Assembly (NCBI GenBank): GCA_026400835.1
Contig: JAPLOA010000048.1
Span: 1-64,000, forward strand
Length of the DNA: 64,000 nt
Reading direction: 5' to 3'
DNA from: Planctomycetales bacterium
Lineage (GTDB): Bacteria > Planctomycetota > Planctomycetia > Planctomycetales > Planctomycetaceae
Shown: positions 1-64,000 of the stretch, one piece after another
How the letters are laid out: each line of letters opens with the position of its first letter
Position numbering within the stretch: position 1 is the stretch's first letter
Position numbers and translations under genes: made by a program
Notes under the pieces: generated by a model
Told to the model about the DNA's origin: nothing
What the model saw: only the letters and a program-made list of their open reading frames with translations
Databases searched by the model: none

Positions 1-189
1 CATGAACCGAAAACATGACAGCCACCCCGGGTGGCTGGTCCTCTGGAAAGGATGGACTAAACTTCAGGCCATGATCGACGGAGCAAGAACCCAAGAAGCC
101 ACCCGGAAATGTGCCTAAACCTAAGGCTCACGCCACCGGCATTGGATTTGTCGACCCTCCGGGCCTGAAAATGCGCAACTTCATAAAGT

Positions 190-248
190 GTCAGCGAGGG
201 ATCAAGGTTGCTATGCAAAATCCCTCACTGACGTTTCGGGTTGTGATT
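190..248. repeat. Family B dispersed hairpin repeat, copy 1
   Basis: The left arm GTCAGCGAGGGAT (190-202) is matched by a right arm ATCCCTCACTGAC and followed by GTTTCGGGTTGTG. The same arms recur at 24427, 30177 and 30291, so this is a dispersed family. The rest of the first 308 bases holds no gene I can support. It has a short hairpin AGCCACC-CCG-GGTGGCT near 24-40, without a T-run, and lies downstream of the minus-strand operon that ends at 309. Confidence 0.75.
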
Positions 249-308
249 AAAGGCACGAAAATATCGGGAAGTTAATCTGAGACTGAGTCCCAATGATTTG
301 CCAGAGAA

Positions 309-1226
309 TTATTCCACCTCAAACTCATTCACCATCTGCAGAGGATCACCATCCTTTACCGAACCGTTGTATTTTTTCGCATCGCCTTTGACCTTGATTG
401 TGATCTGATACCGAGTCGGATCGGGACCGCCGTGTTTTGCGTAGTGATGCACCAGAACACGATATCGCCCCGTCGGTGAACCATCCGCTGGCCAGAAGAC
501 ATTCTCGACCGGCGTATTCGATTCTGCTCCTGCGGCATTCATGTCGACATCCAGTTCGCCACCACAGGACGATTCACGCTGATTAAAAAAGATCTTTTCG
601 CCACCCGGTGTCTCAACATGCAAATCAAGATCATTGCCGTTGTTCCAGGCGAGTGAAATCTGCACATCCCCCGTCTGTGCTCCGGCACGACGCAGACGCT
701 CCTCAAGGTCCGAGAAGCCATTGCCTCCACCTGCCCCGGCAGGCTCCAGATTCGCAGCCGGAGCGGGAAAGTCTGGCATCACAAAGAACTTTTTCCGATT
801 CTCCGTCTGTGCGGTCATGGGAAGTCCGGCGTTCTGTGGCGGAGTCCCGGGGTTTGCAGGTGGAGCGGACGCTGTTCGCTCGGATTCCGCCGCATCAACA
901 GGCTGAGCCACAGAGGCTGCATCACCGGCGGCGTTAACATTAGTCTGGGAACCACTGCCGGTTGCGGCCATGGCGAACTCGCCCTGACCATCCTGTCCCG
1001 AACTTCCATTTCCGCTGCCGCCGCCATCATTTCCGCCGTCGCCGGGCCGTGCAGAAATCATCAGAAGCAACAGCATGATGAGTGTCAGCACAGAAGTCAT
1101 CTGAACGGCAATCGATGCCACCATCGGAACGAGAAACCGCGGACGCGACCTGGAGATCCCCGACGACTGTTTTGTCGCCGAACGATCGGTTGTCAGTGTC
1201 TTCGCGGTGATGTTCGGAGCGTTCAC
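309..1226 (-). CDS. TolR-shaped membrane protein with YfaP/DUF2135-like C-terminal domain
   Basis: This 305-aa protein has a short N-terminal cytoplasmic tail, one membrane segment at about residues 31-58, a Gly/Ser/Ala/Pro-rich linker to about residue 180, and a C-terminal beta domain. The end carries DLHVETPGGEKIFF, GGELDVDMN and RYRVLVHHYAKHG, which resemble the YfaP/DUF2135 beta-sandwich family. One membrane helix followed by a periplasmic domain is the topology of TolR/ExbD, and the neighbouring gene 4 bases upstream encodes a TolQ/ExbB-type channel. I therefore infer a channel partner, although no TolR sequence signature is visible. It is the last gene of the eight-ORF minus-strand run. 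Confidence 0.6.
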   Translation of the reverse strand: MNAPNITAKTLTTDRSATKQSSGISRSRPRFLVPMVASIAVQMTSVLTLIMLLLLMISARPGDGGNDGGGSGNGSSGQDGQGEFAMAATGSGSQTNVNAAGDAASVAQPVDAAESERTASAPPANPGTPPQNAGLPMTAQTENRKKFFVMPDFPAPAANLEPAGAGGGNGFSDLEERLRRAGAQTGDVQISLAWNNGNDLDLHVETPGGEKIFFNQRESSCGGELDVDMNAAGAESNTPVENVFWPADGSPTGRYRVLVHHYAKHGGPDPTRYQITIKVKGDAKKYNGSVKDGDPLQMVNEFEVE

Positions 1227-1230
1227 GTTG

Positions 1231-2115
1231 TTACTCCGCGCCGGCTTCGTAGACCATGATTCGCAGTTTATTCACGACGTTCCGGGTGCAGTATTCGGTA
1301 CACTCGTCAAGAAATTCTTCCTCGCTCTTCTTCAGAAATGTCAGCCACAGTTGAATCAGAAGTGCCGCGACGAGCGCTTCCAGTGTCGTCTCAAAGGCTG
1401 TCGCCAGCCCCGCGGTCACGCCCTGCAGTGATTGTTTGATCGCATCCATTTCGCCAGCGCCCTGCAGTACACCGCCAAACTCAGCGATGGCCTGAGACAA
1501 CCCGAGCACGGTTCCGATAAACCCCAGGACAGGAATCGCCCAAACAAAACTGTTCAGCACCGAGTAGCTGGTGTCCAAAGATGATTCATCGTGTCCACCC
1601 TGGGCGCGCAGGATGTCTTCCACATCACCGACACGCCCGAGATTACGAAGGTTGGAAAGAGCAATCTGAATACGATTAAACAGCACAAAATGGCGAGGAT
1701 CGTCAACGGTGCGATGGATATTGTTCATGACCACGTCAACCGTGGTTGCCGCCAGAATGAAATTGGCTGCTGACGGGACGACTCGATATTCTTCCTGCAA
1801 TGCCTTTCGCTGCAAAATCAGCTTACGCGATTTGATGAGTAGCGCAACGACTGCCCATGCCGACAGGAAAACGATCGCATAAGGGGTTGGTCCACGCTCC
1901 ATAAACATCAGTGAGAATGTCAGTTTCGGAAACGCCATCAGGGGCAGATAAAACAGGACCGTCAGTAATAAAGCGACGATGGACGACCGCAGCATATTGA
2001 CTCGCGTAAACCGCCCGCCGCCACCATAAAGTCGCTGCTCGATATCCATGCGATTCCAGCAAAGTGGCGGTAATGGATCTGACGTACTCATGAGGTTATC
2101 CGAAGGAAATGACAC
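1231..2115 (-). CDS. MotA/TolQ/ExbB proton channel family protein
   Basis: This 294-aa protein has two hydrophobic segments in its first 100 residues, a cytoplasmic middle, and two long C-terminal helices. The region with PVLGFIGTVLGLSQAIAEF followed by QGVTAGLATAFETTLEALVAAL matches the signature of the MotA/TolQ/ExbB family, which conducts ions to power envelope work. The tail after the last helix is charged and cytoplasmic. It sits 4 bases before the TolR-shaped protein and 9 bases after the GYF-like protein, so it is almost certainly cotranscribed with both. The partner and cargo are unknown. Its operon is not a standard tol or exb cluster because no tolA, tolB, pal or tonB is visible. 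Confidence 0.85.
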   Translation of the reverse strand: MSFPSDNLMSTSDPLPPLCWNRMDIEQRLYGGGGRFTRVNMLRSSIVALLLTVLFYLPLMAFPKLTFSLMFMERGPTPYAIVFLSAWAVVALLIKSRKLILQRKALQEEYRVVPSAANFILAATTVDVVMNNIHRTVDDPRHFVLFNRIQIALSNLRNLGRVGDVEDILRAQGGHDESSLDTSYSVLNSFVWAIPVLGFIGTVLGLSQAIAEFGGVLQGAGEMDAIKQSLQGVTAGLATAFETTLEALVAALLIQLWLTFLKKSEEEFLDECTEYCTRNVVNKLRIMVYEAGAE

Positions 2116-2124
2116 GAACCAACA

Positions 2125-2805
2125 TTACGTCAAAGAGCTGACCAGTAAGACGAACGAATACATGACAGACAGGATTACGATCGTGTAACCGCAACTGAGT
2201 CCAATCACAATCAGATTGCGTTCTTTTAGTGATCCCGGCAGCAGTTCATACTTCCGAATGGACAGGTGCCCCAGGATCAACGCGGCCGTGCCCAGCACGC
2301 ATGTGATGGGCAGCAAAATCAGCAGGCCAATGTTCTGCGATGGTGCAAACTTTGACGTTCGCAAAGTCAACACAACTAAAACCGTACACGTTAACAGAAG
2401 TACGAAGCCTGACGGTCCCGCAACCATGGCCCAGACCGTCTGAGGTGACATGGGGCGAGTGGTCATTGATGAGCCAGCAACCTGCAAGCTCAATCCTGAG
2501 CCTGTTCCATGATCCGCTGGTATCTGTCGGCCAGCTGTACGATCGGAAGGCGATTTTTCACCAGCGTGCGGAACGACGTCGTCTGCAGACTCAATGTCGC
2601 TCCGTGCGTCCGATTTTTCGGTCCCCGGCCTTCGCGCAGTGGGGAACAGATCGGGAAATTTGGTGGCCGCAGACCATGATTTCCTATCAGACGAAACTTC
2701 GTGAGCCCTGCTGAATCCTCCGCGCGCGGCGAGTTCATGCAGGTCGCTGCGGCTATACGGCCCGCGAACTGTCAGTCCCAGTCGAATGAAATACGAATCA
2801 CTCAA
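2125..2805 (-). CDS. GYF-like domain protein with three membrane segments
   Basis: This 226-aa protein opens with a GYF_2-like domain (SDSYFIRLGLTVRGPYS, then a helix and the WSAATKFPDLFP end) at about residues 3-55. Such small domains usually bind proline-rich or other peptides in the cytoplasm. A polar linker follows, then three hydrophobic segments at about residues 122-150, 158-184 and 193-222, arranged like DUF4190-type membrane anchors. It lies 29 bases after the 500-aa gene and 9 before the channel gene. I infer an adaptor that ties a cytosolic peptide ligand to the membrane complex, perhaps a proline-rich linker of a sister protein. The function is unproven. Confidence 0.6.
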   Translation of the reverse strand: MSDSYFIRLGLTVRGPYSRSDLHELAARGGFSRAHEVSSDRKSWSAATKFPDLFPTARRPGTEKSDARSDIESADDVVPHAGEKSPSDRTAGRQIPADHGTGSGLSLQVAGSSMTTRPMSPQTVWAMVAGPSGFVLLLTCTVLVVLTLRTSKFAPSQNIGLLILLPITCVLGTAALILGHLSIRKYELLPGSLKERNLIVIGLSCGYTIVILSVMYSFVLLVSSLT

Positions 2806-2834
2806 ATCCCGACCTATGCTCTCATCAAGGGAAG

Positions 2835-4337
2835 CTATGGTTCATAAAAATAGATCGGCAGCCCCTCCACCATAAACGCGGCCGTTTCTGTGACGGGCGG
2901 TATCCCGCGAGTTGTCCCGATCCTGTGAAACTGAGCAGTTTCGGTATTGCCCTTCGTGAACACAAACAACTCACCTTCCGGCAGAACATTGATTGAACGA
3001 CTTGCCGCGCAGGTCCAGCCGGTGGTTTCTCGATGCAGCCAGCCCACCCACCGATAGCGTCCGCCGATCGACAACTTGCCGGCGGCATCTCGGGCCTTGA
3101 TCACGTCCTCGGTGATTTCCCGGGGATCAGGAAACTTCAAGAGTAGTTCCGCAGCATCACGACGACGCATATTGGTCGCCGAATCTTTGGGATCAAACGG
3201 ATTAATGGCCCCCAATTGCAGATCACTCATGCGTTTGAGTGTAATGGCGTGCTTCTCCTGAATTGCCGGGCTTCCAGCAGCCAGTGTTCGAAGAAGACCG
3301 TCCAGAAAAACGTAGCGAAAGATGGGATCCTGCCGCTGCTCTGTTGCGACTCGTTCCAGCAACTGAAGCAGCACACGCTCCCACGTCTGATCGTTGATGG
3401 TCAGCAACGCATCCTTCATTTCCTGCAGCAGGATCCACTCGGGACTTTTCCACTCATCACCAGGTTTGTTCAACTGGACATCGACGAGTGCCAGGTCGAA
3501 GCCCAGGGACGGATTCACGGGCTCACGCAGGCCAATAGCAACAGTCCAATCCGGCAGCGCCTTGAGAGTGACTCGTTTCCCCTGCCCGATCACGGTCGGC
3601 GTCTCACTGGTGTAGTATCTGGTACCATCTTTCGAGCGGACGACGAAGATTCCCTCCATCCTGGATCGGTCCATCATGTCCTGGATATTTGCGAGGATCG
3701 GCTCACCAGCGTCATCGATTCGAGCCCCCACAAACTCCAGATAATTGCGAATCTTCAGCAGTTCGTCTTTCTTCGGGAACGCTGGATTTGATGCCAGAAA
3801 CGCGTCGGCTTCCGTGACATACTTCCGGGCTTCCAGCGGCGACAGAGTCGTGCAATCCATCGCATGAGTTGAAACGAATTGATTCTGCACATCGACCTGA
3901 AGCCACAGATCGGCATCAGATTGCAGCAAACTCTCAAATCGAATTGCCACTGGATCTCTTGGAAGCGCTTTCGCGAAGGCATCCAGGGCTGCTCGAAAAT
4001 TGGGGACGGAGCCCACAGCGTCACTGATCAACGCAAACATCTGCTCGCGACGAGTTTGCTCGGACATACCCTGAATCCGCAGGTCGCAGCGAGCGGACAA
4101 TTCTTTCGGCCCGGCAGCCCCCGAAAGTAGTTCCGGGCTGATATCTTTTCTGGCGGCCAGAGCTTCGAACCGATTCTTGAAGGCCACAAGGCTGGCGATG
4201 TCCATCACGCCGTTGTCCTCGTAGATCCTGAGTTCTTCCGCAGCCAGCTTCAGCAACATCGCGAAATCAGTGTCGATCTGAGCCTGTATTTCAAGCGGTC
4301 TGAAGAGACTCAACGTAAGACTCCGCTGATTCAACAT
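2835..4337 (-). CDS. Uncharacterised 500-aa protein, possibly the frameshifted C-terminal half of its upstream neighbour
   Basis: I do not recognise a family. The protein is mostly helical in its first 250 residues and becomes beta-rich towards the end (GTRYYTSETPTVIGQG, then GGRYRWVGWLHRETTGW and the tail EGLPIYFYEP). It has no signal peptide and no membrane helix. Its first 47 bases overlap the end of the 413-aa gene in a different frame. The neighbour stops about 40 residues after its membrane helix, exactly where this ORF begins, so a joined protein would place this part outside the membrane. Either it is a translationally coupled cytosolic protein from the ATG at 4337, or it is one gene split by a +1 shift. 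Confidence 0.55.
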   Translation of the reverse strand: MLNQRSLTLSLFRPLEIQAQIDTDFAMLLKLAAEELRIYEDNGVMDIASLVAFKNRFEALAARKDISPELLSGAAGPKELSARCDLRIQGMSEQTRREQMFALISDAVGSVPNFRAALDAFAKALPRDPVAIRFESLLQSDADLWLQVDVQNQFVSTHAMDCTTLSPLEARKYVTEADAFLASNPAFPKKDELLKIRNYLEFVGARIDDAGEPILANIQDMMDRSRMEGIFVVRSKDGTRYYTSETPTVIGQGKRVTLKALPDWTVAIGLREPVNPSLGFDLALVDVQLNKPGDEWKSPEWILLQEMKDALLTINDQTWERVLLQLLERVATEQRQDPIFRYVFLDGLLRTLAAGSPAIQEKHAITLKRMSDLQLGAINPFDPKDSATNMRRRDAAELLLKFPDPREITEDVIKARDAAGKLSIGGRYRWVGWLHRETTGWTCAASRSINVLPEGELFVFTKGNTETAQFHRIGTTRGIPPVTETAAFMVEGLPIYFYEP

Positions 4338-5532
4338 CGCCTTGTTCCAGCAGAGAAGTTATCGCTGCCACGTGTTCGGAGACCCGGCTATTGAAGCTTC
4401 TGTGCTGCATGACGAAGAATGCCAGAGCAGCCACGCTGATGACTGAAACCACCGTCATCACAAGTCGACGAGAGTTCCGACGATGAGCCTCTGTGTCCAG
4501 CTCGTCGTAACGAGTTCGCAGACGGTTCAACAGTGGCTCAGGAACTCCGTCGCCATACATTTCGATGGAATGTTCGAGCAGTTCCAGAGCCTCACGTGGC
4601 TGACGCTGATCAAGAGCCTCACGAAGTGACGCAATCTGCTGTTCGTAATGAGCCTGAGCCTGCTCCTCTTTGTCGATGACCAACATCCAGTCAAAGGCGG
4701 CTCTGGTGTCGATCATCAGCGGGTCTTGTTCGGTTAACAGAGCCTTCGTCTGACAGGCATCCCATTGCTCACGAATTCGTCGGCCCGCCGCCACATCCTG
4801 AGCTGACCACACATTCTGCAATTCGGCCGCCAAAGACTGCATCCGCAATTGCGCGAGTCGAGCTTCTTCCTGTTTGAGCACTCGTGAGGCGTTGCGAAGC
4901 AGCGCGGTTTCCGGAGCCCTGAACCAATCCTTGCTGTTGAGTTCTGAATGCAGCAGAGTCAGCCGGCGGAGATCGCGAGTCTCTGTCGCTTCGGCCAGCT
5001 CTTTCCGAATCCCTTTGACTCGCTCCAGTTCAAAGAGTTCCACTTGCTTCGCGGATGCTTCTTTCGCATTCGCCTCTTCCATTTTGTGGATTCGCCGCAT
5101 CACGCCCAGACGAACTCGCAGCGGGCTGTTGGCCAGCGCGTGTCTTCGATTCAGACGATATAAAGGCTCCAGCCTGCGAGCCGGCGCGTAGCAACTGTTG
5201 AGTTGTCGAGTGGCATACTGATCGATGGCAGGCGGAGTCGGGAATCCGAACTGAGTCAGATAGTCGACCCAAACGGGCTGCTCTGGAAAGTCCAGAATTG
5301 AAACAGTCTCCAGAAGGCCCGCTTCGTCCGCTCGCATAATGGCTTCGGACTTCAGGCCACGCTCAACCAGCTCCAGGCAAGTCCTGAGCAGCCCATTGAC
5401 CTGCTGAATCGTCGTCGTGTATCGCTGAGCGAGGCGTTTCAGTTCCGATGCCGCGGGATCACCACGCAGCTCCAGCATGTCGCGGATGTCAGCAATGATT
5501 TCCTGAACTTCGTCTTTGCGAATTGAGGCCAT
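4291..5532 (-). CDS. Helical single-pass membrane protein, unrecognised family
   Basis: This 413-aa protein is rich in charged helices from residue 1 to about 350, with coiled-coil character around 150-190 and 285-320. One membrane helix follows at about 356-374 (TVVSVISVAALAFFVMQH) and only about 39 residues lie beyond it. Its ATG shares one base with the TGA of the upstream gene (TGATG at 5530-5534), a classic coupling arrangement. Most of the mass would be cytoplasmic, facing the GTPase and GAP1-like proteins. The abrupt end after the helix, overlapping the next ORF, suggests a frameshift or an unusual overlap. No enzymatic motif was seen. Confidence 0.6.
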   Translation of the reverse strand: MASIRKDEVQEIIADIRDMLELRGDPAASELKRLAQRYTTTIQQVNGLLRTCLELVERGLKSEAIMRADEAGLLETVSILDFPEQPVWVDYLTQFGFPTPPAIDQYATRQLNSCYAPARRLEPLYRLNRRHALANSPLRVRLGVMRRIHKMEEANAKEASAKQVELFELERVKGIRKELAEATETRDLRRLTLLHSELNSKDWFRAPETALLRNASRVLKQEEARLAQLRMQSLAAELQNVWSAQDVAAGRRIREQWDACQTKALLTEQDPLMIDTRAAFDWMLVIDKEEQAQAHYEQQIASLREALDQRQPREALELLEHSIEMYGDGVPEPLLNRLRTRYDELDTEAHRRNSRRLVMTVVSVISVAALAFFVMQHRSFNSRVSEHVAAITSLLEQGDVESAESYVESLQTA

Positions 5533-7175
5533 CAGCGATTCTCCTCGACTGCAGCAGGCTCGGTGACTGCAGCAGGCTCGGGAACTGCTGCAGGCTCGGG
5601 AACTGCTGCAGGCCGGTTGACAGAAGCAGGCTCGGTGACTGTTGCTGCGATCACAATATCTCGTCCGTCCCCGGCAAATGGACGGTACAAGCGATATTGA
5701 ATCCGGCCTTGATTTCCGATGTCTTCACAGAGCGATTTTACTTTCTCTACGGTGATAGCTGCCACATTCAGCTCTTCCTGTGCTGTCTGCAGTTCCGTTT
5801 CTGCGTCCTCTTTGTCAGTGATTTGAGCGTCGACTTGCTGGAGAGCAGCTCGCTGAGCGTTGCCCGCTCCATTGGAAATCTGTTGCACGAGGCCCGCCCG
5901 CCTGTCGTTCAGAGCTGTCAGAATCTGCTGAACGCTGTCGAGGTCCTTTTCGACCTTCGAAGCCGATGATTTCAAACTGTCCGATGTCTTCTTCAGTTGA
6001 TCTTCAGTCAACTTTTCTTCTTCGTAGTGGACTTCTGTCTTTTTTCTTCGTGTTGATACGACAGGAGCGTTGAAGAGATACTCACCGCGCAGAGCGTAGC
6101 GTCCTTCTTTCCTGTCCAGCGAGAGCTTCAGAGTTATCAAATCGTTGTTCGATTCATCGTCCGGGAATGTAACCGTAATGGTTTCGTTAAATGTGAGTTT
6201 CTCCCCGCTGACCTTGTGCTCCGGCCAGTTCTCAAGCGTCAAATCCAGCTCCAGAATTTCGAACGGTGGCAGCCGGATGCCCGAAGGAACAAATTCATCC
6301 ATCAGCTGTTCAGACTTCGCAAATCGCACCTTCGCCGCGCCGGATCGAGCAACAGACCACAGATCACAGATTTCAGAATCCGGGCCGACAGAGATCTTCA
6401 GACGGCAGAACGGCAGTTTGCCTTTATCCATATTTCTGAACCAACGAAAACTGAGTTGTTGCTCCTTCAAAATGAACTCACCAATCTCCTGGTTACGGGC
6501 GAGCCCGCTTGTGGATTCCTGGGAGACCTTCCAGAGGAACGATTTTGCATCCACTGGAAACGGTTTCAGAGTCAACGTCATCTGCTCGGGAACAGTGAAC
6601 TCGCCGCCGATCAGTTGCAGTGTGACTGTTGCGGGATCCTGCGCAAAGATTTTGCAGAGATCGATTTCGTCGGACAACCCTTCACCGGCAAGCGGAAGTT
6701 TTCGGCTCTTCTGTCGGACATCATCAAGAGCCCGCACATTCGTGACCGGAGGTGACGTTGAAGAAGAAGTTGTAGACCCCGTCGCCGCATCAAGTGGCGG
6801 TGCGGGGGAACTGTTTGCGGTCATTTCGGCCGCATGGCCAGCATCCGGAGTCGTGGATGCTGTGCTTGCATTGCTCGCAGCCGCTGAGTTCTCTGTCGAA
6901 TTCTCTGCAGTCGGTTCTGTTGAAGTGATCGGATTGCTCGCGTTACTGGAGTTGTCCGGAGATGTCGAAGCACTGGATGCATCGGATGCATCAGTTGAAG
7001 TCTCGTTGGACGCGGTCGGAAAACTTCCCGGCGATGATGAAAGTGAAATCGCTGCCGTGACCGCCATCACCAGCCCCGCGCAGAAAAGCTGCACCAGAAT
7101 TCCCACGCTCACGGGCGTGAAAAACTGCCTGCCTTCAGACGGAAAGCTTTCGATTTGTGAGTTTGGATTGGTCAT
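5532..7175 (-). CDS. Single-pass membrane protein sharing its extracytoplasmic module with the GAP1-like protein
   Basis: The ORF is open from 7223. I prefer the ATG at 7175 because it gives a short MTNPNSQIES head before the membrane helix (residues 22-44). A long Ser/Thr/Ala/Asn linker follows, then a beta-rich region, a coiled coil (about residues 380-490) and a last beta strand pair. Several landmarks line up with residues 492-868 of the protein at 7614-10220: VRQKSRKLPL against IRDKGRKLEL, LCKIF against LAKIH, LQLIGG against KRIIGG, LSFRWFR against LSFSWDR, and a similar coiled coil and end. The two are probably paralogues that pair through this module. The C-terminus is a short PEPAAV repeat. 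Confidence 0.6.
   Translation of the reverse strand: MTNPNSQIESFPSEGRQFFTPVSVGILVQLFCAGLVMAVTAAISLSSSPGSFPTASNETSTDASDASSASTSPDNSSNASNPITSTEPTAENSTENSAAASNASTASTTPDAGHAAEMTANSSPAPPLDAATGSTTSSSTSPPVTNVRALDDVRQKSRKLPLAGEGLSDEIDLCKIFAQDPATVTLQLIGGEFTVPEQMTLTLKPFPVDAKSFLWKVSQESTSGLARNQEIGEFILKEQQLSFRWFRNMDKGKLPFCRLKISVGPDSEICDLWSVARSGAAKVRFAKSEQLMDEFVPSGIRLPPFEILELDLTLENWPEHKVSGEKLTFNETITVTFPDDESNNDLITLKLSLDRKEGRYALRGEYLFNAPVVSTRRKKTEVHYEEEKLTEDQLKKTSDSLKSSASKVEKDLDSVQQILTALNDRRAGLVQQISNGAGNAQRAALQQVDAQITDKEDAETELQTAQEELNVAAITVEKVKSLCEDIGNQGRIQYRLYRPFAGDGRDIVIAATVTEPASVNRPAAVPEPAAVPEPAAVTEPAAVEENR
5549..5638. repeat. 18-bp in-frame tandem repeat encoding PEPAAV units
   Basis: About five imperfect copies of an 18-bp unit of the form CTGCAGCAGGCTCGGGAA lie at the 3' end of the preceding minus-strand gene. 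They encode alanine/valine/proline/glutamate hexads (for example VPEPAA, VTEPAA). The unit length is a multiple of three, so copy number can vary without breaking the frame. The nearby GYF-like domain is a possible reader of such proline-rich tails, which is inference. Confidence 0.7.
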
Positions 7176-7332
7176 TGGAACAACTAGTTCTATGAAAATC
7201 GCCCTTGTTTGAACCGAAGTCAAAGGCGCGGCATATTTCCTGACATTTCAAATTTTTCAGGACCGGAAGACCGACAAATCCATGGCCGATGGCGTGACGG
7301 CGTGTTGATTCAACCTTGTCTTGGTCGTGTTC

Positions 7333-7393
7333 GTTTAACGGCGAGCCGTAGGCGTGGGTGAAATGCAGCAACGCCTTCGCCTTGCCGTTAAAC
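7333..7393. repeat. Family A REP-like palindrome, copy 1, inside a 0.4-kb operon gap
   Basis: Left arm GTTTAACGGCGAGCCGTAGG and right arm CGCCTTGCCGTTAAAC form an imperfect inverted repeat, recurring at 20594 and 57954. The gap between the GAP1-like gene (stop at 7614) and the next gene (start at 7175) also holds a second palindromic stretch at about 7408-7500, built on CCGGTGAGCCACCGG and CCGGTAGCTCACGC. No ORF is supported in 7176-7613. The gap may hold an extra promoter or transcript-processing hairpins for the downstream half of the operon. Confidence 0.75.
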
Positions 7394-7613
7394 GACTGGA
7401 TCAACACGCCGGTGAGCCACCGGTTAGCAAAAGTAAAGGGCCTTGTACTTATTACTTCCTTAATCCGGTAGCTCACGCCCCCGGCTGACGATGTGCCGGG
7501 CTTCCAGCACTCACCAATAGCGCGACGTCAAAAGGCGTTTCCCGAAATATCCTCCCCCCTGCGCCGCATGGACCAACAACTTAACAAACACCTACGAGGC
7601 TCTATCTGAGAAT

Positions 7614-10220
7614 TCATTCCTTCTGAGTCACATCAGGGCCATCCGTCACCAACAGTTCGATTCCTCCTGGTTCCGCGTCCGGGACCTTAAGTCTTAACGA
7701 ACATTTGAGTTGACCGTGTTCTGCAATATCCGCCATCAGCTTTTGCAGGTCGGCAGAATGTGTTTTGACTTCTTTGAGCAGATTACCGTTCTCGTTGACA
7801 ACGGTCCGAAACGCATTGACAGCGGCGTCGACGCTCTTCTGTTTCTCAACATTGCGGGTTGATCTTCCTGACTCAACGGCGATCTCCTGCTCCCTCAATT
7901 CTTCACGCATCTGATTCACTCTATTCTCGTACGCTTTTATATCTTCGTCCACCTTGTCGAAAAGACCGGGTTTCCATTCGAAGCTTCCCAGCGAGACATC
8001 ACCGCTTTGCTTGTCAATGACCGGAATATCGACAACGGCTTTGATCCTGACCTGAACATCCTGCTCCGTCTCGTCAAAATAAACGGTCATGGTCGCTGTA
8101 CGAGCATACTTGCCTGTTGTGGGCGGCCTCACAAGAAAGCTTAATGACTGACCGACCGCTCGAAAGTTTGTCCCTGGAGGAATGACTGTTTCGGGGAGAT
8201 TAACATAGTCACAGTGCAGCTCCAGAGCGGCAGTGTCGGTGATGAGCGAGCGGCTTACCAAACGCACTGAACGCTCAGCCCTGGAAAGATCAAAATGAAT
8301 CGGGCTTATATGTTCAACTTCCCTTAGAACGCATTTTTCGGTCTCTGGTTTCTGATCCGGATCACCAGCTTGAATTTCCAGAAGGCAGTTAATCATCTCA
8401 TGGCTTTTGTTCGACCTATCCCAGCTAAAAGACAATTCGAATTTCTGATTCAGATGAAACGTCCCGACGATATCCTTCTTTCCGTCAAGTCCACCACCGG
8501 CCGTGGGCTGTCTAATTACCTCCCACCTGCGAGATGGCTGGTTAGCTGGCGGTAGAGGAACGATGGCATAGTCGTATCCGGATTTCAGCACCGACTGACC
8601 TCCGATGATCCGCTTGAGTGAAACATGGTCGAGCGAATTCACATGAATCTTTGCCAGTCGAATCGGGCCATCGTTACTGGCCTGAAGTCCGGACGACGGC
8701 AATCGCAACTCCAGTTTTCTTCCTTTGTCTCGTATTTCCTGTAACGGTGACAACTGAGGGCTTTTCGGCGAAGAAATTTCGGCAGACGGAGAAACTGATA
8801 CGGAATTTCTTTCAGGATCCGGCGTTACCATCTCCGCGGGCGTTTGTTCCTTCGGAGTGACCTGAACAACGGCGTTCTCTGCTCGCCGTCGCAACTCTTC
8901 CGCCGCACGTTCTTCTTCTGCTTCGCGCCGTCGAGCTTCTCGCTGTTCTTTGTCCAGACGACGTCGCTCTGCCTTCTGTTTGGCAGACGAAATCACTTGA
9001 GCAGCTTTATCAACCGGCTTCGGCTGCTGCATCGCTGAAAAAATGGCCAGCACCACCGAAATTCCCAGCACACCGATCAGCAACAGACTGCTCGGGCGCA
9101 GCAGCAGTGGAGTAGGCTTCTTTTGCGACGAAGCCCCTGCTTTGCGAGTGCCCGTTTTTCCAGTTGGCAAGTTCCACGCTGGTGGAGACTTGGCAGAAAC
9201 GGCATTGTCCTGTCCCGAGTAAGCTTCAACGTCTGCCTTGGGAACGGCATAAATATCCGCATGGAGAGTGGCCTCTGCATCACGTTCAGAGGTCATCGGA
9301 CCAAACGGAGTTCGTTCAAGTTCTCGCTTCCCGCGGCGAGCAATCAGAACAGCCTCCGCTTCCTGATTCCACGGACGGCCTCCAGTCTGCGCGAAGACCG
9401 TCAGCTCATTTTTAGGAGGAGGCACCTTCTTCTCCAGAATCGCGGGCAAATCAATCGTTCTCGATCGTGGATCGAGTCGTGCTTTTTTCGCGAGATCTGT
9501 GCCATCCAGAACGAACTGCCACTGACAAGAGATACTAACGGGCAGGTTACCGGTAAAGAATGTGCTGTAAGAAACGTCCCAACGGGACTCCGGCGGCAGC
9601 AGGGATAACGCTTCGTTCACAAGACGCAATGTCCAGTGTTCTGAACGAGTTCCCACATCACGCGGCAAAATAATCTGCAGCGGCGTTTGGCTGTCGGCTG
9701 CATACGACGCCAGAATTGCGGCCCAGCCAGCATCTCCGGTGGCCTCTTTCCACGCTTCACAAACTCCCGTTCTGGCCTGAGCCGCCATCGGAAGTGTGAG
9801 CTGTCGATCGTCTGGTAAAACGGACGGTTCGCTGTCGCTGGACCACGCCGTGACCCAGGGAATCTGCAAAGACTCCGACGCTGGCCCTTCTGATAACTCC
9901 AGCGCAAGTGCAGCACTGTCAGTGGTCAGCAGATGAGCCAGTTTGTTCGATCGATTCGTATGATCCAGCGGTGCGTTACTGATTCGGGACAGGATGTGAA
10001 AGCGTTGCCCGCCCAGCCGTGCCACATAATGGGCATAGCTGACCGGGTTCCAGCTCGCCTCCGAGCCGTACGCATCAAAGGCATGAGCGTAGCCGGTCAG
10101 TCGTTCCAGCAATTGCGCGAGATTTCCCGGCATGCCGCGAGTACTACGCACGGTACAGAATCCGGTGCTTCCGGACCGCAATCCTCGCCGCGCGGAAGTG
10201 AATACAATCTCCTGCATCAT
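7614..10220 (-). CDS. GAP1-like (GTPase-associated protein) membrane-anchored protein
   Basis: This 868-aa protein starts QEIVFTSARRGLRSGSTGF with CTVRSTRGMP after it. That matches my memory of the GTPase-associated protein 1 N-terminal domain (GAP1-N2 type), named from conflict-system comparative genomics. The N-terminal part (1-145) and a middle part (150-290) are cytoplasmic. A membrane helix lies at about 377-396, a highly charged Arg/Glu helix at 405-447, and a beta-rich plus coiled-coil module at 492-868 outside the membrane. The start ATG overlaps the stop of the GTPase gene by four bases (ATGA). The pairing fits the name, since these proteins occur next to a TRAFAC-type GTPase. No catalytic motif is visible. 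Confidence 0.65.
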   Translation of the reverse strand: MMQEIVFTSARRGLRSGSTGFCTVRSTRGMPGNLAQLLERLTGYAHAFDAYGSEASWNPVSYAHYVARLGGQRFHILSRISNAPLDHTNRSNKLAHLLTTDSAALALELSEGPASESLQIPWVTAWSSDSEPSVLPDDRQLTLPMAAQARTGVCEAWKEATGDAGWAAILASYAADSQTPLQIILPRDVGTRSEHWTLRLVNEALSLLPPESRWDVSYSTFFTGNLPVSISCQWQFVLDGTDLAKKARLDPRSRTIDLPAILEKKVPPPKNELTVFAQTGGRPWNQEAEAVLIARRGKRELERTPFGPMTSERDAEATLHADIYAVPKADVEAYSGQDNAVSAKSPPAWNLPTGKTGTRKAGASSQKKPTPLLLRPSSLLLIGVLGISVVLAIFSAMQQPKPVDKAAQVISSAKQKAERRRLDKEQREARRREAEEERAAEELRRRAENAVVQVTPKEQTPAEMVTPDPERNSVSVSPSAEISSPKSPQLSPLQEIRDKGRKLELRLPSSGLQASNDGPIRLAKIHVNSLDHVSLKRIIGGQSVLKSGYDYAIVPLPPANQPSRRWEVIRQPTAGGGLDGKKDIVGTFHLNQKFELSFSWDRSNKSHEMINCLLEIQAGDPDQKPETEKCVLREVEHISPIHFDLSRAERSVRLVSRSLITDTAALELHCDYVNLPETVIPPGTNFRAVGQSLSFLVRPPTTGKYARTATMTVYFDETEQDVQVRIKAVVDIPVIDKQSGDVSLGSFEWKPGLFDKVDEDIKAYENRVNQMREELREQEIAVESGRSTRNVEKQKSVDAAVNAFRTVVNENGNLLKEVKTHSADLQKLMADIAEHGQLKCSLRLKVPDAEPGGIELLVTDGPDVTQKE

Positions 10221-11554
10221 GAGACGGGCTCCCGGATGGGGGCTGGGGGCTTCGCGGCGTTCTCAGCGGGAATAAACGCATCATCGCCCGATCGCAGGCC
10301 CGCATGATGCAAAGCGTAAAGCACCGGAAGTTCAACCCAGCGAGGAAAAATCTGGCTGGGATCAAACCGCAGATCGACTCGACCATTCGCATCGGCCCCG
10401 GCCACGATCGGACTACGCCCGGTCGCCGTTACGGGGATAAAGATCACCTCTTTAGCAAAGCCACGGGCGGCCGTCACAATGGACGCACCGTATTCCATCA
10501 GCAGCTCTTCAACATTCTTTGAAACTTCCCGTAGTACTTCCAGTTGAAGCGTCGCTTCACCAGTGGACGACACCTGAATGGCTTCATCAAGCCGTTTTGG
10601 AGACTTCTTCAGCAACGGCCGCCATGCATCAAACTTGTGGACGATCACGATCAGGGGGCGATCGAATTTATCAGTGGCCGACATTCCGGTCAGTTGTCGC
10701 ACCCTTGACGCCGCTTCCGAAAGCACGTCAGCCTGCGGATACGAATTGATCACGGTTTCCAGTTGAGGATCCAGGCTGGCATCATTGCAGGATCGAGACG
10801 CTCGCCGAAACGCGGACTCCTGCGTTGGATCATAAATGAACAGCAGAGCCTCCGACCTGGCCATGTGGTCAATTACCGGAGTCTGGGAAGTAACTGCACC
10901 CGGCAGAAAGTGTTCGCCCGCATTATCGTACAGACAGATCATGCGAGAGACCTGGCGGCGTTGCGCATACAGCGGATGTGATTCATCGGGCTGGACGGAA
11001 TACAAATAGGGACGCGACAACAGCAGGTCCTGACCACCCACGTGAGATTCAATGTACCATTTGCCAGTGCGGTCGGTTTTTTCCAGCTTGACGAGTTTCT
11101 CGTGGTCTTCGTAATCAAACAACGTTTTGACATATTCTGTCATCAGTTGATTGGCCCGCGGTGCTGCGTTTTCGAATCGGAGGCGGAATTGCTTGCTGAG
11201 AATCGCTCCCACAGAATGAATCATCGTGGCCAGATAGAACGACTTTCCGGACGACGGGGCTCCCAGAATCGACAGAAACAAAGGCTCCATTTCCAACAGG
11301 CCGCGATTAACCACCGCATGGCAGCGAGGACAAGCCAGTTCATGGCACGGCTCATTTTTCTCGTCGAGTGCTCGTCCGTCGACGGTGAACAGCGTTGGCA
11401 GGAATCTGCGATACTCCGCATCGCCCGCACGCGAATCGCCCAGCAGGCTGCTGTGAGTCGCTACCCAGAGAATGTCCTCCGGCGGGAACTTGAACCAGCA
11501 GGTGGGGCAAGTGACCAGCGGCAGCAACGAAATAGACCGGTCGGCGGATGACAT
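10217..11554 (-). CDS. Zinc-ribbon P-loop GTPase of the TRAFAC/double-GTPase type
   Basis: This 445-aa protein has an N-terminal split zinc ribbon (CPTC near residue 16 and CPRC near residue 76) followed by a GTPase domain. The P-loop is GAPSSGKS, the Walker B/G3 element is DNAGEHF, and the G4-like specificity loop is HKFD in place of the usual NKxD. There is no signal peptide or membrane helix, so it is cytosolic. It is the first gene of the minus-strand operon and overlaps the GAP1-like gene by four bases. I believe it belongs to the DO-GTPase2 group described with GAP1 in predicted conflict systems, from memory and not searched. It is the likely nucleotide switch of this membrane machine. 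Confidence 0.7.
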   Translation of the reverse strand: MSSADRSISLLPLVTCPTCWFKFPPEDILWVATHSSLLGDSRAGDAEYRRFLPTLFTVDGRALDEKNEPCHELACPRCHAVVNRGLLEMEPLFLSILGAPSSGKSFYLATMIHSVGAILSKQFRLRFENAAPRANQLMTEYVKTLFDYEDHEKLVKLEKTDRTGKWYIESHVGGQDLLLSRPYLYSVQPDESHPLYAQRRQVSRMICLYDNAGEHFLPGAVTSQTPVIDHMARSEALLFIYDPTQESAFRRASRSCNDASLDPQLETVINSYPQADVLSEAASRVRQLTGMSATDKFDRPLIVIVHKFDAWRPLLKKSPKRLDEAIQVSSTGEATLQLEVLREVSKNVEELLMEYGASIVTAARGFAKEVIFIPVTATGRSPIVAGADANGRVDLRFDPSQIFPRWVELPVLYALHHAGLRSGDDAFIPAENAAKPPAPIREPVS

Positions 11555-11663
11555 GTTTATCGAGCTACCTGTCGCAGCAGAGTCTTCTCGTTTTCAACGA
11601 ACTGTGACTAACAATGAGTAGCTTACGCCCGCACCCGGGCCACGGTCTACCATCGGCCGAGGG

Positions 11664-11796
11664 TGCAGTCTCGGATTTCGGTAGCTCGCAACGAAGTGCA
11701 ATTCCGGGAGGGCGAGGCTCCTGCCGAGCCGCGCGTTTCCGCAGTTCAGTGGCTCGGCAGGAGCCTCGCCCTCCCAAGTTAACAATCATCCGCGAC
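11664..11796. repeat. Family C long inverted repeat, copy 1
   Basis: Two perfect 25-base arms (11706-11730 and 11751-11775) beginning GGGAGGGCGAGGCTCCTGCC are separated by 20 bases. They are flanked by CTCGCAACGAAGTGCAATTC on one side and AACAATCATCCGCGACT on the other. Copies occur at 17884 (reversed) and 35543. It occupies most of the 431-base gap between the GTPase start and the pqiB-like stop. No gene is supported in the gap. Confidence 0.8.
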
Positions 11797-11828
11797 TACA
11801 CCCATCGGCCGATCATTTACCCATCGGG

Positions 11829-11931
11829 GGTGTAGTCGCGGCTTGCCGCGACCTCTGTGCATGTGAACCGTCAGTATCGGCTTGCCGTCTCATTGGCACG
11901 TCGCACAATCTTCGCCTGCGGCGACTACACC
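11829..11931. repeat. Inverted repeat with GTGTAGTCGC arms
   Basis: GGTGTAGTCGCGG at 11829 is mirrored by GGCGACTACACC ending near 11931, with CGGCTTGCC elements between. It lies directly beside family C, and a single arm (GGTGTAGTCGCGGATGATTG) also flanks the family C copy at 17882. The two elements may therefore be parts of one compound repeat. Confidence 0.6.
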
Positions 11932-11985
11932 TGATGGCGTGCCTGATGCTGTGTGACCGCTGCGACAGAATTTGGCGTTGTTCGG

Positions 11986-13632
11986 TTACGGAGTGTCATG
12001 ATGTGGGACAATCATTGCTCCTTTCTTTCCCGCCACAAATAAGCCGATGATTTTTCCATCCTGCAGCGAAATCACCGGGGCTCCGTTCCACGACGAAAGA
12101 TCTTCGCCTTCCATATTGACCATCCAGTCTGTTCCATCAAGCTTGAGCTGGTTCAGGCTGATGCTCTGAATCACAGTCGAGGCATCGTCGTCAGTTTTTA
12201 CACTGCGGCACAGGCAACATTCTTCGGGTTCCTTCGGTGTTCGAAAACTGGCGTAGTTCACCGTTGGCAGTTCCGTGGTTTTGTCGGCAAACGGAAACAT
12301 CACGGAGCCGGATTGCTTGTTTGTGTCATTCGTTTCACCGTTGCTGAGTGGCAAAGCCGGTGGCACCATCACGATTGTCTGGCTGACTGTGCTTTGTGGC
12401 GAACTGATAACGTATTCCAGTCCGCCTTTTTCGGAAGCATCGGTCGATTCTGCCATCGCTTCGGGCAATGCGTCTGTCGCGGTCAGGATGTAAGTCTGAT
12501 CGTCTCGCTTAATCAGCACTCCGTTGACGGTGAATTTCTGAGTTCGTGAAATTCCGAGCAGGCTGGTTCGACGAGATCCCTGGATGATCAGTGTCGGAGG
12601 CAGATCAAAATCGATCAACGGCAGCGAAGACGCGGTGCTGAGCCATGCGGCTTCTGGTTTATCATGCAACTGAAACATTTGCCCGGTCGTGACCGGCGTC
12701 TTTTCTTTGCCGACTGCGAGCGTGGCAAATGAAACGCCCCCTCGAACAATCGTGCTCAGCGAATCCGCATTCAGACGAACACCGCTCAGCCCCACGTCGA
12801 TCCCAAGACCACTCGTGACCCAGAATTTCGACGACGTACGCAACAGACGCATATACTCAGAATTAATCCGCGCGTGGATGTCGACAAACCTCGCATCCGG
12901 GGACAGATTGATGGAAAGAATCTGTCCGACATCAACTCCGCGCCATGTCACCGGAGCACCGACTGTGACGCCATGCTTTGAGTCACTGCGGAGAACAACA
13001 TCAATTCCTTCGCCACTACTCTCATCCGGCGGTGCCGCGCCGAGCCCTTCAAAGCGACTCTGCTGCGGTGCATCGGGATCGCCGGGACTCACGCCGATGT
13101 ATTTTGCTCCCACAGCGGTGTCCAGTCCGCTGACTCCAGCCAGACTCAGCTGAGGCCGCACGATCCAGAACCTCGCTCCTTCACGAGCCAACCCTGCTGC
13201 GCCGGGAGTAAGAGTTACGGTCGCGGTGATCTGAGACAGATCGTCACTCAATGCCACACTCTCGACGATCCCCGCTTCGATTCCTCGATGACGAACAGCA
13301 TCACCGGCCTTTAAACCATGTCCATCCGGAAAACGAATTGTGATCGACGGACCCACGGACGGAATCGACGTCCATGTCAGCCAGAAAGCCAACAGGAAGC
13401 ACGCAACGGTCACCCACCACAACTTTGAACGCAGGAACAATGCCGACGTCACCGCGCGGACTTCGCGAATATCAGCCACTGGAAACGAACTATTCGCCTC
13501 ATGAGATATCTGCGGAGACGGTGGCTGCTGATTGTGGTTCGAAGTTTGTGCGTCCACGATATTCCTCGGTGCACTCTTCTCTGAAGCAGCAGAATTTGAG
13601 GGAGATGACTCAGAAGCAGCATGAGGTGTCAT
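11986..13632 (-). CDS. PqiB-like MCE protein with a degenerate trypsin-like tail
   Basis: This 548-aa protein has a cytoplasmic head, one membrane helix at about 72-90 (WWVTVACFLLAFWLTW) and two MCE/MlaD domains. The first contains GLKAGDAVRHRGIEAGIV and the second GVTVGAPVTWRGVDVGQI. MCE proteins such as PqiB carry lipids across the periplasm. Ordinary PqiB has three MCE domains. Here the third is replaced by a segment resembling a chymotrypsin-fold protease: VLIKRDDQTYILTATDAL where a His would be expected, and SSWNGAPVISLQDGKIIGLF where the GNSGGP serine should be. Both catalytic positions look lost. Its start overlaps the pqiA-like stop by four bases. Confidence 0.75.
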   Translation of the reverse strand: MTPHAASESSPSNSAASEKSAPRNIVDAQTSNHNQQPPSPQISHEANSSFPVADIREVRAVTSALFLRSKLWWVTVACFLLAFWLTWTSIPSVGPSITIRFPDGHGLKAGDAVRHRGIEAGIVESVALSDDLSQITATVTLTPGAAGLAREGARFWIVRPQLSLAGVSGLDTAVGAKYIGVSPGDPDAPQQSRFEGLGAAPPDESSGEGIDVVLRSDSKHGVTVGAPVTWRGVDVGQILSINLSPDARFVDIHARINSEYMRLLRTSSKFWVTSGLGIDVGLSGVRLNADSLSTIVRGGVSFATLAVGKEKTPVTTGQMFQLHDKPEAAWLSTASSLPLIDFDLPPTLIIQGSRRTSLLGISRTQKFTVNGVLIKRDDQTYILTATDALPEAMAESTDASEKGGLEYVISSPQSTVSQTIVMVPPALPLSNGETNDTNKQSGSVMFPFADKTTELPTVNYASFRTPKEPEECCLCRSVKTDDDASTVIQSISLNQLKLDGTDWMVNMEGEDLSSWNGAPVISLQDGKIIGLFVAGKKGAMIVPHHDTP

Positions 13633-14222
13633 TCACTGTCCTCCCAGATCGCGTGAGGATCAAAGGATATGGAGGCGACCATGCTCATCGCAACACACAG
13701 CACAAAAGCAATAACAGCCGGTCCAAAATTAAACTGCACGATGTTTCCCAGTTTGACCAGCATGACGAGAAACGCCAGCAGCATGACATCCATCATGCTC
13801 CAGCGTCCCATGTGTTCCATCAGTTTGAGAGATGCGGCTTTGTGTCGTCTGTGCAGAAACTCCAGCAGGCTCAGTTCCAGCAACAGGACAATTTTCGTCA
13901 GAGGAAATATGACAGAGAACAGCAGAACAACTCCGCCCACCAGCCAGTTGCCCTGCTTCAGCAAATCAATCGCTCCGCCCAGAATGCTGGATTGTTGCCG
14001 CATCCCCATCTTTTCGATTTCCAGAATGGGACACAGGACCGCCGGCCAGAACAAGACCAGTGCCGCCACTGTTGCCGCAGCAGTTCGGCTGGAGGTCGTC
14101 CGTCGACACCCCGGCGGCGCAAAGGCAGTGCCGCAACGAGTACAAACCGCGCGTTGCTGCACCTGGAGAGTCGGGATTTCGTGGATCAGGCCACAGCAAC
14201 GACAGGAGAGAAGCTTGTTCAT
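13629..14222 (-). CDS. PqiA-like inner-membrane protein, single-domain form
   Basis: This 197-aa protein starts with a zinc-ribbon-like CRCCG and CTRCG pair, typical of PqiA/YebS, and then has four hydrophobic segments (from VAALVLFWPAVLCPILEIE to the end). Family members usually have two such four-helix domains, so this is a half-length version. PqiA anchors the lipid-transporting MCE partner in the inner membrane. The stop overlaps the next gene by ATGA (13629-13632), so the two are translationally coupled. The absence of the second domain is not a truncation artefact, since the stop is clean and coupling is intact. Confidence 0.8.
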   Translation of the reverse strand: MNKLLSCRCCGLIHEIPTLQVQQRAVCTRCGTAFAPPGCRRTTSSRTAAATVAALVLFWPAVLCPILEIEKMGMRQQSSILGGAIDLLKQGNWLVGGVVLLFSVIFPLTKIVLLLELSLLEFLHRRHKAASLKLMEHMGRWSMMDVMLLAFLVMLVKLGNIVQFNFGPAVIAFVLCVAMSMVASISFDPHAIWEDSE

Positions 14223-14681
14223 GCTGCTGATGCTCCGGAAGTTTCGAGTCTGAAACGGATTGCGATTCTGAATGATGACTGTGAGCGCATCCGCAGGTCC
14301 TCTTCTTCCTGATCACTTACCATCTCCTCTAGCCGTCGCGATGTTCGCAGATTCTCCACAGATGTTGAATCAAATCGGCGGGGTGCCTGAGAAAGAATTC
14401 AAAGAGGGCCTGATTGCTATCTCATCGCGGCTTTGTTTCCCATGTCCAACGCCGATCGCTTTGAATTTCCGGCTGTGAATTTGAATTCTGCGACGGGATT
14501 TGAATACTACCGTTTGTCCGCACCCTGTTCCCGGCTGACAGCCTGGAGTCACTCATCGGAGGCCGGTCAGAGACCGTTTTCCGGAAGCGCCGCCCGACCT
14601 GGCTACACTCTGGTTCGGTTCAGTTGTGCTTCGAATCAGGTGGTCTCAAATTCGAATTTCTACAGCGACAGAGAATCCCGC
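14223..14681. other. Divergent intergenic region
   Basis: This region of about 460 bases lies between the minus-strand pqiA-like gene and the plus-strand DUF1569 gene. It must hold both promoters. The only long ORF (open from 14433) is an upstream extension of the DUF1569 frame with no conserved look. I see no repeat, terminator or RNA gene. Confidence 0.5.
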
Positions 14682-15161
14682 ATGCCAGTGAATCCCAAAA
14701 CGGTGAAAGGTCGTCGAGATCTGACTTTCGAAACTTTTCACGATGTGGTCACCGACGTCGAACAGTTGGTGGCTTCTCGTAACTGTCGAATGCTTGGCAA
14801 CTGGTCGCTGCCAGTCCTGATCAATCATCTGACTATGACGATGCATTCGTCGATCGATGGATTTTCCGCCAAAGCCCCGTTTCTGATTCGTTTGATTGGG
14901 CCGTTGATCAAGCGGAGCGTTGTCTACGGAAAGAAACTAAGCCCGGGGATTAAACTGCCGGCGAATGCTGTCCAGGCTGCGTTCCCTTCCGGTAATTCAG
15001 CACACGAAGCACTGGCTGATCTGAAGGCCGCGTTCTCCCGAGCACTCACAGAACGCATGGAGGCTGATCATCCGGCTTTTGGAAGGATGACTCATGAAGA
15101 ATGGCTTTTGATGCAGTTGCGCCATGCCGAAATGCATCTGAGCTTCGCCATACCCGATTAG
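14682..15161 (+). CDS. DUF1569 domain protein
   Basis: This 159-aa protein starts MPVNPKTVKGRRDLTFETF and contains GNWSLPVLINHLTMTMHSSI and an AFGRMTHEEWLLMQLRHAEMH end. It resembles DUF1569, a DinB-like four-helix bundle. The histidines in LINHL and RHAEMH are the expected metal-binding positions. The frame is open from 14433, but the ATG at 14682 gives the family's usual length and I chose it. It is cytosolic, with unknown substrate. A 167-base gap follows before the next plus-strand gene. Confidence 0.75.
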   Translation: MPVNPKTVKGRRDLTFETFHDVVTDVEQLVASRNCRMLGNWSLPVLINHLTMTMHSSIDGFSAKAPFLIRLIGPLIKRSVVYGKKLSPGIKLPANAVQAAFPSGNSAHEALADLKAAFSRALTERMEADHPAFGRMTHEEWLLMQLRHAEMHLSFAIPD

Positions 15162-15328
15162 CATATCTACAGGACACTGAGAAACGAAACTGAGCAACGA
15201 GCAATGTTCGAATGGCAGTTCGACTAAGACATCGTGCCGCCTTTTCCGCAGCTGGACGGAACATTAGACTGCTGCAGCAAGTACCTCTTTTACTGGTTTC
15301 CAAATTCAATAAGGATCAAGAACGGCTC

Positions 15329-15646
15329 ATGTCCGAGAAGCGATTGTCCCACGTCGTGTTTTTTACTCTGAAGGATTCTTCAGACGCAGCCATTCAGACA
15401 TTATTGGACGCCTGCCATAAATATCTGAAGGACCACCCAGGGGTTGTCTACTTTGGTGCTGGTACGCTGGCCAAAGAGTATGCTCGCCCGGTCAATGATC
15501 ATGCCTTTCATGTGTGCCTGAACGTTGTCTTTGATTCCCGCGCGTCGCATGATGTGTATCAGACGGCTCCGGATCATTTGAAGTTTATCGCGGATCACAA
15601 AGAGAGCTGGGAAAAAGTTCGCGTCTTTGATGCGGACGTGACATGA
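15329..15646 (+). CDS. Dabb (stress-responsive alpha/beta barrel) domain protein
   Basis: This 105-aa protein is a single Dabb domain: LSHVVFFTLKDSS at the start, FGAGTLAKEYARPVNDHAFH in the middle and FDSRASHDVYQTAPDHLKF near the end. The domain forms a dimeric ferredoxin-like barrel. The role here is unknown. The ORF is open from 15212, but the ATG at 15329 begins the domain properly and has an AAGGA about 13 bases upstream. Its TGA overlaps the ATG of the next gene (ATGA at 15643-15646), so the two are coupled. Confidence 0.8.
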   Translation: MSEKRLSHVVFFTLKDSSDAAIQTLLDACHKYLKDHPGVVYFGAGTLAKEYARPVNDHAFHVCLNVVFDSRASHDVYQTAPDHLKFIADHKESWEKVRVFDADVT

Positions 15647-17760
15647 GTCGACCGGCCACAGCGAATTGCCGCGAAACGTCATGGCGTGAATGGCTGGTTG
15701 CTTTGGTGATCGGCTGCGGTCTTTCGCTGTACGTCTGGAGAGGATTTCTTGCGGGGGGCGGACTCGTCGGCGGCGACACGTACCCCTACTTTCTTCCTCA
15801 GAAGCAAGTACTGGCCGAATCGTTTGCTCGCGGGGAAATTCCGCTTTGGCATCACCGCACTTCGCTGGGATACCCGCTGCTGGCAGAAAGCCAGGCCGGG
15901 GTGTTTTATCCGACGAATCAGATTCTCTATCGTCTCCTGGATATTCATTCGGCTTACCACGCCAGCATCCTGGTGCACTATGCGGTTGCGTTTGTCTTTG
16001 CCTGGCGATTCTGTCGAAGTCAACTATTGAGTGCACCGTCGGCTTTGTTGGCCGCGATGGTTTTTGTGTATGGCTGGTTTCCCGTTCGAGTTTCCCTCGA
16101 ATGGAGCATTATCGGTGGTGTCTGGTTTCCGTTCTGCCTGTGGATGACTGAGCGATTTCTGCAGAAGCCGAATCGTCAGCGACTGGCGTGCCTTTCGCTG
16201 AGTCTTGCCACACACCTGCTCGCAGGCCACTTTACCCTGGCGTTTATTACTCAGCTGACTTGTCTGGGTTACGCGTTGCTTACGCGGCCTCGGCATAGCG
16301 TTGCTTACGCGGCAACTGGATTGGGTACTGAGTCGCCTCCAGCGGAATTCGTTCCGACGATGATTCTGAATCGATGGCGTGCTGCGGCTGGTGTGGCTGC
16401 TGCAATCGCGATGGCAGTTGCTCTCGCTGCCGTGCAACTTCTGCCAACGTATGAGCTGCGACAGCTAAGCCAGCGGGCTGGAAATCATGCGGTGTTCAAC
16501 CCGTCCGATGGTCACATGCCACCCATGTATCTGACTCAGCTTGTCGCGTCCTGGTGGTACTGGCATACGCCGGAAATGGCAGCGTCCCGCGAAAGTCTCA
16601 AGCACCCATTTCTGCTCAGCACTGGCGATACAAACCCCGTCGAAGCCCATTTGTATGTGGGGCTGATTCCTTTATTGCTGATGACGTCTTTGCTGAGTCC
16701 TGCTGTGAGGCGTTTTGTGCGAACGACGAACTGGAAGACGTGGGGAATTCTGGCCGTGGCCGGAATTCTGTATGCGTTCGGCTGGTTCGTGCCGATCTTT
16801 CGACACCTGCCCGGTTTTGGATTTTTCATCGGGCCGGGACGTTACACAATCATCACGACATTGGGCTTTGCGATCATCGCCGGACTAGGGCTCGACGGGC
16901 TTTTGCGTCGACGTAGTTCAACAGTCAGGATCACGCTCACCGCGTTGATTGCCGTGTTCACGTTGCCTGATCTGTTGAAGTCAGCCGAGTACCCCGTCTG
17001 TGATGCTCAGGTCGTTGAGTACCCGCCGTTGAAAGGTCTTGCTGACAGTTGGCTGGCAAAAATACTGCAGGAGGATGATGCTAAATCGCCCGTGAGACTT
17101 CTGTCAGGCGGGCCGAATATCGGCAACTTGTTTGGTGTCAGCAGTGTGCCTCAGTACCTTGGGTTGGGACCGGCGGAGTACTTTTCGAAGGAACTCGCTG
17201 TTGATACCCAACCGAAGTCTGCGGACTCTGTCTTCCCGGGCCACGAACAATTGCAGCGATTGAAGTCACTTGCGGTGACTCATGTCCTGACCACAGAACC
17301 GGTGCAGAATCTTTCGGAAGAGTGTGAGTTGCTTGGCTCCGGCCCCGATGCATTTCTCAATCGCGTTTGGGGGCGAGGAACGGCTGACTGCTTTTTGTAT
17401 CGATTGAAGAACGCGGGCGGACGCGTGGCTGTCGAACCAGCCGCCGCATTAACTCAGTTGCGTTATCTGCGTCGTAACTCCGGCGATATCGAGTTTGAGG
17501 TCGATCTCCGTGAGGCTGCGGAAGTGCATTTGGTTGAGCTGATGTTTCCCGGCTGGAACGTCACAGTCGACGGGATTCATGTCGAGGCATCTCAATTGTC
17601 CGGAATCAGCCGTCGTGTGATGGTTCCCGCTGGCAAGCACGTGATCCGCTGGCAGTATCGACCGCAGTCGTTTCAATGGGGGGGGATCGTCAGCCTGCTG
17701 TCAGTGGCAGTTCTGGCGATCTGCTGTATACGACGTCGAGATAACAACAGTCGCTGCTGA
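15643..17760 (+). CDS. YfhO-family polytopic membrane protein
   Basis: This 705-aa integral membrane protein has roughly a dozen hydrophobic segments, starting with WLVALVIGCGLSLYVWRGFL, and a large soluble part before a last helix (WGGIVSLLSVAVLAICCI). The motif GGDTYPYFLPQKQVLAESF resembles the DxxxYxxP loop of YfhO/GT-C glycosyltransferase-like proteins. The soluble C-terminal region ending FPGWNVTVDGIHVEAS is typical of the family. Family members are linked to lipid-carrier-dependent glycosylation. The substrate cannot be read from sequence. It is coupled to the Dabb gene by a four-base overlap. Confidence 0.75.
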   Translation: MSRPATANCRETSWREWLVALVIGCGLSLYVWRGFLAGGGLVGGDTYPYFLPQKQVLAESFARGEIPLWHHRTSLGYPLLAESQAGVFYPTNQILYRLLDIHSAYHASILVHYAVAFVFAWRFCRSQLLSAPSALLAAMVFVYGWFPVRVSLEWSIIGGVWFPFCLWMTERFLQKPNRQRLACLSLSLATHLLAGHFTLAFITQLTCLGYALLTRPRHSVAYAATGLGTESPPAEFVPTMILNRWRAAAGVAAAIAMAVALAAVQLLPTYELRQLSQRAGNHAVFNPSDGHMPPMYLTQLVASWWYWHTPEMAASRESLKHPFLLSTGDTNPVEAHLYVGLIPLLLMTSLLSPAVRRFVRTTNWKTWGILAVAGILYAFGWFVPIFRHLPGFGFFIGPGRYTIITTLGFAIIAGLGLDGLLRRRSSTVRITLTALIAVFTLPDLLKSAEYPVCDAQVVEYPPLKGLADSWLAKILQEDDAKSPVRLLSGGPNIGNLFGVSSVPQYLGLGPAEYFSKELAVDTQPKSADSVFPGHEQLQRLKSLAVTHVLTTEPVQNLSEECELLGSGPDAFLNRVWGRGTADCFLYRLKNAGGRVAVEPAAALTQLRYLRRNSGDIEFEVDLREAAEVHLVELMFPGWNVTVDGIHVEASQLSGISRRVMVPAGKHVIRWQYRPQSFQWGGIVSLLSVAVLAICCIRRRDNNSRC

Positions 17761-17803
17761 TCGCTCTGAATCACACCGGGTGCTCTGTCAAGGTGTGGTT
17801 GAT

Positions 17804-17883
17804 GTAGGCCGGACCGAGCGAAGCGAGTTCCGGCTTGTGCACGTGGCGGTGAATTGCCGGAACTCGCTGGCGCTCGGTCCGGG
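17804..17883. repeat. Family D inverted repeat, copy 1
   Basis: GGCCGGACCGAGCGAAGCGA followed by GTTCCGGC is mirrored by GCCGGAACTCGCTGGCGCTC and GGTCCGG. The second copy is at 26088. It sits immediately after the YfhO-family gene, and with family C it fills the 408-base convergent gap to rpoN (17761-18168), which has no gene. Confidence 0.75.
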
Positions 17884-18019
17884 GTGTAGTCGCGGATGAT
17901 TGTTAACCTGGGAGGGCGAGGCTCCTGCCGAGCCACTGCACTGCGGAAACGCACGGCTCGGCAGGAGCCTCACCCTCCCGGAATTGCACTTCGTTGCGAG
18001 CTACCAAAATCCGCGACTG
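17884..18019. repeat. Family C long inverted repeat, copy 2 (reversed)
   Basis: The arms start at 17910 (GGGAGGGCGAGGCTCCTGCC) and end at 17979 with one mismatch (CACCCTCCC). The flanks are swapped relative to 11664: the CCGCGACT/AACAATCATCC side comes first here and the GAATTGCACTTCGTTGCGAG side last. A unit that occurs in both orientations behaves like a mobile or duplicated cassette. Confidence 0.8.
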
Positions 18020-18168
18020 CCCCCCTCGGTCCGGCCTACGAAGCTGTAAAGTATTCAGGTAACGATTGCTGCGTTAAGATTCAAGCTTCGAACAGGATTG
18101 GCATTCTTGCCTAAGAAAACGCAGTCGGACAAGAATGTCCAACCTACATTTCAGGGTTGGGCAATGCA

Positions 18169-19689
<1,521 letters not shown>

Positions 19690-19849
19690 GATTTGGACCG
19701 AAACACACCAAAATTACAATTTGTGGGAGCTGACCTGCTGAAATCTACTCTATTACGTCCGTCTAAGTCGACGGGATTGCCCGCCATGCCTCACATTGTC
19801 GAAGCTGATACCAGAAAAATCGCTACACGCGACAGTGGTTGTACACCAG

Positions 19850-20488
19850 TCAGAACTGTTGACGGCCTCTCAAAGCGTCCGCCAGCATCTCACGATTCGC
19901 AAATTCCAGCACACTTCCCGAAGCAATTCCACGAGCCAGTCTGGTAATTCGGACTTTGTCATTCTGCAAAAGATTGGTGATATACAGAGCAGTCCCGTCT
20001 CCTTCCAGAGTTGGATTTGTCGCCATCACCAGTTCCGTGATCCCTTGTTTCCGAATGCGATGAACCAGTTGGTGAATCGTCAGATCCTCGGGGCCCACGC
20101 CTTCCAATGGGGCAATTCGTCCTCCCAACACGTGATAAAGCCCGGAAAATGCTCCTGACGATTCCAACGCCACGACATCTTTGGGCTGTTCCACGACACA
20201 GACCACGTGTTGATCTCGGCGTGGATCACGACAGATACGGCACAGCGTGTCCTCGGTCAGATTGAAGCACATGCTGCAGCGTTTGACGCTGGTCTTCACA
20301 TTGCGAATAGCATCCGCCAGTGCATTCGCTTCAGCCAAGGTACACGACAGAATGTGATTAGCCAGCCGTTCAGCCGACTTACGGCCGATTCCGGGCAAAT
20401 GTCCAAATTCTTCGATCAGCGTTGCCACGGCCTTGCCGTAGGGATGCTCCTGTGTCTCCATCTTCATCCTGTTACTTTCCAGCGACAT
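19850..20488 (-). CDS. recR: Recombination mediator RecR
   Basis: This 212-aa protein has all RecR parts: the helix-hairpin-helix [20 protein letters not shown], a four-cysteine zinc finger ([16 protein letters not shown]), and a Toprim domain beginning [14 protein letters not shown] with the end [17 protein letters not shown]. RecR loads RecA at gaps with RecO and RecF. The start is uncertain: ATG at 20488, or a later ATG at 20467 preceded by GGAAAGTAACAGG. The usual dnaX and ybaB partners are not next to it. A family A repeat lies just upstream. Confidence 0.95.
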
Positions 20489-20593
20489 CCTTTATTTCCA
20501 TTGCGACTCTACGCCGTTTGGCGCGATCGCGTAGCCCTGTTGAGAGGCATGGCGCTAGCAGGTTGTTGATTTAGTCGCGTATTGAGCGTTTTC

Positions 20594-20657
20594 GTTTAAC
20601 GGCGAGCCGCAGGCGTAGGCGAAATCGGGCGACGACGCCTGCGGCTTGCCGTTAAAC
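20594..20657. repeat. Family A REP-like palindrome, copy 2
   Basis: GTTTAACGGCGAGCCGCAGG and CGCCTGCGGCTTGCCGTTAA form a near-perfect inverted repeat. It is flanked by TTGATTTAGTCGCGTATTGA before and GATGAAATCAACAGTCCG after, and both flanks are also seen around copy 3. This is the best-preserved copy in the window. Confidence 0.85.
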
Positions 20658-20759
20658 GATGAAATCAACAGTCCGTTATTGCCATACTGCCCACAGAGTA
20701 AGCCTTGAGTCCACGCCGATGTAGTTTAGGCGTTGGGCGTCGTGACAACCAGCGGGCGA

Positions 20760-21641
20760 TCAAAACGATTTCGAAGGATAAGCGCTGATCACTTCGTTTT
20801 CATTTTCCAGAACAATCCTCACAAAACGACAATCCGGATGGCCTTGACGTTCTCCCTCGCCGCCGCCAACCTGACCAATTCGTCGGCGAAGATTCACCGT
20901 GAAGATGCGACGGCCATTCTGCTTTTCGCTGCGAACGTCTGATCCGCCTTTTTTTGCCTTCATGAACGCTTCATCGATCACAGCGAGAATGTCATCGCGA
21001 TCGCCATCGAAAACGCCATGAACCGGCTTCGACGGGTTATCTTTCGCGTGCTGCATGACATGTTTGAGTCGATGGCCTTCTGCTCCGCCCGGAACGTACA
21101 ATAACCCAGCCGTCGATTCGAAAACGTTGTCATCGACCTCTTTCAATTTTCCTAAATCAGAAGACTTCTCTTTGCCCTGATCTTCGGGAGGAGGATTGTT
21201 CTTTTCCGGTGATGAAAGTTCCGGTCGCTTTTTTTCCGGCGTGCGTTCCATCTTCTTGATGGGAGAACCACTGCTGCTTTTCTTCTTTGGAGCGGCGGGC
21301 CTGGATTCTGTCGTCGCTGGTTTTTGCTCTTCGGCCGATGCGACAATCACCGGCGCGGAACTTTTTGGCGATGATTCTGAATCTGATGCGGCCTCTGCAG
21401 CGGTGACTGAAGCTGAAGAAGTCTCTTCAGTCGAGTTTGCTGTCTCTCCGGCATCTTCAGTACCCGTAGCCGTATCATTTGCCGTTGACTCTGCAGAGAC
21501 CGGCCCGCGTTGCTGTGCCTGTCCCCACGATTCGATACGAGGCTTCAAATAGAACAACAACGCCAAGGCCGCGAATGCCAGTAGTTGCACCCACAACCTG
21601 CGGCTGGCATTCGAAGAAGTTTTTTGTCGAAGTTGCGTCAT
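20760..21641 (-). CDS. Uncharacterised single-pass membrane protein with disordered linker
   Basis: The ORF is open from 21779, but the ATG at 21641 places a short basic head (TQLRQKTSSNASRRLW) directly before a membrane helix (VQLLAFAALALLFYL), so I use it. A long Thr/Ser/Glu/Lys/Pro-rich linker (about residues 40-190) leads to a compact C-terminal domain. That domain contains PVHGVFDGDRDDILAVIDEA and RRIFTVNLRRRIGQVGG, ending NENEVISAYPSKSF. The end resembles a small beta domain seen in planctomycete envelope proteins, but I cannot name it. No neighbours are coupled to it. Confidence 0.55.
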   Translation of the reverse strand: MTQLRQKTSSNASRRLWVQLLAFAALALLFYLKPRIESWGQAQQRGPVSAESTANDTATGTEDAGETANSTEETSSASVTAAEAASDSESSPKSSAPVIVASAEEQKPATTESRPAAPKKKSSSGSPIKKMERTPEKKRPELSSPEKNNPPPEDQGKEKSSDLGKLKEVDDNVFESTAGLLYVPGGAEGHRLKHVMQHAKDNPSKPVHGVFDGDRDDILAVIDEAFMKAKKGGSDVRSEKQNGRRIFTVNLRRRIGQVGGGEGERQGHPDCRFVRIVLENENEVISAYPSKSF

Positions 21642-21785
21642 GAAAAGATGATCTCGCCGGCAAACAACAAAGGACGTGCCTTTGCTTGACATGGTGTGAA
21701 TTGAGGCGCGGGCTTCGCGGGGACTTCTCTGCCGGATACCTCGATGTCGTCGCGAAAAGAATGTAAGGGCAGTCTGCACAAACCA

Positions 21786-21816
21786 AAAGCCCGACGCCAG
21801 TGAGACGTCGGGCTTT
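21786..21816 (-). terminator. Rho-independent-type terminator of the sialate O-acetylesterase gene
   Basis: A perfect 11-bp stem, AAAGCCCGACG / CGTCGGGCTTT, with a 9-base loop lies about 90 bases after the stop at 21904. The A-run and T-run belong to the stem ends, so it could act on both strands. It also separates this gene from the 20760-21641 gene. Confidence 0.8.
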
Positions 21817-21903
21817 GATTGTACTTACGGAAGCCGGTGAAGCAAAAATGACTCCGGCAACAAAGTGTCACACGGAAGTGATTCGACGCCCCGCGTTCCT
21901 GAA

Positions 21904-23412
21904 CTACTTGCTGTTGATCGTTACGCCTGGCCAGTCATCCGTGCGGAACGGAGTCAACGGCAGGCCCGCAGCGCTGAACATGTTGCAGACTGGATTGTCA
22001 GCCCATGCGTAGCGAACAGAGACGGGATTCGGAATCTCTTTGCTGGAAACTTCAATCTTGCCGTCCGGCAGGATCTTCGCATCCGCCCAAACGAACTTCC
22101 TGTCTTCACCGGCAATGGCAAACCCGACCGGGGCCGCCACATCAAATGGACGCCAGCCCTTGTCGCTCTGACCCACGAAGTCAAACGTCAGCACAATCTT
22201 TGCGTCCTGCTTTTCCATGCTCTTGTACTGAGGACTATGGAATGGAACATCAATGCCGTATTCGTTCGCCAGTGCCCAGCGTGCCAGGCGGCGACCGACG
22301 TCAAGTTTATTCTTCGGATGAATATCCTTGCCTTCGCCGATGTCGATAATGACAGCTTCGCCGGTGTGAGCCAGTTTGCTCATGGTCATCGTCTGAGCTT
22401 CACGCAGCTCCGCCCAGTCGCTTTCCATTGGCTGAGCCTGTTCGGCCTTAAAGTCGGCCAGCTGGACCCAGTAGAACGGGAAGTCGCCCTGGCCCCATTC
22501 GCTTCGCCAGTTGGAGATCATCAACGGGAACAGATCGCGATACTGATATGCTCGGCTGGCATTGCTTTCTCCCTGATACCAGATCGCTCCTTTGATCGTG
22601 TATCCCAGATGAGACTTCAGGACGCCGTTGTAAATGTTTGCAGGACGGCTGTTGCCACCCATTTGACCTTTGAGCTGCTGCAGGGCTTTCTTTTCGTCTT
22701 CGGTCAGCTCTGTCTTTGCTGACAATTCCGCAAATTTTGCTTCCATGCCGGCCCAGCGTTCAAGAAGTGGTGCGTACTTTTCGTCAGCCTTCAGGACGTC
22801 ACGATTGATCCAGGCTTCACAGGCTGATCCGCCCCACGCGTTGTTAATCATGCCCACAGGAACGCCGGTCGTTTCCTGGACCTGGCGAGCAAAGAAGTAT
22901 CCAACAGCCGAGAATGAACCGACAGTTTCCGGGCTCGTGACCTGCCACTGACGATCATGAGTCAGGATTGGTTCCTGTGAACCAACCTGAGGAAAATTGA
23001 TCATGCGAATGTTGGTATTCTTCGCCGTCAGTTTTTCCAGATCCGGATCATTGGAGGCATTGACGCTCCATTGCATATTGGACTGTCCGGAACAGATCCA
23101 GACTTCGCCAACCAGAACATCTTCAAACGTGACAGTTTCATCAGCCTTGATTGTCAGTTGGTGAGGCCCACCTGCGGTCAGCTCAGGCAGAGATACGTCG
23201 AATCGCCCATCGGCATTGGCTTTTCCTGAAACCGACTGGTCGGCCAGAGAAACGGTGACTTCCTGGCCGGGATTCGTCCAGCCCCAGACTTTGATCGGAG
23301 CCTTCTGCTGGACAACCATGTGATTGCCGAACACGTTAGGAACCTTCAGAGCCGCCTGAGCATTGATCGCCGCGGTCAGCACGGCCAACACTGTGAACAA
23401 CCGAATTTTCAC
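21904..23412 (-). CDS. Sialate O-acetylesterase (DUF303/SASA family)
   Basis: This 502-aa secreted esterase begins with a signal peptide from a GTG start (KIRLFTVLAVLTAAINAQA). The GTG at 23412 has GGAGGA five bases upstream, which decides the start over the upstream ATG at 23568. An N-terminal beta domain (NVFGNHMVVQQKAPIKVWGW) precedes the SGNH-type catalytic domain. Block I is WICSGQSNMQW with the nucleophile Ser, and the C-terminal catalytic pair is in GKDIHPKNKLDVGRRLA. It removes acetyl groups from sialic acids or similar sugars, fitting polysaccharide breakdown. It is monocistronic, closed by the terminator at 21786. Confidence 0.9.
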   Translation of the reverse strand: MKIRLFTVLAVLTAAINAQAALKVPNVFGNHMVVQQKAPIKVWGWTNPGQEVTVSLADQSVSGKANADGRFDVSLPELTAGGPHQLTIKADETVTFEDVLVGEVWICSGQSNMQWSVNASNDPDLEKLTAKNTNIRMINFPQVGSQEPILTHDRQWQVTSPETVGSFSAVGYFFARQVQETTGVPVGMINNAWGGSACEAWINRDVLKADEKYAPLLERWAGMEAKFAELSAKTELTEDEKKALQQLKGQMGGNSRPANIYNGVLKSHLGYTIKGAIWYQGESNASRAYQYRDLFPLMISNWRSEWGQGDFPFYWVQLADFKAEQAQPMESDWAELREAQTMTMSKLAHTGEAVIIDIGEGKDIHPKNKLDVGRRLARWALANEYGIDVPFHSPQYKSMEKQDAKIVLTFDFVGQSDKGWRPFDVAAPVGFAIAGEDRKFVWADAKILPDGKIEVSSKEIPNPVSVRYAWADNPVCNMFSAAGLPLTPFRTDDWPGVTINSK

Positions 23413-23417
23413 TGTAA

Positions 23418-23423
23418 TCCTCC
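23418..23423 (-). promoter_or_regulatory. Strong ribosome binding site fixing a GTG start
   Basis: GGAGGA on the minus strand is followed by TTACA and the GTG at 23412. Spacing is five bases. It supports the GTG start that creates the signal peptide. Confidence 0.8.
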
Positions 23424-23645
23424 AATGGTGAGAAATGGGAAGGTGGGACCGAGACGCACTGTCACAAAACCAGCAGATTGAAGTGCGACCTCCACATCCT
23501 GGCTTTCTGAGACGGCTTGGCAAAATGACCTCTGCCAGAATTAAAGCAATCCTCCGCGAAGATTGCATCCGAACAGTGCCTGTCGCAATCTTGAAGCCGG
23601 CCGTTGAGGATTCCGGGAAGTTCCGTTGTCAAATGAAGGCAGAGA

Positions 23646-23690
23646 GGGCGAGGGAACGCAGAAAGGGCGAGGGAACGCAGAAAGGGCGAG
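23646..23690. repeat. 19-bp tandem repeat
   Basis: Two exact copies of GGGCGAGGGAACGCAGAAA (23646-23664, 23665-23683) are followed by a partial third. It lies directly against the left arm of the inverted repeat at 23691. No coding frame uses it convincingly. Confidence 0.85.
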
Positions 23691-23818
23691 CGGTGTGGCG
23701 TGAGCCCACCGAGGGATTTGATTGAATGCTGAATTGCAGCTCCAGCTGAGAAAACGCTCTGTACTTTTGTTCGCGGTCTGTTCCACAAAACGCAATCGGT
23801 GGGCTCACGCCACACCGC
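23691..23818. repeat. 21-bp perfect inverted repeat (family E)
   Basis: The arm at 23691-23711 (CGGTGTGGCGTGAGCCCACC plus G) is exactly mirrored at 23798-23818, with 86 bases between. Together with the tandem repeat it fills the middle of the 553-base divergent gap 23413-23965. The remainder must contain the promoters of the esterase and the rhodanese. A 14-bp palindrome CCATTCGCGAATGG lies at 23865-23878, upstream of the rhodanese. Confidence 0.8.
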
Positions 23819-23965
23819 TGGCCAGACGATTCGGCTCGTTTTGAGTTCCTGTGACGCTGAGTTACCATTCGCGAATGGCAGGACGCGCTGCGATGAACCC
23901 AAGTCGGGCGGGGCAGAATCCGATGGCCATTTCTTATGACTCTGTCACAGGTGAGGCGGCTTGAT

Positions 23966-24349
23966 ATGGCCAAAAGTCACGGCGTTCAGTTTGTCAATAT
24001 CGTGGATTCAGTACGTCCCCTGATCAAAGAGTGTACGATTCCGGATGTGGTGCGACGACAGGCCCTGGGGGATTCATTTGTCCTGATTGATGTCCGCGAG
24101 GAAAGTGAATTCGGCGCGGGGCGAATTCCCGGGGCGAAACACATCGGCAAGGGGGTCATTGAGCGTGATATCGAAGAAATCATTCCCGATCCCGCGACTC
24201 CGCTGGTCCTTTACTGCGGAGGTGGCTATCGCTCGGCACTGGCCGCCCATAACCTGCAACTGATGGGATATACAAATGTTGTTTCCATGGATGGAGGATT
24301 TCGAGGCTGGAAGGAAAGCGGCCTTGAGATTGACTCCTCCCCAGGGTAA
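23966..24349 (+). CDS. Rhodanese-like domain protein
   Basis: This 127-aa single rhodanese domain has SFVLIDVREESEFGAGRIPG at the start, the active loop YCGGGYRSA with the catalytic Cys, and the end VVSMDGGFRGWKESGLEI. Such proteins transfer sulfur or bind persulfide. The frame is open from 23936. I chose the ATG at 23966 because GTGAGGCGG sits just before it. It is cytosolic and not in an operon. The active Cys and Arg are intact, so it is probably active. Confidence 0.85.
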   Translation: MAKSHGVQFVNIVDSVRPLIKECTIPDVVRRQALGDSFVLIDVREESEFGAGRIPGAKHIGKGVIERDIEEIIPDPATPLVLYCGGGYRSALAAHNLQLMGYTNVVSMDGGFRGWKESGLEIDSSPG

Positions 24350-24426
24350 TTCTGCGTACCTGAAGGTTCGTCCTGTTTGCGATCGCCGGTGTGTCCTGAA
24401 TACTGGCAGGCAGATTGTTGCTATAA

Positions 24427-24504
24427 TCACAACCCGCAGCGTCAACGAGGGATCATGGGTTTTAACCTCGGTCAGACTGATCCCTCACTGACGCCTCGGG
24501 TGAT
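24427..24504. repeat. Family B dispersed hairpin repeat, copy 2
   Basis: CACAACCCGCAGCGTCAACG with AGGGAT is mirrored by ATCCCTCACTGACGCCTCGG with GTGAT, on either side of about 25 bases. It occupies the 314-base gap (24350-24663) between the rhodanese and aminotransferase genes. The rest of the gap is pyrimidine-rich and may hold the aminotransferase promoter. Confidence 0.8.
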
Positions 24505-24663
24505 GAAAGTCACTTCAATCAACACGCTGCTTTCCCATATCTTCTGAGTCGTCCAGCGTTTCTGAGCCACGCAATTCTTATTCAATCACATCCTCCTGTA
24601 ACCCGCCACCGCATTTCGTGTCCCTCCTGTTTTTCAGCCTCCGTTTCGTGTGACAAGAATAAC

Positions 24664-26058
24664 ATGCCGCAGACTGCCCCCAATTTTTCAATCCATTTCG
24701 ATCATGAAGATCGTTCCAATTCCGTCCGTGACGTCATCGCGACTCGTGAGCCGCACTCGCTGCGAACGTTCACGCCCAGCCAGGCCGTTTTGGCGAAATC
24801 AGCCGGTGTCTTCCACTGGACTCCGGAAGGTCGACGATTATTCGACTTCACTTCCGGTGTGCTGGTGGCCAATCTTGGCCATAACCCCAAACGCTGGATG
24901 GCTCGCTTCACGGAGTATCTCGGCTGGAACCCGTCGCACTTCAATTCTTATGAAGACGGGTTCTTTCAGGCTGTTTCTCTGACGGCCTACAATGCGATCA
25001 CCGAATTGGAAGCTGAGGCCAGTCGTCGGCTGGTTGCTAATCTTCAGGCCAGCGAAGGCGGCAATCGACTCCAAACCGTGATCTGGTCAGCATCTGGTTC
25101 TGAGGCAGTCCAGAAAGCGCTTTGGGCCTGCATGAAACGCGACCCCAAACGCGAGGGCATCCTGGCGACTCGCTTTGGCTTCCACGGCAAGAAAGGTCTC
25201 AGCGGCGCGGTGACGGGATCAGAATCTGATCCGGAACGTGATCCCCGAGTCCATTTCATTACTTTTCCACGCGAAGAATGTTCCGACATCGACAACCCGA
25301 AAAAGGCATTTGATCCGGCTCCGTATCGAGCGGAGCTTGAACGAATCTGGGCAGAGTCCAAAGGCACGATTGGCTGCCTGATCACGGAACCGTATCTCGG
25401 TGGCGGCGGCAGTTATCATCCGCCAAAAGATTATCTGCCATTGCTGCAGCAGTTCTGCCATGAGCATGACATTCTCTTCATTCTTGACGAAGTGCAGGCC
25501 AACTTCGGGCGAACCGGCAAAATGTATGCGTTCGAAGCCTACGGGATCGAACCGGATTTTGTCTGTCTCGGCAAAGGGCTCGGTAACGGTGTCCCGGTCA
25601 GTGCGGCGGTTGGTCGTCGTGATGTGTGCGATCCGATGGGTTATGGAGCAACCTCCGACACCTGGAGTGCGAATCCTCTGTCTTCAGCGGCAGTGCTGGC
25701 GACATTGGATGAGTTCGAAACGACCGACATTATCGCGAGAACTCAGCACCTGAATAAGATCTTTGTTGAAGGTCTGCGACGCCTGAAGCAGACTGGGCTG
25801 ATCGTCAACGTGCGTGGCGAAGGCATGGTGTTCGGCATTGAGTGTGGCCCACATGGCGACAAAACGCCGAATCAGGTTGCCAATGCAATCGTCGAACGCT
25901 GCTATCGAGGCAACTCAGACAACGATGGCATCCATCTGCTGGGACCTTTGGCAAACTGTGTGATCCGCATCAGTCCTCCAATGTGCATGACGGACGAAGA
26001 TGCGAAACATTCGTTGCAGTTGTTGTTTGATTTTGTGAGTGATGTGGCGGAGGGATAA
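24664..26058 (+). CDS. Class III pyridoxal-phosphate aminotransferase
   Basis: This 464-aa protein is of the 4-aminobutyrate/ornithine aminotransferase fold. It has FDFTSGVLVANLGHNPK near the start, WSASGSEAVQKALWA for phosphate binding, FILDEVQANFGRTGKMYAFE with the cofactor Asp, and CLGKGLGNGVPVSAAVGRR with the Schiff-base Lys. The C-terminal part (VNVRGEGMVFGIECG) is complete. It moves an amino group from an amine or omega-amino acid to a keto acid. The exact substrate is not readable. It is monocistronic and cytosolic, followed by a family D repeat. Confidence 0.88.
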   Translation: MPQTAPNFSIHFDHEDRSNSVRDVIATREPHSLRTFTPSQAVLAKSAGVFHWTPEGRRLFDFTSGVLVANLGHNPKRWMARFTEYLGWNPSHFNSYEDGFFQAVSLTAYNAITELEAEASRRLVANLQASEGGNRLQTVIWSASGSEAVQKALWACMKRDPKREGILATRFGFHGKKGLSGAVTGSESDPERDPRVHFITFPREECSDIDNPKKAFDPAPYRAELERIWAESKGTIGCLITEPYLGGGGSYHPPKDYLPLLQQFCHEHDILFILDEVQANFGRTGKMYAFEAYGIEPDFVCLGKGLGNGVPVSAAVGRRDVCDPMGYGATSDTWSANPLSSAAVLATLDEFETTDIIARTQHLNKIFVEGLRRLKQTGLIVNVRGEGMVFGIECGPHGDKTPNQVANAIVERCYRGNSDNDGIHLLGPLANCVIRISPPMCMTDEDAKHSLQLLFDFVSDVAEG

Positions 26059-26087
26059 GCAATCTGAAACTCATTGTGGTCCGTATG

Positions 26088-26170
26088 CAGGCCGGACCGA
26101 GCGGAGCGAGTTCCGGCTTGTGCACCGGTGTTGAATTTCCGGAACTCGCTGGAGTTCAGTCCGGCCTGCG
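26088..26170. repeat. Family D inverted repeat, copy 2
   Basis: GGCCGGACCGAGCGGAGCGA with GTTCCGGC is mirrored by CCGGAACTCGCTGG and GTCCGGCCTGC. It lies between the aminotransferase stop and the FHA-cyclase start. It matches copy 1 at 17804 with substitutions, some on both arms. Confidence 0.75.
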
Positions 26171-26220
26171 TGACTAGCGCCGGCGGCTATTGGTTGGCAC
26201 CCTGGTTTTAAGTTAACCGC

Positions 26221-27981
26221 ATGTTTCGCCTTCTGGCTTTTCATCATGGACGACGACTGGATCGCGAGTTTCTGCTGGTCAGTGACAGCAGTTACGTGCT
26301 CGGTCGCGCGGATGATGCGGGGCTGCAAACAACGTGGGACGAGCGTATTTCCCGGAGACACGTTGAGATCACCGTCGATGCGACTGGCGTTCGGTTGACT
26401 CGCCTGTCTGATGCCTCGAATCCGATTTTTGTGGATGGTGCGGAAGTCAGCAACTCATCGTTGTCTTCCGGACAGTCGTTTGTGATCGGTTCATCGCGGT
26501 TTGAACTGCAACAGGTGACTCAGACGGATTCACCTGGCCATCAGATCGTGCAGCAATTGGCGATTGATCGTCAGCAACTGCAGCGAGTTCGCTACGATGA
26601 TGCCGCGAAGCGTATTGAGGTGCTGACCAGCCTTCCGGCGGTCATTCGGGAATCGGGGATTGAGCGTGATCTGCACGTTCGGCTGGCGAGTTTATTGCTT
26701 GCCGGAGTGCAGAATGCAGATGGCGTTGCCATCGTGGGGTTGTCGGAGAATCTGCGGCCGCGGGTGTTCCATCAGGAGCAACGATTCGAAACCGGCATTC
26801 TGATGCAGCCAAGTGTGCGTCTGATCTCCAATGCGATGGAGCAGCAAACGACAGTGCTTCATGTTTGGGACAAAAGCACCGGAGCGGATTCGCAGTATAC
26901 TCAGGTCGCTGGCTTTGGCTGGGCGTATTGCACTCCCTTCGCAGATCTCAGCGGCGATCGCGCGCTGTATATCACCGGACGAAGTGAACCCGACAATCCG
27001 GAGGCCGGTGAGCGACGACTGCACGCTGACATCAAGTTCACCGAATTCATCGCGGACATCGTCGGATCATTGCAAAGGCAACGAAGACTGGAACGACAAC
27101 AATCCGGGTTGCGTCAGTTTTTCTCGCCGCCCATTCTGGAAGCACTCGGCCGTGATCTGGACACATCGCTGCTGGAGCCACGTGAATGCGATGTCACTGT
27201 TTTGTTTTGTGACCTTCGCGGGTTCAGCCATCGGGCCGAAGAGGAATCAGACAATCTGACCGGATTGCTGGAACGTGTCAGTCTGGCTCTGGAAGTGATG
27301 ACCAGTCAGATACTGCGGTTTGGCGGTGTCACCGGTGATTTCCAGGGAGACGCCGCGTTGGGATTCTGGGGCTGGCCGATCAGCTCAGAGGAGAGTCCGC
27401 TGAATGCTTGCCGGGCAGCGTTGGCGATTCGCGAAGAATTCAGCAAAGCTCAGGCGGATCCCGAGAATCCTCTGAAAGATTTCGAAACCAGCATCGGGAT
27501 TGCTCATGGCCGAGCGGTCGCGGGGAAGATTGGAACTCGCGAACAGGTCAAAGTCACGGTTTTTGGGCCGGTTGTTAACCTGGCGAGTCGTCTGGAAAGC
27601 ATGACTCGCGAGCTGCATGTGTCTGTTTTGATCGACGAGTTTCTGGATCAACAGATTCGCCAGAAGATGTCACCAACGGAAGGGCGTGTTCGCCGGCTCC
27701 TGCAGGTGCTACCATACGGGATGGATCGCCCGCTGCTGGTCAGTGAACTGGTTCCGGCAGAACATCGGTCGCCGCTGCTGACTGATCAGCATCTGGCGGA
27801 CTTTGAAAAAGGTGTCACATCATTTATCGCCGGGCAGTGGGGGGATGCATGGAAGTTTCTGCATCGCATGCCGGCAGAAGACAGGGCTCAGGATTACCTG
27901 TCCATGTTGATTACGCAGCATGATCGCAAGTCACCTGCAGATTGGGACGGAATCGTTCGCATGAAAAAGAAATCGAGCTGA
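26221..27981 (+). CDS. FHA domain class III nucleotidyl cyclase-like protein
   Basis: This 586-aa protein has an N-terminal FHA phosphothreonine-binding domain ([21 protein letters not shown]), a GAF-like middle (about 110-290), a coiled linker ([16 protein letters not shown]) and a class III cyclase domain (about 315-500). The first metal Asp is in [11 protein letters not shown] and the second in [15 protein letters not shown]. The Asn and Arg of NLASRLES are present. The Lys that normally reads the base, four residues before the second Asp, is Asp here. It may make cAMP, have altered specificity, or be inactive. The next gene starts on its stop codon. Confidence 0.82.
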
Positions 27982-29177
27982 TGGTTCATTGCAATCTTGA
28001 TCAGGCTGATGCAGAGACGGAACTTCTGCTGCGACTGAGAGCGACACCAGAGATCTTTAAGATGATCTCCGATTGTTCCGCCGCAGAACTCTCCGGCCAG
28101 CGAAAACTGCGTGAGCATTTCGATCAGGAACTGGTCCGTGCCGCTTTGTCGCTGCATGAAGCCAGAACGAAGGCCATGGGTTCGCTGCCGCAAGCGGAGC
28201 AATTGTGGCTCACGCGAGTAGGCCTTGAACAATCAACGGCCTGGGAAGTTGCTCGACACAAGGCACAGCGATTTGCCGGGGCCAGCCAGGTTTTTGATTT
28301 GTGTTGCGGTGTCGGAGTCGATGCCGGGAACATCGCGGCTCATACGAATGTCGTCGCAGTCGACAATGAGCCTTCGATGTGTCTGCGAACCACATGGAAC
28401 GCAGACGTGTGGGGACATGCCGGTCGCATGGAATCTCGCTGTCAGGACGTATCGGGCGATTTATGGGCCGATAAGATTGTGCATGTTGATCCGGATCGGC
28501 GAGCAGGCAGTGATCGGCCTACGAAACGATTGGAGCTCTATCAGCCAAATCTGGATTGGATGCAGAAGTTGACTCGCACGGCGGCTGGTGGCGGCATCAA
28601 GATTGGGCCTGCCAGCAACTTCCTGCAGAAGTTTCCCGGCTGCGAAATCGAGCTGATTAGTCTTTACGGAGAATGTCGCGAAGCCACGGTCTGGTTTGGC
28701 TCCATGTCCGGCCCGCACACGTTTCGAGCCACCGTGCTTCCCGCCGGAGAATCGTTGAGTGAAGATCCGCTGTCGGCCTGGACAAACACAACGCCGACGC
28801 CTGGGGCTTACTTGTTCGATCCGGATCCGGCCATTGTGCGATCGGGATTGCTGGACGTGATGGCTGAGCAGAACAGTCTACTGCGACTGGATGCGGAAGA
28901 GGAGTACCTCACGGCTGATCAGATTCCTTCAACGGCGTTTGTGACAGCGTTCAGGATTGAGGCCGTTCTTTCCAACAGCGTGAAAGAACTAAAACATTAT
29001 CTTCGCCAGAGTCCTTCGCAGCACTACGAAGTCAAATGTCGCCGTATTTCGATAGAAGCTGATGTCGTTCGACGTCAGCTTCCGACTGGTCCAGAACCGC
29101 CTCGGGTGATTATCTTTGCGAAAGTCGCGGGCCGTGGTGCAATCGTTGTGGCTCATCGGGTAACAGGAGCTTCCTGA
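27981..29177 (+). CDS. THUMP-like domain class I SAM-dependent methyltransferase
   Basis: This 398-aa protein has an N-terminal helical part and a Rossmann methyltransferase core with the SAM motif VFDLCCGVGVDAGNIA, the acidic VVAVDNEPSM, and DPDRRAGSDRPTKRLE. The C-terminal domain with VVRRQLPTGPEPPRVIIFAK resembles the THUMP-like module. Its likely role is RNA or tRNA modification, but this is inferred. The frame is open from 27942. I chose the ATG at 27981 because it overlaps the cyclase stop as TGATG. The downstream hydrolase start overlaps its stop in the same way, so the three genes are coupled. Confidence 0.8.
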   Translation: MVHCNLDQADAETELLLRLRATPEIFKMISDCSAAELSGQRKLREHFDQELVRAALSLHEARTKAMGSLPQAEQLWLTRVGLEQSTAWEVARHKAQRFAGASQVFDLCCGVGVDAGNIAAHTNVVAVDNEPSMCLRTTWNADVWGHAGRMESRCQDVSGDLWADKIVHVDPDRRAGSDRPTKRLELYQPNLDWMQKLTRTAAGGGIKIGPASNFLQKFPGCEIELISLYGECREATVWFGSMSGPHTFRATVLPAGESLSEDPLSAWTNTTPTPGAYLFDPDPAIVRSGLLDVMAEQNSLLRLDAEEEYLTADQIPSTAFVTAFRIEAVLSNSVKELKHYLRQSPSQHYEVKCRRISIEADVVRRQLPTGPEPPRVIIFAKVAGRGAIVVAHRVTGAS

Positions 29178-30082
29178 TGACTGTGTTTCGTGCGTGCGTG
29201 ATCTGCGTTCTCCTTGCGTCGCGTGCTGTTCTCGGGCAGGTTGAAGACTGGCCGGATTATCGAACCGCGGCGGCAGACCTGCAGGTTCCACAGATGATGA
29301 AAGCAGAGCCCGCGGCCGGTCAACGTGTTCGTCGTTACCTGCCGCAGTACGATTCGAATGTGTATTACGCTCTTTACCTGCCATCCGACTGGCAGCCGGG
29401 TAAATCGTATCCGGTGATCGTTGAGTATGCAGGCAACGGCGGCTACCGAGATGCGTTGGGGGATGAATGCAGCGGTCGGCCTGAACACTGCAATCTGGGC
29501 TATGGCATGTCGGCGGGCAAGGGATTCATCTGGATCTGTCTGCCGTATCTCAACGACGCTGGCAGCGATCTTGCCCTGACATGGTGGGGCGATGCGTTAG
29601 GCTATGATCCACAGCCAACGCTGAAGTTCTGTCGAGCGGCCTTGGCGGATGTTTGTGCAAACTTCCGCGGCGATTCAGAGCGAGTCATCCTTTCCGGGTT
29701 TTCTCGCGGCGCGATCGCGTGCAATTATCTGGGACTCTTTGATGACGAGACTTCTCGTCTGTGGCGAGCATTTGTTCCGTGCAGTCATTACGACGGCGTG
29801 CGCCGCTGGCCGTATCCTCACAGTGATGCTGCTTCAGCGGCCGTTCGATTGAAGAGACTCCGCGAACGTCCCCAGTTTATTTGCGGCGAACGAGATCAGA
29901 CCGAACAAACGCGAAAGTATCTGGAATCATTTGAATTGAAGAACATCACGTTCGCATCGACGGGATTTCTTAACCATTCCGACCAATGGATCCTGCGGCC
30001 ATCACCGACTCGCGAACAACTGAGAAAATGGCTGGATGATGTGACCCAACCTCAGGGGGCGGTAAAGAAAGATTCTGAGTAG
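29177..30082 (+). CDS. Secreted alpha/beta hydrolase-like protein
   Basis: This 301-aa protein begins with a signal peptide (VFRACVICVLLASRAVLG). Its hydrolase core has YALYLPSDWQPGKSYPVIVE, the nucleophile elbow VILSGFSRGAIACNYLG (GxSxG with Ser), and a C-terminal FLNHSDQWIL with the probable His. It looks like an esterase or depolymerase acting outside the cytoplasm. Its ATG shares a base with the methyltransferase stop (TGATG at 29175-29179), so it is translationally coupled to an unrelated cytosolic enzyme. The substrate is unknown. Confidence 0.75.
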   Translation: MTVFRACVICVLLASRAVLGQVEDWPDYRTAAADLQVPQMMKAEPAAGQRVRRYLPQYDSNVYYALYLPSDWQPGKSYPVIVEYAGNGGYRDALGDECSGRPEHCNLGYGMSAGKGFIWICLPYLNDAGSDLALTWWGDALGYDPQPTLKFCRAALADVCANFRGDSERVILSGFSRGAIACNYLGLFDDETSRLWRAFVPCSHYDGVRRWPYPHSDAASAAVRLKRLRERPQFICGERDQTEQTRKYLESFELKNITFASTGFLNHSDQWILRPSPTREQLRKWLDDVTQPQGAVKKDSE

Positions 30083-30176
30083 TGGGCTGATGACTTAATC
30101 GTCAACTCGAAGTGTCAGTTTTGAAGTTGCGCGTTCCGGCGCTGAGGTTGTTCATTTGCGAAGCAACACTGGGATT

Positions 30177-30265
30177 TATCACAACCCGAAGCGTCAGCGA
30201 GGGATTTACGGCAACCCTGCGTAAAACGCAAAAGCTCAATCCCTCACTTACGTTTCGGGTTGGGA
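30177..30265. repeat. Family B dispersed hairpin repeat, copy 3
   Basis: ATCACAACCCGAAGCGTCAG with CGAGGGATT is mirrored by AATCCCTCACTTACGTTTCG with GGTTG. It is the first of two tandem copies in the 331-base gap 30083-30413, which has no gene. Confidence 0.85.
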
Positions 30266-30290
30266 TGACCACAAACTCGCAACTTCAAAA

Positions 30291-30360
30291 CGCGTCAGCG
30301 AGGGATTTACTGAGACATTGGTAAAATGCGACAGAGCAATCCCTCACTGACGTTTCCGGT
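30291..30360. repeat. Family B dispersed hairpin repeat, copy 4
   Basis: GCGTCAGCGAGGGATTTACT is mirrored by AATCCCTCACTGACGTTTCC. It lies 25 bases after copy 3 in the same orientation. The two copies differ in loop sequence. Confidence 0.85.
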
Positions 30361-30413
30361 TTTGAAAGCCAGGCAGATCATCAGTCCGATAACGCTGACA
30401 GATAAGATTGAGT

Positions 30414-30803
30414 ATGGCCGCTTGCGACTTTTCTGATCCTCGCATCGACGAAGGGATTCGTCTCTTCAATGCGGGCGAGTACTTTGCATGTCATGACGTG
30501 CTGGAAGATTTCTGGAGCGAACTGACCTGCCCGGAGAAGCCATTCTTTCAGGGCTTGATTCAGGCGGCCGTGGCTCTGTTTCATTTTGAAGAGGGAAATC
30601 CTGGCGGCGCGCGTCGCATGAGCATTTCAGCTCGCGGCTATATGAGCAGCTTCGCTCCGTCAGTGGGCGGAATTGATGTGGAACGACTGTTGAGCGATCT
30701 TGAAGTCTGCTTTTATGAGTTGTGCCTGCCACATTCATCATACCCCGCTGAAATTCAGCTTAGACCGGAGTTGATTCCGAAGATTCACCGTCAGACCGAG
30801 TGA
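30414..30803 (+). CDS. DUF309 domain protein
   Basis: This 129-aa protein is one DUF309 helical domain: GIRLFNAGEYFACHDVLEDF at the start and FFQGLIQAAVALFHFEEGN in the middle, with the conserved Glu, His and Asp/Glu residues in place. The family is small and soluble with unknown biochemistry. A TTG six bases upstream is in frame, but the ATG at 30414 is the more natural start. The gene stands alone between the family B repeats and a decayed region. Confidence 0.85.
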   Translation: MAACDFSDPRIDEGIRLFNAGEYFACHDVLEDFWSELTCPEKPFFQGLIQAAVALFHFEEGNPGGARRMSISARGYMSSFAPSVGGIDVERLLSDLEVCFYELCLPHSSYPAEIQLRPELIPKIHRQTE

Positions 30804-31040
30804 TCAACGATCCGTTTGCACGTCGCGATGTGATGTTCAGGACACTCATGTTTCAGGAATTCGAGATGGATTCGGAAACTGTTTTTATTTCCCTGACGTG
30901 GTCCACCGGCTGTCTCGTCCGTAATGCAGCAGTGCGTGGCCGTTCGTGGCATGCAGACGTATGCAGACTTCCTCGCCGCGGCTCATCAAATCTGCGTAAA
31001 GCTGGTGTCGCATCGACATCGAATCACTGAACCGAAATCA

Positions 31041-31160
31041 ATGACAACTCCCGAAAGTAAACTTGAAGAGCATCTCATTGAGAAGCTTCCGGGGCTGAAG
31101 TACGAATATTGCCGCCTTACGCTCGTTTCAACAGAACGAAAGTCATGCCTGAAATACTGA
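31041..31160 (+). pseudogene. Fragment resembling the N-terminus of a type I restriction R subunit
   Basis: The 39-codon ORF begins TTPESKLEEHLIEKLPGLKY with EY after it. This resembles the opening helix of HsdR-type proteins, then breaks off at a stop. No endonuclease or helicase motif follows. It is the best-preserved piece of an otherwise gene-free 1.1-kb region (30804-31924). Identification rests on about 20 residues and is tentative. Confidence 0.4.
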
Positions 31161-31165
31161 AGTGA

Positions 31166-31357
31166 ATTCGGAATGCCAAAGAGACAGATGAAGCGAAGCT
31201 TGTTCAACAGCAGAAGCCGCTTTGTTCTTGTTCTGACTGCCATGGCATGATTTCAAAAAAGGCTTCCAAATGCGTGCATTGCGGAGCTCCCCGAAGACAA
31301 CTTAGTCCAGCCTCTTCCCTGATGCTGATTTTGGAGGGCCGACAGACTCGGCGGTAA
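31166..31357 (+). pseudogene. Zinc-ribbon remnant without a start codon
   Basis: The frame is open from 31166 to a TAA at 31355-31357. It contains CSDCHGMISKKASKCVHCGA, a four-cysteine zinc ribbon, near its middle. The only in-frame ATGs lie inside or after the ribbon, and it starts from a stop codon, so it looks like a surviving piece of a larger gene. Confidence 0.4.
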
Positions 31358-31574
31358 ATTACTTATTATTGTGGTCGAAGATCACCGTTCCCCAGCGTGA
31401 CGATCGTCATTCCTGCGTCTGCTCCTCGATCTGCTCACTGCGATTCGTCAGATCCGCACATACTCAGCCGTTGGCTCGGATCTTCTGGCGAGCCGCCATC
31501 GCCATGGACCATCGAACGATTCTTTGCGGTCCTTGCAGACTTAAGAATCTACCAGCGAAAGCCTTTCCCGAGAC

Positions 31575-31835
31575 ATCTCCAAAGCCGTCATGGAGTTGCA
31601 GTTTCAGGATCGAGTCAATCAGCAGATCGAGCATCTCACCGAAACTCGGAATGCGGTTTACGACCGAGCCGTCCCGATCACCGAACAAGTCCCATCGGGT
31701 GCCGTGGACGCGCGACTGGAAGATTGGCGGAAGTGGATGCGAGCTCGTTCTGCGATGGAATCGGAAAGAACGGTCCCTCGCAGTTGCTCAGGGCCATCAG
31801 CAACCCAGGCAGACGGATTTGGATCCGTTGACTGA
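31575..31835 (+). pseudogene. Helical protein remnant, possibly signalling-related
   Basis: The frame reads RDISKAVMELQFQDRVNQQI and continues with EHLTETRNAV. That pattern is shared with helical chemotaxis-type proteins. It ends at a stop at 31835 and has no convincing N-terminus. ORFs in the other two frames (31369-31863, 31397-31831) run alongside it. I read the stretch as a frameshifted relic, at low confidence. Confidence 0.3.
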
Positions 31836-31924
31836 TTCTGATTGCCACATTTCGGCTTTATGAAATGTGGCCTGTCAGCAGTCGTGCCACACGAGGCGTG
31901 GAACTACTGGGCTAATCGATCCCG

Positions 31925-33637
31925 TTAAGTCGACGTCGGACGCGAAATTGGATCTTCCCGGGGAATCAGATCACCAATATCCTGCAACGTGACGTTCCCT
32001 CGTGGCCAGCTGAGCACGAAACGAGTTCCCTGCCCCGGTCCACCTTCGACGCGAACTCGCCCTCCATGCTCCCGGAGAATTTTTCGACTGACCGGCAGAC
32101 CGATTCCGGTGCCGCGAGCCCCTTTCGAGGATTCAAAGACGTTGAAGATCGCGTTTCGCTGGTCTTCCGGAATTCCAGGTCCATTGTCGCTCACCGCCAC
32201 CAGCAACATGTCGGCTGATTTGTCGTAACCAGTTTGCAGGACAACGGCACCGTTTTCGGTCCCTTCGACCGCATCAATCGCGTTCGACACGATGTTGAGC
32301 ACCGCTCGATGAATCCCCTCCGCGTCGAATAACGAGGTTGGAATATCGTCGCCCTTGCGAAACTCAATCGCGACGCCGCATTCGGCGGCACGAGCGGCCG
32401 CAAGCTGAGAAACTTCGCCGATCACTTTATTCAGGTCGACCAACTGCAAAGACGGTACTCGATCCTTACTGAAGCTCAGCATATCCATCACCAGATCGTA
32501 AATTCGCGTCTGATTACGTTCGACAATGTCCGAGCCCTGGCGAATCAGATCTGTTTGCTCTTTATCCAGCCCCATGCGAATCAAATAGCTTCCGCCGCGA
32601 ACGCCCTGCAGAATATTCTTGATGTGGTGGCTGAGCACGGTAATCGTCTGGCCCATTGCGGCAAAGCGTTCAGCTTTGAGCATCGCGTCCTGAAACTGTC
32701 GCGATTCCAGAGCCAATGCGGCCTGTCGAGCCACCGTGATAACAGTCCGCAGATGCTCATCATTCAGCCGCATCGGTACGCCGGTTGACATGGCCTGATC
32801 ATACGGCGTTGTTGTGTCGAGATAGAAAACTCCCAGCAGATCCGAGCGACCTCGCATCGGCGCACAAATGGCTTCGCGAATTCCTGCCGTGACGATGCTT
32901 TGCCCTGTCTGGAAGCGATTATCCAGACTGGCATCAGATGTTCTGACGGCCGTTCCATGGTGCAGCACGTAATCCGTGATGGATCGAGAAACCGGCATTT
33001 GCTGAGCATCCGACGTGGGACTCTTCCCGCGTGAGAATGCAATCGCGGTCAAATCAACCCCAACCGGATCTTTCAGCAGGACACAACCTCGATCCGCGTT
33101 GACCGCGTTCATGGTCAGGTCCAGAATCTTCTGGAGAAGCTCTTCCAGCGAATGAACCGGAGTCACAAGCTCTTCAGCAACATGGTACAGCAGCTCAAGG
33201 CCCGACTTGGGAGCGCCCTGGAGCGGCATTGCGTCAACACCGTTGACTCCGACAGTCTGAGCAAACACGGATGAATCAAGCGGCCGACCATCTTCAATAA
33301 ATCGAATCTGATTAGCAGACACAACCGGCGGATGATGGCTCTCTGTAAGCTGAAACGCGATCACACTTGAACCAAACTGCAGACTGTCGCCGTTTCCCAG
33401 CGCTCGTTCTGCAACTGGTTGCCCGTTCACCTTCGTGCCGTTCGCACTCTTGAGATCATTCAGCACAAAATCAGTGCCGTTGTGAGTGATTCTGGCATGA
33501 TGCCGCGAAACTTCGCTGTCATCCAGTCGCAGATTGCAGCCGACACTCCGCCCGATCACGACATCCAGCGCGGACGAAATTTCGTACCGGCTGCCGCGAT
33601 TGGCTCCGTTGATCACGAGAAGTGTGGCTCGAAACAC
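31925..33637 (-). CDS. FHA-GAF sensor histidine kinase
   Basis: This 570-aa soluble protein starts with an FHA domain (IGRSVGCNLRLDDSEVSRHH, LKSANGTKVNGQPV), then a GAF domain (about 145-315), a HisKA helix pair and a HATPase. The phospho-acceptor His sits in TVLSHHIKNILQGVRGG. The ATPase has NAIDAVEG (N box), DNGPGIPEDQR (G1) and GTGIGLPVSRKIL (G2). It has no membrane helix. It should couple binding of a phosphothreonine partner, probably from a Ser/Thr kinase, to two-component signalling. No response regulator lies next to it. The nearest one (42091) lacks its Asp. Confidence 0.9.
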   Translation of the reverse strand: MFRATLLVINGANRGSRYEISSALDVVIGRSVGCNLRLDDSEVSRHHARITHNGTDFVLNDLKSANGTKVNGQPVAERALGNGDSLQFGSSVIAFQLTESHHPPVVSANQIRFIEDGRPLDSSVFAQTVGVNGVDAMPLQGAPKSGLELLYHVAEELVTPVHSLEELLQKILDLTMNAVNADRGCVLLKDPVGVDLTAIAFSRGKSPTSDAQQMPVSRSITDYVLHHGTAVRTSDASLDNRFQTGQSIVTAGIREAICAPMRGRSDLLGVFYLDTTTPYDQAMSTGVPMRLNDEHLRTVITVARQAALALESRQFQDAMLKAERFAAMGQTITVLSHHIKNILQGVRGGSYLIRMGLDKEQTDLIRQGSDIVERNQTRIYDLVMDMLSFSKDRVPSLQLVDLNKVIGEVSQLAAARAAECGVAIEFRKGDDIPTSLFDAEGIHRAVLNIVSNAIDAVEGTENGAVVLQTGYDKSADMLLVAVSDNGPGIPEDQRNAIFNVFESSKGARGTGIGLPVSRKILREHGGRVRVEGGPGQGTRFVLSWPRGNVTLQDIGDLIPREDPISRPTST

Positions 33638-33819
33638 GAATTGACTCAGTGAAGTTCGTGGGAGTACTGATTCAGGCGGGCTTATTCTACGGCAGGAGAT
33701 GCCCCGTGAGCATTCTCACAGATCCATCGAACCCACATTTCAGTCAATTGTCCCGGAACACTCAAGCACAACACGTCTCTTCGGCAGCAATTCCAGGATG
33801 CCCGAACGAGCCCCGACCA

Positions 33820-35433
33820 TCACATTGCCCCGGCTGTTGCTGGAACAACGTACTCGTAATGTCCCTGGATACCGAGCGGAATTCCGATCGACCAGTAAAG
33901 AAATAGAAAGGCCGTCCAGAGTACCAGAAAGCTCAGGGAGTATGGCAGCATCAATGAGGTCACCGTACCGATACCCGTATTCTTGACGTATCGCTGACAG
34001 AACACGACGACCAAAGGAAAATAGGGCATCATCGGAGTAATAATGTTGGTGGATGAATCCCCGATGCGATACGCGGCCTGAGCCAGCTCCGGGGAGATTC
34101 CCAACAGCATCAGCATGGGGACAAAGATAGGCGACAACATCGCCCACTTGGCCGACGCAGAACCGATCAGCAGGTTAACCGTGGTTGAAATCAGGATCAC
34201 TCCGGCGATCGTCACCGACGGTGATGCATTCATGCTCCTGAGCACTCCGGCTCCTTTCACTGCCAGCAACGCCCCGAAACCAGATTCACCGAACGATGCA
34301 ATAAACAGGGCCGCAAAGAACACAAGAACCAGATAATAGCCCATGGACTCCATGGCTTTGCTCATGCCTTTGATCGCATCACGATGAGTCTTAAACGTGC
34401 CCGAAACAAAACCGTGCACGATGCCGGGAATCAGAAAGAAGATAAAGATCAGCGGGACGATCGAACCCATCAGCCGGGCCGGTGCCGCTTTGTTAAGACT
34501 GGTCAGCCGCTGATAAAGAGCCCACTCTTCTCCGGCCGGCGGCCTGGCCTGCAGGGAAGAATCAGGCATCAAGGCCCACCAGGTCAGAAGTCCGAAGCAG
34601 ATGCCTACCGACAGAAGCGCCAGCACCATTCCCAGTTGATCACGGCCGCTAAGTTCCGGCAGCTTCGGCATTTCATTCGGGTCACCGTCGACAATCGATG
34701 ACTTCAGTTTTGGCTCGATGATGTAATCTGTAATACCCCAGCCAATGATCATGATCAACAGACTTGAGCACGCTGTGAAGTACCAGTTGCAAAGTGGATT
34801 GACGATGTAGGCTTCGTCGACCAGTCTGGCTCCGGAAGTCGTCAGCCCGGCCAGCAGCGGATCAATTCCCGACGGGACAAAGTTGGCGCTAAAGCCGCCG
34901 CTGACTCCGGCAAAGGCGGCGGCGATTCCTGCCAGCGGGTGTCGACCGACGGCATAAAAAATCACACCGGCCAAAGGAATGACAACCACATATCCAGCAT
35001 CGGCGGCCGTATGACTGATGATGGCCACAAAGATCACCATCGGGGTCAACAATGCTTTCGGTGTAAACGTGAGCATGGTTTTCAGGATGGCATTGATGAA
35101 GCCTGAATGCTCGGCCACGCCGACTCCCAACATCGCCACCAGCACCACGCCCAGAGGATGAAAGCCGACGAAGTGTTCGGTCATCTTCGCAAGAAAGTCG
35201 GCAAACTTCTCCAGTGTCAGCAGATTGACGATGCGGATCGGATCCTTCTGTCCAGGCAATGTTTCGGTAAACGGAATTGGCGAACACATCGCTGACAGCA
35301 CCCAAACCAGCAGGATGCCTCCAATGAACAGAACTGCCGGATCGGGCAGCTTGTTGCCCAGCCATTCAATCAAATCCAGAAAGGCCACGATTGGACTGCG
35401 TTTCGCTTTTGGAGTTTCCGGCGACTGACTCAT
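33820..35433 (-). CDS. AbgT-family transporter
   Basis: This 537-aa polytopic protein is related to the p-aminobenzoyl-glutamate transporter AbgT. Family hallmarks include IEWLGNKLPDPAVLFIGGIL near the start, SHTAADAGYVVVIPLAGVIF in the middle, and SSTNIITPMMPYFPLVVVF near the end. I chose the ATG at 35433 over the ORF start at 35715, because GAGGAATCAC precedes it and the upstream part is family C repeat. AbgT members import aminobenzoyl-glutamate or export sulfonamide-like drugs. The direction is not readable here. The threonine dehydratase-like gene lies upstream across the repeat. Confidence 0.88.
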   Translation of the reverse strand: MSQSPETPKAKRSPIVAFLDLIEWLGNKLPDPAVLFIGGILLVWVLSAMCSPIPFTETLPGQKDPIRIVNLLTLEKFADFLAKMTEHFVGFHPLGVVLVAMLGVGVAEHSGFINAILKTMLTFTPKALLTPMVIFVAIISHTAADAGYVVVIPLAGVIFYAVGRHPLAGIAAAFAGVSGGFSANFVPSGIDPLLAGLTTSGARLVDEAYIVNPLCNWYFTACSSLLIMIIGWGITDYIIEPKLKSSIVDGDPNEMPKLPELSGRDQLGMVLALLSVGICFGLLTWWALMPDSSLQARPPAGEEWALYQRLTSLNKAAPARLMGSIVPLIFIFFLIPGIVHGFVSGTFKTHRDAIKGMSKAMESMGYYLVLVFFAALFIASFGESGFGALLAVKGAGVLRSMNASPSVTIAGVILISTTVNLLIGSASAKWAMLSPIFVPMLMLLGISPELAQAAYRIGDSSTNIITPMMPYFPLVVVFCQRYVKNTGIGTVTSLMLPYSLSFLVLWTAFLFLYWSIGIPLGIQGHYEYVVPATAGAM

Positions 35434-35542
35434 GTGATTCCTCGAAACGACAACAGGACGAACGGGTGGAGCAACGTTGTGCCAGGCACTTTCGCTCGAT
35501 CGCCCGCAAAACGCAAGTGCGATCATCACGTTCCACGGGACT

Positions 35543-35678
35543 GGGTGCAGTCGCGGATTTCGGTCGCTCGCAACGAAGTGCAATTCCGGGAGGGCGAGGC
35601 TCCTGCCAAGCCGTGCGTTGCGCAGTGCATTGGCTCGGCAGGAGCCTCGCCCTCCCAACTTGACAATCAACCGCGACT
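35543..35678. repeat. Family C long inverted repeat, copy 3
   Basis: The arms are 35588-35612 (GGGAGGGCGAGGCTCCTGCC with AAGCC) and 35632-35656 (its mirror with one mismatch). The flanks match copy 1: GGTGCAGTCGCGGATTTCGG before and ACAATCAACCGCGACT after. It lies in the gap between abgT and the dehydratase gene. Confidence 0.8.
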
Positions 35679-35680
35679 CT

Positions 35681-36664
35681 TCAAACCATCTTCCCCAGCA
35701 ATCGAAGATCGTCAAGATTTCCGCCGGAGATCAGAGCCACAGTCTTTGAGCTCGAGAATAAGTGGCGATGCTGAAGAATCGCCCCCAATGACACAGCACC
35801 GGAAGGTTCAGCGACTAAGCGACATCGTTGCGCCAGCAGAGCCGTGGCGCGGATGATAGTGTCTTCGTCCACACACAGGACCTCGTCGACGAAGTGTTGA
35901 ATGATGGGGAATGTTAATGTGCCGAGCGGAGTACGCAGACCATCGGCGATGGAATCCGTCCTGAGTGCCGGCTGAATACTTCCCGCCCTGAGACTGCGAA
36001 AAGCGTCGTCGGCCCAGGCAGGTTCTGCCGCGAACACTCGCACATCCGGACGAATCGACTTGACGGTCATCAGCGTTCCCGCAAGAAGTCCTCCACCGCC
36101 AACAGGCACGACGATGGTGTCGACATCAGGAACCTGACGCAGGATCTCCAGTGCGGCCGTTCCCTGCCCTGCGATCACTCGGGCATCGTTGAACGGGTGA
36201 ATCATCGTCGCCCCGCTCTGCTGTTGAACCGCAGATGCGGTGGCTTCACGAGATGCCGAATCGGGCTCGCACAGGATTGGCTCAACGCCGAGACTTCTGA
36301 CGGCTTCCAGCTTAACTCGAGCGGAGTTATGCGGCATCACAATATGAGCTTTGATCCCTCGCAGGACGGCCGCGCGCGTCAGTGCTGCGGCGTGATTTCC
36401 GGATGAATGTGTGACAACACCCTTGGCCGCATCGTCATCAGACAGACTAAAGACAGCGTTACAGGCCCCGCGCGCTTTGAATGCAAACCCATACTGCAGG
36501 TTTTCACACTTCAAACTGAGGCGACAGCCAAGTGCCTGGTGCAAGTGCCACGCATCGACAACGGGCGTCATCAGCACATGGGGCCGAATTCGTTCGGCCG
36601 CCTGACGGATGTCGGCAGGATCCAGGCAGAACTTTTCAGCGGAGGATTGTGCAGTCGAGGTCAA
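35681..36664 (-). CDS. Threonine/serine dehydratase-like PLP enzyme
   Basis: This 327-aa fold-type II PLP enzyme has the Schiff-base Lys in FAFKARGACNAVF, the phosphate loop VPVGGGGLLAGTL, and THSSGNHAAALTRAA. The length is that of catabolic threonine dehydratase or serine racemase, without the ACT domain of IlvA. The frame is open to an ATG at 36748, but a TTG at 36664 has GAAGGAG about eight bases upstream and avoids overlapping the STAS gene, so I use it. It deaminates threonine or serine, or racemises serine. The substrate is not fixed by motif. Confidence 0.82.
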   Translation of the reverse strand: MTSTAQSSAEKFCLDPADIRQAAERIRPHVLMTPVVDAWHLHQALGCRLSLKCENLQYGFAFKARGACNAVFSLSDDDAAKGVVTHSSGNHAAALTRAAVLRGIKAHIVMPHNSARVKLEAVRSLGVEPILCEPDSASREATASAVQQQSGATMIHPFNDARVIAGQGTAALEILRQVPDVDTIVVPVGGGGLLAGTLMTVKSIRPDVRVFAAEPAWADDAFRSLRAGSIQPALRTDSIADGLRTPLGTLTFPIIQHFVDEVLCVDEDTIIRATALLAQRCRLVAEPSGAVSLGAILQHRHLFSSSKTVALISGGNLDDLRLLGKMV

Positions 36665-36722
36665 GCGGAGAACTCCTTCGGTGCTGCGTGAAGCCTGATG
36701 CCACCTGCTGCCTGATGAGGCT

Positions 36723-37085
36723 TCACGCTTCAAACGCAGCCACGCCATCTTCCACGGCAGGAAACACTTCCAGCACAGTGTCCAGCCTGGATACAGATAA
36801 CGCTGCGCGGCAGAAGGAATTCAGTCCGCACATCGCAACTCGCCCTGCATCGCGAGCAGACAGGGTCTTGTGAACGAAAACCATCCGACCGAGAAACGCT
36901 GATCCCACAAATTTTACATGCTTCATGTCGATGAGCAACTTCGGTGGATTCAGCTCCTCCAGAAACTGCGGCGACATCCCCAGCTGATCAATCAGGCTCT
37001 CATACAGATTTGAAAAATCCGCTCCCGGGGAGATTACTGTTACAGACCTGATAACGGACACTTCGGGAGGATTAACTGCGTTCAT
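36723..37085 (-). CDS. STAS domain anti-sigma-factor antagonist-like protein
   Basis: This 120-aa STAS domain has the central LLIDMKHVKFVGSAFLGRMV, where the Ser of VGSAFLG sits at the position that is phosphorylated in SpoIIAA-type proteins. The C-terminal helix (LDTVLEVFPAVEDGVAAF) is complete. An in-frame TTG lies two codons earlier, and I use the ATG at 37085. Such proteins switch partners with an anti-sigma kinase, but no such kinase or sigma factor is next door. It is cytosolic and stands alone, 58 bases from the dehydratase. Confidence 0.8.
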   Translation of the reverse strand: MNAVNPPEVSVIRSVTVISPGADFSNLYESLIDQLGMSPQFLEELNPPKLLIDMKHVKFVGSAFLGRMVFVHKTLSARDAGRVAMCGLNSFCRAALSVSRLDTVLEVFPAVEDGVAAFEA

Positions 37086-37206
37086 TTTCAACTTGCCTGA
37101 AGACTGATGCTCAAAAACAGGATCAAAGAACTGGCCAAACGGACGGCTCTCGGCACATTAAGAACCCATTCCGCTGGATAGTGATGTGCCGAGTTCATGT
37201 TTGCAA

Positions 37207-38826
37207 TCAAGATGGCGAGTCAGCTTCAAAATGGATGTCGTCCCAGCCCAGCCCAAACCTCGCAAGGTATTTCTTCAGACGATCCGAATCATTGTGCGAC
37301 GTTCGAGACTGTCGTGAGATTGCGAAAAGTCGACGACCTGCCTCTGCCATCGAGCGGCATTCTCGACAAACTGTCAGTACGGCCGCTAACTGGACGCGAT
37401 CAAACAGGTCCAGTTGCTCAATCTTTTCTATCGACAAAACCTGTTGCAGGGCGTCCTCGCTTGTGGAGTGATCCTTTGTGTCCTGCGGCTGCCAGAGTCT
37501 TTTCAGTCTCTCGCACTCCTGCCTGACGTCGGCTTCGCTGATTCTTCCAGCCGCCGCCAGAGTCGCCATACGCACAACCGCAGCATTCAGATCTCGAAAA
37601 TTGGCGGTCCACTTCGCGTCCGACGACTGGGCCCATTTCAAAAACGCTGACCGAGCTTCCCGGCTCATGCTGACTCGGTGCCCGGTTTCGTCGGTAATCT
37701 TCTGCAGCTCAAAGTCGAGATTTGGTTCCAGATCTTCCCGTCGCGCGGCAAGACCAGGCAGTTTGAAAGTCCAAAGGTTGATTCGAGCCAGCAGATCTTC
37801 GCGAAATCGCCCCTTCCGGACAGCCTCCTGCAGATTGCGATTTGTCCCGGCGATGAGTTGAAAATCACTTTGCACCTCGTGGTCAGCACCGACGGGGAGA
37901 AATCGTTTTTCCTCAATCGCACGCAGCAACATCGCCTGTTCATCAGGACCCAGTTCACCGATCTCATCCAGAAACAACAAGCCGCGATCCGCCGACATCA
38001 GCAAGCCCGGCCGATTCACGGTCGCTCCTGTGAAGGCCCCTTTAATGTGTCCAAACAAAGTGGACATGGCCTGATCACCTCGCAGAGTCGCGCAATTGAT
38101 CTCCACAAAGCTGCCGGACAACTGTTCTCGCCGCCGTTTCAGTTCAAAGATGCGGCGGGCCAGGTGAGTTTTCCCGGCACCAGTGGGGCCAGTGATCAGC
38201 ATCGGGCAACGGCTGGCGATCGCAACTTTCTCAATCTGCTCGATCAGTCGATTGAAGACGGCATTGCGAGTTTCAATGCCGGACTTCAGGAACGTCAAAC
38301 CCTCCTGCTGTTCCTGAGCAAATCGACTCGCCAGAGCATCGTAGCGCGACAGATCCAGATCAATAATCCGAAACGCGCTGCCGGGCATTCCTTCCCGGGG
38401 CGGTGGCGATGTCTGCAACAACCGGCCGGGAAGATGTCTCGACTCCGCCAGCAGGAACAGGCAGATCTGCTGAACGTGACTCCCTGTCGTGATATGAATC
38501 AGATACTCATTCTGATCCGTATCGAATGGATACGCGCGAGCGAACTCGTGCAGGCCGGAAAATACTTCTTCAAAATCCCATGGATCCAGAAAAGCGACCG
38601 AATGCAGAGTCACGATTGTTTCGGGACTCACGCTGTGGATATCGCTGGCGACCAGCTCAGCCATATCTCGATTGCGAGGTTCATGCAGGAGTTCAAAGCG
38701 ACTGATCAGCAGATCTTCGTACTGACAAGCCGCCACTGAAGGTCGCCAGCGTGACCAGCGATCCTGTGAGCGACCTGCATCCAGTTTGCTGCCCAGCACA
38801 CCAATCAGATGAACAGGTTTTGACAT
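37207..38826 (-). CDS. rtcR: RtcR, sigma-54 activator of RNA repair genes
   Basis: This 539-aa protein has an N-terminal CARF-type sensory domain (VHLIGVLGSKLDAG, WDFEEVFSGLHEFARAYPF, YLIHITTGSHVQQIC), a sigma-54-interacting AAA+ core and a DNA-binding C-terminal domain. The core has Walker A GPTGAGKTHLA, the GAFTGA loop, Walker B LLFLDEIGELG and an Arg finger region. The end NDSDRLKKYLARFGLGWDDI matches RtcR. It should sense 2',3'-cyclic phosphate RNA ends or a similar ligand and activate rtcBA. No rtcB or rtcA is in this window. The ATG at 38826 starts the domain cleanly. Confidence 0.9.
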   Translation of the reverse strand: MSKPVHLIGVLGSKLDAGRSQDRWSRWRPSVAACQYEDLLISRFELLHEPRNRDMAELVASDIHSVSPETIVTLHSVAFLDPWDFEEVFSGLHEFARAYPFDTDQNEYLIHITTGSHVQQICLFLLAESRHLPGRLLQTSPPPREGMPGSAFRIIDLDLSRYDALASRFAQEQQEGLTFLKSGIETRNAVFNRLIEQIEKVAIASRCPMLITGPTGAGKTHLARRIFELKRRREQLSGSFVEINCATLRGDQAMSTLFGHIKGAFTGATVNRPGLLMSADRGLLFLDEIGELGPDEQAMLLRAIEEKRFLPVGADHEVQSDFQLIAGTNRNLQEAVRKGRFREDLLARINLWTFKLPGLAARREDLEPNLDFELQKITDETGHRVSMSREARSAFLKWAQSSDAKWTANFRDLNAAVVRMATLAAAGRISEADVRQECERLKRLWQPQDTKDHSTSEDALQQVLSIEKIEQLDLFDRVQLAAVLTVCRECRSMAEAGRRLFAISRQSRTSHNDSDRLKKYLARFGLGWDDIHFEADSPS

Positions 38827-38852
38827 GCCGAGCAAAGCTTTCCACGACTCAT

Positions 38853-40157
38853 TTACTTCGCGAGATCCACACAGATAATCTCTTTGTCGTTACGAATGTA
38901 AGCATGCTTGTTTGCGAACGCCGGCATGCTCCACACAACTTCCCGACCAAACGCGTTGTTGGTCTGATCAATGACCTTCGCTCGATCGATCTCGGTGTAT
39001 CCTTCCGGTGAGAGTTTCGCCAGCAGCAACTCACCGAGCTCGTTAAACATCACAAAGCGATCTTCGTGCTGAACAATGAAGGCCGTGCTGGAATCTGCTG
39101 GTCGCTTGCCAATAGGTGCAGTCGATTCCCACAGCCGTTTTCCGTCAGGAATCCGGAGGGCTCTCATGACACCCTTCTGGTCAAAGCCGTACAGAATGTT
39201 TCCCACCACGAACGGCTGAACGTTCACAGCGCAGATCACGTTTTGTTTATCACGCCAGACTTCTTTTGCGCCGGGCTTTGTGGAGTCCAACTGCAAAAGG
39301 AGACTGCGATTACTGAAGCCTGCCGCGTAGAGGTATTGGCCTGACATGACTGGCGACATGATCGCAGAACCATTGGAAGCCTCGTAAGGAACCGACCAAT
39401 ACTCTTTTCCGGTCTCAGGGTCGACTGAAGAAACAGCGTTCGGGCGATAGAGGATCAATTGTCGAGCACCGCCGAATTCGATGATCGTCGGAGGGGAATA
39501 TCCCTGTTCCGGAGACGTTGAACTCTTCCAGATTTCTTTGCCTGTCAGCTTATCGAACGCCACGATGTGACTGCCTTCTCCGCCGGCCAGACAGAGCAGC
39601 TTATTGCCGTCGATCAGCGGATGTGCCGCATAGCCCCACAACGCTGCCCTGGTGCCATAATCGGCTTTCAAGTCGCGTGACCAGAGAACCTTTCCATCCG
39701 CGATGTTCAAGCAGATCAGATCGCCTTCAGCTCCCAGTGTGTACACTCGTCCTTCTTCGACATTCGGAGTACATCGCGGTCCGGCCGGGTACGAAATCGT
39801 ATATTTGACGGGATACTTATGAGTCCACAGAATCTTTCCGGTGGCTTCATCGAGGCAGTGAATACGCTCTTCGCCAGTGAACTCCTTGCGATCGAAGTTG
39901 TCAACTTTGACGTTTTGCTGAGACACATAGTCGGTGATGAAGACCTTTCCGCCGGCGACAGCGGGACCCGCGTAACCACCGGCGACTTCCGTTCTCCAAA
40001 GGACTTTGGGACCCCCGTCCGGGAACTTATCCACAATCCCGGTTTCGCGCCAGACGTTATCCCGTTCAGGGCCCATCCACTGCGGCCAATCGTCAGCGCA
40101 GGCCACGAGGCTGGTGCAGCATAATGAAACGACGATTAAACTTTGCAAGCAAAACAT
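38853..40157 (-). CDS. Secreted PQQ-like beta-propeller protein
   Basis: This 434-aa protein begins with a signal peptide (FCLQSLIVVSLCCTSLVACA) from the ATG at 40157, which has GGAG nine bases upstream. The frame extends to 40265, but that part is not protein-like. It has PQQ-type propeller repeats such as DEATGKILWTHKYPVKY, NIADGKVLWSRDLKADYG and DKLTGKEIWKSSTSPEQG. It is related to BamB and to planctomycete outer-membrane or periplasmic propellers, whose roles are mostly unknown. The quinone-binding residues of alcohol dehydrogenases are not evident. It lies 26 bases upstream of rtcR and may share its transcript. Confidence 0.85.
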   Translation of the reverse strand: MFCLQSLIVVSLCCTSLVACADDWPQWMGPERDNVWRETGIVDKFPDGGPKVLWRTEVAGGYAGPAVAGGKVFITDYVSQQNVKVDNFDRKEFTGEERIHCLDEATGKILWTHKYPVKYTISYPAGPRCTPNVEEGRVYTLGAEGDLICLNIADGKVLWSRDLKADYGTRAALWGYAAHPLIDGNKLLCLAGGEGSHIVAFDKLTGKEIWKSSTSPEQGYSPPTIIEFGGARQLILYRPNAVSSVDPETGKEYWSVPYEASNGSAIMSPVMSGQYLYAAGFSNRSLLLQLDSTKPGAKEVWRDKQNVICAVNVQPFVVGNILYGFDQKGVMRALRIPDGKRLWESTAPIGKRPADSSTAFIVQHEDRFVMFNELGELLLAKLSPEGYTEIDRAKVIDQTNNAFGREVVWSMPAFANKHAYIRNDKEIICVDLAK

Positions 40158-40328
40158 CCCTGCACTCCGTGAAGAATCGAGACCAAAAACAGGAAGTCGC
40201 AGTATTTTGAGCGAACGCAGGCTCCATGAGGAAGGTCGCTGCAGGCAGTTTTGCGTATCCTTCAAAGAATTCCTGCAGACTGCTCATCCAGTCATCGGGA
40301 ATCATCATTCTCCAGCGATCGATTTTCC

Positions 40329-41369
40329 ATGAGCGACAACTCGACGTCCGAATCCCACCGATTGTCGTTGCGACAACTCCTGCTGGCCGATCTCGCGCTG
40401 CTGGCAGTGGCCGTGATCTGGGGTGTGAACATTCCGGTGATGAAGGTTGCTCTGGAATCCGGGATTACTCCGTATTCGCTGAACGCGATTCGGCTGGTCG
40501 TCTCCGCGATTGTGCTCCTGGGTTGTGCAGGCTGGGAATATCGCTCAGGCGTACGCCCGGTAGCAGGGATCTCGCGCATCCGAATCGTGATCTATGCCCT
40601 GATTGTGTCGGTCGCTTATCAATACTTGTTTCTGATGGCCGTTTCCCGCACGACTTCGGCGAACGTCGCCCTGATCATGGCCACGGTGCCGATGTGGACG
40701 GCATTGGGGGCTCGCTTATTCCTGAAGGAAATTTTGCCGGCAATGGCGTGGGTTGGGCTGTTGATCGCATTCGCCGGGACAATGATCGTGACGGTCCAGA
40801 AACAGGTCACTCCGGTGGCGGAGGTGACGGTTTCAGAAGTCGTCGGCAGTGAGAAGACCGCGACCGTTACAGAGCTGGCTCCCGGCCCGATCATTGATGA
40901 ATTGAAGTCTCGTCAGACAGATCTTGATGCTGCGACTCGGTTTTCCGGCAACATGATCGCGTTACTGGCCGCGTTGACATGGGCGAGCGGAACGGTCTTT
41001 AGTCGTCCGATGCTGAGATTGATTTCTCCCGTACAGTTGGCGGCATGCTCCGCGACCATCGGATTGCCGTTTCATGTGCTGTTTGCCTGGCCAACGCTGG
41101 CCGTCTGCATTCCTCTGCTGCAGGAAACGTCGCTGCAATTATGCATTCTTTACTCCGGTATTCTCTCCACCGGTCTCGCGCTGGCGATGTGGAGTTATGG
41201 GGTGAAACATGCCGGAGCTGCACAAGCGACGATGTTTCAGAATCTGAGTCCCATCGTCGCCATCGTTTCTGCGTGGTTATGGCGAGGTGAATCGATCTCG
41301 ATCGCTCAAACCATCGGCGGGGCCATGATCATCAGCGGTCTCGTCATCATGCGTCGTAGTCGTAGCTGA
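40329..41369 (+). CDS. EamA/DMT-family transporter
   Basis: This 346-aa protein has ten predicted membrane helices in two EamA halves. The first opens with LLLADLALLAVAVIWGVNIP and the second with NMIALLAALTWASGTVF. A polar insert of about 50 residues (QVTPVAEVTVSEVVGSEKTA and on) lies between helices 5 and 6, longer than usual. The ORF is open from 40251, but the ATG at 40329 puts a short polar head before the first helix. Members export metabolites or drugs. The substrate is unknown. It is divergent from the PQQ propeller gene and is followed by xseB in the same direction. Confidence 0.85.
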   Translation: MSDNSTSESHRLSLRQLLLADLALLAVAVIWGVNIPVMKVALESGITPYSLNAIRLVVSAIVLLGCAGWEYRSGVRPVAGISRIRIVIYALIVSVAYQYLFLMAVSRTTSANVALIMATVPMWTALGARLFLKEILPAMAWVGLLIAFAGTMIVTVQKQVTPVAEVTVSEVVGSEKTATVTELAPGPIIDELKSRQTDLDAATRFSGNMIALLAALTWASGTVFSRPMLRLISPVQLAACSATIGLPFHVLFAWPTLAVCIPLLQETSLQLCILYSGILSTGLALAMWSYGVKHAGAAQATMFQNLSPIVAIVSAWLWRGESISIAQTIGGAMIISGLVIMRRSRS

Positions 41370-41554
41370 ACTTGTCAGGAAGAATATTCGCCTCGTGGAA
41401 TCAGGAATCGCTAAGACCACAGGGAGTGTGCTCGAGAGCTCCAACTCAATTCGTCTACCATTTTGCACAAAGTTTACTACGATTAGACGGCCGATGATGA
41501 ACGGCGCAGTTTCACAAGACCACCAGTAAGTTCCTGCACGAAAAACGACCGCCC

Positions 41555-41911
41555 ATGGCCAAACGGAAATCACAGTCTGAAGTCAGTGACAACAGCGAGA
41601 TCGCGCTGGAGCCGGCGATGGCCGAATTGGCTCAGATTGTTTCTCGCCTGGAATCCGGCCAGGAGACACTGGACGAGTCCCTCGCTCAGTTTGAACGAGG
41701 CATGGCTTTGCTGCGAGTGTGTCATCGGAAACTGGATGCCGCGGCTCAGAGAATCGAAATTGTGACTAAGCTGACAGCCACGGACGACATTGAGACCGCC
41801 GAGTTCGACGCAACCTCAACCTTGCAGAAGAACACTGCAGCAGATGCTGCTCGAACAACCCGCAAGGCTGCAAAAGAGGAATCTGACGAGGATGGCGGGC
41901 TGCTGTTCTGA
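41555..41911 (+). CDS. xseB: Exodeoxyribonuclease VII small subunit
   Basis: This 118-aa protein has the XseB helical core: MAELAQIVSRLESGQETLDE followed by SLAQFERGMALLRVCHRKLD. A longer Thr/Ala/acidic tail is added after the core, which is common in the family. It forms the multi-copy small subunit that wraps the XseA large subunit in single-strand DNA digestion. XseA is not in this window, so the pair is split or lies elsewhere. A perfect 16-bp palindrome CTGATCGGCCGATCAG overlaps its stop (41908-41923). Confidence 0.9.
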   Translation: MAKRKSQSEVSDNSEIALEPAMAELAQIVSRLESGQETLDESLAQFERGMALLRVCHRKLDAAAQRIEIVTKLTATDDIETAEFDATSTLQKNTAADAARTTRKAAKEESDEDGGLLF

Positions 41912-42090
41912 TCGGCCGATCAGCCTGCCGCGAACGTCCTCGGGATCTCTGATTGAGTGACCGCTGAGTCAGCGATGTCAGTTGGACGCGATCTCTGCCT
42001 TACCCGATCTCTCAACGGTCAAATCTCTTCAGTCGCCAGACGCACTTTTTGAGCCTGATGCACGAAAGTAGCTGAAGCTGGCAACTTTAA

Positions 42091-42792
42091 TCAGCCGGCT
42101 GAATCTTCCTGATACGACATTACCATTCGCACAAGGTGTGCGAGATCATTTGCTCGCATCTTATCGTTGATATGGGCGCGGTGAGCTTCAACGGTCTTGA
42201 CGCTGATGTCCAGTTTGAGACCGATCTCGCGACTGGAAAGCCCAAGTACCACCAGATCAAGAATTTCGCGTTCCCGACCTGTGATGCGATTGATGTTGCG
42301 TTCGATATCGTCAAGGTCTTCCCCAACGAAGTCCCAGTCGACATCGTAGTACATGGCGTACGCGCGGCCGACAAGTTCGACGAGTGCATCCACTTGAATT
42401 GGCTTTGGCAGGAAATCAACCACACCGGCCTGCATCGCTTTGACTGCCGTCGGTGCTTCCGCATGCCCGGCAATCAAGGCGATCATCAGATCATTCTTAT
42501 CGGCCGCCAGTTTGTCCTGCAGTTCAAGACCGCTCATGCCGCGGAGATGAATCTCTGTCAGCAGCAAGCCGGGAACTGGATTCCGATAGTCACGGTAAAA
42601 CTCCATAGCAGTCATGTAATCGTGAACTTCTATCTGAAGTTCTTTCAGAGCCGCTGCTACGGTTTCCCGAGTATTGCGATCATCGATTACCAGGAACACC
42701 GAAAATGGCTTTCGCTTCTTTGGCTGAGTGAACTCAGAGGCGCTGCTGAGCTTTGGTTTCGGTTCCTTGGTCTTGCTGGCTTTCTTCGCCAT
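42091..42792 (-). CDS. LuxR-type response regulator with a non-canonical receiver
   Basis: This 233-aa protein has a basic Lys/Pro head, a FixJ-like receiver (about 29-150) and a LuxR DNA-binding domain (ITGREREILDLVVLGLSSRE, SVKTVEAHRAHINDK). In the receiver, the usual phospho-acceptor Asp before the xxPGMSG loop is Glu (LLTEIHLRGMSG), and the switch Thr before GH is Ala (IALIAGHA). The acidic VIDDR and the Lys of LPKPI remain. A Glu at that site can mimic phosphate, so it may be always active or controlled without phosphorylation. GAGGAGACCTCTCA precedes the ATG. No kinase is adjacent. Confidence 0.82.
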   Translation of the reverse strand: MAKKASKTKEPKPKLSSASEFTQPKKRKPFSVFLVIDDRNTRETVAAALKELQIEVHDYMTAMEFYRDYRNPVPGLLLTEIHLRGMSGLELQDKLAADKNDLMIALIAGHAEAPTAVKAMQAGVVDFLPKPIQVDALVELVGRAYAMYYDVDWDFVGEDLDDIERNINRITGREREILDLVVLGLSSREIGLKLDISVKTVEAHRAHINDKMRANDLAHLVRMVMSYQEDSAG

Positions 42793-43128
42793 TGAGAGGT
42801 CTCCTCAAAGATTTCTTTCAACTGTACGCTGAATTGGAGCAATCCACAAAACGTCTGCTGGTTAAAGATGCAGAAGTGACGGAAATCCCTGGGAATTTCA
42901 TTCAAGGGCAAATACCAGCACCTACGGATTTTCCCGAAAAATTCCCAGCTCGCAAGACTGCTCAGTTCTCGCTTTCCCGGATCACCAGAGGATCCTTAAT
43001 CAGGATGACGAGCAGATGCTCATCGCAACGACGTGGTGAATTGTCACAACTAACGTGGCTGCGAGGTGGCGACATTGTATCCCGTAAGATTTTCCAAATC
43101 CGGAAAGCCCGGGTCGCCCCCTGCGAGG
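42793..43128. other. Gap between the response regulator and upp
   Basis: These 336 bases contain the response regulator promoter and the upp 3' region. An inverted repeat CTGGGAATTT / AAATTCCCAG (about 42889-42951) is the only structure I see. No gene is supported. Confidence 0.45.
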
Positions 43129-43758
43129 TCAGGTATTGAACATTCTGTCTCCTGCATCACCAAGCCCCGGCACGATGTATTTCCGCTCATTCAGGCAGCG
43201 ATCAATGGCGGTGGTCAGAATTGTCACATCGTTGTGCTGATCCAGAACATGCCGAATCCCCTCGGGAGCCGCAATGATCGACAGCATATAAATTCGAGGA
43301 ACTTTCCAGCGTTTTAATGCTTCAATCGCCATCGATGCGGAACCACCCGTGGCCAACATGGGATCAAGAACGATCGCGACGTCAGCGGGATTATCAGCCG
43401 GAAGTTTGTCGTAATAGTGCACGGGTTTGGCCGTCGCTTCATCTCGATAAAGTCCCAGGTGCCAAACTTCAAGGTGAGGAATCAAGTCTGTTAGCGGAGT
43501 CACCATCCCGAGACCAGCTCGCAGAATTGGGACTGCGGCAATGCGTCCCGCAAGCTGCTGACACTCCGTGGTCTCAATCGGTGTCGAAATGGAAACCGCT
43601 TCCAGCGGGAGCTGGCGAGTCACCTCGGCGGCCAGCAACGTCGAAAGGCTGCGAATGTGCTGCCGAAACTCAGCCGGGGCCGTATTCTTGTTGCGCAGTC
43701 GGCTCAGATGATGCCGTGCTAATGAGTGATTCAGTTCAATGACCTGAGGATGATTCAT
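43129..43758 (-). CDS. upp: Uracil phosphoribosyltransferase
   Basis: This 209-aa protein has normal length for Upp. The PRPP-binding loop is VAIVLDPMLATGGSASMAIE and the uracil-binding end is KYIVPGLGDAGDRMFNT, both intact. It makes UMP from uracil and PRPP in pyrimidine salvage. It is cytosolic. It is transcribed alone, divergent from slyX across a 220-base gap. No uracil permease gene is next to it. Confidence 0.95.
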   Translation of the reverse strand: MNHPQVIELNHSLARHHLSRLRNKNTAPAEFRQHIRSLSTLLAAEVTRQLPLEAVSISTPIETTECQQLAGRIAAVPILRAGLGMVTPLTDLIPHLEVWHLGLYRDEATAKPVHYYDKLPADNPADVAIVLDPMLATGGSASMAIEALKRWKVPRIYMLSIIAAPEGIRHVLDQHNDVTILTTAIDRCLNERKYIVPGLGDAGDRMFNT

Positions 43759-43981
43759 TTTCTATTTTGTCCTGCTGATAATCCGCGAATGCTTAAGGCC
43801 CGAAAATCAGAATCGAGCTTTCGGTATGTTCCGGGAAGCCTGATCCGGTGATTGTGAAAAACTGGAATCTGCACCGACGGCGGTCATCGGTCAAGTCCGC
43901 CCCGGTTACACTCTTGCCCTGACATGCTGCGGAGTTCGGCATTTCTTTATCAGCAACAATCAGAATTGAAAGCTGAACATC

Positions 43982-44209
43982 ATGACGCAACCTGATTCTG
44001 TTTCGTTGGAAGCCCGGCTCGAGAAAATCGAATCCGCGATGGCTCACCTGCAGCACGATATTGACTGCTTGAATACCTCACTATTGGTTCATTTTCGGCG
44101 ATTGCAGGAGTACGAGTCGCGATTTGGTAAGATTGAGGGTTCTCTGGAACTGCTCAGCGAAAGCCCTGAGCGACTCGATCCGGGTTCGGAACGGCCACCG
44201 CATTACTGA
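43982..44209 (+). CDS. slyX: SlyX family protein
   Basis: This 75-aa protein is a short coiled coil (LEARLEKIESAMAHLQHDI and on) with the family's typical ERPPHY ending. SlyX proteins are small, dimeric and of unknown function. Its ATG is clear and it ends one base before the feo upstream region. It is too short to carry a catalytic site. Confidence 0.85.
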   Translation: MTQPDSVSLEARLEKIESAMAHLQHDIDCLNTSLLVHFRRLQEYESRFGKIEGSLELLSESPERLDPGSERPPHY

Positions 44210-44310
44210 TGCCGGGGGTCTCAGAAACAGAAAACCTTCGAATTTTTGAGGAAACGAACAACTGCGATGTGGCGGACTCTCCGCAACCTGCGATACTGTT
44301 TTCAGGCAAT

Positions 44311-44327
44311 GTGAGATTGAGTCTCAC
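44311..44327. promoter_or_regulatory. Fur-like palindrome upstream of feoA
   Basis: GTGAGATTGAGTCTCAC is a perfect 6-5-6 inverted repeat about 85 bases before the feoA ATG. Its TGAGAxx-N-xxTCTCA shape agrees with the 7-1-7 Fur box pattern. As the next genes import iron(II), I infer iron-dependent repression. Other regulators cannot be excluded. Confidence 0.55.
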
Positions 44328-44410
44328 TCCACGCTTGCAATTCAGCAGGCAGTTTTTGATCATGGGTTCAGTGGTCCGAGTCTTTCAGTTTCGTCGTTCC
44401 TCACGTTTTT

Positions 44411-44716
44411 ATGGACGGTGCTGCTGTGAACACGTTGCGTCTGGCTGACTTAACACCTGGCAAATCGGCAGTTGTCACGGCTATTTCCGGGGCAGGCCGT
44501 GTTGCCTCCCGACTCATGGAAATGGGTTTCGTGCCCGGAACCATCGTAGAAGTTCTGCGACGTGCTCCGTTTGGGGGCCCTGTACAGTATCGCGTGCATG
44601 GCTGCTCGGTCTCCATGAGATCAGCGGAAGCCTCCTGCGTATCAGTTGAAACAGATTCGCTGCAGAACCGAACGGCTCGCAGAACTCCCAGCCAGCTTGA
44701 ATTGGCTGCCGGTTAG
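44411..44716 (+). CDS. feoA: FeoA, ferrous iron transport accessory protein
   Basis: This 101-aa protein has one FeoA SH3-like domain: LRLADLTPGKSAVVTAISG, RLMEMGFVPGTIVEVLRRAP and a mostly beta end. It carries an extra tail of about 20 residues. FeoA binds FeoB and supports iron(II) uptake. An in-frame GTG five codons later is a possible start, but I keep the ATG at 44411. The Fur-like palindrome lies upstream, and feoB follows 10 bases later. Confidence 0.92.
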   Translation: MDGAAVNTLRLADLTPGKSAVVTAISGAGRVASRLMEMGFVPGTIVEVLRRAPFGGPVQYRVHGCSVSMRSAEASCVSVETDSLQNRTARRTPSQLELAAG

Positions 44717-44726
44717 TGGGTCGTCA

Positions 44727-46961
<2,235 letters not shown>

Positions 46962-46965
46962 TCCC

Positions 46966-47178
46966 ATGGATGCTCAGACGTTGGCAACTTCAGTGATGGT
47001 CTTTGTGGCCATTGCAATCTTCTGGCGTCGATTCCAGCAGACGTTTTTGAAGTCATCGGCTTCCGGATGCGGATCGTGTACTGGCTGCTCAGGAGGAAAC
47101 TCGGCGGCGGCGATCAAGGTGACACCGCTGATTCAGCTTGGGATGTCTTCGCCAGAGAAACACTCGAAAAATCTGTAG
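46966..47178 (+). CDS. FeoB-associated Cys-rich membrane protein
   Basis: This 70-aa protein has one N-terminal membrane helix (ATSVMVFVAIAIFWRRF) and a cysteine cluster CGSCTGCSGG on the far side. It starts four bases after the feoB stop. These features match the small FeoB-associated Cys-rich proteins that replace FeoC in many bacteria. A metal-handling or assembly role is likely. It is the last gene of the feo operon. The ORF is open from 46945, inside feoB, and the ATG at 46966 is chosen. Confidence 0.8.
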   Translation: MDAQTLATSVMVFVAIAIFWRRFQQTFLKSSASGCGSCTGCSGGNSAAAIKVTPLIQLGMSSPEKHSKNL

Positions 47179-47188
47179 CGTGTAACCC

Positions 47189-47214
47189 GTGAGCGATGGC
47201 GAACGCGGGCTCAC
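47189..47214. repeat. Short hairpin after the feo operon
   Basis: GTGAGC and GCTCAC arms (47189-47194 and 47209-47214) enclose GATGGCGAACGCGG. The location fits an operon end but no T-run follows, so I do not call it a terminator. It resembles part of a common planctomycete intergenic element. No gene is supported in the 267-base gap. Confidence 0.45.
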
Positions 47215-47445
47215 CACTGGGCTGCATTTTCCGTCTATCCCCCCCTGCGAGTCAGTTCCGAAGTTGCAATGTTCAGATTCTCGGCAAACGCGTTTCTGAT
47301 GCCGGGAGTCGTCTGCAAATGAGAATCCCCGCAGGAACAGTTTGTTACAGGGATGCGAATGGTCATAGTGAGAGCCTCAACCTGCCGCAATCTCCCGGCG
47401 AAGTGTGTTGTGATTCCTGATTGATTCAAGCCGAGATCTAACGGT

Positions 47446-47922
47446 ATGGCCACCCACATCATCTTTCAATGTCCAGCTTGTCAGCAGAGACGCGTGACGA
47501 GTCCGAAACCTGCTGACGGTCCGGTCAAGTGCGACGAATGCCAGTGGGGGCGAAACGAAGGAGTCGGCGATTTCTCGGAAGGCCAATTGTGCCGTTGTCG
47601 GATCTGCGGATGCGAGGATTTGTGGCGTCAGAAAGATTTTCCGCCGGCGATGGGTTTGGCACTTGTAGCGACTGCAGCCATTCTCAGCTGTATCGCCTAC
47701 GCAAATTATCAACCGCTCCTGACGCTGGCGATTCTGATGGTGGCCGCGTTGATTGATATGTTACTTTACACGTTTATGGGCGACATGCTGGTTTGCTACC
47801 GGTGTGGAGCGCGACATCGACAAACGGCGATGGCGGATGAGCATCCCAGGTTCGACCTGGAGACCGCAGAACGTTATCGTCAGCAGGATCTCCGGCAGCG
47901 ACAGGCGTCTAAGCCGGGTTGA
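47446..47922 (+). CDS. Zinc-ribbon protein with membrane segments, unknown function
   Basis: This 158-aa protein has cysteine pairs at its start (CPACQQRR, CDECQW), two more in CRCRICGC, then a hydrophobic region of about two helices (PAMGLALVATAAILSCIAYA and LLTLAILMVAALIDMLLYTF), and a final CYRCGA. I read it as a small membrane protein with two metal-binding ribbons facing the cytoplasm. Its TGA overlaps the TTG start of the large dehydrogenase (47919-47922), implying joint expression. No family name is certain. Confidence 0.6.
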   Translation: MATHIIFQCPACQQRRVTSPKPADGPVKCDECQWGRNEGVGDFSEGQLCRCRICGCEDLWRQKDFPPAMGLALVATAAILSCIAYANYQPLLTLAILMVAALIDMLLYTFMGDMLVCYRCGARHRQTAMADEHPRFDLETAERYRQQDLRQRQASKPG

Positions 47923-50900
47923 GCCTCGAAGATTGTCGCTCCGTAGTCGGAGCGCTTTGGACAACAGCATCTGTGGAAGAACTGCGTCGAAGACTGGTTG
48001 AGGATCTTAGCGACACGATCGAAGGCGAATTGCGAGTCGATCGGGCGGCTGTCGCTGTGTTTTCGTCCGACGCCAGTCTGTATGAGATCGAGCCGATTGC
48101 CGTCGTGTTTCCGCGTCAGGCCCGCGATGTGGAAGTAATAGCGGCTTACTCGGCTGATAATAATATTCCGCTGATTGCTCGCGGTGCTGGTTCCGGGCTT
48201 GCGGGAGGCGCGATTGGACGCGGAATTGTCATCGATTTTTCTCGCCACATGAACCGTGTGTTGTGGGTGGATGGAGATCGTGTTCGAGTTCAGCCGGGCG
48301 TTGTGCGGGAACAGTTGAATCGAGAACTTCTCAAGCACGGTCGTTACTTTGCACCGGATCCTTCTAACAGCCGTATCACAACCATCGGGGGAATGCTGGG
48401 TGTTGATGCGGCGGGATCTCATTCTGTTCGCTACGGGTCGACTCGGGACCACGTTGAAAGCATCGAATGCGTCCTGTCCGGCGGACAGCGAATGGAGCTG
48501 GGGCGTGAACCGCTGCAACTGGATCCGTCCGCTTTTCCTCGCATGGTCGATCTTGAACCTGTCGGCGGTATTGCCGGCGGTGGAGTTTCTGTTGGTGCGA
48601 CTGTCAGCACGGCGGTCAGATCAGATGCGTTAAAGTTGTCAGCTCTGACGCCCGCCACTCGTCGCGCGGATCTGATTCAGCGAGTCGGCGCGCTGCTACA
48701 GGAATTTGAGCCGGTCATCAAGCAGTATCAGCCGCCGTTGCTGCGAAACTGTTGTGGCTACATGCTGCGTGGGATTCGCCAGATGCAGGAGCTTGATCTG
48801 GCTCGTATGCTGGTGGGCTCTGAAGGCACGCTCGGATTGTTCACCGAGGCGACTCTGTTCACAATGCCGCTGCCTTCGTTTCGGGCTGCAGCCTGCCTGA
48901 TGTTCAAAACGCTTGAGCAAGCGGTTTGGGCTATGCAACTTCTTCTGCCGCTTGAGCCCAGTGCCTGCGATTTGCTGGACCGTCGAGTTCTGAGCCTGGG
49001 ACGAGGATCAGATCTGCGTTTTCGAGATATGATTCTGCCGGAAGCCGAGGCGGGACTAATCATTGAATTCCCCGGAGGCAGTGAACGAGAGATTCGGGAA
49101 CGTCTTAGAGATGCTCAGACCCTGCTTAAAGATCGTGAGATCGACTTTCAGATTACTCGAGAAGCCACGACTTTGGAAGATGTGGAACTGCTCTGGGCTT
49201 TGCCTTCGCAGGTGGTGTCCTTGCTGGCCAGTCTGAAAGGTTCGTCGCGACCGTTGCCGTTTGTCGAAGATGTCGCGGTGCCTCCGGAGAAGCTGGCTGA
49301 GTTTCTGGTGTCGGCCCAGCGAATTTTTCAGAAGCATGAAGTCACTGCGACGTTGTACTCGCATGCGGCTTCCGGGCAATTGCATTTTCGTCCGATCCTT
49401 CCCGTGCCTGACAACGGCGAAGACACAAAGATCGAAGCCATCGCCAGAGATCTTTATCGACAGGTTGTCCAGGTCGGCGGCTCGATCAGCGGAGAACATG
49501 GCGACGGACTTTCTCGCACCGCCTTTATCAGAACGCAATATGGCCCGCTGTATCGTGCGTTTCAGCAGTTGAAGGAAATCTTCGATCCTCTGAAATTGAT
49601 GAATCCGGAGAAGATAATCAGCAATGATCCTCAGTTGACGGTCAAACATCTCCGCCGAATTCGACCTCGCGAAACGGTCGGGACCAGTTCCACCGGTGGC
49701 TCGCTGCTTCCGATCATGCAGTTCGCGTGGAATGCCCATGAAGCCGCCAATGCAGCCAGCCGTTGCAATGGGTGCGGCACTTGTCGCGTGCAGAACGAAC
49801 CTTCAAGGATGTGTCCGTTCGTTGAGAATGACGGCAACGAAGAGTTATCGCCGCGAGCCAAAGCGGATCTGTTCCGTCGGGCGATTTGTTCAATCTCGGG
49901 CAAAGAACTGCTGGCGGATGATTCCACAAAGACGATTCTGGATAGCTGCTTCAATTGCAAACAGTGTCAGCTCGACTGCCCGTCGGAAGTCAACATCCCG
50001 CATCTGGTGCTCGAAGCTCGCGCGCAACATGTGCAGGCACATGGACTGAGCAAAACGGCGTGGTTGCTTTCGCGAGTCCATACATATGCTCGTATGGCGT
50101 CTCGTTTTTCGTTTCTGACTAATCGTCTGCTGAAGAACACATGGTTTCGAAAACTTTTGCAGCGATTCGTGGGCATCGCGTCTGCTCGACGTCTGCCGAA
50201 GTTCGCAAGAACTCCGTTCCTTGCGTCTTTGCGAGTACAGCGTGAGGACAATTCGGGAAATCCGGGAAGCCCACGGCCAACGGTCGTTTACTTTGTTGAC
50301 TACTTTGCCAACAACCACGATCCGGAATTAGCCGAAGCGTTCGTGAGAGTGCTGGAGCATAACGGATTTCGAGTGTTCATTCCTCGTGGACAAACCGTAT
50401 CCGGAATGACCATGTTGACCGTTGGCGATGTTTCCGCCGCGCGAGTGGTCGCAGAACAGAATATCCGTGAACTGGCCGAGCCAGCTCGCGAAGGATATTC
50501 GATCGTTTGTACAGAACCCTCGGCGGCGGTGTGTTTGACTCAGGAGTATCCGATGCTTCTGTCCAGCAACGATGCCGAAGTGGTGGCTCAGCAAACCCTT
50601 GATGCAGGCTCATTCCTGCTGGATCTGCAGCGGCGAGGAAAACTGAAGAAGGACTTTACGCCTCTTGCGATGAGAGTTGCCTGGCATACACCATGTCATA
50701 CTCGGGCGATGCGACGCGGGCAGCCACTGCTGGAAATTTTGAGACTGATTCCCGGCCTGAAGGTCCGGATGATAGAAAAAGGCTGCACCGGGATGGCTGG
50801 AACTTTCGGGTTGGCGGCAGAGAACTTTGAACAGTCGCTTCGCATCGGGTCGGAACTGATCGATGAAATGAAGACCATTGACGCGGACGCCGGCGTGACG

Positions 50901-51047
50901 GACTGCAGTAGTTGCAGAATGCAGATGGAACAAGCCAGCCGGATCCCTACAATTCACCCGATCAAGCTGCTGGCACTTTCGTACGGACTGATGCCACGGC
51001 TGGCAGAACGACTGAAAGCTCGACCTTCCGGATTGAGCATGTCATGA
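47919..51047 (+). CDS. FAD-binding and Fe-S oxidoreductase (GlcD/GlpC-like fusion)
   Basis: This 1042-aa protein fuses an FAD-binding oxidase part (about 1-560) to an Fe-S part. The FAD loop is IPLIARGAGSGLAGGAIGRG, and SGEHGDG and NPEKI close the oxidase domain. Cysteine clusters are CNGCGTCR, then CFNCKQCQLDCP for 4Fe-4S, and two CCG-type regions (WHTPCHTRAMRRG, DCSSCRMQMEQ) end it. It resembles D-2-hydroxyacid dehydrogenases such as YdiJ. It should pass electrons to a quinone. The start is a TTG overlapping the previous stop (TTGA). It precedes moaD by 22 bases. Confidence 0.82.
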   Translation: MSLEDCRSVVGALWTTASVEELRRRLVEDLSDTIEGELRVDRAAVAVFSSDASLYEIEPIAVVFPRQARDVEVIAAYSADNNIPLIARGAGSGLAGGAIGRGIVIDFSRHMNRVLWVDGDRVRVQPGVVREQLNRELLKHGRYFAPDPSNSRITTIGGMLGVDAAGSHSVRYGSTRDHVESIECVLSGGQRMELGREPLQLDPSAFPRMVDLEPVGGIAGGGVSVGATVSTAVRSDALKLSALTPATRRADLIQRVGALLQEFEPVIKQYQPPLLRNCCGYMLRGIRQMQELDLARMLVGSEGTLGLFTEATLFTMPLPSFRAAACLMFKTLEQAVWAMQLLLPLEPSACDLLDRRVLSLGRGSDLRFRDMILPEAEAGLIIEFPGGSEREIRERLRDAQTLLKDREIDFQITREATTLEDVELLWALPSQVVSLLASLKGSSRPLPFVEDVAVPPEKLAEFLVSAQRIFQKHEVTATLYSHAASGQLHFRPILPVPDNGEDTKIEAIARDLYRQVVQVGGSISGEHGDGLSRTAFIRTQYGPLYRAFQQLKEIFDPLKLMNPEKIISNDPQLTVKHLRRIRPRETVGTSSTGGSLLPIMQFAWNAHEAANAASRCNGCGTCRVQNEPSRMCPFVENDGNEELSPRAKADLFRRAICSISGKELLADDSTKTILDSCFNCKQCQLDCPSEVNIPHLVLEARAQHVQAHGLSKTAWLLSRVHTYARMASRFSFLTNRLLKNTWFRKLLQRFVGIASARRLPKFARTPFLASLRVQREDNSGNPGSPRPTVVYFVDYFANNHDPELAEAFVRVLEHNGFRVFIPRGQTVSGMTMLTVGDVSAARVVAEQNIRELAEPAREGYSIVCTEPSAAVCLTQEYPMLLSSNDAEVVAQQTLDAGSFLLDLQRRGKLKKDFTPLAMRVAWHTPCHTRAMRRGQPLLEILRLIPGLKVRMIEKGCTGMAGTFGLAAENFEQSLRIGSELIDEMKTIDADAGVTDCSSCRMQMEQASRIPTIHPIKLLALSYGLMPRLAERLKARPSGLSMS

Positions 51048-51069
51048 TCCTGAACAGAATCCTGTGCTC

Positions 51070-51315
51070 ATGAATCTTAATGTACTCTTTTTTGCAGCGG
51101 CTCGTGATGTGGTCGGGACCGACACCGTGACTGTCGACGTTCCCGATGGCAGTACCGTAGGTGAACTGCAGCAGTTAATGATTCAGCGAACCCCGCAACT
51201 TGAACGATGGTCTGTGGCGTTACTGTGGGCCGTTAATAATCGCTACGCCGGATGTGATCAGGTACTGCATGCCTCTGATGTGATCGCCTGCTTTCCTCCG
51301 GTGAGCGGAGGCTGA
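51070..51315 (+). CDS. moaD: MoaD, molybdopterin synthase sulfur carrier
   Basis: This 81-aa protein has a ubiquitin-like fold (NVLFFAAARDVVGTDTVTVD) and the essential C-terminal Gly-Gly (FPPVSGG). That tail is adenylated and thiocarboxylated to donate sulfur to precursor Z. I chose the ATG at 51070 over an in-frame GTG at 51064. moaE starts three bases after its stop, so they form the two-subunit molybdopterin synthase in one transcript. Confidence 0.9.
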   Translation: MNLNVLFFAAARDVVGTDTVTVDVPDGSTVGELQQLMIQRTPQLERWSVALLWAVNNRYAGCDQVLHASDVIACFPPVSGG

Positions 51316-51318
51316 ATC

Positions 51319-51765
51319 ATGATTGAACTGACAACAGAACCAATCGACTACAATCAGCTCACGGAATCCGTGCGGGATCATGCCGCCGGTGCTGTGACGT
51401 TGTTTCTGGGAACCGTGCGGGAGTTTACTCGCGGCGTTCAAACGTCGTGGCTGGAATATGAAGCCTACCCCGATATGGCGCGGGCTTCGATGGTGGAACT
51501 GGAAGCCGAAGCCTTTCAGAAATTCACGGTGACAAGGATCGCGATTTCTCATCGTACGGGCACGATGGCTCTGGGCGAAATCAGCGTGGCCATTGCTGTA
51601 AGCTCGCCGCATCGTGATCAGGCGTTTGAGGCGGGACGATGGCTGATCGATACGTTGAAGGAACGAGTACCCATCTGGAAGAAGGAACACTTTGCGGACG
51701 GCCGTAAAGAATGGCAACATCCGGGAATGACTCCACAGGCCAATACCAAAGGCGCGAAACCATGA
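51319..51765 (+). CDS. moaE: MoaE, molybdopterin synthase catalytic subunit
   Basis: This 148-aa protein has typical MoaE features: VTLFLGTVREFTRG at the start, LEYEAYPDMARASMVE, HRTGTMALGEISVAIAVSSP, and the catalytic Lys region VPIWKKEHFADGRKEWQHPG. It converts precursor Z to molybdopterin with MoaD. Its stop overlaps the moaA start by four bases (ATGA), so the three genes are coupled. Confidence 0.93.
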   Translation: MIELTTEPIDYNQLTESVRDHAAGAVTLFLGTVREFTRGVQTSWLEYEAYPDMARASMVELEAEAFQKFTVTRIAISHRTGTMALGEISVAIAVSSPHRDQAFEAGRWLIDTLKERVPIWKKEHFADGRKEWQHPGMTPQANTKGAKP

Positions 51766-52832
51766 ACTCCGGAGATGTGTCAACGCGAAGACTGATCGAT
51801 TCGTTCGGTCGAGTTCACAACAATCTGCGAATCAGTGTCACGGATCGATGCAACATTCGCTGCTTCTATTGCATGCCGGCGGACAATGTGGAGTTCATGC
51901 CGAAGGAGAATCTGCTTTCCTTCGAAGAGATTGAACGAGTTGTCCGTATTGGCACTACGCTGGGGATTGATCGTGTTCGTTTGACGGGCGGCGAACCGCT
52001 GGTGCGGCGCGATTTGCATGTGCTGGTTCGGAAACTCGCCGCGATTCCGGGAATCATCGATATCGGACTTACGACCAACGGTATTCTGCTGGAGGAGCAA
52101 GCTCAGGATTTGCGCGATGCCGGGCTGAAGCGATTGAATATCAGCCTTGATGCTCTGGATCCTGAGATTTTTCGCAAGGTGACTCGCCGCGAAGGCTACG
52201 ATCGAGTGCTCGCCGGGATTCAGGCGGCTCGCGACGTTGGCTTTTCCCCGATCAAACTCAATGCCGTTTCTGTACGGGGATTGACCGAGGATCAGATTAT
52301 TCCGTTCGGCAAGCTGGCTCGCGAAACTGACACTGTTGTGCGTTTTATTGAATTCATGCCACTGGATGCCGACAGCCAATGGCAGCGCGATAAGGTATTG
52401 TTCGCGCATGAGATCATGGGAAGGCTTGAAGCAGAATTCGGTGCTTTACGAGCGATAGATTCGCCGGTGTCTGCTCTTGTTCATGCCGGGACGACGGCCA
52501 GTTTGTTGACACAGGCCGATGCTGCGACTCATGCCCCTGCACAGGATTATGAATTCGCCGACGGCAAAGGCCGGGTTGGTCTGATTGCCAGCGTGAGTCA
52601 ACCGTTCTGCAGCAGTTGCAATCGTTTTCGTCTGACGGCCGACGGTCGTCTTCGCAACTGTTTGTTCAGCCACGACGAAACAGACATCAAGGAGTTCCTG
52701 CGATCAGATTCCGCTGACGAGTTGATTGCTGAGGCGATGCTCAACAGTATTGCGGCCAAGAAGGAGGGTCACGAGATCAACACGGCCCGCTTTGTTCAAC
52801 CTGATCGCCCGATGTATTCGATCGGGGGGTAG
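51762..52832 (+). CDS. moaA: MoaA, GTP 3',8-cyclase
   Basis: This 356-aa radical-SAM enzyme has the N-terminal cluster CNIRCFYC (CX3CX2C), the TGGEP loop LTGGEPLVRRDLHVL, and the C-terminal cluster in CSSCNRFRLTADGRLRNC. It ends in the required GG (MYSIGG). It makes the 8-oxo cyclised GTP that MoaC converts to precursor Z. MoaC is not in this window, so the pathway is completed elsewhere. The ATG at 51762 overlaps the moaE stop. The frame is open from 51711, but the upstream part is inside moaE. Confidence 0.95.
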   Translation: MNSGDVSTRRLIDSFGRVHNNLRISVTDRCNIRCFYCMPADNVEFMPKENLLSFEEIERVVRIGTTLGIDRVRLTGGEPLVRRDLHVLVRKLAAIPGIIDIGLTTNGILLEEQAQDLRDAGLKRLNISLDALDPEIFRKVTRREGYDRVLAGIQAARDVGFSPIKLNAVSVRGLTEDQIIPFGKLARETDTVVRFIEFMPLDADSQWQRDKVLFAHEIMGRLEAEFGALRAIDSPVSALVHAGTTASLLTQADAATHAPAQDYEFADGKGRVGLIASVSQPFCSSCNRFRLTADGRLRNCLFSHDETDIKEFLRSDSADELIAEAMLNSIAAKKEGHEINTARFVQPDRPMYSIGG

Positions 52833-53161
52833 CTTGGTGCCTGGTGCTGAGCTGGACAGCGCCATTTTGCTCCCTCTCCCTTGATTTTTTGCGGAGAGAG
52901 AGCGTGTTGTTAGATGGCAGGATGGACGCAAAAAATTTGGGGAGAGGGCTGGGGTGAGGGGGAATTCTTAGCACGCGGCCCCTCACGAAAACCGCTCATC
53001 CGCCCTGTCGGCCACCTTCTCTCCGAGGGGGAGAAGGGACTGCGTTCACGCGGCAAACATTAATCAAAAGGCAACTTCGGTGAATCCGAATCTGCAAACA
53101 TGGCGCTGTCCAATGAGTGTCTGGTGCCTGAATTGCAGTGGCCGCGGCGAAGGATACAGCT
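52833..53161. repeat. GA/CT-rich intergenic inverted repeats
   Basis: CTCCCTCTCCC near 52870 is mirrored by GGGGAGAGGG near 52939, with more of the same type (CTCTCCGAGGGGGAGAAGGG at about 53019-53038) further on. No gene is supported. This style of purine-rich repeat is widespread in bacterial gaps. It separates moaA from the broken acyltransferase. Confidence 0.5.
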
Positions 53162-54163
53162 TCACATCTGCGGGAGTGCCTTGATTGGCGGGAGTGCCTT
53201 GACGGCCTCGGTTCGAAAGTTCTTTGCATCAGTGCTTTGCTCCGTCGGACGAAACTGACGCACAATGAACGCGGCCAGATGCTTCAGGATCATCGCCGCG
53301 ACCGCAGAGCTAAGCAAAGCTGCGATCGCAGCCAGCACCGGAGAACTCTTCATGACGGTCATTGCGCCTGCAAGGGCAACTCCATGCACGAGAAAGAACT
53401 CATAAGTGTAGTCGGCCGCGAGTTTGACGGTGCGCGATCGAGCCTGCCACCGCAATGATAGCTCGACAATGACAAGGCTGATGGCTGTGTATGCAAAAGC
53501 GGGCTGAATCAGCAGAGCCAGAATGGTCAACACTCCTGCAATCGACAGAGTGGCGACTTTGCGATGATTGCCCAAACCATAAGCCGCGATTGTACTGGCC
53601 ACAGCATAGGTCAGTCAATGAGACAGCAGCCATGGAGCGGCATCGCGAGCGACGAGGAACGTCAAGCCAATACTGCTGATTGCGGCGATGAGACCCGGGC
53701 GTTTGATGAGTCGGGAAAGGAACGTTGCGAAGTAACATGCCAGAATGAAAGAAACAAACCAGGTCGGTAAGTTCACAAGCTTGTCGGGATGGGTCCACAA
53801 CCCGGTTCCCAGCATCTGTGAAACAATCTGGCCAACGGATGCATTCTTGTAGCCGGACAGTGTGGTCAGACTAAAACTTCCAATCATCGCAATCCAGAAC
53901 GCCGGGTAAACTCGACACAGACGCTGCCACAGCCAGTATGTTGGTGTCCGTCGACTTTCGAACGACAGGAATCCGCTGACAACCAGAAACATGGCGACAC
54001 CCAATTGGCCGATCGACAGACCAGCCAGCGAAGTCAAATCTTCTCGATCGGCAAGGCTCATCGTGTGTTGCAAGGCCACGAGGCTCATCGCGAGAACGCG
54101 AACGTGGTCAAGTCCGACGAGATTCGGCCGCGAGGAATGGTCGGAAGGATTGATAAAGGGCAT
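53162..54163 (-). pseudogene. Acyltransferase family 3 protein interrupted by an in-frame TGA
   Basis: One reading frame from 54163 to 53162 (333 codons) encodes a membrane acyltransferase: GLDHVRVLAMSLVALQHTMS at the start with the family His, and ten or so hydrophobic stretches. A single TGA at 53615-53617 interrupts it after PWLLSH, and the frame continues with LTYAVASTIAAYGLG. There is no shift, so a TGG to TGA change is the simplest cause. Two ORFs (54163-53615, and from a GTG at 53602 to 53162) are otherwise annotated separately. The reading could be a true pseudogene or a sequence error. Confidence 0.7.
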
Positions 54164-54502
54164 AGCAGCACTCCTGCGCGGGCTGGCCGGTCTGTGCGAT
54201 GTGGTGAATGTTGATCCGTTGTGGTTCAGTGATCAATGACTGCTTAAATGTAACCTCAAGGATGCCTGAAGCGGTGCAAACCCGGCGAAGTCGTGGCGGC
54301 TTACAGCACGGGGGTAATCGTCGAACAGGATTTTTCAGATGGCTGCATTTTCGCATCAGCATCGGGTACGACGCTTCGGGTCGATTGCAGTGATTCGTGC
54401 GGTTTGATGCTTTCCGGCATCAGTGACCCCCAGTGGGGTATCCGGAACAATGCCCTGTGGCTGACCTGTCCGGAATCGCTCAACGGAGTCACCCTCGGAA
54501 GA
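54164..54502. other. Upstream region of the acyltransferase
   Basis: These 339 bases lie between the ABC permease stop and the acyltransferase start on the same strand. A plus-strand ORF of 151 codons (54293-54748) crosses the region but runs into the permease gene in antisense and shows no family resemblance. I see no repeat or terminator that I can support. Confidence 0.4.
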
Positions 54503-56128
54503 TCACTGCTGACTCAGTGCAATCCAGCGATCGCGAATCCAGATCTGCAGCGGCAGCAGAACAAACATCCACGTCCAGAATACGTTGATAATACTGCTCA
54601 GAAGCAACGTAACTTCGATATTGTGACTTCGTGCAAAAACGGAAGTGACTGCCGTCAGTCCAAGAATCGGCGCCGCCATACAAAAGAAGGCTGGCGTGGC
54701 CAGCAGAATTGTCAGTGGCAACGCCGCCCAACGCGTGTACAACGATAACAGAGCCGCCAGATGGCTGGCAAAACCCAACATGATCAGATAACTGCTCACC
54801 ATTGTTGCTGAACAGTTTCGGACAATTGTACCGTCGCTGAGGACGAAAGTAATAAAGATCCAGACGATGGCCGGTATCAGAGCGATTGCACAGCCGGCGA
54901 ATTTTTCGACAAGAACTCGAACAATGCTTATGGGCACGGTCGCCAGCGTTGATTGTGTCTGCTGCCGAACTTCATAGAACAAACATCCGGACGAGTACAG
55001 CAAGACCTCCGCAGTCAGCGTCATCATGAATGTCAGAAAAGCCCACCAACTGTAATCGCCACGCAGGGCCAATCCGTTTGAGTAGCCATCCATTTCCTGA
55101 AACATGCGGAAGCCGGCAAAGACAAGACCTCCGGCCAAAAACTTAGCGATAGCGAATGTTTGTCCGCCGGTGAAGAAGACAAACTCTTTCCATGCGACTG
55201 AAAGATTCCAACACCGTCCGACAGCCCAGCGCCGGACGGATTTGTTTTCCGAGGGGCCTGCCGTGTCTGCGGGAGCAGACCAAAAATCCAATGTGACCGT
55301 GCTGATTACGAATAAGACAAAAGCCGTCAGCAGACTTGACCAGAACTGACCAGCAACGATTGACACTTCGCCTCTGATGGAAGCCGTGGAGATCGTGGTG
55401 AGCCCGGTCGAAAAGTCGATTCCCAGCATGGTGAATCCACTGGTCAGTCCAAGGATTTCTGCGAGGCGGTCGAATACGGAGATCTTTGAACACACCGCCG
55501 GGATCAATTCCAGAAACGCGATGGTGCCAGTAGACAGAACTCCAGGTGGAATGGCTCCATGGAACGCCGAGCTGATCCTCGGCAGGAACACGAAGACTCC
55601 AATGGTTGTGGCTGCCAACCCGGCTGCTCGCCCCGACGTCGCACACCGCACGCTGCAGAACAGCGCCAGATTGGCCACCAGAATCATCCACGCCGCCAAC
55701 GCCAAATAAGCGGCCACGATCTGATTCCAGAGGACGCCCCCAAGAGTAATCGAGAGAAACGTAAACGGCAGCTGGATCACAAGCAGCATCAATGAGCTGA
55801 CCAGTCGCGATGTCGATTTGCCCAGAGTAATCGACAGCGAATTCATACCGGCCAGACGCAACAGGGCATAGGTTCCAGCATCTTTCTCTTCCGTGACGGC
55901 CGTCACAAAATAGCTGATTCCCGAAACCGTAATGATCAGCACATTCAGCGTGCAGACAAGTTCAAAGAACCTCAGCCCCATGCTGCCAGTGCCAAACACA
56001 TCCGTAAACGACATCGAAATCGCAAACAGCATCGCTCCCGCAAATCCTGCGCGCACGATGTGCGGGTAGATGGACCTGGAGTCCATCTTCAGAGTCCAAT
56101 TGAACAGCGTTGTGACTCCGGATATCAC
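54503..56128 (-). CDS. ABC-2 type transporter permease
   Basis: This 541-aa protein has roughly twelve hydrophobic segments in two halves (GFAGAMLFAISMSF and on, and GGQTFAIAKFLAGGLVFAGF and on). The cytoplasmic loop VTAVTEEKDAGTYALLRLAG is typical of ABC-2 exporters such as those near gliding-motility proteins. It starts with GTG, sharing four bases (GTGA) with the ATPase stop. It is the last gene of a three-gene minus-strand operon. The cargo is unknown. It probably works with the ATPase at 56125. Confidence 0.8.
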   Translation of the reverse strand: MISGVTTLFNWTLKMDSRSIYPHIVRAGFAGAMLFAISMSFTDVFGTGSMGLRFFELVCTLNVLIITVSGISYFVTAVTEEKDAGTYALLRLAGMNSLSITLGKSTSRLVSSLMLLVIQLPFTFLSITLGGVLWNQIVAAYLALAAWMILVANLALFCSVRCATSGRAAGLAATTIGVFVFLPRISSAFHGAIPPGVLSTGTIAFLELIPAVCSKISVFDRLAEILGLTSGFTMLGIDFSTGLTTISTASIRGEVSIVAGQFWSSLLTAFVLFVISTVTLDFWSAPADTAGPSENKSVRRWAVGRCWNLSVAWKEFVFFTGGQTFAIAKFLAGGLVFAGFRMFQEMDGYSNGLALRGDYSWWAFLTFMMTLTAEVLLYSSGCLFYEVRQQTQSTLATVPISIVRVLVEKFAGCAIALIPAIVWIFITFVLSDGTIVRNCSATMVSSYLIMLGFASHLAALLSLYTRWAALPLTILLATPAFFCMAAPILGLTAVTSVFARSHNIEVTLLLSSIINVFWTWMFVLLPLQIWIRDRWIALSQQ

Positions 56129-57093
56129 GTGCGCACCCCGCGAGTCGTCAGGTCCATAAACGCCTGATTCAAATGCCGTCGCTGCTGACTGAATGACGTA
56201 ATCGAAAGATCCAGCGTGAGCAGTTGTCGCAGGAACTCGTTGGCCGATGTCGCTGGCGTCAATTGAATGTTGTAATCACGTCCTGTCGCAAATTCCGGTT
56301 CAGAAACCGTTTCGACACCGGGCAATTCCCTGATTCGCTGCATCGCCGTTTCGGAGATTGTGGCCAGCTTAAGATTATAGAGAGGCCTCTCGTCCGGGCT
56401 TTCCAACAGAATATCCATCGGCCCGCTGAACTTGATCTGGCCTCGATCGATGATTGTCACGCTGTCGCAGAGTTCCGCCAGTTCACTCAAAATATGCGAA
56501 CTGATAAACACCGTTTTCCCCATCCGCCTCAGTTCACGAAGGATCTCTGTCAGCTCAATTCTTGCGCGAGGATCGAGGCCGCTGGCTGGTTCGTCCAGCA
56601 ACAACAGATCCGGATCATGCACCAGAACCCGGGCCAGGCTGACGCGTTGTTGCATTCCGCGTGACAAGCCGCTGATAAGATCATCGCGACGGCCTTCCAT
56701 GTCGGTCAACGTCAGCACGTCATGGATGACGGTGTCTCGTTGCCGAACTGGTAAGCCATAAGCTGCTGCGAAAAAGTCCAGATACTCGAAGACTGTCATC
56801 TGGCGATACATGCTGAAATGATCCGGCATAAAGCCAATGCGGCGACGCACCGCAACAGAATCATTTCGCACACTCTGTCCAAAAACCTGCACTTCACCCC
56901 AGTTCGGTTTCAGCAGTGTGCAGATGGCCTTGAGCGTTGTGGTCTTCCCTGCACCGTTGGGCCCGACAAAGCCGTGCAGCGTCTGAGGCATCACGCAGAA
57001 GGTCACCTGACTCAGCGCCTGATGGCCTTTGAAGGCGTGCGACAGGTTTGTGACGGAGATGGCCGGAACAGTGTCGCGGGTAATCGTCGACAT
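56125..57093 (-). CDS. ABC transporter ATP-binding protein
   Basis: This 322-aa ATPase has Walker A GFVGPNGAGKTTTLKA, the signature LISGLSRGMQQRVSLARV (an LSRGMQQ variant) and Walker B DPDLLLLDEPASGLDP. A C-terminal extra domain of about 80 residues follows the core, as in ABC-2 exporter ATPases. The frame is open from 57132. I chose the ATG at 57093 (STITRDTVPAIS). It overlaps the permease start at its end, and the LolD-like gene ends 54 bases upstream. Confidence 0.87.
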   Translation of the reverse strand: MSTITRDTVPAISVTNLSHAFKGHQALSQVTFCVMPQTLHGFVGPNGAGKTTTLKAICTLLKPNWGEVQVFGQSVRNDSVAVRRRIGFMPDHFSMYRQMTVFEYLDFFAAAYGLPVRQRDTVIHDVLTLTDMEGRRDDLISGLSRGMQQRVSLARVLVHDPDLLLLDEPASGLDPRARIELTEILRELRRMGKTVFISSHILSELAELCDSVTIIDRGQIKFSGPMDILLESPDERPLYNLKLATISETAMQRIRELPGVETVSEPEFATGRDYNIQLTPATSANEFLRQLLTLDLSITSFSQQRRHLNQAFMDLTTRGVRT

Positions 57094-57146
57094 GTGGAGA
57101 ATCGCCTTTTGCCGAATCCTGCGGAACTTCAAAAACGCGACGAGAG

Positions 57147-57848
57147 CTACTGCTGTTTCGCCAGCACGGCGTCATCAAACATCAAACGTCCCTGAGCCAG
57201 TGAAACCGAATGCGGAAATCTCTCTGCCAGTTCGTTGCTATGAGTCACGCACAACAATGCGGTGTCGTGTTCAGCGGCCATCTCAAGCAACAGTGTCCCG
57301 ATCTCTTCCGCCGTCTGCGGATCCAGATTTCCCGTTGGTTCGTCGGCCAGCAATAGAGAAGGCTTGTGCAGCAACGCGCGGCAGACGGCCACTCGCTGAC
57401 GTTCCCCACCGGACAGTTTTCCCGGACGCTGATGCAGACGATGAGCCAGCCCGACTCGATCCAGCAATGCTTCAGCTCGCACGCGAATGTTGGCTTCGGA
57501 GTCAAACCCGGCCAGCGTTGGCAAGAGTACGTTCTCCAGAACGCTGCACTGTGGCAGCAATTGATGGTCCTGAAAAATGAACCCAATATGCTGATTGCGA
57601 AACGATGCGAGCCGACTGGAACTCATTCGCCACGGGTTCTCACCAAGGATCTCAATCAGCCCGGAAGTCGGCTGATCCAGAGTCCCCGCCAGATAAAGCA
57701 GAGTACTCTTGCCGCACCCGGAAGGTCCTCGAATCGCAATCGCGCTGCCGGAAAGCACTTTCAGACTGACGTCTTTCAAAATCGAAACCGGACCGCCTGG
57801 CGAGTCAAATGTGCGAGAAACACCGTGCATATGGAGAACAAGAGGCAT
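57147..57848 (-). CDS. LolD/MacB-type ABC transporter ATP-binding protein
   Basis: This 233-aa ATPase has Walker A IRGPSGCGKSTLLYLA, the signature KLSGGERQRVAVCRALL and Walker B KPSLLLADEPTGNLDP. These match the LolD/MacB/FtsE group. No FtsX, LolC or MacB-type permease is next to it, but an ABC-2 type ATPase and permease follow in the same operon. Either it serves a distant permease or the pair of ATPases works with one membrane subunit. The ATG at 57848 is supported by length and domain fit. Confidence 0.87.
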   Translation of the reverse strand: MPLVLHMHGVSRTFDSPGGPVSILKDVSLKVLSGSAIAIRGPSGCGKSTLLYLAGTLDQPTSGLIEILGENPWRMSSSRLASFRNQHIGFIFQDHQLLPQCSVLENVLLPTLAGFDSEANIRVRAEALLDRVGLAHRLHQRPGKLSGGERQRVAVCRALLHKPSLLLADEPTGNLDPQTAEEIGTLLLEMAAEHDTALLCVTHSNELAERFPHSVSLAQGRLMFDDAVLAKQQ

Positions 57849-57953
57849 AAAGACTCATTTCACTTGAATTCGAGAGCAACTGCGATGCAGAGCAGAAGGG
57901 ATGCACGGCAGAAGGCTGGCGGTCTGTTAATTTAGAAGTGTATTGAGCGTTAA

Positions 57954-58011
57954 GTTTAACGGCGAGCCAGAGGCGAAATCCGTCAACGACGCCTGCGACT
58001 TGCCGTTCAAC
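57954..58011. repeat. Family A REP-like palindrome, copy 3
   Basis: GTTTAACGGCGAGCCAGAGG and ACGCCTGCGACTTGCCGTTC pair imperfectly. The flanks TTAATTTAGAAGTGTATTGA before and GATTCAATCAACCGTCCG after match those of copy 2. It sits between the ABC operon and the LamG gene. Confidence 0.8.
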
Positions 58012-58066
58012 GATTCAATCAACCGTCCGCTGGAAGACTTCCGGAGGTCAATTTCGTCTAAGTTTT

Positions 58067-59740
58067 TCAAGGAGTCTTTGTCGACGGAGAAGACTCACCC
58101 ACCGCAAGCCTGGCAACATCGTCCGCAGCCAGGGATCCTCGATAAATCCTGACATCGGCGAGATTCCCTTTGAAGTAATCCTGAGCCCCGAAGCCGATCT
58201 GAAGTTTCGACTCGCTGGAGAGATCGATGGCTTCGTCCGGCAACGCTGCCGACTCTGATACAAGTTTGCCGTCGACATAAAGCTTCAAACATTCCTTCGC
58301 ACGGACGGCAGCAACGTGATGCCAGCCCGACGGAAACGAATTGTCCCATGTGGCATTACGGCCCGCTTCAATGGATAAAACACGCCCTGATGGCAATGCT
58401 CCAACGAACAAACGGCCCTGAAATACTGCCATCGACCACGCTCGGCGAAAACGCACATCCGGCGTCAGGTCGACTCGCCCAACCTTCGCCCAGTCGGTCT
58501 TTCCTTCGTAACGATAAACTTCTGCAAGTGGCAACGTGCCGCCGTACATTTTTCCGTTGTAAACAACCAGCGGCATCGCTTCGAGTTCTTCTCCTAGTTT
58601 CCCCGCGTCTTCCCAGTTGGTCCCTTCAATGTGCTTAAATACGTGAGCCTGCGGCCACTCGCTGACGAACAGACTCCCCTGATGTACCGCAAAGCCGTAA
58701 GTCTGAGTCGCGTTCGGAATGCGGCCCATGTCGTGCCACTGTTCGCCATCAAAACGAAACACAGCTCCTTCGTCGTAACAGGATGCAAACAACGAGCCAT
58801 TGAAGACCGTCATGGCTTCGACTCGCTTGCCTGGATTTGGGCAGGCAGTCCAGGTTTCCCCGCCTTCGTAACGGAAGAATCCGGCGGGCTTGTAGAGCGA
58901 TCCGGCATAGAGCTTTCCACGATACTCAATCAGGCTCGAAACGGCTTCTGTTTCTGCTGACAACGTGCCGCAGGAAATCCACTGATCGCCGTCACCCAAA
59001 CGGTACACTTTCCCACCGAAGTTCTTGTTTTCAGACTCGGCCAGTGATGAACCCGCCAAACGATACTTGCTGGAAGCGACATACAGCGAACCAGCAAAGA
59101 CCGTCATCGCTGAGATGGCGTTGGCTTTGTCGGGGGATCCAAGATCTGTCCAGCGATCGCCGCCTTCGAAGCGGAAAACTCGACCTGCCTCCTCTGCTCC
59201 CGCATGGCATGTGGATGCATAAAGCTTGCCGTTGTGAACACACAGCGAGAAAACATAGACCGCCGATCCCAGCTTTCCATGATCGGAAAACTCTGGTTCG
59301 ATGCGAGACTGATCAATTCCGAAATGAAGCTGGCGATGGTTCGATTGAGAATTCGTAACGCCGCCATGAGTGTAGAGCCCGAGGTGAAATCCAGTACGTC
59401 CTGAGAAATCAAACTGGCTCAGAATATCGCCCGGAACATCGTCGCTGGCGTCGGACGGCTTGACCCATGCTGCGATAGAAAAATCCTGTTTCCCGGGGTT
59501 AAAGCCGCCCGCTGCTTCGATATCGATGAACGAACTTGTTCCATCAAATACGGCCGATTTGGTCAGACTCTTCGTCGGACCGTCATCGGTAAACTTAACA
59601 CCGTTGGCGATCGACTTGAGCTTTCCGGGTGAGTGATCGTCTGCGGTACTCTGCAACGGCCAGTGTCCTGCCAACTTTGCTTGAGCATTGGCGGTCGAAA
59701 CCACAGCCATCCACACCAGAACAATGTTCAGGACTCTCAT
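58067..59740 (-). CDS. Secreted LamG protein with an inserted seven-bladed beta-propeller
   Basis: This 557-aa protein has a signal peptide (RVLNIVLVWMAVVSTANA) and starts at the ATG at 59740, which has GGAG eight bases upstream. A LamG half (HWPLQSTADDHSPGKLKS to LHFGIDQSR) is followed by seven repeats of the type V-x-x-G-K-L-Y-A-S near residues 143-440, then the other LamG half (SGWHHVAAVRAKECLKLYVD, LADVRIYRGSLAADD). So a propeller interrupts the lectin fold at the loop before WHHVA. It probably binds sugars at the cell surface. It is not in an obvious operon. Confidence 0.78.
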   Translation of the reverse strand: MRVLNIVLVWMAVVSTANAQAKLAGHWPLQSTADDHSPGKLKSIANGVKFTDDGPTKSLTKSAVFDGTSSFIDIEAAGGFNPGKQDFSIAAWVKPSDASDDVPGDILSQFDFSGRTGFHLGLYTHGGVTNSQSNHRQLHFGIDQSRIEPEFSDHGKLGSAVYVFSLCVHNGKLYASTCHAGAEEAGRVFRFEGGDRWTDLGSPDKANAISAMTVFAGSLYVASSKYRLAGSSLAESENKNFGGKVYRLGDGDQWISCGTLSAETEAVSSLIEYRGKLYAGSLYKPAGFFRYEGGETWTACPNPGKRVEAMTVFNGSLFASCYDEGAVFRFDGEQWHDMGRIPNATQTYGFAVHQGSLFVSEWPQAHVFKHIEGTNWEDAGKLGEELEAMPLVVYNGKMYGGTLPLAEVYRYEGKTDWAKVGRVDLTPDVRFRRAWSMAVFQGRLFVGALPSGRVLSIEAGRNATWDNSFPSGWHHVAAVRAKECLKLYVDGKLVSESAALPDEAIDLSSESKLQIGFGAQDYFKGNLADVRIYRGSLAADDVARLAVGESSPSTKTP

Positions 59741-59971
59741 GCGATACTCCGTGAAAAACAATGCGAGGACATTTGCCCCCGGAGAACTTCAGAATCGAAA
59801 AAAAAAGCAACGTGGGCGACTTTCAGGGAAGTGCGGAAAGTAACACACTTCGAACTCGGCGTCATCAATTCGCCCCGGAAGAGTCGTCTGTGATTGCTTT
59901 CAGGGCGACTGAATATGTGGCCAGTTGTTCCCTGTCTCTCTTCGATAACTTTGTGTATTCGCAGGCGATTC

Positions 59972-60394
59972 ATGAAATCTGTTACCGAGTATCTGACATT
60001 CAGTATTCCGGAAAGAATGGGCTTCCTGAACATCACCTTGAGGCTGGAGGAAATACTTCGCATTAGCGGGATTCAGGAAGGCCTGATGCTGTGCAATGCG
60101 ATGCATATCACAGCTTCCGTGTTCATCAATGGCGACGAGTCGGGTCTGCATGCCGACTATCGCAAGTGGCTGGAGCAACTCGCTCCGTTCGATGCTTCAC
60201 CGCAGCGTTATGCTCACAATCGCACGGGCGAAGACAACGCCGATGCACATATGAAACGGCAGATTATGGGACGCGAAGTTGTCATTGCCGTGACGCAGGT
60301 ACGGCTCGACTTCGGACCGTGGGAGCAGGTCTTTTATGGAGAATTCGACGGACGCCGCTCCAAGAAAGTGCTGGTTAAAATCATCGGCGAGTAA
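59972..60394 (+). CDS. YjbQ-family (UPF0047) secondary thiamine-phosphate synthase-like protein
   Basis: This 140-aa protein matches the YjbQ fold: [40 protein letters not shown], and the end [18 protein letters not shown]. His residues of the NAMHIT and DAHMKR blocks are metal-like positions. Family members have weak thiamine-phosphate synthase activity, but the true role is unsettled. The ORF is open from 59894. I used the ATG at 59972. It is divergent from the LamG gene and convergent with the ferredoxin gene. Confidence 0.85.
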
Positions 60395-60426
60395 TCATTG
60401 CTGATGATCGCGTGTTGAGTCTGATA

Positions 60427-60738
60427 TCAGGACTGCGGCATGTCGATGATCACCCGCCCGTTCTCGATGCGAACAGCGTAGGCGGTCTGGCAGATTCTCT
60501 GATTCAGGCAATGCTGGCCACTGGAAACATTGAACTGCCAGCCATGCCACGGACACGTCACGATATTGCCTCGCAGCGTGCCTTTTCCGAGTGGTCCGCC
60601 AGCATGCGGGCAGATGCCATCAATCACATGAAACACACCGTCCACGTTGTAGACAGCGAAGATTCTTCCATCGGCGACGACTTCGGCAGATTGTCCCGGA
60701 ACAATCGTCGCCGCATCCGCCAGGTCCAGACTTGCCAT
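60427..60738 (-). CDS. Rieske-type ferredoxin
   Basis: This 103-aa protein has the two Rieske blocks GICPHAGGPLGKG and TCPWHGWQFN, giving the Cys-His and Cys-His ligands of a 2Fe-2S cluster. It resembles NirD or dioxygenase ferredoxins, with no membrane helix. It should pass electrons to an oxygenase or reductase, but no partner lies next to it. It follows the M19 dipeptidase gene after 11 bases, so it is probably in one operon with it. Confidence 0.88.
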   Translation of the reverse strand: MASLDLADAATIVPGQSAEVVADGRIFAVYNVDGVFHVIDGICPHAGGPLGKGTLRGNIVTCPWHGWQFNVSSGQHCLNQRICQTAYAVRIENGRVIIDMPQS

Positions 60739-60749
60739 ATCACGCGACT

Positions 60750-61937
60750 CTATTTCGAGGGGCCGTTGAGTTCATTTTTGACATGCTCTGCAGCTCGCAG
60801 AACACGCATCATATTTCCACCCAAAATCCTGTGGATGGATGCACGATCATATCCGCGATTGAGCAATTCCTGAGTGATCAGCGGGTAGGTCGCGACACTT
60901 TCCAATTGATGAGGCAGTCGAGGGACTCCATCGAAATCCGATCCAATCCCGACATGATCAACTCCGGCAAGTTTTACGATGTGGTCGATATGGTCGACCA
61001 CGTCATGCAGCGTTCCGCGAGCTTCCTTGTTCTTTTTCAGAACTTCCGTCGGTGCCACAAACGCCGAGAAGAAGTTGACCATGACGACACCTCCGTTTTG
61101 CTTCACCAGCAGCAGCACATCGTCGGGCACATTGCGAGGATGATCACAGATACTTCTCGCGCTGGAATGCGAAAATATCACTGGAGCCTTAGTGATTGCC
61201 AGCGATTGTCGCATCGTTTCCGGGGAGACATGGGACAGGTCAACCAGCATTCCCAGACGATTCATTTCTCGAATAACGTCCTTGCCGAAATCTGAAAGAC
61301 CGTTGACACGCGGCTCATCCGTTGCGGAATCCGCCCATGTCAGAGACCTCGAATGCGTCAGTGTCATGTAGCGACAACCTTCGTCGTAAAGTCGCTGAAG
61401 ATTGCTGATTTCGTTCTCAATGCTGTGGCCGCCTTCGACTCCCATCATGGATGCGATCCGCCCGGCTTTGACGATGCGTTCAATATCGTCCGCTGTCGAG
61501 GCGAACTCAAACGTCTCCGGATACCGCTTCACCATCGACCTGACGATCGAAATCTGATGTAGCGTCTGCGATAACGCATCGCCGTTCTTGTCGGCAGCGG
61601 CCGGAACGTACACGGACCAGAACTGCGCCTTGAGGCCTCCTTTTTTTAACCTTGCAATATCCGTGTGCAGAGTTGGCTGGTCTTTGGAGATATCCAGAAT
61701 ATCGAACGAGGAGTTGCCCTTGTCGCGAATCTCCCACGGCAGATCATTGTGTCCGTCGAAAAGCATGCCGCTAAAATGGACAGCTTCACCTTCGGCAGTC
61801 AACACCACATCAGGGCGGCTGGATTCCTGAGCTTTCAGCTGGCTCATTCCCGGGATCAACACGGCCAGCAGCGTCGTGAAAAATGCAGGAACGATTTGCT
61901 GGGAGAATGGCCTCAAAGTCTGTCTGCCGCCGTGCAT
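60750..61937 (-). CDS. Membrane dipeptidase, peptidase M19 family
   Basis: This 395-aa protein has an N-terminal hydrophobic stretch (QQIVPAFFTTLLAVLIPGMS) that acts as a signal peptide, then a TIM-barrel metallopeptidase. Zinc residues are in DGHNDLPW, EGGHSIENE, VDLSHVSPETM and FSHSSARSICDHPRN. It cleaves dipeptides outside the cytoplasm. It is complete and lies 25 bases after the DUF1501 gene. Its neighbours suggest a minus-strand operon running from beyond 64000 to 60427. Confidence 0.9.
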   Translation of the reverse strand: MHGGRQTLRPFSQQIVPAFFTTLLAVLIPGMSQLKAQESSRPDVVLTAEGEAVHFSGMLFDGHNDLPWEIRDKGNSSFDILDISKDQPTLHTDIARLKKGGLKAQFWSVYVPAAADKNGDALSQTLHQISIVRSMVKRYPETFEFASTADDIERIVKAGRIASMMGVEGGHSIENEISNLQRLYDEGCRYMTLTHSRSLTWADSATDEPRVNGLSDFGKDVIREMNRLGMLVDLSHVSPETMRQSLAITKAPVIFSHSSARSICDHPRNVPDDVLLLVKQNGGVVMVNFFSAFVAPTEVLKKNKEARGTLHDVVDHIDHIVKLAGVDHVGIGSDFDGVPRLPHQLESVATYPLITQELLNRGYDRASIHRILGGNMMRVLRAAEHVKNELNGPSK

Positions 61938-61962
61938 CGTTCGCTTTTCCTTGAGATTGAAT

Positions 61963-63357
61963 TCAGCCGAAAATTTCCGTCACTGGGCGACCCTTGGCGA
62001 TTGGCAAGGGGCGATTCAGATTGTCATGAACTTCAATCGTATGATCAATCCCCAGTGCATAATACATTGTGGCGGCCAGATCGCCGGTGGTCACAGGATC
62101 ACGGTCAGGGACGGCTCCGTATTTGTCGGAGGCTCCATACACTGCGCCTCCCTGGACTCCACCGCCCGCCATCAATACGGTGTAGCATTTCGGCCAATGG
62201 TCGCGACTGATGTTGGTATTGATCTTCGGGGTTCGGCCAAACTCACCCATCCAGATGACAAGTGTCTCATCGAGCAATCCGCGATCACTCAGATCATTCA
62301 GCAGCACCGGCAGCGTGTGGTCTGTCGATGGAAAATGCCACTCGGGAAGGATTTCATACATTCGGGTATTGTCAAATCCGTGAGTGTCCCAACCGCCGTC
62401 AGTCTTGCTGCGGCCACCGATGCTCTGAGCAAAATACACCGTTGTGAATTTGACCCCTGATTCGACCAGTCTGCGAGCCAGGAGGCAGCCCTGACCATAG
62501 GTCGTTCGGCCGTAAGAATCTCGCACAACTTCCGGCTCTTTCGACAGATCAAAGGCATCTCGGACCTTCTCCGAATTCAGCATCGCCAGCGCGCGGTCGT
62601 AATAGGCATCCAGTCCTCGAGCGGCTGCGGATCGATCGAGCGTCCGGGCCTGATTGTTAATCAGTTCCTGAAGTTGACGGCGGTCCTGCAAACGGCCCAG
62701 CGTTACGTCTGATGGAAGACTGAGCTGAGACAACTTGAAGTTTGCCTGATTAGGATCATCACGAAAAAAGAGCGGATCATGTTGCTTACCAAGAAAGCTG
62801 GCTCGCTGTCCGGGCGTCGTTGATCCATCAGAGATTTGATAAGGGTAGGAGACGAATGTCGGCATTCCATTTGAGTTGGGAGCGACCGCATCCACAACCG
62901 AACCGTAACCAGGAAACAGATCCAGCGATTCACGCAGGCGCTGATCGTCGATCGGCGGTTCAAAGCCTGTCAGTGCGGTGTAACCAGCCGAATTGTGATT
63001 GTTCATGGTATGATGCACCGTTCGAATCTGAGCGATTCGATGCATCACTTTCGCCGTCTCCGGCAGATGCTCACAAATCGACATTCCGGGCACTGACGTA
63101 GGGATTGCTTGATAAAAGGAACGATAGCCGTCCGGAGCATCAGGTTTCATGTCGAACGTATCAACATGACTGGGCCCGCCCCACTGGAACAGAAAAATCA
63201 CGGACTTCGCCGTTGCCGTGCGAGATTGTTTCGGCAGCCGCTCCTGAGCTTTTAATAGTCGCGGCAGATTGAGCCCCAACAGGCCAGCGCCACCGACACG
63301 GACCAGATCTCGCCGATGAATCCGTGCGGCCTGATCAACGATGCTGTTCCATTGCAT
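61963..63357 (-). CDS. DUF1501 family secreted protein
   Basis: This 464-aa protein starts with a twin-arginine-like signal (HRRDLVRVGGAGLLGLNLPR) followed by the sulfatase-related core FLFQWGGPSHVDTFDMKPDA, VHHTMNNHNSAGYTALTGFE, TDGGWDTHGFDNT and VIWMGEFGRTPKIN. DUF1501 proteins are abundant in planctomycetes, are exported folded, and usually pair with DUF1549/DUF1553 cytochrome-like proteins. The biochemical role is unknown. The upstream gene stops one base before its ATG (63359), so they are coupled. Confidence 0.92.
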   Translation of the reverse strand: MQWNSIVDQAARIHRRDLVRVGGAGLLGLNLPRLLKAQERLPKQSRTATAKSVIFLFQWGGPSHVDTFDMKPDAPDGYRSFYQAIPTSVPGMSICEHLPETAKVMHRIAQIRTVHHTMNNHNSAGYTALTGFEPPIDDQRLRESLDLFPGYGSVVDAVAPNSNGMPTFVSYPYQISDGSTTPGQRASFLGKQHDPLFFRDDPNQANFKLSQLSLPSDVTLGRLQDRRQLQELINNQARTLDRSAAARGLDAYYDRALAMLNSEKVRDAFDLSKEPEVVRDSYGRTTYGQGCLLARRLVESGVKFTTVYFAQSIGGRSKTDGGWDTHGFDNTRMYEILPEWHFPSTDHTLPVLLNDLSDRGLLDETLVIWMGEFGRTPKINTNISRDHWPKCYTVLMAGGGVQGGAVYGASDKYGAVPDRDPVTTGDLAATMYYALGIDHTIEVHDNLNRPLPIAKGRPVTEIFG

Positions 63358-63358
63358 C

Positions 63359-64000
63359 TCAGAAGCCTTTCAGAAACTTTCGAAGTTCCGGATCGTCATC
63401 GTCTTCACTCTTGTCGTCGCCGATGTCAAACCAATTTGACGCTTCATCTTCCTCCACGACCTCGACGACTTCTTCTGCGGCTACTTCTTCTCCCGCGACT
63501 ACGTCCGGGCTCTCATAATCTGCCGTCGCGACATCGTCAGCAGCAATCTCGGCAAAATCCCACACCTCTTCAACATCGTCTACTTCCTCTACGACTGCAG
63601 ATTCTTCCATTACGGTTTCGATCACTTCGGCGATCGGTTCCGTTACTGTTTCAGGTTCTGCGACTATCTCAGTTTCGGCCACGTCTTCGACCAGTTCGAT
63701 TTCTTCCAGTTCAGCATCGAATTCATCAACTGCATCAACCTGTTCAACTGTCGCAACCGGCTGTACGGTCTCCACTTCATCAAAGAAGTCGAACTCTTCA
63801 ACAGCCTCAACTTCTTCAACAGCCTCAACTTCTTGAGCGGCCTCAATTTCGGCTTCGTACTCGGCGAATTCCTCGACAACTGAGCTGTCCTGCGTCCCAT
63901 GAACGGGTAGCGTGGCAAGAGGTTCAATTGCAGCGTCCTCAGTAACCGCGACAGGTTGAGGATCTTCGTTGAGAAAATCAAACCCGCCGCCAGAATTCGG
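63359..64000 (-). CDS. Acidic C-terminal part of a gene that leaves the window
   Basis: The frame is open from 64000 to the TGA at 63359 with no start in the acidic part except an internal ATG at 63775, so only the C-terminal 213 residues are seen. They are nearly all Glu, Asp, Val and Ala (for example EELEEIELVEDVAETEIVAE), ending DDDDPELRKFLKGF. DUF1501 genes usually follow a DUF1553 gene, so this tail may belong to such a protein, which is inference. No folded domain is visible here. Confidence 0.6.
   Translation of the reverse strand, partial: PNSGGGFDFLNEDPQPVAVTEDAAIEPLATLPVHGTQDSSVVEEFAEYEAEIEAAQEVEAVEEVEAVEEFDFFDEVETVQPVATVEQVDAVDEFDAELEEIELVEDVAETEIVAEPETVTEPIAEVIETVMEESAVVEEVDDVEEVWDFAEIAADDVATADYESPDVVAGEEVAAEEVVEVVEEDEASNWFDIGDDKSEDDDDPELRKFLKGF

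Follow-up and report, generated by a model that had tools for sequence, protein, structure and literature searches.

Genes at the locus

The window analysed here is a stretch of 64,000 nucleotides from a Planctomycetales bacterium, and its first position is base 1 of a contig (C101). Eight open reading frames (ORFs) on the minus strand occupy positions 309-11554 in the ORF list of the window, exactly as an earlier, sequence-only reading had described them. That reading counted eight genes, but comparison with relatives makes it seven, one of them broken: the 413-aa and 500-aa ORFs belong together, being a single frame of 981-982 aa in the same-genus relatives L055, L054 and L052, where the gene is intact. 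The tight packing that had been claimed holds for three overlapping junctions (10217-10220, 5532 and 4291-4337) and for most of the remaining gaps, which stay below 30 bp (4, 9 and 29 bp), but not for one of 390 bp. A scan for promoters and terminators 5' of the GTPase gene found none.

GTPase and GAP1 proteins

The gene at 10217-11554 (minus strand, like all those below) encodes a DO-GTPase-like protein of 445 aa with two CPxC zinc knuckles, a GxPxxGKS P-loop, and DNAGE and KxD motifs. Its description as a GTPase with a zinc ribbon is in keeping with the zinc and catalytic motifs (CPxC...CPxC, GxPxxGKS, DNAGE, KxD), which are at least 90% conserved across the 31 loci that have all six proteins, though the Pfam DO-GTPase2 match (3.3e-4, 20.8 bits) falls short of the 27-bit cut-off. 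The C-terminal tails of the GTPases were considered as ligands of GYF domains and rejected; examined by eye, the tails of the 31 loci have no common proline motif.

The GTPase gene adjoins that of an 868-aa GAP1 protein (7614-10220), made up of GAP1-N2 and GAP1-M domains, one membrane helix at residues 379-397 and about 470 aa past the helix. The sequence-only reading had made its case depend on a GAP1 match at the N terminus of this protein, to be looked for in Pfam, and GAP1-N2 is indeed found there at 4.2e-19 and 69.4 bits (cut-off 24); GAP1-M follows at 2.1e-7 and 31.5 bits (cut-off 24). Equally well founded was the suggestion that the next ORF (5532-7223, 563 aa) encodes a membrane-anchored protein paralogous to the second half of GAP1, since its comparison with the periplasmic half gave 3e-9 in blastp and a probability of 98.4 in hhalign. 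This paralogue is absent from some relatives. A search for the GAP1/GTPase side of the window by way of family PF20013 gave matches in 29 of 59 relatives, many of which have other neighbourhoods and no channel. In the GAP1-N2-type DO-GTPase systems covered by the main text of PMC7159879, FNIII repeats are termed rapidly evolving. Pfam recognised none (E<=1) among the eight ORFs of the window, and the distal end of the operon is carried by a different contig.

A broken scaffold gene

The 413-aa ORF (4291-5532) and the 500-aa ORF (2835-4337) had been taken for a helical membrane protein and its separate partner. Alignment with relatives indicates instead that they are the N-terminal and C-terminal parts of one scaffold of about 982 aa: the first matches residues 1-412 of the L055 protein at 95% identity, and residues 13-500 of the second match its residues 495-982 at 93%. 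DNA identity between the window and L055 is about 89-91% on both sides of 4297/4298, where 251 bp are missing, and because 251 is not a multiple of three, the deletion that splits the gene at this junction is out of frame. No copy of the missing segment was found elsewhere in the genome, in a search run without a positive control of its own. Structural comparison of the ~982-aa scaffold gave a best Foldseek E of 0.013 and VIA Z values of at most 8.1 on helical repeats, and names no relative.

Channel, partner and arm proteins

The gene at 2125-2805 encodes a protein of 226 aa with a GYF-like domain and three hydrophobic segments. Of its earlier GYF-like, three-helix label, the segments are confirmed by hydropathy; the GYF_2 match lies under the Pfam cut-off of 25.8 in the window protein (9.6e-4, 19.3 bits) and reaches 3e-20 in the homologous protein of L189. 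The MotA/TolQ/ExbB-superfamily channel proposed for 1231-2115 (294 aa) proved to be just that, with PF01618 at 4e-11 and 43.2 bits against a cut-off of 22.9. Hydropathy gives it four hydrophobic segments, where TolQ has three. For the operon proteins, searches of PADLOC and NCBIfam added weak ZorA/TolQ similarity of the channel and low-scoring coiled-coil matches, the best in PADLOC being ZorA at 1e-4, and a PDB sequence search with the channel returned TolQ at E 0.18.

The last gene in the window (309-1226) is a different matter. Its product is bitopic, with a membrane helix at residues 39-57, a Gly-rich linker (35% Gly in a 40-aa stretch) and a C-terminal domain, and it had been called TolR-shaped with a YfaP-like domain. 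As a TolR/ExbD subunit it was rejected: there is no Asp at its membrane helix, and in relatives two Asp-bearing partners come after it. The YfaP label stays below threshold, PF09906 (YfaP/DUF2135) scoring 12.7 bits against a cut-off of 22, with an E of 1.3, as the sole match in the genome. Its sequence features place it among the one-helix 'arm' proteins, which form a variable class.

The real partners, here TolRa and TolRb, are encoded on contig C41 of the same genome (G000:C41 (L073):277-1131 and 1128-2039). Each has one N-terminal membrane helix, with the motif FxFQDII in TolRa and LLLDTICNTFGG in TolRb, and an Asp stands at the start of that helix in 76 of 77 TolRa-type and all 70 TolRb-type proteins. 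Two further TolR-like proteins fit neither class; one reads LLLD, and the other, a short frame, is without the Asp. The ExbD family PF02472 had no match at E<=1 in the two TolRa (one of them L046:4729-5574) and four TolRb proteins scanned. A structure model of TolRb (mean pLDDT 87.6) was placed by VIA closest to TolR (5by4, rank 1, Z 6.3, 3.1 A over 84 residues, 23% identity), with ExbD (8pek, Z 6.0) at rank 3. A Z of about 6 is also reached by unrelated folds, such as an ISCro4 chain at 6.0, and proves little by itself, but identity was 17-23% in the TolR/ExbD matches as against 4-14% in unrelated ones. Foldseek alone did not rank TolR or ExbD for this model, and the best 60 of 359 matches in a PDB sequence search with TolRb were to coiled-coil and a few beta proteins.

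The contig start

Between the arm gene and the contig end lies an insert (1-295), which cuts the operon off from its final genes. It consists of a repeated element at 1-134, with 11 further matches across the genome, of which nine fall at a contig end (contigs C85 and C26 aside), and a dispersed repeat at 125-285, which accounts for 44 of 56 repeat matches. The first of these is probably an insertion sequence. In locus L160, whose DNA is 94% identical, the counterpart of the 309-1226 gene and the gene after it are 45 bp apart; similarity between the window and L160 ends at 296, and contig C41 takes over at its base 312. The split between C101 and C41 may reflect a real insertion or an assembly effect at the repeat. 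Provided that the assembly is right, the window copy of the operon, with a broken scaffold gene and an insert parting the motor from its partners, is probably non-functional.

Conservation of the gene set

The full set consists of a DO-GTPase-like protein, GAP1-N2, a helical membrane scaffold of about 1000 aa, a GYF membrane protein, a MotA-TolQ-ExbB channel and two one-helix partners. It recurs in many Planctomycetota, across families, and on contigs labelled Verrucomicrobia, Victivallales and Desulfamplus, a recurrence beyond chance. All six core genes are present in Botrimarina colliarenosi Pla108, Rhodopirellula solitaria CA85, Ca. Laterigemmans baculatus JC640 and Desulfamplus magnetovallimortis.

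A survey of the phylum (392 genomes) detected the scaffold, with alignment A1, in 24 genomes and, with A2 at E<=1e-30, the channel in 39. In 20 genomes the channel match is close (E<=7.3e-69), and all of these but G113 and G159, 18 in total, match the scaffold no more than 2.1 kb away. Six of the 24 scaffold genomes are without a close channel match (G045, G094, G141, G201, G358 and G394), and the other channel matches in the phylum mostly belong to a longer-frame paralogue class located elsewhere. Within the genus, the channel was detected in 8 of 18 genomes.

A profile search of genome contigs brought out at least 492 channel relatives, the best 80 of which were kept. These are mostly from Planctomycetota, with others labelled Verrucomicrobia, Victivallales, Desulfamplus and, for one short contig, Nitrospiraceae. 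Among these best 80 of at least 492, leaving out of each count the loci with too little flank, TolRa accompanies the channel at 62 of 66 loci and TolRb at 52 of 54. The scaffold lies upstream at 37 of 43 and on either side at 41 of 43, GAP1 at 32 of 37 and 35 of 37, and the GTPase at 31 of 36 and 34 of 36, while GYF was found at 44 of 54. The homologues thus stay together in other genomes, as the sequence-only reading had said they must if its system was real, at 34/36 to 41/43 of the best 80 of at least 492. There are exceptions: L188 and L215 have the channel with the core missing within reach, and in L040 and L044 the GTPase side stands without a channel. Four loci (L214, L223, L232 and L237) hold both sides together in permuted order.

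Distance matrices of the six proteins correlate across the 31 loci (r 0.69-0.91, 0 of 999 permutations), a pattern that shared descent alone could produce. The phylum and best-80 counts are not independent of each other, since five loci are the same in both (L161=L055, L162=L052, L163=L054, L179=L062, L189=L042). Some best-80 loci also share a genome (L203/L209, L202/L225, L208/L216) or are near-duplicates (L226/L228), the profiles used for the scaffold frame and for gene labelling were iterated on the same loci that they later labelled, and the labels Kuenenia, Akkermansia and Nitrospiraceae on metagenome-assembled genomes may be wrong.

A sister form and variable arms

Loci L044 and L041 have a short GAP1 and a short scaffold, followed by a GYF domain fused to a T2SSE ATPase (2.3e-102 and 1e-99), and a similar long protein is found in L047 and L120 (79% and 46% identity over its length). 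By gene content, this is a sister form with a GYF-T2SSE ATPase in place of the motor. In Desulfamplus magnetovallimortis, the GTPase chain itself contains FHA and GYF domains, both over the cut-off.

The genes just downstream of the motor genes have a character of their own. Proteins with one helix and at least 60 aa past it make up 42 of 53 there, versus 66 of 252 among distant genes (p 7e-13). Within these single-helix proteins, a Gly-rich linker (14 of 42 motor-adjacent versus 3 of 66 distant, p 1e-4) and a proline-rich or GYF-like cytoplasmic part (17 of 42 versus 10 of 66, p 0.003) are both more frequent next to the motor, although these patterns were picked after the sequences had been inspected. 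The 309-1226 arm belongs with these proteins. We tentatively suggest, while thinking it somewhat doubtful, that a GTPase/GAP1/scaffold core, joined either to an ion-driven channel with two unlike ExbD-type subunits or to a GYF-linked T2SSE ATPase of the secretion/pilus type, and fitted with a swappable extracytoplasmic arm, constitutes a distinct class of GTPase-switched envelope machine.

Comparison with known systems

As described in the main text of PMC7159879 (Kaur et al. 2020), DO-GTPase systems of the GAP1-N2 type combine GAP1-N2 and GAP1-M with a C-terminal membrane helix and an adjacent zinc-ribbon GTPase carrying a Glu after DxxG, and those of planctomycetes include a GYF protein fused to trypsin or to a TM-rich region. 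The window operon shares with them GAP1-N2, GAP1-M and the helix, and has, with Pfam matches under the cut-offs, an adjacent GTPase-like protein with zinc knuckles and a GYF-like one; to what that main text describes, it adds a putatively ion-driven channel, two ExbD-like partners, a scaffold of about 1000 aa and a variable bitopic arm. The terms 'tolq', 'mota', 'exbb' and 'proton channel' have no occurrence in the main text of PMC7159879 (supplements aside), and a literature search found, among the papers it listed, no other that joins GTPase-GAP1-GYF to an ion-driven channel in a like sense. The association of GTPase, GAP1 and GYF has, then, been known since 2020, with no motor found in the main text of that paper.

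On the best reading, and by analogy, the motor would work like the MglA-AglRQS machinery of Myxococcus gliding while standing outside that family. In the sections of PMC9120999 and PMC3169522 that concern it, a GTPase and its partner act on a channel of the MotA/TolQ type that has two different subunits of the MotB/TolR type. These two, AglQ and AglS, match PF02472 where the scanned TolRa and TolRb do not. The operon is placed outside the MglA-AglRQS machinery because it fails this ExbD family test. GltJ of that machinery reportedly carries zinc and GYF modules. MglA drives both gliding, through the effectors AglR and GltJ, and type IV pili, according to a portion of PMC12288465, two outputs that resemble the pairing of a window-type GTPase/GAP1 core with either a channel or a T2SSE ATPase. 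GltG of Myxococcus has an FHA domain, as does the Desulfamplus GTPase chain. The likeness is one of published descriptions, and these, in the relevant parts of PMC9120999, PMC3169522 and PMC12288465, name no counterpart of GAP1 or of the scaffold for MglA-AglRQS-Glt.

Zorya is a second analogue, and the operon does not belong to it either. The anti-phage motor ZorAB, as the abstract of PMC11890865 presents it, likewise pairs a MotA/ExbB-type channel with an ExbD-like partner, and this membrane system too is patchily distributed. The operon channel matches ZorA weakly in PADLOC (1e-4), lacks a long tail (294 aa in all) and has two unlike partners. PADLOC models of ZorB, ZorC, ZorD and ZorE had no match at E<=1 in the eight ORFs, TolRa, TolRb and the scaffold. 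With ExbBD, TolQR and MotAB, finally, the operon has in common the PF01618 channel, the Asp at the start of the partner helix, and TolR and ExbD at ranks 1 and 3 for the TolRb model; it differs from them in its two distinct partners, a long coiled-coil stalk, the lack of PF02472 in the TolRa and TolRb proteins scanned and the four hydrophobic segments of the channel.

Alternative explanations

The operon might be an anti-phage or conflict system, in which GAP1 and the GTPase sense an invader and drive or open a Zorya-like channel, leading to depolarisation or effector recruitment. DO-GTPase/GAP1 systems have been predicted, on computational grounds, to be such systems (main text of PMC7159879), the spread is patchy (the scaffold occurs in 24 of 392 genomes of the phylum and the channel in 8 of the 18 from the genus), upstream neighbours vary among same-genus genomes, and the channel has its weak similarity to ZorA in PADLOC (1e-4). 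The flanks, however, show no excess of PADLOC families when 117 of 175 flank proteins (a size limit) are set against a small, one-genome control of 39 proteins from the window at 14.3-64 kb and L071: at E<=1e-8, mad3 was matched by 2 of 117 flank versus 3 of 39 control proteins and mad8 by 2 of 117 versus 2 of 39. Other families, among the 25 of 46 listed for the flanks, have 1-2 proteins each, and one protein matched many PD-T4-6 models; flank Pfam families are mixed, none occurring in more than 3 of the 117 proteins among 25 of 106 families listed. Nor did Pfam show an effector-like domain in the operon proteins scanned, and the motor genes are constant, not swapped. The defence role suggested by the sequence-only reading, whose best PADLOC similarity is 1e-4 and whose flanks have no defence excess over the small control, is left unsupported, and we regard it as unlikely.

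TonB and TolA are bitopic proteins with a flexible linker, and the arm proteins, likewise bitopic with such a linker, bring to mind a TonB/Tol-like machine for transport or envelope maintenance, whose GTPase and GAP1 would position or assemble the complex without switching a motor. That TolRb is most like TolR/ExbD (VIA, on a predicted model) speaks for this, but among the operon proteins scanned none was recognisable as an outer-membrane receptor or as Pal-like, and sequence cannot tell positioning from switching; such a machine seems to us quite unlikely. Chance proximity of a GTPase/GAP1 system and a separate stator operon could be argued from loci where one side is missing (the core in L188 and L215, the channel in L040 and L044). 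The neighbourhood counts contradict it, with 34/36 to 41/43 co-location across distant lineages among the best 80 of at least 492 and 18/20 in the sampled phylum genomes; the permuted loci L214, L223, L232 and L237 retain both sides as well, which makes independence very improbable.

Proposed mechanism and implications

The reading that we prefer, with slightly better than even confidence, is that a conserved trans-envelope motor, driven by ions and switched by a GTPase, is encoded here in a damaged copy. Where the set is intact, the channel subunits would ring the membrane helices of TolRa and TolRb, two dissimilar subunits resembling ExbD/TolR, and ion flow would move the long periplasmic stalks of this pair. 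Force might then be handed on to the variable one-helix arm, as well as to GAP1 and the ~980-aa scaffold through their large regions outside the cytoplasm. Inside the cell, the zinc-ribbon GTPase would cycle on GAP1, the GYF protein may read proline-rich tails of arm proteins, and the GTP state would assemble, start or stop the motor.

Behind the motor stand the sequence and position of the partners, their near-invariant Asp, gene adjacency, motifs, co-conservation and fusions. GTPase control of the motor, including its direction, is a step further, and we infer it because the catalytic motifs are conserved, the genes adjacent and the domains fused; that the GTPase would act on the motor at all is suggested by adjacency. 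The GTP-switched membrane machine of the sequence-only reading keeps its central coupling of GTPase and GAP1 to a channel, with the N-terminal GAP1 domain in place and the homologues together in other genomes, and loses its eight genes, its TolR and its defence role.

A motor would give the DO-GTPase/GAP1 systems (main text of PMC7159879) a concrete and testable output in the form of ion flow and force, and, if it is confirmed, the role of GAP1 systems would become directly testable. The ion-driven motors would, in that case, gain a GTP-controlled member with two unlike ExbD-type subunits. If the core with its alternative outputs is truly a separate kind of machine, evolution would have arrived independently at something like the MglA principle, by which a single G-protein serves a stator-type motor as well as a pilus-type ATPase.

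Genes and repeats flanking the operon

Upstream of the operon and on the same strand, Pfam identifies PqiA and MlaD (PqiB-like) genes at 11986-14222 of the window. A homologous 548-aa frame stands before the GTPase gene in the same-genus relative L055 and is absent from that position in L054 and L052. At the other end, positions 125-285 are occupied by a dispersed repeat of about 120-160 bp. Apart from 12 matches that also take in the element at 1-134, the genome holds 44 others, additional or partial.

Related genes at other loci

In the window's own genome, the TolRa/TolRb locus on a separate contig (L073) also carries a T2SSE ATPase gene (3253-4701; T2SSE match 1.3e-96), on the opposite strand and about 1.2 kb beyond TolRb; a homologous open frame occupies the same position in L055 (15558-16814).

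Among relatives, arm-like one-helix proteins encoded after TolRb match squalene-cyclase/TED-type toroid models at L054:17560-19146 and at L185:12610-14529, the latter also matching GYF_2 weakly, and the protein at L189:12651-14477 matches through the SQH profile. The C-terminal domain type of the 309-1226 product also occurs in 705-718-aa proteins (L063:6993-9110 and L064:10316-12472), close to a different GAP1-N2 gene, one without scaffold or channel.

One stretch of another relative (L217:2675-20707) holds two copies of GTPase/GAP1 and two TolRa/TolRb pairs, a double set that looks as if it arose by duplication. The channel itself has a second, longer paralogue in the window's genome (contig C10, 159392-160117; 492-aa open frame), distant from any scaffold match, and this longer class is present in many members of the family.
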